Assembly: GCA_019775845.1 (NCBI GenBank)
Contig: JADQAV010000082.1
Location: 1 to 26,537 of the forward strand
Source: Myrmaecium sp. VS I D KN 1
Lineage: Eukaryota > Ascomycota > Dothideomycetes > Valsariales > Valsariaceae
DNA: 26,537 bases
Direction of reading: 5' to 3'
Position numbers and translations under genes: made by a program
Part shown: positions 1 to 26,537 of the stretch, one piece after another
How positions within the stretch are numbered: the stretch's first letter is position 1
Layout: each line of letters starts with the position of its first letter
The notes under the pieces: generated by a model
What the model was told of the DNA's origin: nothing
What the model saw: the letters and a program-made list of their open reading frames with translations, nothing else
Databases searched by the model: none

Positions 1-516
1 GGTGTGCTTTTTTTTTTTTTTTTTTTTTTTGCTTCTTACACTGGTTGCACTGAACGGGGGGACTGCGGTTTTTGCTTCTGTTTCCTCTGTGGTAGGAAGA
101 TGTTTAAGGCTCTTGAGGGCTTCTTTTATCTCTTCTGCTGGGTATGTAGATTTCCTATGGAGGAGTGCCTCTGAGCTTTCGAAGTCGGCCTGGCTCATTT
201 TTGCCCTTGTGGACGCCTTTTTTGCTCTTTTCACGCATCTCCCCTTCAACGCAGGACGTGAGAAACCCATATCTGATGTATGAAACACCTTGGAGTATTC
301 TTTCACTACAATTTCCCAATCAATCCATTCTCTTCCCATTCAAGCGAGCAGAGAGAACAAAAGATCTCAGTTAACCATCGTCTCTCTCCTCCCCTGTGGA
401 GACATCCAACAACCCCCCCATAGCTCCTAAGAAGTAACCACACCTCTCCATCCCCCTTGCAGCTCCTCATAAACCTCACAAACCCCATCGTCTTCCATCA
501 GCAAGCACATTACACA
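1..516. other. gene-free left edge with poly-T run
   Basis: The window opens with a run of 23 T at 8-30. The rest, up to the tRNA-Gly gene, is T/C-rich and holds no reading frame that resembles a known protein. The short open frames begin with GTG or have low-complexity content. It is probably the 3' flank of a gene outside the window plus the 5' flank of the tRNA. Confidence 0.5.
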
Positions 517-654
517 GCATTGGTGGTTTAGTGGTAAAATCTGCCGTTGCCATCCGTCTCACAACAACAAGATCTCGCCCTCTCTTCCGAGGAGTGAGTC
601 CGTTTGAGTAGCAACAGCTTCGGCAGGCCCCGGGTTCGATTCCCGGCCGATGCA
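517..654 (+). tRNA. tRNA-Gly (anticodon GCC) with a 67-nt intron
   Basis: A full cloverleaf can be drawn. The acceptor stem is GCATTGG (517-523) with CCGATGC (647-653) and discriminator A654. The D-arm contains GTTTAGTGGTA. The anticodon stem TGCCG/CGGCA encloses loop TTGCCA + T. The T-arm is CCGGG-TTCGATT-CCCGG. The anticodon GCC (549-551) reads GGC glycine codons. The mature sequence closes only if 553-619 is removed as an intron starting one base 3' of the anticodon, the canonical eukaryotic position. A T-run at 660-664 follows as a Pol III terminator. Structure and identity are read directly; the exact intron ends could shift by a base. Confidence 0.93.
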
Positions 655-1095
655 TTTCGTTTTTGCCCTTCGTAGCTACTCGCTGTAGAGTGGTACTGCG
701 GCGTGGTGAATTTTTTTCTCTCTTTTGGCGGTGGTGTTGATGTGGGGCCGCAGGGACGGACACGGGCTAGGGGGCCGGTACCGGCGGACCGGTGGTAGGA
801 TGGGAGACTGCGAAGTCCGGCCGCGCATCAGTATAGCAGCCTGGAGAGAAGCGCCGTAGGTGATGCCGAGGGCTAAGGTCGTTTAGGAGAAGAAGGAAGG
901 GTTATTTTTAGGGCGCTGTTAGGTTGCGTTGTCTGCGCGTGCGTCAAGAGACATGTGCTTCTACTGTGGAAGTGACAGAGAGAGACAGCAAACGAGACAC
1001 GCCCAAACAAACCGTTTCTTTCAATCCTAAACACGGTCTAACCGTCTGGCTGCACTATATATGATGCAGCTGACTGTCTCTGTCAATAATTACAA
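655..1095. other. spacer between the two tRNA genes
   Basis: There is no protein frame here with family resemblance. The stretch 791-811 holds a GGATGGGAGAC motif like the 3' part of the 5S rRNA internal promoter, but the rest of a 5S gene is not recognisable. A short TATATATG lies at 1056-1063, about 35 bp upstream of the tRNA-Ala gene, where an upstream Pol III TATA element could sit. Confidence 0.45.
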
Positions 1096-1196
1096 GGGCG
1101 TGTGGTCTAGGGGTATGATATTCGCTTCGCATATCGGTTGCTTTCGAGCACCGGCGAGCTTGCGAAGGGTCCCCGGTTCAATTCCGGGCACGTCCA
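1096..1196 (+). tRNA. tRNA-Ala (anticodon CGC) with a 29-nt intron
   Basis: The acceptor stem GGGCGTG (1096-1102) pairs with CACGTCC (1189-1195), with discriminator A1196. This includes a G3:U70 wobble pair, the classical identity element of alanine tRNAs. The anticodon stem TTCGC/GCGAA (1121-1125, 1162-1166) encloses loop TTCGCA + T, giving anticodon CGC (1128-1130) for GCG codons. The T-arm is CCCGG-TTCAATT-CCGGG. The interruption at 1132-1160 is an intron in the canonical position after base 37. A T-run at 1199-1205 (one G within it) follows as Pol III terminator. The D-arm resembles fungal tRNA-Pro, but the anticodon and G3:U70 pair settle the identity. Confidence 0.92.
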
Positions 1197-1651
1197 TTGT
1201 TTTTTATTTTTCTTATTTCCCCTGGGGTTCTTGTTGGTGACAAGTATTCTCGGGTTATTCTATCTTTTTCACTATCTTTTCTTTATAGCTTCATATTCAC
1301 CGCTTTGCTTGACTTTTCTTTTGGAAATACATTGTTGTAGAGTAGATTGATTTTACAAGAAGTGAGTATACATCTCTTTCCTGTTTCCGCCGTAGTGCAG
1401 AAGATGATTATGTCCTCCCATTCTCATACAGCTTGACACGAATCAGCGTTCGTAGTATCACCAGCGCCCTTCTGTTCTCCCTCTGCTACGTCCTTCCAGC
1501 CACCTGGCGAGAAACCTCTCAGTCCGCTCTATGGGTATCGACACCGTCAACTGGACGCAAATCGTGCTCCTCTCGCTCTCCCATCCCCACAGGTTACGAG
1601 CCTCTTGCTATCTTCCTCGCCAACAACTAGCACCCTCTCTCCGTCTACCCA
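1197..1651. other. gene-free stretch, likely 3' UTR of the minus-strand gene
   Basis: The first half is T-rich and the second half C/T-rich. Small open frames here have no recognisable content. The part nearest 1651 is expected to hold the 3' UTR of the surface glycoprotein gene. Confidence 0.4.
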
Positions 1652-2689
1652 TCAACAAGGTAACTCTACCAACCCTCCCCTCCGATCTTCCATCTCCCAC
1701 GCCACCGGCGCCTTTGCCGCCCCTACTCCCCCACCCTGTCCCGTCGTCGTCTGCTCCATCTCCACAATCGCCGCGCCGTGCCCATCGAGCTCATGCGGCG
1801 CAACAACAACTCCATCGCGATACGGCGGCGGCTCCGAAACCGCGCCTTGTCCCTTATCTCCCATTCCCCCGGCGCCTGCTGCACCTGCACCGCCGCCGTT
1901 GCTGTAGCCTTCCAGCCCCGCAGCGCTGGCTTGCTGCCGTTGTCGTTGGTGTCGTCGACGGAGCCATAGAGCTGCGGCGCCGAGGCCGCAGAGCGCGAGA
2001 GCGCCTAGGCTGACTCCGATGCCGATGCCGGCTTTGGCGCCGGTGGAGAGGCCGGTGGAGCCTGCTGAGGCGGAGCTAGCGGAGGCGGAAGAGGAGGCGG
2101 AGGAGGAGGCGGAGGAAGAGGAGGAGGTACTGGTGGAGGTGCTGGATTCCGCGGCGGCAGTCTCCGTCGACACCGCATCCGCCTCCTCGACCTCCCGCAG
2201 AATCCATCGATGCGTCTCCCCATCACCCTTCACCATATGCACCGCCTGCGCCGTCGTCATGGCAAGACTCTTCGCCGTCCCATCCCCACAGCAATGGCGC
2301 CACAACGTCCACTCCCCCGTCCCCTCATCCTCATCCGCCTCCCAATACTGGCCCGGATCGGAGAGGTTGGCGGGCGCGACGAAGGCCTGCTCGCTCGTGC
2401 GGATGTCGAGGTTGTAGCCGGGAAACGCGACGGAGGTGATGGTGTAGTTGTTGTAGGACGCGTTGCTGGCCGGGTAGGGCGTGAAGCGCCATTGGGCGCC
2501 GGGCGTGCTGTTGCTGGCGCTGGCGGTGTTGGCGAGCTCGACCGCGGCGCCGGAGGAGAGGTGGAAGATGGTGAGGAGGAGACTGCTGGATTTGCTGGAG
2601 GGCGCGAGGGTGTAGACGCTGGTGTTGGTGAGGGTGAGGGCGCTGGTGAGGGGGAGGAGGGGGAGGAGGAGGGAGAGAGGGGTGAGCAT
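1652..2689 (-). CDS. single-pass cell-surface glycoprotein, wall-sensor-like architecture
   Basis: The predicted protein has 345 residues and no intron. A Leu-rich signal peptide covers about residues 1-17 and ends in TSA. The lumenal part (about 18-170) carries NxS/T sites at N22, N60, N76, N81 and N108. It contains GAQW (64-67), GQYW (113-116) and a CC pair (133-134), which loosely recall the QxW repeats of ricin-type lectin domains. A Ser/Ala-rich stalk (about 173-210) leads to one membrane helix (218-243) and a basic RRRHQRQRQ stop-transfer. The cytoplasmic tail is Gly-rich, with PPPY (287-290) and a C-terminal WEMED...VELP typical of fungal surface proteins. The layout is that of WSC/Mid2-type sensors, but there is no WSC cysteine pattern, so ligand and function are unknown. 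The ATG at 2689 directly precedes the signal peptide, which supports this start. Confidence 0.78.
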   Translation of the reverse strand: MLTPLSLLLPLLPLTSALTLTNTSVYTLAPSSKSSSLLLTIFHLSSGAAVELANTASASNSTPGAQWRFTPYPASNASYNNYTITSVAFPGYNLDIRTSEQAFVAPANLSDPGQYWEADEDEGTGEWTLWRHCCGDGTAKSLAMTTAQAVHMVKGDGETHRWILREVEEADAVSTETAAAESSTSTSTSSSSSASSSASSSASASSASAGSTGLSTGAKAGIGIGVSLGALALCGLGAAALWLRRRHQRQRQQASAAGLEGYSNGGGAGAAGAGGMGDKGQGAVSEPPPYRDGVVVAPHELDGHGAAIVEMEQTTTGQGGGVGAAKAPVAWEMEDRRGGLVELPC

Positions 2690-3706
2690 GGTGGCGGGCG
2701 GTTCTTTGCTTCTGGAGCTCTTTGGTGGTTTTTGTTTCCCTTTCTCTGGTTCTCTTTTTCTTCGGTTTGTTTCCGCAACTCCCGTCCTGATTCAGCTTGC
2801 TTCCCTTCGTCCTTCCTGTTCTCGATACCAGTTACAACGAAACAACAGCGACACACACACCCAGGTACAAAAAACCGTCACGGGAGGCGAGACGGAGGGA
2901 CGAGGAGGGGGGAGGCAGACACCCGCCCACCGACCCGGGCATCGAAATCCTTTATACCATCCATCCACAACAACCCAACCAAGCCACGCCATGCCGTGTC
3001 GTGCGACGATCCACCGGCTGAGGCACGGGCAGAGTTCGATTTGGGGGCCAAAAATCGAAAAAGATGCAGGAAGAAGACCACGAAGGAAGATGGGGGGGAG
3101 GATGCGGTCTAACCCCCGAACCGGCAACGACATCCCCCGCCGCGGACCGCGGGGTGTGACTTGCGCTCAGCGCTGTCTCCACTGGCCAACAATCCAATGA
3201 TCCTTCGTGTCCGCGCGCCGGGAAGAGGAGAGGTGAGAGTACGTAATACCTGCTCGGTCGTTCGGTCGGACTTTCTCATGTATTCCTTCGAATGATAAAG
3301 AGGAGTGGATGTGTTTGGCTTGCGTTTTCTTTTGTCGAGGACTCAGAGGGGTGATGGATTACATAAGATAAACAGACAGGGGCGCTCCGCCGCACCCTTC
3401 ACCGGGTGGCGCCGCGGTGGCTGAGGAGGGCCGCGGCTGTGCGTCAGGCTGAATGACGCCACTGCTAGCCTCCGTAGTGAACTCACATCACTTCGTGCTG
3501 ACAGGTGTATTTAGGGCTATTTTGACGCTGTTGCATGCAACATGCCTTGATAGTATCACCTAGATCACTATTCTCAGATAACGGGCGATAGTATAAGAGG
3601 GAGTCTTCCGCCTGCGGATATCACCATGTCTTGATGTCAACTCACAACCCCCCTTCCCTCTCTCCTCCCCTTCACTCACACCCTTCCTCCCTCCCCTCCC
3701 CATCAC
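2690..3706. other. intergenic region between two tandem minus-strand genes
   Basis: It holds the 5' flank of the surface glycoprotein gene and the 3' flank of the amidohydrolase gene. Overlapping frames on both strands are long only because the DNA is GC-rich. None resembles a protein family. Near 2690-2900 there are pyrimidine tracts, as expected of a fungal promoter/leader. Confidence 0.45.
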
Positions 3707-5434
3707 TCACACCCCCCAATCCCACTCCACCCTCCCCATCCCACCTTCCGCCTCCCCATCCCACACCCTCTGCCCCCCTACCCACGTCCCCATCACCCCC
3801 GGCTTCCCCAACAACCCCTCCTCCGCCCCCCACTCCCACCCCACTGTCACAAAATCCGCCCGGAACCCTTTCTCCAACCGCCCCACCACCCCCTCCACCC
3901 CACAACTCCACGCCGCCCCCTCCGTCGTCGCCGCCAGCGCCTCCACCAACCCCAGCATCTCCCCCTCCCGCCCCGCCATCGGCGCCGTCACCCCGCCATC
4001 CCGCGCACTCCGCCCCGTCGTCGCCACATACAAATTCCCACCCACCTCCCACGGCGCCGTCGGCGCATCCGTGCCCAGCGCCAGCCGGGCGCCGGATCGC
4101 GCCAACGTCGCATAGGGAAACGCGGTGCTGCACCGCTGCGGCCCCAGGAGTCGCGGCCACGCGCCGAGGATCGCCGGGTCGCTGTGGACGGGCTGGATGC
4201 TGGCGATGCCGCCGAGCCGGGCGAGACGGGCCGCTTGCTCGGACGTGGCGAGCTCGAGGTGCTCGATACGGTGCCGGGGAGGAGGGGAGGAGGGGGAGGA
4301 GGGGGGCAGTGAGTCTAACGCCCCGAGCGCAACGTCGATAGCTGCGTCCCCGATGGCGTGCAACGCGACTTGCAACCCCGCGGCGTCGGCGGCCTGGACC
4401 ACGGGCGTGAGCGCCTCGAGCGGCCAGAGCAGGTTCGCCTCCCCCCCGCCCGCTTGGCCCGGGTCGTCGTGCGCGTATGGCTCCCGCACCGCCGCCGTGC
4501 AGGCATCCACCACCCCATCGCAGATCAACTTCACCCCCACGAGCCGCAGGTCCGGCGTACGCTCGAGGTTGTAGGCGCGATGCAGCTCCACGGCGCGCCG
4601 CACCTGCGCCAGGTTCTCCGCCTCCGTGGCCCGCGGGGTGACGAGCCAGTGCGCGGCGACGCGCAGGGGCAGCGGGCGTGCTGTCCGCTCGCGCAGGGCG
4701 ACGAGCGCCGCCCAGCTGCTTTCGTCCATCGCCATGTCGATCACGCCTGTGTAACCCGCGGAGAGGTAAGCTTCCATCGCAGCTCGCGCTGCGCCCACCT
4801 GCTCTTCCATCGTCGCCACGCGCGCCAGGTGCGGCCAGATGATGCGCACGGCTGCGGCTTCGGAGAGTAAGCCGGATGCTTTGCCTTCGGCGTCCCGGTG
4901 GATGCGTCCCCCTGGCGGGTCCGGCATGGCTTGCGCGCCGATCTCTGATAGTGCGGCGGAGGAACACCAGGTGGAGTGCAGGTCCTTAGAATCCACGTAG
5001 ATCGGGCGTCCAGCTGGATCCACGCCGTCCAACATCTCTGCCTCCGCTTTCCCGCCGGTCATCGCGTGCATCCACCCTTTCGCCATGATCCGTGGCGCGG
5101 CCGGGTGCGCGAGCGCGTACGCCCGCAGCGTGCACTGGATGTCGGCGAGCGTGCGGCATCCGCTGAGGTCGGCTTTGCGCAAAGACTGCCCGGTCATGAG
5201 CAGGTGCGTGTGGCTGTCGATGAAGCTGGGCAGCGTGAGGCGGTGGTGGAGGTCGTGGGTGTGGGCCCCGCCGCTCAGGGCGGATTGCGCGGTGGGGCTG
5301 GGGAGGGCGCCGATGTAGGTGATGGTCTCGCCGTGGTGGTCGACGATCATGCATTCGGCGAACTGGGGGGAGGAGGAGGTGGAGGAAGGCGGTTGGTAGA
5401 TGCGGCCGTTGTGGAAGATGGTGAGGTGGGACAT
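3707..5434 (-). CDS. YtcJ-type metal-dependent amidohydrolase
   Basis: The predicted protein has 575 residues and no intron. It belongs to the amidohydrolase superfamily (TIM barrel, amidohydrolase_3/YtcJ branch), which hydrolyses amide-type bonds; the substrate cannot be told. Visible metal and active-site motifs are DSHTH (H75, H77), the lysine of VKLICDG (K302, position of the usual carbamylated Lys), ALHAIGD (H359), RIEHLE (H392) and GTDAP (D456). The length fits the family. An ATG at 5824 in the same frame would add 130 residues, but that part is Pro/Ser/Thr/His-rich with no domain and looks like leader. The ATG at 5434 sits in a CACCCACC context right before the conserved first strand, so I chose it. 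There is no signal peptide, so it is likely cytosolic. Confidence 0.87.
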   Translation of the reverse strand: MSHLTIFHNGRIYQPPSSTSSSPQFAECMIVDHHGETITYIGALPSPTAQSALSGGAHTHDLHHRLTLPSFIDSHTHLLMTGQSLRKADLSGCRTLADIQCTLRAYALAHPAAPRIMAKGWMHAMTGGKAEAEMLDGVDPAGRPIYVDSKDLHSTWCSSAALSEIGAQAMPDPPGGRIHRDAEGKASGLLSEAAAVRIIWPHLARVATMEEQVGAARAAMEAYLSAGYTGVIDMAMDESSWAALVALRERTARPLPLRVAAHWLVTPRATEAENLAQVRRAVELHRAYNLERTPDLRLVGVKLICDGVVDACTAAVREPYAHDDPGQAGGGEANLLWPLEALTPVVQAADAAGLQVALHAIGDAAIDVALGALDSLPPSSPSSPPPRHRIEHLELATSEQAARLARLGGIASIQPVHSDPAILGAWPRLLGPQRCSTAFPYATLARSGARLALGTDAPTAPWEVGGNLYVATTGRSARDGGVTAPMAGREGEMLGLVEALAATTEGAAWSCGVEGVVGRLEKGFRADFVTVGWEWGAEEGLLGKPGVMGTWVGGQRVWDGEAEGGMGRVEWDWGV

Positions 5435-7452
5435 GGTGGGTGGTGAGGTGGTTGAGTGGTGGAGGGAGGGTGTTGTTTGGGTATGTATGTATTTGTGAAG
5501 AGGCGGAGGGGAAGACGGATCAGATAAAGAAGTACGTTGACGGGACGTTGACGGGACGGGTCGGGTCTGGACGAGAGCGATGTGAATGAAGAAAGCGGGG
5601 GAGGGGCCGGCGGGTTTGGAGAGCGGGGAGTCTGCAAAGGTGGGGGTTGCTCCTGCAGGATGGCCTGATACTCTCGATGGTGGGATCGCCTGGATTGTGA
5701 TCCTAGCCGGCGCAATCCTTACATATGTACGAGCCTCTCTACCTTCCATCGACCTGGATGAATATCCACCGCCCCATGCCGCTGGATGACGGGCTTTAGA
5801 TTCTGTATGATCGATTGAGAGCATCCCTTCTCCACCATGCCATATGCGCCAGCCCCCCCTGGGAACTCATGAAGCGAACGATTTATCCACTGGATCCGCC
5901 CATCCTTTAATGGCGAGTCAAAAAAAAAAAACGCTTTGCGATCTTCGCGTCACGGAATCTCTCCTCGAAGACGCCGTCTGACTGCTTTCCTAGACCGCTA
6001 CTGCTGGGCTGAAGGGGCGTGACTAATATCAGAGAAGCGCGAGCGATCCTTTTAAACTCGGAGGTTCCTCGAAAGGCGCTTTCATAACCAGGTAAATCTT
6101 CATCAACATGTGGGATTTGTTGGCGAGTAGCGCGGTTCTTACGGAGCGGACTTTCTGCAGGTGAGTGTGTTACTGCTTGGGTTGCTAGTCAAGTTCGTAT
6201 TCACGTCAATATGAGAAGGAGAGGAAGAAGTTGAAGAGGTGGGACCGGTGTGGCTGAACTCGGCTCAAATGGGGTCTTGCGGGCGGGAACAGGGGATAAG
6301 ACGGTTGATTGACACTGTGAATTTGCCCAAGAGTAGATCGAGTCTGCTTGTAAGTCCAAGTACTGCTTATGTGCTCCCTGACTTGCTATCTATATCGTTC
6401 TGCGGGTGGTTATATGATCCAAAAGATAGGACATCGAAAAAAGTCGCAGAAAAAGTCGTCTTCTCACCATTCATTTCCTTCACCAATTCATCTCGTCCTC
6501 TCCTCCTCCTCCGCCACATACAAGCGCGAACACAGCCTTACTGGTGGCGCATGCCGCGCCAGATGCGGAAACCCTCGAATAATCACATTGGTTAGTCTTC
6601 AGTTGCGCAGACGGGCCGTCAGATCTCTCGATCTCGCTTCGCCCGCCATCCACCAATCAACTCAGAGTGTGTCGCTGTCGTCCAGGCAAGGGTACATACG
6701 TGTAACGTGGCAGGTGGCTGCTTTGCAGGCGCAGCTGGCGCAGAGCAGCCCACGCAGAAGGCTGGATTCAGTTGACGTGCTGCGGAGAGGGAGGTCATGG
6801 TACTTATATGAGTGGACGTATGTACCTCCCTCCCCCAACGACGCATGTCGTGCTGCAGTATGGTCCGCCGACCACGTTACCGGGTCCAGGAAGAACAGAA
6901 AAACCGGATATCCGTTTATCGGACGTCTTGTTGTGAGGGATACCGTCCCGCGCTGCGGCGGCTTGAGAAGACGTGGTGGGCTTCGAGAGGACTATGAGGC
7001 GGTTTGACTGCGAAGGATGGATGATGGGCAGGACTGCTGGAGGCGAGGGAGATACACCACGCGATTCATACGCTTGGAACGTCTCTTTCCTTCATCCCTA
7101 AGGCTCCCCGGATGTACCGCATCGCTTTTCTAGCATTGCATCCCGCGTTTCGTCGCTGTACATATCTGTGAGTGAATCGAGCATCGGCAACTCCACGGAT
7201 GGGAGAGGCCACGAGGGACGCACTCGCTCTTTAGGAGCCCACGTCACGAAACGGCCCATAACAGCATTCTCTGCAGCTACATCTTCTCCATTGGCCCATT
7301 CTGGTCGTCCTGGACTGGTGCCATGGAAGACGTGCGGTTTTTCGAACAGAGATTGCGATGGCTGTATCACCTGCGATGGCGCTCATAAGGGAACGACCAG
7401 CGACGGAAGCCTCCGTCCTCCTTCTGCGGATACCTCCCTCAAGAGCATCACC
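5435..7452. other. 2-kb intergenic region, no supported gene
   Basis: It contains the 5' flanks of the minus-strand amidohydrolase and the plus-strand ankyrin pseudo-ATPase, so it should hold two divergent promoters. A run of 12 A lies near 5929-5940. A plus-strand open frame (6369-7007) reads as basic, unordered sequence without a family. A short ATG frame near 6109 runs into a GTGAGT donor-like site, but no convincing second exon follows. The frame of the downstream gene stays open back to 7168, but without an ATG before 7453. Confidence 0.45.
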
Positions 7453-9303
7453 ATGGCGGACGAAACGACCCTGGAACAGACCAACTGGACGCACAAGGAC
7501 TTCTGCGAGACCGACGCTTCCACCGCGTACAGCCTCACCTCACCCGGATATGCGTTTGTCCGGCTGCCCCGCGTCCGAGGCAGTCCCGGTGGGAAAGGAG
7601 TGATGGGACTGCGCCGGCTCTGCTGGGTCGTTCAGAAGTATGTCTCCTTCGAGGACATCCGCTTCCACGTGGAGGAGATCCTGCCCTCGACGACTCATCC
7701 ATCCCCCGAAGAACTCCAGATCTGGGCATCGGTTGCCATGTTCTTCGGTGTCGCGCGCAACTGCATTCAGACGGTCGACCTGCTCTTCTCCAAGGGCGTG
7801 GATCCGAACAAGTACACCTTCGATGGCGTCCCCCTCCTGGCCTTTGCCATTATGCATTCCCTAACTCACAAGACCAACACCACCGAGATCGTCCGGCGCA
7901 TCCTCCTCCACGGCGCCAACCCTTACAGAATCCCTCAGTACCTCTGGAAGGACTTCCTGCAACAGCCGGACCGCCTGACTAACCTACCTCTTCACCACAC
8001 CGCTCCCAAAGATCCGGGATGGGGCAGTGAAACGCCCATGCATCAGTGCACATACCGCATCGCCCTGGCGATGAGCCTTCATCTCTCTCAGCGACATCTG
8101 CTGAGCCAGGCATCCAAGGTCGTGACCACCAGCCAAACCATCGAGCTTCCCGGGAAGGCAGCGGACCTCATGGGGATCTTCAAGCTGCCGCTGTTCCTGG
8201 TGGGACAGGACTACGCGATCAAATGCGTAACAGAATGCATGCTCGAGTATGCCAAAACGCTTCAGTCCCGCAAGCTACCCATGTCGATCGTCTTCGCCGG
8301 GCCGGCGAGCCACGGCAAGCGCACGCTCACCTTCACGATGGCGCGACTGATGAAGCTGCCCCAGTTCACGGTCGACTGCACCAAGTCGGTGCACCCGTGG
8401 TACAAGCAGATGCTGAACCTGAACGAGTTCCTCGCCCACTGCGACGGCACCCCGGGCATCGTCTTGGTCGACCGGTTCGACCAGCTGGACGAGCACAAGC
8501 GCCGCACCATCCTGACCAAGCTCGAGCTCGGCACCTCCCACGACTTCCAGCGCAACACCCGCGTCGACATCTCCAAGACCATCTGGCTCTTCACCACCCA
8601 CGCCGTCGACGAGCTCATCGTCAAGTTCCACAAGCGCTTCCTCGTCGACGACGGCTCCCGCCGCTGGTCCGCCGAATCCGCCCCGGCTGCCGCCTCCCGC
8701 GGCCCCGACGTTCAGAATTCCTTCTGGCGCCAGTCCCAGCTCGTCGGCCTGCTGCGCGCCTCCCTCCTCGCCCTTCACACCGGCCCCCTCATCCTCCCCA
8801 CCGCAACCATCATCCCCTTCTTCCCCTTCTCCACCAGCGACACCGCTGTCCTCTTCCACAAATTCCTCCTCGAATGCTTCGACAGCATGCGCCTCCCATC
8901 ATCATCATCCCCCCTCCCCCCCACCAACGAGCCCGCCACCTCCCCACCGCCCTCCTCCTCCTCCTCCTCCTTCCTCGAACACAGCGCCATCTCCATCGCC
9001 AAAGACGGCACCTTCTGCAAAGTCCTGGCAAACCGCGTCTACAACGTGGCGGCGGGTGCGCAGTCCCTCCGCCACGGCGCCGAAGAGCTCCGCAACCCCA
9101 TCGCGGATTTCCTCTCAAAGGAGACTGAGGTGGATGATGGCTTTGAGGAGGACCTGAAGGGTCGCCACCACCGCTCCCCGATGGAGCCGAATACGGAGGT
9201 CGTGCATGAGTTCAGCGTGCATTTGGATTGCTCGTCCCAGGGCGCGTGGTTTTCGTCTGAGGGCGATACGTGGGTTTGTAAGGAGCCGCATCGGTGTGTT
9301 TAG
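7453..9303 (+). CDS. ankyrin + AAA+ (CLPB-like) pseudo-ATPase, intronless
   Basis: The predicted protein has 616 residues. An ankyrin-like region (about 95-165) precedes a single Clp/HSP100-type AAA+ module (about 245-550), as in animal CLPB/Skd3. It is collinear with the minus-strand paralog at 9583-11498. Nearly every catalytic element is changed. Walker A is GPASHGKR (K289 kept, R290 where Thr/Ser is needed). Walker B ends VDR (D340, R341 replaces the catalytic Glu). Sensor 1 Asn is H383. The Arg-finger position is P449. Sensor 2 GAR is GAQ (Q537). The pore-loop segment is about 11 residues shorter. A Pro/Ser-rich insert spans 480-507. The frame is open throughout, so a regulatory or scaffold role is more likely than ATPase activity. 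I chose ATG 7453 (ACCATGG context), the first ATG in frame. An upstream exon cannot be excluded. Confidence 0.83.
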   Translation: MADETTLEQTNWTHKDFCETDASTAYSLTSPGYAFVRLPRVRGSPGGKGVMGLRRLCWVVQKYVSFEDIRFHVEEILPSTTHPSPEELQIWASVAMFFGVARNCIQTVDLLFSKGVDPNKYTFDGVPLLAFAIMHSLTHKTNTTEIVRRILLHGANPYRIPQYLWKDFLQQPDRLTNLPLHHTAPKDPGWGSETPMHQCTYRIALAMSLHLSQRHLLSQASKVVTTSQTIELPGKAADLMGIFKLPLFLVGQDYAIKCVTECMLEYAKTLQSRKLPMSIVFAGPASHGKRTLTFTMARLMKLPQFTVDCTKSVHPWYKQMLNLNEFLAHCDGTPGIVLVDRFDQLDEHKRRTILTKLELGTSHDFQRNTRVDISKTIWLFTTHAVDELIVKFHKRFLVDDGSRRWSAESAPAAASRGPDVQNSFWRQSQLVGLLRASLLALHTGPLILPTATIIPFFPFSTSDTAVLFHKFLLECFDSMRLPSSSSPLPPTNEPATSPPPSSSSSSFLEHSAISIAKDGTFCKVLANRVYNVAAGAQSLRHGAEELRNPIADFLSKETEVDDGFEEDLKGRHHRSPMEPNTEVVHEFSVHLDCSSQGAWFSSEGDTWVCKEPHRCV

Positions 9304-9582
9304 GGGGTGGTTTGGGGGGTTCGTGGCTTTGCTTCTGTTCCAGTTTGCTCTTTTCCTTCTCTGCCCCTCTCTCTACAGGCATGTGGGGGGGTAGAGTTTC
9401 GTTATGGTGCAGCGTATTCCGTAAACTCCATGTTAGCATTCACATTTCCCTCCCACATCAGATTCGAGAAGACGCGTTAGGAAGCACACAAGTAGGCTTT
9501 TGAATCTCAATATCGACTCCCACGCTTTCATCTGCGGTGTGAAAGACCTCCACTCCCCCTCCGCAACTTCACCCTCCCCCCC
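9304..9582. other. convergent 3' flanks of the ankyrin-AAA+ pair
   Basis: This 279-bp spacer separates the stop codons of the two tail-to-tail paralogs. It must hold both 3' UTRs and polyadenylation regions, so the transcripts may overlap. No other feature is seen. Confidence 0.6.
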
Positions 9583-11498
9583 TCAATCCCACACCGGCAA
9601 GTCCACATCCTCCTCCCGAAACACCCTCACCACCTTCTCATCCCCCTCCGGCCTCACCTGCACCACGAACCGCATCACCCGCCGCTCCACCGTCTCCCCT
9701 CCTCCTCCCATCTCCCCCTCCGTCCGCAGATACAACGTCCGCAGCGGCCGCCCCACCTCCCCATGCACCGCCCGCTCCAGCGACCGCGCCCCGGTCTCGA
9801 CGTCGTACCCGCCGTCCTCCGCCAGCGTCCGGCACACCGCCCCGTCCTCCCGCACCTCCAGGAAGACCCCGCCCATCCGCAACGCCTCTCCGGGCTGCAT
9901 CGGTGGTCGCGCGGCCTCCGCCAGCGATCGCAGGCATTTGTGCGCCACGACGGCGGCTTCGGAGGTGCTGAAGGGGAGGAAGGGGATGATGGAGCCGAGG
10001 CGGCCGCCGAGGGGGATCTGGGGGGGTGGGTTTTGTTAGCTATATACTATGCTGCGTTTACCCTTGCTTAGGTTGTGGAGTGTACGTACGCCAAACTTCG
10101 CCTTGAACGCCTTGCGCATGTTCTTGTCTAGGGTTCTGAATGGTGCGGCGGCCTGCTCGGCCGCGGACTTCTTCTCTAGGTGTCGGCTGTAGAAGTCGAT
10201 GATCAGCGGGTCGACGAGGTTGGTTGCGAAGACCCAGGTCGTCTTGGTACAGTCGATGGCCGTCCCTTTTCGTCGATCGATGTATATACCTATTATGCTA
10301 AGTGAGTTAGGGATTCGTGTGAGCTTCTCCGGTTCGCATACCTTCGTCCAGCACTTTCAACAGCGTATCGTGCGCCTTACCCCCATCGCCCATCTTCTCG
10401 AACTCGTCCATAAAGACAATGGACCGCTGTCCCGAGTAGGACGCGAGAAAGTTGTTCAGAGGCGCACCGTTCTCCCATCCTTGGAACGGCTTCTTCGGCC
10501 CGAAGAGGTCGGTCTTGACCTCGATCTCGGTGCAGTCCACCACGTGCTGCGGGATCGACAGCAGCTTGCCCAAGCTCCGCGCCAGCTCGGTCTTGCCGTG
10601 GCCGCTGGGGCCGGCGAAGACCATGTTCAGCGGCCTTTCGCGCCCTTCGTCGCCGAGCAGGTGGCAGATGATCTCATCCTGCACCACCTGGACGGCGTGC
10701 TCCTGGCCGATGAGATACAACGGCAGGCCCAGCAAGCCCGTCATCTTCTTCTCCCGCGCCAGCTGCAACACCTTGACCGCCGGCCTCTCCATCTTGTCCG
10801 CGCGGTACAGCAGATACCGCTGCGTCAGCGTCAGGTTCCGCGCCAGCATCTCACGGCCCGCCTTCGGGTACACGTACGTCGGCTCGCAGCTCGCGGCTCT
10901 CTCGCCGGTGTCGGGCCTCGGCTGCTCCATGTACTCGTTCCACATGTCGGGCGGGATCACCTGCGGATCCGCCCCCAGCTCCAACAGCGTGCGCACCACT
11001 TCCGTCGTGTCGATACGCCGCTGCTCGCCGCAGCAGATGGCAAAGGTCAGCGCGTACCATACGCCCCCGCCCTGCCACTTCACGTCCGCTCCGACGTTGA
11101 CCAGCAGACGGATGAGCTCCGGGTCGTTGTACTCCACGGCGTAAAAGAGAGGCGGGTAGCCCTCCACGTCTTGGTTGATGAGACGCTGGACGTCACTCGC
11201 ATCGTATGAATCCACGTACTTCCGGATCTTGGCTTTCGGTACGGGCGGCTTCTTCTGCTGTAGTATGGCGCATAGCGTTCGGGGATCGAAGAGCTCCTTC
11301 CAAATGTAGAGGTCGACTGGCCGTCGATCGAGCAGGAGTGGAAGCCTTTTCACCATCGGCTAGACGGGTATCAGTTCGCATGTTTTTCCTGGGAGAAAAG
11401 CTTGTGGATCTTACCTCTGTCTCACTGGTCGTCGAAGCCATAGAGTTCTCACGGGAGTGCTTGGTGTGGCGGTGGCCTTTCTTCGTCGGCTTTTCCAT
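9583..11498 (-). CDS. ankyrin + AAA+ ATPase, CLPB/Skd3-like, four exons
   Basis: The spliced product has 578 residues. Exons are 11415-11498, 10342-11359, 10090-10289 and 9583-10017 (introns 55, 52 and 72 nt, all GT-AG with in-phase joins). A basic, Ser/Thr-rich N-terminus precedes ankyrin repeats at about 93-121 and 127-165. The Clp-type AAA+ module (about 245-525) has Walker A GPSGHGKT (278-285), a pore-loop-like PFQGW (319-323), Walker B VFMDE (343-347), sensor 1 ATN (N391), Arg-finger GGR (R440) and sensor 2 GAR (R512). The family unfolds or disaggregates proteins using ATP. Animal CLPB acts in mitochondria, but no clear targeting peptide is seen here. A TATAAAAT box lies on the minus strand at 11568-11575, 70 bp upstream. 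Its neighbour at 7453-9303 is a degenerate paralog in tail-to-tail orientation. Confidence 0.9.
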
Positions 11499-12507
11499 CG
11501 TTTGAGGTTCAAAAATAGTGAGGCTGGAAATGTGAACGGAGATGGAAACATGGATGAATTGCTGTAGATTTTATAGCTCTGTCGTGTGTATGCGTGGTAA
11601 GGTTATCAACAGAGCTACTTTAAGCAAACAACGATCTCTGCGCTCGCCGCCGGGGGGGGGCGTATACGTCCGCGGGATCCTCCCGTCTTCCCGTCGCGCA
11701 TACTGATTCTGGCAAGGGAATTACAGACGGGCTGTATCGTGACCCTACAGCGTAGAGAATCGGCATAACAGGAACGTCACTGATGACACTCCTATCATCC
11801 GTCTGAGGTCGGTTATCATACCGACAGCTCACCCTAGCAGCGAAGCAGCCTGTAAAGCTACCTCGCGCCAGGTAGATAGGTTGACATCCTGCAAGCCGAC
11901 GTGTTTGCTCACCCTCTTCCCATTCATCTCCTTATCACAAGTGCCACCTCCATCTGGCGCGGATGCGGATGTAACGTTCGACGAACCATGCCGATATCGC
12001 TGAAATGTAGAGTACCCCTGTAATGGCGACGCGATATGGTGTGCAAAGGGTCGTGTACGTGTGGTTGGTTGACACGCTCCTGTCGTCCTACTCATCGCGT
12101 TAATCATGGCGTTGGTGATGGTGATGATGATGATGATGCGGCAAGAGCGGGAGGGAGAGGAGAGTATGCATCAGGCTGGGGACTTTTGTTTGTAAGGGGA
12201 CGGTTGGTTGGTAATAGTGATATAGCTGTAGCATCCTGTGTCATGCTCGAAGGCGGGAGTAAGGAAGATATCTACGTGAGGATTGTTCTTCAACAACTGG
12301 CTCGTAAGCCGAATGCCTTTAGGAGTTATTAAGAAAGTGCGTTGACATATCGCGCATGGACGACAGATATTCAACAAGCGTCTCTTGTTCGCAGAGATAA
12401 ATGTCTGCTCCCTCCTTGCCCACCTCACACCTCACTTGAAAAGCGAGCCATGAACAGAATCCCCAATTCAAAAGGAAAAAAAGCACAGTAAAGAGAACCA
12501 CCACCTC
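11499..12507. other. intergenic region with TATA box and a GATGAT microsatellite
   Basis: It holds the promoter of the ankyrin-AAA+ ATPase gene (TATAAAAT on the minus strand, 11568-11575) and the 3' flank of the methyltransferase gene. A (GTGATG/ATG)n microsatellite lies near 12113-12139. A minus-strand ATG frame of 92 codons (11829-12107) has no recognisable domain and is not called. Confidence 0.45.
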
Positions 12508-13702
12508 TTATACAGCCGTCCCCTCCGGCTTCCTCCCATAAACAAAATGAAAATTCACATAAAGATGGTTCCGCCGGTCCCGCAGCTCGCGCAGCACATT
12601 CGCAATCAGCACCCGACACTCCAACTCCGTCCACCCGAGCACCTTGCCGATGAAGCCGAGGGTGTAGGGTTCGATGCCGGCGCACGCGTGCTCCAGCTGG
12701 TACCGCCCGATCTGCTTGTACTTGGGGTCCTTGGGCCAGGGGCCGAGGGGGCACTGCGGGAGGGAGGGAGGGAGAGGATCGTTAGCTAGCTGGGGGGTGT
12801 TGGGGGTGAAGGGGGAAAGCCGGACGTACCTTATAAACGTCATCCCGCACATCAACGAAACCCGCATCGATCAACCGCTGCTTATGCGTCGCCGCAAGGT
12901 TAATCCGCTTCCCAAACGTATCGGCCGCCTCGTTGCACAGCGTCTGCCACTTGTTCGTCGCCTCCACCCTATCCTTCGTTTCGTCGTCGCTCGTGAACCA
13001 CGCCTCCGGCTCCTGCACCTCCACCCAGCCGCCCGGCCGTAAATGCTCGTAGCATCGTCGAAACAAACGGTCCCAATCCGCCACCGCCCCGCCCAGCCCC
13101 CGGCCGTGGATGAAGTCGAACGGCTCGTCGGCCCGGTACGGCCATTCCTCCTCGACGTCGTCGATGAAGAACTTGAGGTTCGGGGGCACCCAGCCGGGCT
13201 GCACGGGACTCAGGTCGTTGCCCAGGACTTCGGCGGACGGGAACTCGTCCGCGCAGTCGATCGCCCAGAGGCCCGTGCCGGTGCAGAGATCCAGGATTCG
13301 GGTGGGGGCCCGGTCGCGGCTGATGGGCGCGGCGTAGAGTTTGCCGTCGAGGAGGAGCAGGAAGATGTGGTGCAGGAGATCGAGGCGGTCTTGCTCGGCT
13401 TCGTCGTTGGGGAGCAGGTAGGCGCCTTTACGGTACCCATGGTAGCGTCGGCCGTTGGAGTACTCGTAGTCCACGATGGAGGAGGTGATGCTGGTGTAGC
13501 GTGATGAGGCGCCGTCCGAGTCGGCGTAGGCGCTGTCGTAGGCGTCGGCGTCTTCGGTTCCATCGGCGCCGGCGGTTGGGTCGGCTTCCAGCGAGGCGGT
13601 GGGCTGCGGGTGGACGTTTGTGAGCTGCTGCTGTTGCTGCGGCGGGGCTGCCGGCGTGCTCGCTGCCGCTGCTGTACTGGAGGGAGCTGGTTGCGCGCTC
13701 AT
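12508..13702 (-). CDS. SAM-dependent methyltransferase, LaeA-like
   Basis: Two exons (12830-13702 and 12508-12753) with a 76-nt GT-AG intron encode 372 residues. The N-terminal 65 residues are Ala/Pro/Gln-rich, including a Q run, and disordered. The class I methyltransferase core follows. The LaeA-type entry motif SSIVDYEYSNGRRYH (74-88) is present. SAM motif I is LDLCTGTGLWAID (137-149), followed by GNDLSPVQPGWVPPN (161-175) and a DDVE acidic motif. These are hallmarks of the large fungal LaeA/TAM-like family, which contains regulators and secondary-metabolite methyltransferases. Target unknown. The frame upstream of 13702 stays open, but its first codon is GTG, so the ATG at 13702 is the start. 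No biosynthetic core gene is nearby. Confidence 0.87.
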
Positions 13703-14403
13703 GGCTTGGGGGATGTAGCTCGTCGAAGGGAGATTCACAATAACAACGCTGTTTTTCCAACGCCGTCAGTCGGGGAGGAGGCGGGGGTGGAGGGTGTTGA
13801 AGGAACCAGGGTCGCGGGTTCGCACGTCTCTTTAAGAACGAATGGCCGGGGATGGCCGTGCTGTGTGGGATGATGCAGCGGTAGTGCGACCGGAGTAGCA
13901 CGCGCAGGGGCGGGCAGAATACCCCGGCATTCTCTCCTTTCCGCTGGCCATGATTGGCTTCCCTCTCTACGTGTCCATCTTCTCTAGTTATCTCTCTATC
14001 CATCCCCTTCACGGTTCACCAGGGGCAACCTGCTTTGTCTGGGGTTTTATCATGTTGATCGGCCTACTAAGTGAGTATAAAAGGGGGGGAGAGGGGAGAT
14101 GGAAGATATATTTAGCAAGGGAAGCTAGATAACCATTGAAACCCCTTCGAGCGCGTAGGTACTTATTCACTCTCTCCATCTCCTTTCCCCTCTCATTCAC
14201 AACCCCCACCCCCTGTGAACGAGGAGGAGCGGGGTCAGGCCCCGCTAGAATTAGCGAACAGCTGTCAGGCCACGGCGCAACGGGTGACGGTAAAAGTGGG
14301 GGAAGTGGGGGAAGGGGGGAAGGGGAAGCTTCGGGCCGGTGAGGATCCGTCTCTTCCGCCGACCGATGGTTCCGCCTAAACTACGACCGGCATAATCGCC
14401 GAT

Positions 14404-14427
14404 GGGGGGGGAGGGGGGGGGGGGGGG
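14404..14427 (+). repeat. poly-G tract (one A interruption)
   Basis: The tract is seven to eight Gs, an A, then fifteen Gs (14413-14427). It is long for a fungal intergenic region and could form G-quadruplex structure. Exact length is prone to sequencing error. Confidence 0.85.
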
Positions 14428-15327
14428 TTCGGTCTTCCCCGCCTCGCGGTTGGAATCGTGAGATGTGAGATGTGAGATGAGAGATGATTTTGGTGGGTTT
14501 GTTGGCGGAAAGGGAAGTGCTGGTGTTCGGGATGGATAGTGGATGTATGCAGATTACGATATGTATAGTACTAGTATCTGTCCCTTATACATATTTGGGA
14601 ACGAAGAAGCAAGACATAAAGCTAGGAATATATACGTTTCAGCTACCTTGCTATAACCACAAGGGATTATCATACGATAGCATGAAAGATCGTTATTCAT
14701 AGAGAGAAAGAGGAAGAGTACGGGTATCTTTCCCCGTGAGCTCTATAGGGATCCGTTCCGCTGTGCTCCCTCGACTAACCAGCCAATACAAACCCTAACC
14801 CTACCCTCAACACCGACTTTGAGGATCTGATGGAAATGCGAGTTTGCTTCGGCAGCTTCGCGCCGGTTCAGTGAGTGGCGTTCGAGAGGAGAAGCGCTTG
14901 CACTGGAAAGACGATTTAAGTTCCTAGCTGAGGCGCAGAGTGGTTCTGTCATTGTGACAAGAGATTGAAGTAATGGACGTTGATACTCTCATTTTCTTCC
15001 ATCACTCACGAGAATGCGAATCGAAGGATGCGGGAAGGATTCGAAGCTACCTAGAAGTAGAGAACTGCTGAGAGTATCGGAAAGCAGATCACGGCCACGA
15101 GGACCTTCAAGGTATAAATTGCCATGCATATTAGACTATGACGAAATCGTGCCCGTTGCAGAGCCGGGGGTGAGATTACCAGCTGCAGAGTTTCGCGCAC
15201 TTGACGCTGGTATTTTTCCACGGCTAAGATATATAGCTTAATTTATGGAACTCTGATCCCCCACACGGAAGATCTTCTCCGCACCCTATAGGTATTAATC
15301 CGTAAGTATCCCCGCTCCGCGTAGGGC

Positions 15328-15333
15328 TATAAG
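15328..15333 (+). promoter_or_regulatory. TATA box of the esterase gene
   Basis: TATAAG lies 64 bp upstream of the esterase ATG, a normal distance for a fungal TATA element. No other basis. Confidence 0.4.
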
Positions 15334-15396
15334 ATTCACTGCCATCTTCAATCATCAAGCAAATCATGTAAGAGAGCCTAGCTCACATCCCTCATC

Positions 15397-17069
15397 ATGT
15401 TGCAACTAATCCTTCTCCGAGCTATAGTCCTCTGCATTTTCAGCCGGCTTGCCTCCGCCGACATCATCACCCGCGCGGACTTAGACTACGGCAGCTTCCA
15501 AGGACGATACGATGCATCCTACAACATCACCTACTTCAGAAAGATCCCCTTCGGCGCCTCGACCGCAGGGGAGAACCGTTTCCGAGCCCCTCAACCACCG
15601 CCATCGGTCGGCAACGACACATACGACACCGACCAGGTCTTCGACATGTGCCCGCAACGCACCGTCAACGGCTCCGAGGACTGTCTGTACCTCGGGATCT
15701 ACTCGCGGCCTTGGAGCGACACCACCGTGAAGCGGCCAGTCCTGGTCGTCCTCTACGGCGGCGGCTTCATCCAAGGCAGCGCCAGCCTCTCCATCCCTCC
15801 CTCAGCCTATCCGGTACTAAACGTCAGCCAGTCGAACGACTTCGTGCTCGTGTACCCCAACTACCGCGTCAACGCCTTCGGCTTCCTCCCCGGAAAAGCC
15901 GTGCAGGACTCCCCCACGGCGGACCTCAACGTCGGCCTGCTCGACCAGCAGTTCGCGTTGCAATGGGTGCAGAAGTACATCGCCCACTTCGGCGGAGATC
16001 CCAGCAACGTGACGATCTGGGGCCAGTCAGCCGGCGGCGGATCGGTCGTGGCACAAGTCATCGCGAACGGCGGCCAAACCGCGCCCAAGCTGTTCACCAG
16101 AGCCCTCGCCAGCTCGCCCTACTGGCCCAAAACCTACCGCCACGATTCCCCCGAAGCAGAGGCCATCTACACCCAGCTCGTGAACCTCACCGGCTGCTCC
16201 CCCGCCGCGGACTCGCTCGCCTGCCTGAAGACCGTCGACGTCCAAGCCATCCGCGACGCCAGCCTCCGCATCAGTGCCTCCCACACCTACACCACCAGCT
16301 CCTACACCTGGGCCCCCGTCATCGACGGATCCTTCCTCAACCAATCCCTCACCGACGCCGTCCGCCTCGGCCGCGTCAACGCCGACGTCGGCTGGGGCAT
16401 GTACAATACGCACGAGGGCGAGAACTTCGTCCCCGCCGGCCTCGGCAACACGCCGGGCTCCGGCGGGTTCAATGCCACGGCCGCCGGGTTTGAGAATTGG
16501 CTCCAGGGTTTCTTGCCGAATCTGACCCGGTCGGATTGGGATGAGGTCGAGACGCTGTATCCGGCTAATGGCACGTTTGATGGGTTGACGGATTATGATA
16601 CGACCCGCACCCGTGCCGCGCTAATCTATCGTGATGTGGTGCTTGCTTGTCCTGCGTATTGGCTTGGCTGGACGGCGAAGGAAAGCGGGTATCTGGGGGA
16701 GTATACGATTAGTCCGGCGAAGCATGCTAGTGATACTATTTACGTGGGTCCCCCCCCTCTCCCCCTGGGGAGCAAAGTTGGGAATTAAATGCTTACTATT
16801 TTATGCCTCGGTAGTGGAATCAGGTGAATGCCGTGCAGAAGGAGCAGCCGTTGATCTACGAGGGCTTCGCCGGCGCGTTTGCGAGCTTCTTCCAGACTGG
16901 CGATCCGAATGCGCATAAGCTGACGGATGCCAGCGTGCCGGGCGTCCCGGAGATTGGGACGGGCGAGGAGTTTGTGATTGAGAGTGATGGGTTTGAGCAG
17001 CGGGATTTCGGCGTGCTGCGGGAGAGGTGTGCGTTCTGGGAGCGGGTGGGCTCGTTGGTACCCGTTTGA
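15397..17069 (+). CDS. secreted type-B carboxylesterase (alpha/beta-hydrolase)
   Basis: Two exons (15397-16743, 16815-17069) with a 71-nt intron (GTGGGT donor, GTAG acceptor) encode 533 residues, the usual length of the carboxylesterase/cholinesterase family. The signal peptide is about residues 1-21 (cleavage after ASA). The oxyanion-hole motif is YGGGF (120-124). The nucleophile elbow GQSAGGG has S211. The acid in NTHEGENF is E340 and the catalytic His in PAKHASD is H443. EDCLYL (95-100) and C85 give the conserved N-terminal disulphide. Several NxS/T sites fit an extracellular enzyme. It should hydrolyse carboxylic esters; the substrate is unknown. It is convergent with the UbiX-like gene, with only 76 bp between stops. 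Splicing joins TIY to WNQVN, restoring the family's conserved C-terminal segment. Confidence 0.9.
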
Positions 17070-17145
17070 AATGCGCGACTGGGTTGGAGAGAAGATTTGT
17101 TAGGTAGTGAGCCTAACGTGGAGATGTATATAGAAGAACTTAATG

Positions 17146-17931
17146 TCATAAAACCTCCTGCCCCCCAACCTTCCTCTCCCTCTTCAACCCTCCCCACCTC
17201 TCAAACCCACCGCTCTCAAACCCCAACGCATCCACAATCCTCCCCACACTCTGATTCACAATATCCTCCACACTCGCCGGCCTCGTATAAAACGCCGGCA
17301 CCGGCGGAAAAATCACCACGCGCTGCCGCGCCAGCGCAAGCATGTTCTCCAGATGCACCACGCTCAGCGGCGTCTCGCGCACGACGAGCACGAGCCTCCG
17401 CTGCTCCTTCAACGCCACGTCCGCCGCCCGGCACACCAGGTCGTCCGCGAACCCCGTCCGCACCCCCGACAGCGTCCGCATGCTGCACGGCACGATCACC
17501 ATTCCGTCGATCGGGAAGCTGCCGCTGCTTATCGCGGCGCCGACGTCGCGGTTGGAGTACGTTTGCGTCGCGAGCCCGCGCACGTCTTTTACGGTGTAGG
17601 CGGTCTCGTATTGGATGGTTTCGGCGGCCCAGGTGCTGATCACAAGGTGCGTTTCGATTCCGAGCTCCTGTAGGACTTGGAGCAGCCGGATCCCTAGCAC
17701 CGCGCCGGTTGCCCCGGTCATCGCGACTACGATGCGTTTGGGACGTGGTGGGGACGGTAGGGTTGCTGTTGGTACTGCGGCCGTTGGGGGACCGGGTGGT
17801 GTTGCCACATCCCGGATGGGGGTGAATGCAGGCTTCGGGCGGATGGAACTCCCACGCCTGGGTTCGATGCGGAAGAAGAAAAGGAAGGCAACAATGCACG
17901 CGGCCAGAGTGATAAAGGCCGCGAGGAGCAT
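17146..17931 (-). CDS. UbiX/Pad1-like flavin prenyltransferase with N-terminal membrane segment
   Basis: The predicted protein has 261 residues and no intron. The UbiX family joins a dimethylallyl group to FMN, giving the prenylated FMN used by UbiD decarboxylases. Family motifs include VVAMTGATGAVLGIRLL (68-84), the SSGSF turn (135-139), IVPCSMRTLSGVRTGFADDL (146-165), RAADVALKE (168-176), LVVRETPLS (182-190) and FPPVPAFY (208-215). Unlike soluble UbiX, residues 1-22 are a hydrophobic helix followed by RIEPRRG and a Pro-rich linker to about 64, which suggests a membrane anchor or a targeting signal. An in-frame ATG at 18054 would give 302 residues; the frame further up begins with GTG. I prefer 17931 because it starts at the hydrophobic helix, but the choice is open. 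It is divergent from the UbiD-like gene it should serve. Confidence 0.85.
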   Translation of the reverse strand: MLLAAFITLAACIVAFLFFFRIEPRRGSSIRPKPAFTPIRDVATPPGPPTAAVPTATLPSPPRPKRIVVAMTGATGAVLGIRLLQVLQELGIETHLVISTWAAETIQYETAYTVKDVRGLATQTYSNRDVGAAISSGSFPIDGMVIVPCSMRTLSGVRTGFADDLVCRAADVALKEQRRLVLVVRETPLSVVHLENMLALARQRVVIFPPVPAFYTRPASVEDIVNQSVGRIVDALGFESGGFERWGGLKRERKVGGQEVL

Positions 17932-18284
17932 AATGATCGTGAACGGTAGCGAGTGCTGGTCAAAAGGGTGGGGGGGCAGCGGTATTTGAACGAGGCTGTC
18001 GAGCAGGGGCCGGCTGCGTCGGCAAGCTTCACGGACTCGCAGGATAATCACCATTACGTCTTTGTGGAACGGGAAGTTTGTGTGAGTGGAGAAGTCCACC
18101 TCGGCGGGCCGAAACTTGTTTTACGACTGGTTGGCACGGCTTCCGGCGTGCCCGGCAGATGCGAATGGTATGTATATATACCCGTGGAATGGCTCTCGAT
18201 TCACTTCACAATCACAATCACCATCACCTTCTCGCAGTTCCGCCCGCGCTCAGGCTCTATATCAAATTCCCCTCCACTTTCACA
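17932..18284. promoter_or_regulatory. shared promoter region of the UbiX-like and UbiD-like genes
   Basis: The two divergent start codons are 353 bp apart. TATATATA at 18173-18180 lies 105 bp before the UbiD-like ATG. An inverted repeat GGCACG/CGTGCC (18133-18138, 18147-18152, 8-nt spacer) and TCGG-N4-CCGA (18101-18112) could be regulator sites. The shared region suggests co-expression of cofactor-maker and cofactor-user. This is inference from layout. Confidence 0.5.
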
Positions 18285-19802
18285 ATGGCCTCCGCTTGCT
18301 CCGACTTCAGGCAGTTCGTCAAAGAACTCCAGGAAGAAGGCGATATCCAGGAGATCAACGAGGAAGTCGACCCCCATCTGGAAGTCGGGGCCATCATCAG
18401 ACGAGCCTGCGAGCTCCAAGCACCCGCACCCCTCTTCAACAACGTTCGGGGTCGGCAGGAAAACGGTCTCTACAGAATGCTGGGCGGCCCGGTCTCGCTG
18501 AGCGACCTCCAAGCACCTTACCGCCGCCTGGCGAAAAGCGTCGGCCTGCCTTCCACGGCTTCCGCCAAAGATCTCGTCGACCACCTGATCGAAGCAGAGA
18601 GCAAGCCACCGATCGAGCCGGTCGTCCTTCCCACTGGCCCCGTTAAGACGCACATCCTCACCGGCGACGATATCGACCTGGAAGCCCTCCCGGCGCCGCT
18701 GTTGCACAAGGACGACGGCGGCAAGTTCATCCAAACCCTGGGCATGTTCGTCGTCCAGAGCCCCGACGGCAAGTGGACGAACTGGTCGATCTCGCGGGCG
18801 ATGGTGCACGGCAAGCGCACGCTGGTCACCGTGGTGATGCCGCGGCAGGACCTAGGCACCATCTACCAGCTGTGGAAGGACATCGGGCAGGAGATGCCGT
18901 ACGCGCTCGTCTTCGGCGTGCCCCCAGCCGCGCTGATGGCGAGCGGGATGCCGCTCCCCAAGTGGACGAACGAAAACGGCTACATCGGCGCCCTCACCGG
19001 CCACGGCGTCGAGGTGACCAAGTGCACCACCAACGACCTGCTCGTGCCCGCCCACGCCGAAATCGTCTTCGAGGGCCGCGCCTCGATCACTGAGACCGCC
19101 CCGGAGGGCCCCATGGGCGAGTACCACGGCCTCGTCTTCCCCGGCGCCTCCCGGCCCGAGCCCGTCTTCCACGTCGACGCCATCACCTACCGCGACGATC
19201 CCATCCTGCCCGTCTGCGTCGCCGGCCGCGCGCCCGACGAGACACACACCCTCTGGGGCCTCGCCCAGTCCGTTGCGCTGCTGGCCGTATGCCGCAAGGC
19301 CGGCCTGCCCATCCGCACGGCCTGGTGCCCCCTCGCCGCTCAGTCCGGCTGGTTCGTCCTCCAGGTGGACCGGCCGCAGCTGCTCGCTCTCCGCACCACC
19401 CGCGACGCCTTCTGCCGCCGCCTAGCCGAGGTCGTCTTCACCGACAAGAAGGTCGGCTGGTACATCCCCAAGCTGCTCCTCGTCAGCGAGGACGTCGACC
19501 CCTCCAGCCTCGCCGACGTCGTCTGGGCCGAGTCCGTCTTCTGCGAGCCCGGCGAGGGCGCCGGCACCGCCGAGTTCTTCTTCCGCGGCCCTGATACGAT
19601 TGGTCTCATGCCCTATGTTTCCCATGGCGGCGCCGCTGCCCAAGGTCGACCGGTCGCCAAGGTCCTCCGCTGCTGCATGCTGCCCCAGGAGTTTACCGAC
19701 GAGAAGCTGCCTTGGGTCCAGGCCTCGTTCAAGCACTCCTACCCGCCAGAGGTCCAGGAGAAGGTCTTGCGCAACTGGGAGAAGTATGGATATAAAAAGT
19801 GA
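18285..19802 (+). CDS. UbiD-family decarboxylase, Fdc1-like
   Basis: The predicted protein has 505 residues and no intron, close to yeast Fdc1 (503). The family uses prenylated FMN to decarboxylate cinnamic-, sorbic- or aromatic-type acids reversibly. Expected residues are NWSISRAM (166-173) with metal-ligand N166 and R171 of the E-R-E triad, E230 (metal ligand), and EGPMGE (274-279) with E274 and E279. PDETHTL (339-345) and the C-terminal NWEKYGYK are conserved. Where Fdc1 has the metal-ligand His of PQH, this protein has RQD (D189) by eye alignment, so its substrate range may differ from true Fdc1. ATG 18285 starts right at the conserved N-terminus. The open frame further upstream is in the TATA-bearing promoter and begins 18078 without a good start. 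Partner: the divergent UbiX-like gene. Confidence 0.92.
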   Translation: MASACSDFRQFVKELQEEGDIQEINEEVDPHLEVGAIIRRACELQAPAPLFNNVRGRQENGLYRMLGGPVSLSDLQAPYRRLAKSVGLPSTASAKDLVDHLIEAESKPPIEPVVLPTGPVKTHILTGDDIDLEALPAPLLHKDDGGKFIQTLGMFVVQSPDGKWTNWSISRAMVHGKRTLVTVVMPRQDLGTIYQLWKDIGQEMPYALVFGVPPAALMASGMPLPKWTNENGYIGALTGHGVEVTKCTTNDLLVPAHAEIVFEGRASITETAPEGPMGEYHGLVFPGASRPEPVFHVDAITYRDDPILPVCVAGRAPDETHTLWGLAQSVALLAVCRKAGLPIRTAWCPLAAQSGWFVLQVDRPQLLALRTTRDAFCRRLAEVVFTDKKVGWYIPKLLLVSEDVDPSSLADVVWAESVFCEPGEGAGTAEFFFRGPDTIGLMPYVSHGGAAAQGRPVAKVLRCCMLPQEFTDEKLPWVQASFKHSYPPEVQEKVLRNWEKYGYKK

Positions 19803-21689
19803 GGTACAAATGATGGAGATCCCTCGGTGTGGAGGGCGAGCATGGATGTGGGGGGAGGGGGTTAGGGGAATGGTGGAGAAGGTGGGGGGGGGGACCCGTC
19901 GGGTGCCGAACCCCTCATTCCCTTATTCCCGGCCTGTTTCCGTGCACCACCTTGACGGTAAATTGGTGATGGTCTGTCATACACCAAATCGATCGAGTGT
20001 TTCTCTGTAACTTGCGAGGCATTTCTTTGCGTTTCTGTCATACGTGTTGATGATGTATGGCATAGTATGTGTCACGATTGTAGACGAGGGGCTCGTAATG
20101 GGGGGAGGGTGGAATCGGGCGATCAGTGAGCGCATCGAAGATTTAAGGAGATAATTAGAAACACTTGACGGAAGTATATATATAAAAGGCTTGAAAGCTT
20201 TATGGTTAAGGCTGGAATAGCCGCAAATGAGACATAGATGACTAAGGCTAACAGTAATAAGAAGGAGGCAGGGGCAGATGTACGGTTAAAGCCATGAACC
20301 AGTCATTTTGTGTTGACAAGCAAAACTAGACGACGGTTAAGTCGGATAGGCAAAGAGCAGAGAAGAGCAAGGCTGGCAGTTTCGCAAGACTGTATTTCAC
20401 TTTACCGGCTATTATATAAGTGGATTTCTCTATAACTTACCACTTGTTTCACCTTGAAGGCAGAAAAGTATAACAGCCCACCCCCCTCCATTAATCCATA
20501 ACGATACTAAGATGGGAACTAACGATGAGGAACAAAGGGGGAGACAGGAGACTAAAGAATAATCAGGCAGGTAGGTAGAGCTCTAGCATGCCGGATTAAC
20601 ACGTTAATCTCGAAATATTCTATATACATCTTTCCAACGCTTGAAAGCGGAATGAAGACATTGCCAGCATCGATTACTGTCCCGTACTCCTTTGAAAAAT
20701 GGTTTTTTGAGCGTATCACTCTCCACTTCCAGTATACGACCGGTATTATAAAGCCTGTTACCTGCCCTCCATCCTTACGAGAGCTACTAGTGTAAATTAG
20801 ATGCTGAAATTCCTCTGCCCGTGGCCGCTCACGTTAACGACTTGTATACTGACTTAGGCTCTTTTAGCCGAGTATACCGTTGTGAAAATGCCTATATCCT
20901 CTCTTACTCTCACACTGAAGCGTTGAATAGATACTATACTTGACTCAGGTTCGCCAGGTGCTCTAATACGACGAGTAATCTTCCAGCGGCGATGAGAAAG
21001 TTTTTTCTTCTTACGAACACGGTATGTAAATTTCTCCCCCAAGCTTTGAGAAAGACGTTCAGCTGCTCCTAAGTACCTTCAAGACTACGGAGGTCGTTAG
21101 GGGCGAAAGCAGATAGAGACGGGAGATACATCATGGGACACTGGATCCCCCTGAGTCGCAAGCCATTGGAGGTCCCGGCCTTAATATACAGTATACAAGT
21201 AAAGCATATGTCATGGGGGTTGGCAACAGTTTATTAACATCTTCACTTGCTACTTCAATTCCCTCCTGTAATGTCTCCTTGCAAAGTCCTTCGATATGTT
21301 GCTTTATTATCTTCCTCCTATATTAAATGTCCCTGCCTTGTTTGGTTGCCAAAGCTATGCGCACGAAACGTGCTCACTTACTAATCACCCAAACATTTAT
21401 CACTGCAAGGCTAATTTCTGACGGTAAGTGAAGCAGTAACAGACTCCAGCATCCCCCGAGCACTACAGGTTGAACAAAGTCAGTAGTTCGGGTAGAAACC
21501 GAATGAAGATACCGAGCTGACAAACCCCGGTGATTGCGTGCTTACGAGCATCGGCGGCATATGGTCGCTTCCTCCCCTCTCATTTGTCATCAGCGAAGCT
21601 GACAACTAACAACACAAGAATACATATAACCACGCCGCGTGTCCTGTTGTGTCGCTTCGGTCTCTTCGTGATTCTCGAAATCAACAAAA
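19803..21689. other. 1.9-kb gene-poor stretch, AT-richer than its flanks
   Basis: No reading frame of useful length begins with ATG here. Base composition shifts from GC-rich coding DNA to mixed, TA-rich sequence, with many TATA and TTAA steps between about 20150 and 21450. A perfect-looking TATATATATAAAAGG near 20175-20188 has no supported gene after it. Decayed sequence (for example an old gene or transposon altered by C-to-T mutation) is possible, but no element ends or coding remnant can be recognised. The last 300 bp should be the promoter of the monooxygenase. Confidence 0.5.
21487..21503. promoter_or_regulatory. TTCGG-N7-CCGAA inverted repeat, possible Zn2Cys6 site
   Basis: The arms TTCGG (21487-21491) and CCGAA (21499-21503) form a perfect inverted repeat of the CGG/CCG type bound by Zn2Cys6 dimers. 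It lies 187 bp upstream of the monooxygenase ATG. The regulator gene is the next gene along, which makes it a plausible target site. Confidence 0.4.
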
Positions 21690-23021
21690 ATGTCAGACAC
21701 CGAAAAGAAACTCCACCTCACCGCATTCATGCGGCCGGTGAGCCTGCACACAGGCGCATGGAGATACCCGGGCGCTTACCCAGATGCCAACTTCAACCTC
21801 ACGCACCTGCAGTCTTTCATCAAAAAGCTGGAAGCAGCCAAGTTTGATGCTTTCTTCATGGCCGATCACCTCGCCGTATTGAATATGCCCGTTGAGGCGC
21901 TCAAACGCTCCCACACCGTTACTTCCTTTGAACCCTTCACGCTGCTGTCCGCCCTCTCCGCCGTGACGAGTAAGATCGGGCTCGCGGCGACAGCATCAAC
22001 CACCTACGAGGCCCCATACCACATCGCTCGCCGCTTCGCCTCGCTCGACCACCTCAGCGGCGGCCGCGCCGCCTGGAACATCGTCACCACCGGCAACCCG
22101 GAGTCCTCCAAGAACTTCGGCCTGGACGAGCACATGGAGCACGAACAGCGGTACCGGCGCGCGCGCGAGTTCTACGACGTCGTCACGGGTCTGTGGGACA
22201 GCTTCGCCGACGACGCCTTCATCCGGGACCAGGCGAGCGGCATCTATGTCGACCCGGCCAAGATGCACGTTCTGAACCACGAGGGCGAGTTCCTGCGCGT
22301 GCGCGGCCCGCTGAACATCGCTCGCCCGGTTCAGGGCTGGCCCGTCATTGTTCAGGCCGGCCAGTCTGAGCCAGGGAGACAGTTGGCTGCTGAGACGGCG
22401 GAGGCGGTCTTCTGCTCACCCAGCGACCTGGCCGCGGCTAAGGCGTTGTATGCGGACATCAAAGGCCGCGCGGTAGCGGCGGGCCGTCAGCGGCACCATA
22501 TCAAGATCCTCCCGGCGGCCTTCGTCGTCGTCGGGGACAGCTACGAGGATGCCCAGGCGAAACGTCTCAAGCTCGACAGCCTTGTGCACTATGATAGTGC
22601 CATCGCGTCGCTCTCCGTGGTGCTGGGAACGGATGCGTCGAAGCTTGATCCGGACGGGCTTCTACCCACGGAGCTACCGGAGACGAACGGAACGAAAACC
22701 GCCCGGGAGGCTGCTCTGAAGCTGGCTCGGGAGGAGAAGCTCACGGTGCGGCAGCTGGCGCAGCGCTATGGTGGATATGCTGGGCTGGCTTTTGTCGGAT
22801 CGCCGCAGCAGATTGCGGATGAGATGCAACAGTGGTTGGAGGAAGAAGGGGCGGACGGGTTCACGGTGGTGTTTCCATTCCTACCGCAGGGTCTGGACGA
22901 GGTAGTCGAGAGGTTGATCCCAGAGTTGCAGAAGCGTGGATTGTTTCGCCAGGAGTACGAGGGAGCGACTTTGCGTGAGCATTTGGGCTTGCCTCTACCG
23001 AAGAACCGTTTCTTCGAGTAG
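21690..23021 (+). CDS. FMN-dependent monooxygenase, NtaA/SnaA/DszA (luciferase-like) family
   Basis: The predicted protein has 443 residues and no intron; the start context is ACAAAAATGTC. It is a two-component flavin monooxygenase of the bacterial-luciferase superfamily, NtaA/SnaA/SoxA/DszA group. These enzymes use FMNH2 from a separate reductase to oxidise substrates such as aminopolycarboxylates, alkyl sulphur compounds or heterocycles. Typical motifs are AWRYPG (19-24), KFDAFFMADH (51-60), EPFTLLSALSAVTSKIGL (76-93), GLAATASTTYEAPYHIARR (92-110), SLDHLSGGRAAWNIVTT (112-128), NFGLD (136-140), IVQAGQSEPGR (219-229) and, near the end, GFVG-like AFVGSP. Substrate unknown. The family is mainly bacterial and the gene is intronless, so ancient horizontal transfer is possible. 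It is convergent with the Zn2Cys6 regulator (147 bp apart). Confidence 0.91.
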   Translation: MSDTEKKLHLTAFMRPVSLHTGAWRYPGAYPDANFNLTHLQSFIKKLEAAKFDAFFMADHLAVLNMPVEALKRSHTVTSFEPFTLLSALSAVTSKIGLAATASTTYEAPYHIARRFASLDHLSGGRAAWNIVTTGNPESSKNFGLDEHMEHEQRYRRAREFYDVVTGLWDSFADDAFIRDQASGIYVDPAKMHVLNHEGEFLRVRGPLNIARPVQGWPVIVQAGQSEPGRQLAAETAEAVFCSPSDLAAAKALYADIKGRAVAAGRQRHHIKILPAAFVVVGDSYEDAQAKRLKLDSLVHYDSAIASLSVVLGTDASKLDPDGLLPTELPETNGTKTAREAALKLAREEKLTVRQLAQRYGGYAGLAFVGSPQQIADEMQQWLEEEGADGFTVVFPFLPQGLDEVVERLIPELQKRGLFRQEYEGATLREHLGLPLPKNRFFE

Positions 23022-23168
23022 GATCAGTAAGGTCGTCTCATTACTCAAGTCGTTGAAGTGATAGAGATAAGGGAAGTGAAGAGACTTGACTGTGCCTCCT
23101 CAGACCTAGAAGCAACATGAACGCGACAGTAACACCATCTTCAAAGCAATTTATATATTTAGCACTTC

Positions 23169-25142
23169 TCACCAGCCCCACGAATCCAGCATGTCCATCG
23201 AAAAATCCCCCAGCCCATCTAACAAGCCTAAATCGAGCTGGACCGGCGACTGCTCCACCATAATGCCCTGCATCAACCCCCTAAGCCTGCCCAAGCGCGA
23301 CGCGATCAGCTCCAGAATATCTTCGCCCTCTACCTCCCCTGCTAGCGCCGCACGATCGACAAACAGGCCTTGAATAGCAGCGGCGAAGTTCCGCTCCACC
23401 CGTGATAGCACGGCATCCACGTCGAGCATCTCGCGAAGGCTGGCCCCGCGGTCCCACTCCGGCGCCTCGCACGTCAGGAGCTGGTACAACGTGCAGAACC
23501 ACCGTGTCATGTTGCCGTAAGTGAGGATGGAGAAGCCATCGTAGTGAGTAGGTGGGATGAGGAGGAACTGCTCGATCCAGGCCCGCACGGCTTCCGAACA
23601 GGTCCAGAGGCAGGAGAAGCGCAGGTTCGGGTGGCTGGCGAAGGGATCTGGGGTGCTGGAGGAGAAGATTACGTTGTGGATGATGGCAGAGGCGTTGTAG
23701 AGCTCGAGGAGCAGGGTTTCTGATTGTTGGACGTTGAGCCGTTAGTAGATATTAATGACTTGCTTTCGGCTTGCGAACTCACCATTCGATTCTAGCTCAG
23801 CTGGGATATTACCCTGGAAATGCCGTAGGTGAGCCTGTACGGATCGCAAGGAGGCAATAGCTGGTGGCTTTAGGTAGAAGCATGCTGCGCCATCATCTAA
23901 GGCTGATCCAGTTGTGATCCTCTCTGTAATGAGGCGCAATTTAATCAGCTGAACAAACAGCAAATCCGAAGGGATCTCTTTCGTTTCATCCAGGGTTTGC
24001 AAACACTCCTCGCAGTATGGTGTCCATCGAAGCGGTTCCCCCCTCTGGGTGATGGACGTCCTGAATGAGTAAGCCATTGGACCAAGTAACATGGAGGCCC
24101 TTGATACATACCCAGTGCTAATCAACCAGCAACCCAACAAAACTCTGCGCTCTTCCAAGGTCGCCGATCTGGTAAAACGCGCAGGTTTCCGGGCATCCTT
24201 CAAGTCGTACGCGAGGGCTGCGCCTTGATCTTTGATCGACGGTTTGTCCAAGAACAGATCGTGCAGGATCGCAGTTGCAAATTGCAGCAAACTGGTGTGG
24301 ATCTGACGGTGATTACAGTGATGTCGATCCCTTTACTGGAGTCAGCAAGGGTCATATATCCTATAGTTTTGTTCACTTACCAAGTTATGTAGACGAGCAC
24401 GGACAGAAGAAGATCCAGGCTGCGTGTAGCTGTGATGAAAGCTTCCCGACCAAAGACCTCCCGCATATAATTTGACAGCGCCATCTGTTGTGCGCGTCGA
24501 TTCGAAGCGACAGTCATGATAGAGAGCCACAAGAAAGGACTCGTAACACGCAGTTGCTCAGCGGTTGTGGACGGAGGCAGAGCCATGAATGGGAGTTGCG
24601 GAAGATGGTGCAATCGGAACGTTCCCAGGTAAGACTCCGCGGCCTGCGGACTTGGTACAGAAAGGTCGGGGTACGTAGCTTGAGCATCCAAGACCGAGGA
24701 GGAAGACGTGATAGGGGTAGTAGAGCTGGAGTCAGGAGTGGTAAGCTCACCGTTGCCATCACTCCCAGAGGAAGTGAGGCCCTGGTCCCGAGGAGCGGCC
24801 GCCGAAGGTCCATCCATGCTTCCGGTCCCGTCTTTCTCGGCTGTAGTAGACTTGAGCATAGCAACCAGGGTGTCCAGCTTCTCCTCAATCATCTTGACCT
24901 TGGCCGTGGAGTGGCGGCCTACGGTGCGAGGCCGCCGAGCTGGTGAGGGACGGCAGTCTTTGCTCAAACGGAAGCATCTAGAGAAGTTATTAGCATACAA
25001 GAACAGTGGGCCTTCGGCGTGTAGATGTCTGCCTATCGCATTCCCCTTCAGCCTCAGCGGACGGACGGCACTTCGCTTTGGCCTGCACGCAGTTGGTGCA
25101 AGCGCGGAGAGTGCGGGTGTTTACTGTTATGCGATCGGTCAT
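23169..25142 (-). CDS. Zn2Cys6 transcription factor, four exons
   Basis: The spliced product has 601 residues. Exons are 25033-25142, 24381-24977, 23783-24330 and 23169-23719. The zinc cluster C15-x2-C18-x6-C25-x9-C35-x2-C38-x6-C45 is complete only after splicing within it. That first intron (55 nt) has a GC donor (AG|GCAGAC) and a TAG acceptor. A basic linker and coiled-coil-like segment (about 60-80, KMIEEKLDTLVAMLKS) come next, then a Ser/Thr-rich linker and the fungal-specific middle region, with FLWLSIMTVAS and the conserved YITW-type motif spanning intron 2. Intron 2 (50 nt) ends in AAAG rather than at a CAG 5 bases earlier, because only that join keeps the frame. Intron 3 is a normal 63-nt GTGAGT...CAG. 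It probably regulates the neighbouring monooxygenase and itself. No ligand can be inferred. Confidence 0.86.
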
Positions 25143-25238
25143 TAGGACTTTTGCAACGATGATAAGCCAGAGTCGGATACTGTAGAGAGTTTGGCATGAA
25201 GCCGTCGGGGTGGAGGCGGGATTACATCTGGGGCTGAT

Positions 25239-25272
25239 CGGAATCGGACTTATAACTGAAAGTCCGACTCCG
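25239..25272. promoter_or_regulatory. 13-bp-arm inverted repeat upstream of the Zn2Cys6 gene
   Basis: The arm CGGAATCGGACTT (25239-25251) and the right arm at 25260-25272 are inverted copies with one mismatch, around an 8-nt spacer. Each arm holds two CGG triplets in direct orientation. CGG/CCG inverted repeats are the classic binding sites of Zn2Cys6 dimers. It lies 97 bp upstream of the regulator's own ATG, so an autoregulatory operator is the simplest reading. Confidence 0.55.
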
Positions 25273-25557
25273 TCCACTACGCCGTAAGCAGTAAGCTGAG
25301 AGCTGAGCACGCCAGATGGATCCTAAGGTATCATACTGGTTGACAGAAAGCGATCGTTATTTTATGATCATCGTCGTCGTTCAGTCGTCCTCATATACAT
25401 CGTAGGTCTCGTCAGCCTAACTATCCACTGTACTGTACAAACTCAGCCATCACTAACCACTCACAACCCCGTACTCCGCGCTCCACACTCCGCACCCCTC
25501 ACTCTACACGCTATACTACATACCTCACGCCCCACACTCCACAGCAATCGCATTAGC
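25273..25557. repeat. gene-free spacer with degenerate CCACACTCC-like repeats
   Basis: Between about 25455 and 25545 the plus strand is nearly G-free and repeats imperfect units such as CACTCC, CTCCACACTCC and CCCCACACTCC. It resembles a decayed minisatellite. The 3' UTR of the GFA-family gene must lie in it. No coding content is seen. Confidence 0.45.
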
Positions 25558-26175
25558 TTAGAATCCCTCATACTCGCCCGGCTCCTGTAGAAAGCGCTGA
25601 CCGCCCAAGTGATGGTCAGTAATGCCTTCGATCGCCGTTTCCCAAAACATATTCTTCTGCGGTTCAACCAGCAACTTGCCGAACCCGCCCTTGCGCTCAA
25701 ACGCCTTCCCACCCTTTGTCTCCTTCTCCGTGCCCTCCACCTTCTCGCCCACGAGCCATTTCTCGTCGATGGTGCCGGCCATGAGGATGATGGTGTCCGG
25801 CATGGACTCCGACGTCCACGTCAGGCTGGAACCGCACTTGGAGCAAAAGGCACGCTGCGAGTCGTCGCCGGATTTGTACTCGCGGTAGGTCTCAGCGGAG
25901 CGGATGTCGCTCAGTTGCTTGGTGGTGATCATGAGAGCGTGCGAGATGAGCGCCGAAGTCCACTTGCGACAGGTGGTGCATTGGCAGGTCGAGCCCTGTA
26001 AGGATGAAGTGTCTTATTAGGATGTGTCTCCTATATCAAACAGCATTGGAGGACACATCAAGCTTACCTTCGGCCACAGATCGGGGTCGGACGTGTTGAC
26101 GGTATAGCGGATAGCACCGCAGAGGCAACCGCCAGTCAGCTCCTTCGGCGCATCGGGCGGCGCTTTGTCAGGCAT
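25558..26175 (-). CDS. GFA/CENP-V family zinc protein
   Basis: Two exons (26068-26175, 25558-25995) with a 72-nt GTAAGC...CAG intron encode 181 residues. The family takes its name from the glutathione-dependent formaldehyde-activating enzyme, and most fungal members are uncharacterised. The zinc-binding cysteines are all present: GGCLCGAIRY (C17, C19), CQCTTCRKW (C40, C42, C45) and FCSKCGSSL (C87, C90). The ATG at 26175 gives a short polar leader before the first cysteines, as in relatives, with no signal peptide. On the minus strand TATAAAG (26272-26278) lies about 100 bp upstream, and a CCAAT (plus-strand 26260-26264) is nearby. It is the last gene before the telomere. Confidence 0.9.
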
Positions 26176-26259
26176 GGTAAAGAGTGGGAATTATAGTAGG
26201 TATGGACTTGGTCTTGCAAGTTGCGAAGATTTCGAATACCGTAACTGTGTCGTTGTTCA

Positions 26260-26278
26260 CCAATGGTGTGGCTTTATA
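26260..26278 (-). promoter_or_regulatory. CCAAT and TATA elements of the telomere-proximal GFA gene
   Basis: TATAAAG reads on the minus strand at 26272-26278, and a CCAAT pentamer within CACCAATGGTG lies at 26260-26264. Both sit 85-105 bp upstream of the ATG, the right range for a fungal promoter. Confidence 0.45.
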
Positions 26279-26419
26279 GGTGCTGACGGTGCAAGTGTCG
26301 CGCGATTTCGATGATGCGCATGCGCGGATAATGACGTCGATCTGAAAGCGCGTGGAATAAAGGGTCCAGATCGATGCGGGGAAGAAGACCCTGGAGATCG
26401 GGAAATTCCTCCTTCAGAT

Positions 26420-26487
26420 CTAACGTAATATTATACCTTTTATAAAATAGCTTCCTAAGTATATATCCTCCTAATATATAGTATAAC
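26420..26487. other. AT-rich telomere-adjacent sequence
   Basis: Almost only A and T with scattered CCT, rich in TpA steps. It joins the hairpin next to the telomere. The composition is unlike the rest of the window. Confidence 0.5.
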
Positions 26488-26508
26488 CCGGCTAATACTA
26501 TTAGCCGG
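26488..26508. repeat. perfect 9-bp inverted repeat touching the telomere
   Basis: CCGGCTAAT (26488-26496) and ATTAGCCGG (26500-26508) pair perfectly around a 3-nt loop. The right arm ends on the base before the first TTAGGG. Confidence 0.8.
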
Positions 26509-26537
26509 TTAGGGTTAGGGTTAGGGTTAGGGTTAGG
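26509..26537 (+). repeat. telomere (TTAGGG)n
   Basis: Four complete TTAGGG units and one TTAGG run to the end of the window. The G-rich strand reads outward 5' to 3', as at a right-hand chromosome end. TTAGGG is the standard repeat of filamentous ascomycetes. The array is truncated by the window or assembly. Confidence 0.95.

Follow-up and report, generated by a model that had tools for sequence, protein, structure and literature searches.

A tail-to-tail pair of ankyrin-Clp genes

Why does a filamentous fungus carry, beside a gene for an ankyrin-Clp ATPase, a second gene of the same kind with an altered ATP pocket and an open reading frame? The window, a stretch of 26,537 nucleotides from Myrmaecium sp. 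VS I D KN 1, contains such a pair, here called PS and ACT. The genes lie tail to tail, with 279 bp from stop to stop:

7453..9303, + strand: PS, ankyrin-Clp pseudo-ATPase, a single open frame of 616 codons (ORF; BLASTP against ACT)
9304..9582, no strand: spacer of 279 bp separating the convergent stop codons of PS and ACT
9583..11498, - strand: ACT, ankyrin-Clp ATPase with intact pocket, 578 codons (exons 11498-11415, 11359-10342, 10289-10090, 10017-9583)

The exon model of ACT was built from the sequence alone and predicts four exons between the start at 11498 on the - strand and the end at 9583, separated by introns of 55, 52 and 72 nt, all with GT-AG ends. A hidden intron in PS was considered and found unneeded, since the PS frame continues in alignment with ACT across the positions of ACT introns 2 and 3. 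The start context of PS, CACCATGGC, was rated strong. The first-pass annotation of this DNA had placed the pair at 7453-11498, with an open frame of 616 codons for the + strand copy, and these coordinates are correct. It had also claimed that the two proteins are similar, and the similarity is far above chance: BLASTP of PS against ACT gave an E-value of 3e-54 with 142 of 487 columns identical, and 175 of 534 aligned residues (33%) are identical. At fourfold sites 69 of 108 differ (0.64), where saturation would give 0.673. Since the synonymous sites are saturated, the duplication is judged to be old; for the same reason a pairwise dN/dS was uninformative and was discarded.

ACT has a complete ATP pocket and PS retains one residue of six

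By Pfam, the ankyrin repeats come first in ACT and are followed by a single Clp NBD2-type AAA+ module and by D2-small, with matches over the curated cut-offs to AAA_2 (4.3e-10), Ank_2 (3.4e-6) and ClpB_D2-small (5.7e-5). The ATP pocket was scored at six residues taken from a list in the accessible portion of PMC9934407, namely the Walker A lysine and threonine, the Walker B glutamate, the sensor 1 asparagine, the arginine finger and the sensor 2 arginine. All six are carried by 11 of 11 non-redundant ClpB domains and by ACT (6/6):

10961..11191, - strand: ACT ankyrin repeats, residues 85-161 (Pfam Ank_2, Ank_3, Ank)
10589..10594, - strand: ACT Walker A Lys284-Thr285 (alignment with ClpB)
10403..10405, - strand: ACT Walker B Glu347 (alignment with ClpB)
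10219..10221, - strand: ACT sensor 1 Asn391 (alignment with ClpB)
10000..10002, - strand: ACT arginine finger Arg440 (alignment with ClpB)
9784..9786, - strand: ACT sensor 2 Arg512 (alignment with ClpB)

ACT had been credited with every Clp-type motif. This holds for the six pocket residues but not for pore loop 1, which reads PFQGW where ClpB has GYVGY, with the aromatic present as Phe and the flanking residues different.

The corresponding features of PS are as follows:

7738..7932, + strand: degenerate ankyrin-like region, about residues 96-160 (Pfam Ank_4 at 15.5 bits, cut-off 22.7; aligns with the ACT ankyrin region)
8320..8322, + strand: Walker A Thr to Arg (GPASHGKR, Lys retained; alignment with ACT/ClpB)
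8473..8475, + strand: Walker B Glu to Arg (VDRF, Asp retained; alignment with ACT/ClpB)
8599..8601, + strand: sensor 1 Asn to His (FTTH; alignment with ACT/ClpB)
8797..8799, + strand: arginine finger Arg to Pro (LILPTATII versus LGGRLGSII; alignment with ACT/ClpB)
8893..8976, ends approximate, + strand: Ser/Pro-rich low-complexity insert within the C-terminal part, largely missing in ACT
9061..9063, + strand: sensor 2 Arg to Gln (GAQSL; alignment with ACT/ClpB)

The five changes at Walker A, Walker B, sensor 1, the arginine finger and sensor 2 had been listed in the first-pass annotation, and the alignment confirmed each of them; PS retains one of the six pocket residues of CLPB/ClpB. With its pocket altered, PS should be unable to hydrolyse ATP. 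PS also has a deletion of 11 residues immediately N-terminal to pore loop 1, and the loop itself reads VHPWY. Neither the loss nor the loop sequence appeared in that annotation. Searched alone, PS reached the cut-off of no Pfam family (AAA at 15.9 bits against a cut-off of 21.2); among Clp structures in the PDB it matched ClpX best, with an E-value of 0.065.

PS is very likely maintained

The absence of stop codons had been offered as a sign that PS is not decaying at random. The argument is correct, but an open frame is weak evidence by itself in this GC-rich region, where a second frame of the same strand (8223-9128) also runs for 301 codons without a stop. The case is carried by codon bias, core hydrophobicity and the simulation. 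GC3 is 0.83 in PS versus 0.515 between genes and stays at 0.77-0.96 across all four quarters of PS, and the codon use resembles that of neighbouring genes. The synonymous codon score of PS is -0.945, about 16 s.d. from the intergenic-composition null of -1.52 (s.d. 0.035). Of the 86 columns that are hydrophobic in ClpB, 65 have a hydrophobic residue in PS, compared to 44 of the 152 polar columns (p 2.5e-12); the counts for ACT are 66 of 86 and 32 of 152. No sign of RIP was seen in PS (TpA/ApT 0.28, second index 1.24) by the index thresholds in general use.

Neutral decay was simulated starting from ACT, either with 0.1 indels per substitution or with no indels. With indels the frame survived to 1% divergence in 0.18 of runs, to 2% in 0.04 and to 5% in 0.0007; without them the fractions were 0.57, 0.31 and 0.053. 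An intact frame together with at least five pocket changes occurred in 0 of 3000 runs at each of six divergences up to 10%, and in 0 of 600 runs at 20% and 0 of 600 at 40%, in both settings.

A structure predicted from the PS and ACT sequences alone reached a pLDDT of 39 and was not used. An AF2 model of PS residues 201-616, whose alignment contained 15 viral-contig ClpB domains and ACT as helpers, had a pTM of 0.63 and a pLDDT of at least 70 at 203 of 416 residues, with block means for the AAA+ core mostly at 74-89; its fold is partly steered toward the ClpB fold by the ClpB relatives in the alignment. Foldseek with the AAA+ half of this model returned human CLPB/Skd3 as the top match (E 2.2e-13), and the ten best matches were all Skd3/CLPB, with loose superpositions (rmsd 5.7-13.9 A among the 50 matches listed, TM about 0.5 by query length). 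The AAA+ fold appears to be kept in PS, as do the small domain after it and an ankyrin-like N-terminus.

Collectively, codon use, core hydrophobicity, the simulation and the AF2/Foldseek fold uphold the earlier claim that PS is not the product of random decay. They describe a catalytically degenerate paralogue whose fold is very probably retained and whose frame has been kept open. We consider it very likely, from these features of the sequence, that PS is a functional protein under selection for something besides ATP hydrolysis.

ACT and PS resemble CLPB/Skd3

CLPB/Skd3 (ANKCLP) is a mitochondrial AAA+ disaggregase of animals and choanoflagellates, and its ankyrin-Clp fusion is placed in Holozoa in the accessible portions of PMC4339202 and PMC7343390. 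It has the domain order of ACT, with ankyrin repeats before a single Clp NBD2-type AAA+ module and D2-small. In profile searches with ACT and PS combined, CLPB chains ranked first (3.1e-18 versus 3e-15 for ClpB), whereas ACT alone favoured bacterial ClpB (1.2e-15) over CLPB (8e-11). Two details in the alignments are CLPB-like: the arginine finger is followed by FLPF (FFPF in PS), where Thermus thermophilus ClpB has FRPL, and GARS (GAQS in PS), where ClpB has GARP. A longer stretch after sensor 1 was rejected as a CLPB hallmark, several viral-contig ClpB domains being about equal to ACT in this respect. ACT differs from CLPB/Skd3 in its pore loop (PFQG), in a recognisable ankyrin part that is shorter (residues 85-161 only by Pfam, short of the four repeats of CLPB, though more diverged repeats may be present) and in having no strongly hydrophobic stretch, where CLPB has one along with an N-terminal mitochondrial signal; the 19-residue hydropathy maximum of ACT is 1.36, at residue 441, and nothing near its N-terminus is as high. 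We read PS as a maintained pseudo-ATPase within the Skd3-like ankyrin-Clp family.

What PS may do beside ACT

The best explanation as a whole, to which we give a probability of roughly 0.4, is that a Skd3/CLPB-like ankyrin-Clp protein of a filamentous fungus underwent an old tail-to-tail duplication, after which ACT would be the working ATPase and PS a pseudo-ATPase. By analogy with CLPB, ACT very probably forms rings and threads or remodels clients, and its ankyrin part would act in assembly or client choice. PS has an altered ATP pocket, offers a neighbour no arginine finger at the usual place, and lacks the residues ahead of pore loop 1. The roles put forward in the first-pass annotation, a subunit that joins, caps or inhibits the active hexamer or one that senses through its ankyrin part, are hypothetical. 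We tentatively suggest that PS may join or dock on ACT rings and turn them down, since a single PS subunit would shut off its neighbour's site as well as its own. Human CLPB provides a supporting analogy, in that sensor 1, arginine-finger and sensor 2 variants inhibit mixed oligomers. Counting against mixed rings, the ring interface may be too diverged at 33% identity.

The same features would also fit, at somewhat less than even odds, a stand-alone PS that never touches ACT, a pseudo-ATPase acting as ankyrin scaffold or adaptor, with a dead AAA+ module that serves only to bind partners or clients. The fold pattern and the frame are kept without catalytic residues, PS has diverged widely from ACT, and it lacks both an arginine finger at the usual place and the residues that precede pore loop 1. 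The fact that PS still adjoins ACT despite synonymous saturation is mild evidence for a shared role, although plain inheritance could also account for it.

It is improbable that PS lost catalysis under constraint and then became a pseudogene so recently that stops and frameshifts have yet to appear. The simulation does leave frames intact over the first 1-2% of divergence, and some relaxation is present in PS as judged from conserved ClpB columns, because its losses exceed those of ACT once the pocket is counted (31 versus 14, p 0.016) and it retains 19 of 59 invariant columns compared to 29 in ACT. With the pocket excluded the losses are 26 versus 14, which is not significant (p 0.08) and favours a maintained PS. 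Counting against the main reading, preferential loss of the pocket was not significant, with 1 of 6 pocket residues kept versus 26 of 52 non-pocket columns at which ACT agrees with ClpB (Fisher p 0.13). The 800 bases preceding PS contain no heat-shock element (up to two mismatches), STRE or TATA box, which would also suit a pseudogene; upstream of ACT, one heat-shock-element match with two mismatches was found. Shuffled sequence gave 1.5 and 1.9 such matches. However, a recent pseudogene requires an earlier maintained non-catalytic phase anyway, and PS has a strong start context and high GC3 in every quarter.

Activation of ACT by PS, in the manner of LAP1/LULL1 with torsin, where a nucleotide-free AAA+ fold completes the active site of its neighbour, is more doubtful still. 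LAP1, with its degenerate AAA+ fold and its active AAA+ ATPase partner, gives this reading a precedent, but according to the accessible portion of PMC4358337 one of its arginines is strictly conserved and sits in the position of an arginine finger. The Pro that PS has in this position speaks against activation of this type, although an arginine elsewhere in PS might serve. Finally, ordinary neutral decay of a duplicate with a frame left open by chance would fit the five changed pocket residues, the 11 lost residues and the rarity of stops in a GC-rich region, but it is strongly disfavoured by the codon score, by a core hydrophobicity nearly equal to that of ACT, by the absence of the observed combination from every simulated run and by the lack of RIP signs.

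Searches for relatives and published pairs

Pattern searches gave 4 matches with ACT and 1 with PS in IMG/VR, and 44 with alignment A1 and 35 with ACT in GTDB genomes; none was related. Since these collections are viral and prokaryotic, absence from them is uninformative for fungi. Among plasmids, 38 records matched the main ACT exon; the best 10 of the 38 were 26.1-34.5% identical, and among these 10, seven are annotated as Clp, ClpB or TssH and three are without annotation. Among the full-text literature matches listed, from a corpus outside which most subscription papers fall, there was neither a fungal active/inactive ankyrin-Clp pair nor a functional study of a fungal ankyrin-Clp machine.

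Implications and comparison with known systems

If PS regulates ACT, the pair would be a naturally evolved counterpart of the dominant CLPB disease variants, with an inactive subunit damping an ankyrin-Clp ring. It would also open a fungal protein machine to genetic study and raise anew the question of whether the ankyrin-Clp fusion first arose in choanoflagellates, as published accounts have it. The joint picture, a stable two-gene fungal module in which a pseudo-ATPase within or capping an active Skd3-like ring sets its activity, the fusion having arisen before Holozoa or moved between opisthokont lineages, is rather unlikely to hold in full. The principle is not new, inactive AAA+ partners being already known; the gene pair is undescribed among the literature matches listed.

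In domain order, which is all that was compared, ACT resembles the fungal orthogroup OG0007227 (Sordariales), with ankyrin repeats N-terminal to AAA; in the accessible portion of PMC12258605 this orthogroup also has ClpB_D2-small, UBA_4 and Clr5 matches and was excluded from an NLR survey. From what the available excerpts describe, LAP1/LULL1 with torsin resembles PS in placing an AAA+-fold protein without nucleotide-binding motifs beside an active AAA+ protein. LAP1 activates with its arginine finger kept, whereas that of PS is lost (Pro at 8797-8799). To our knowledge, LAP1 has no ankyrin repeats. The chloroplast FtsHi proteins are likewise inactive paralogues retained beside an active AAA+ machine; the source's title calls them pseudo-proteases, whereas the change in PS is in the ATPase pocket. 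A parallel in kind of residue is human CLPB, in which, according to the source excerpt, seven dominant variants, including N496K, R561G and R620C, reduce wild-type disaggregase activity in mixed oligomers. Matched by motif, N496K, R561G/Q and R620C fall at sensor 1, the arginine finger and sensor 2, all of which are altered in PS. The human variants are single disease changes, whereas PS is a separate gene that combines all three with changes at Walker A, Walker B and the pore-loop region.

Two convergent ankyrin-Clp genes

PS, the inactive-looking ankyrin-Clp copy, and ACT, the copy with complete ATP-site residues, lie on opposite strands with 279 bp between their stop codons. Splicing of ACT was predicted from sequence only, by continuity of the reading frame, signals at the splice sites and homology. 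The short introns and the genes present point to a fungus as the probable source.

7453-9303, plus strand: PS, uninterrupted frame of 616 codons, start codon context CACCATGGC
11498-9583, minus strand: ACT, 578 codons in four exons
11498-11415, 11359-10342, 10289-10090, 10017-9583, minus strand: ACT exons in the predicted splice reading

The ACT introns (55, 52 and 72 nt) have GT...AG ends, and at the positions of introns 2 and 3 the PS frame continues through. Another frame within PS (8223-9128, plus strand) is open over 301 codons, probably as an effect of high GC3, which cautions that openness alone is no proof of coding.

The two proteins matched by BLASTP with 142/487 columns identical (E 3e-54). 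Global alignment gave 175 identities among 534 aligned residues, spread over the N-terminal and ankyrin part (53/180), the linker and large part of the AAA+ module (78/231) and the C-terminal part (44/123). Fourfold sites within identical residues differed at 69 of 108, close to the saturation expectation of 0.673. This makes the duplication an old one and leaves dN/dS for the pair without meaning. Although the genes lie on opposite strands, third positions are C-rich on the plus strand across 7453-11498; at the 108 shared fourfold sites, read on each gene's own coding strand, PS has 67 C and ACT 60 G, and GC skew is -0.31 at 8001-9000. This is a regional strand asymmetry.

ACT is putatively Skd3-like and PS has lost most of the ATP pocket

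ACT passed the Pfam cut-offs for Ank_2, Ank_3, Ank, AAA_2, AAA, AAA_5 and ClpB_D2-small. Searched alone against the PDB, it matched ClpB best (1.2e-15), with ClpA, ClpC1 and CLPB (Skd3, the animal ankyrin-Clp disaggregase) at 3e-11 to 8e-11; a joint ACT and PS profile placed CLPB/Skd3 chains first (3.1e-18) and ClpB second (3e-15). The alignments show ACT to be like CLPB in that its arginine finger is followed by FLPF and its sensor 2 reads GARS, where Thermus thermophilus ClpB has FRPL and GARP. On these searches and alignments we call ACT Skd3-like, as a candidate member of that family.

The pocket listed in passages of a CLPB structure paper comprises the Walker A lysine and threonine, Walker B glutamate, sensor 1 asparagine, arginine finger and sensor 2 arginine (PMC9934407). 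All six residues were found in 11/11 non-redundant ClpB domains aligned. The first-pass annotation had credited ACT with every Clp-type motif; this goes a little too far, since the pocket is complete (6/6) but pore loop 1 reads PFQGW in ACT, against GYVGY in ClpB and VHPWY in PS. PS also lacks 11 residues immediately ahead of this loop and keeps one pocket residue of six, the Walker A lysine. The five motif changes first reported for PS all recur among the five residues lost in the alignment with ClpB and ACT.

At columns outside the pocket where ACT equals the ClpB consensus, PS keeps 26/52, a contrast with the pocket (1/6) that is not significant (Fisher p 0.13). Among conserved ClpB columns, 31 were lost in PS but kept in ACT and 14 the reverse (p 0.016); leaving out the five columns of the pocket, the losses were 26 versus 14 (p 0.08). 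ACT keeps 29 and PS 19 of the 59 invariant columns.

With PS alone, Pfam gave no family above cut-off and the best Clp match in the PDB was ClpX (0.065); a ClpB profile matched PS with E 4.9e-5 and probability 68. AlphaFold2 with the two window proteins alone reached a pLDDT of 39. A second model, of PS residues 201-616, for which ACT and 15 viral-contig ClpB domains served as helper sequences, had a mean pLDDT of 61 and pTM of 0.63, with 203/416 residues at 70 or above and ten-residue block means mostly 74-89 in the AAA+ core. In the PDB, Foldseek gave Skd3/CLPB for each of its top ten matches, the best with an E of 2.2e-13, a TM normalised by query length of 0.53 and an rmsd of 8.8 A, although the underlying alignment contained no CLPB. 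Since the helpers steer the fold, the model is support for an AAA+ fold in PS, not proof.

PS carries signs of maintenance

All selection evidence on PS comes from one genome. GC3 was 0.83 in PS, 0.85 in ACT and 0.755-0.868 in six other window genes (approximate frames), compared with a mean of 0.515 in seven intergenic stretches. The synonymous codon score of PS (-0.945) fell inside the window-gene range (-1.165 to -0.886); the null, with synonymous codons drawn at intergenic composition, was -1.52 (s.d. 0.035). PS is hydrophobic at 65/86 ClpB-hydrophobic columns and 44/152 polar columns (p 2.5e-12), and ACT at 66/86 and 32/152.

Neutral decay was simulated by random mutation from ACT, with an assumed 0.1 indels per substitution and also without indels. 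The frame stayed intact in 0.18, 0.04 and 0.0007 of runs at 1%, 2% and 5% divergence with indels, and in 0.57, 0.31 and 0.053 without. An intact frame with at least five pocket changes arose, under either setting, in 0/3000 runs per divergence for six levels up to 10% and in 0/600 at both 20% and 40%. The pocket losses thus arose while the frame was kept. This evidence agrees, within this one genome, with the earlier view that PS is not random decay: PS is not junk. Some relaxation of constraint is likely, and a very recent end to constraint is compatible with the simulation; long free drift appears unlikely.

Neighbouring genes

3707-5824, minus strand: Amidohydro_3 protein (Pfam)
12782-13702, minus strand: methyltransferase (Methyltransf_23, 5.9e-20)
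15397-16788, plus strand: carboxylesterase (Pfam)
17146-18054, minus strand: UbiX-like frame (Pfam Flavoprotein, 5.9e-43)
18159-19802, plus strand: UbiD decarboxylase frame (Pfam UbiD, 4.8e-64)
21690-23021, plus strand: Bac_luciferase-family monooxygenase (Pfam)

The UbiX-like and UbiD frames are divergent, 104 bp apart, and we take them to be a PAD1/FDC1-type pair. Together with the surrounding Amidohydro_3 protein, carboxylesterase and monooxygenase (presumably of the NtaA type), they could form a catabolic gene group. The methyltransferase, we assume, is similar to LaeA-like enzymes from filamentous fungi.

Possible mode of action and comparison with known systems

In AAA+ rings a neighbour's arginine finger completes each site, so a PS subunit within an ACT ring, its own site missing, would spoil the site of the next subunit. 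Action in mixed rings with ACT is the best mechanism we can offer for PS as a regulator, with a probability of about 0.35; PS may equally well be a stand-alone scaffold. Activation of ACT in the manner of LAP1 is disfavoured, because LAP1 depends on an arginine in the finger position (PMC4358337) and PS lacks it.

The ankyrin-Clp fusion has been placed in animals and choanoflagellates (passages of PMC4339202; PMC7343390). The architecture has been seen in fungi before, since part of a Sordariales survey names, for exclusion, an orthogroup in which ankyrin repeats stand on the N-terminal side of AAA and which also matches ClpB_D2-small (PMC12258605). Among the matches listed in a literature search of titles and abstract starts, we found neither a study of the fungal architecture nor an active/inactive ankyrin-Clp pair. 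That AAA+ machines can have inactive partners is already established as a principle. For human CLPB, passages of one study report that seven dominant variants, including N496K (sensor 1), R561G (arginine finger) and R620C (sensor 2), cut wild-type disaggregase activity in mixed oligomers, and that three dominant variants examined for assembly (K404T, P427L and G560R) were still able to assemble into hexamers or dodecamers (PMC11975511). Sensor 1, the arginine finger and sensor 2 are all altered in PS.
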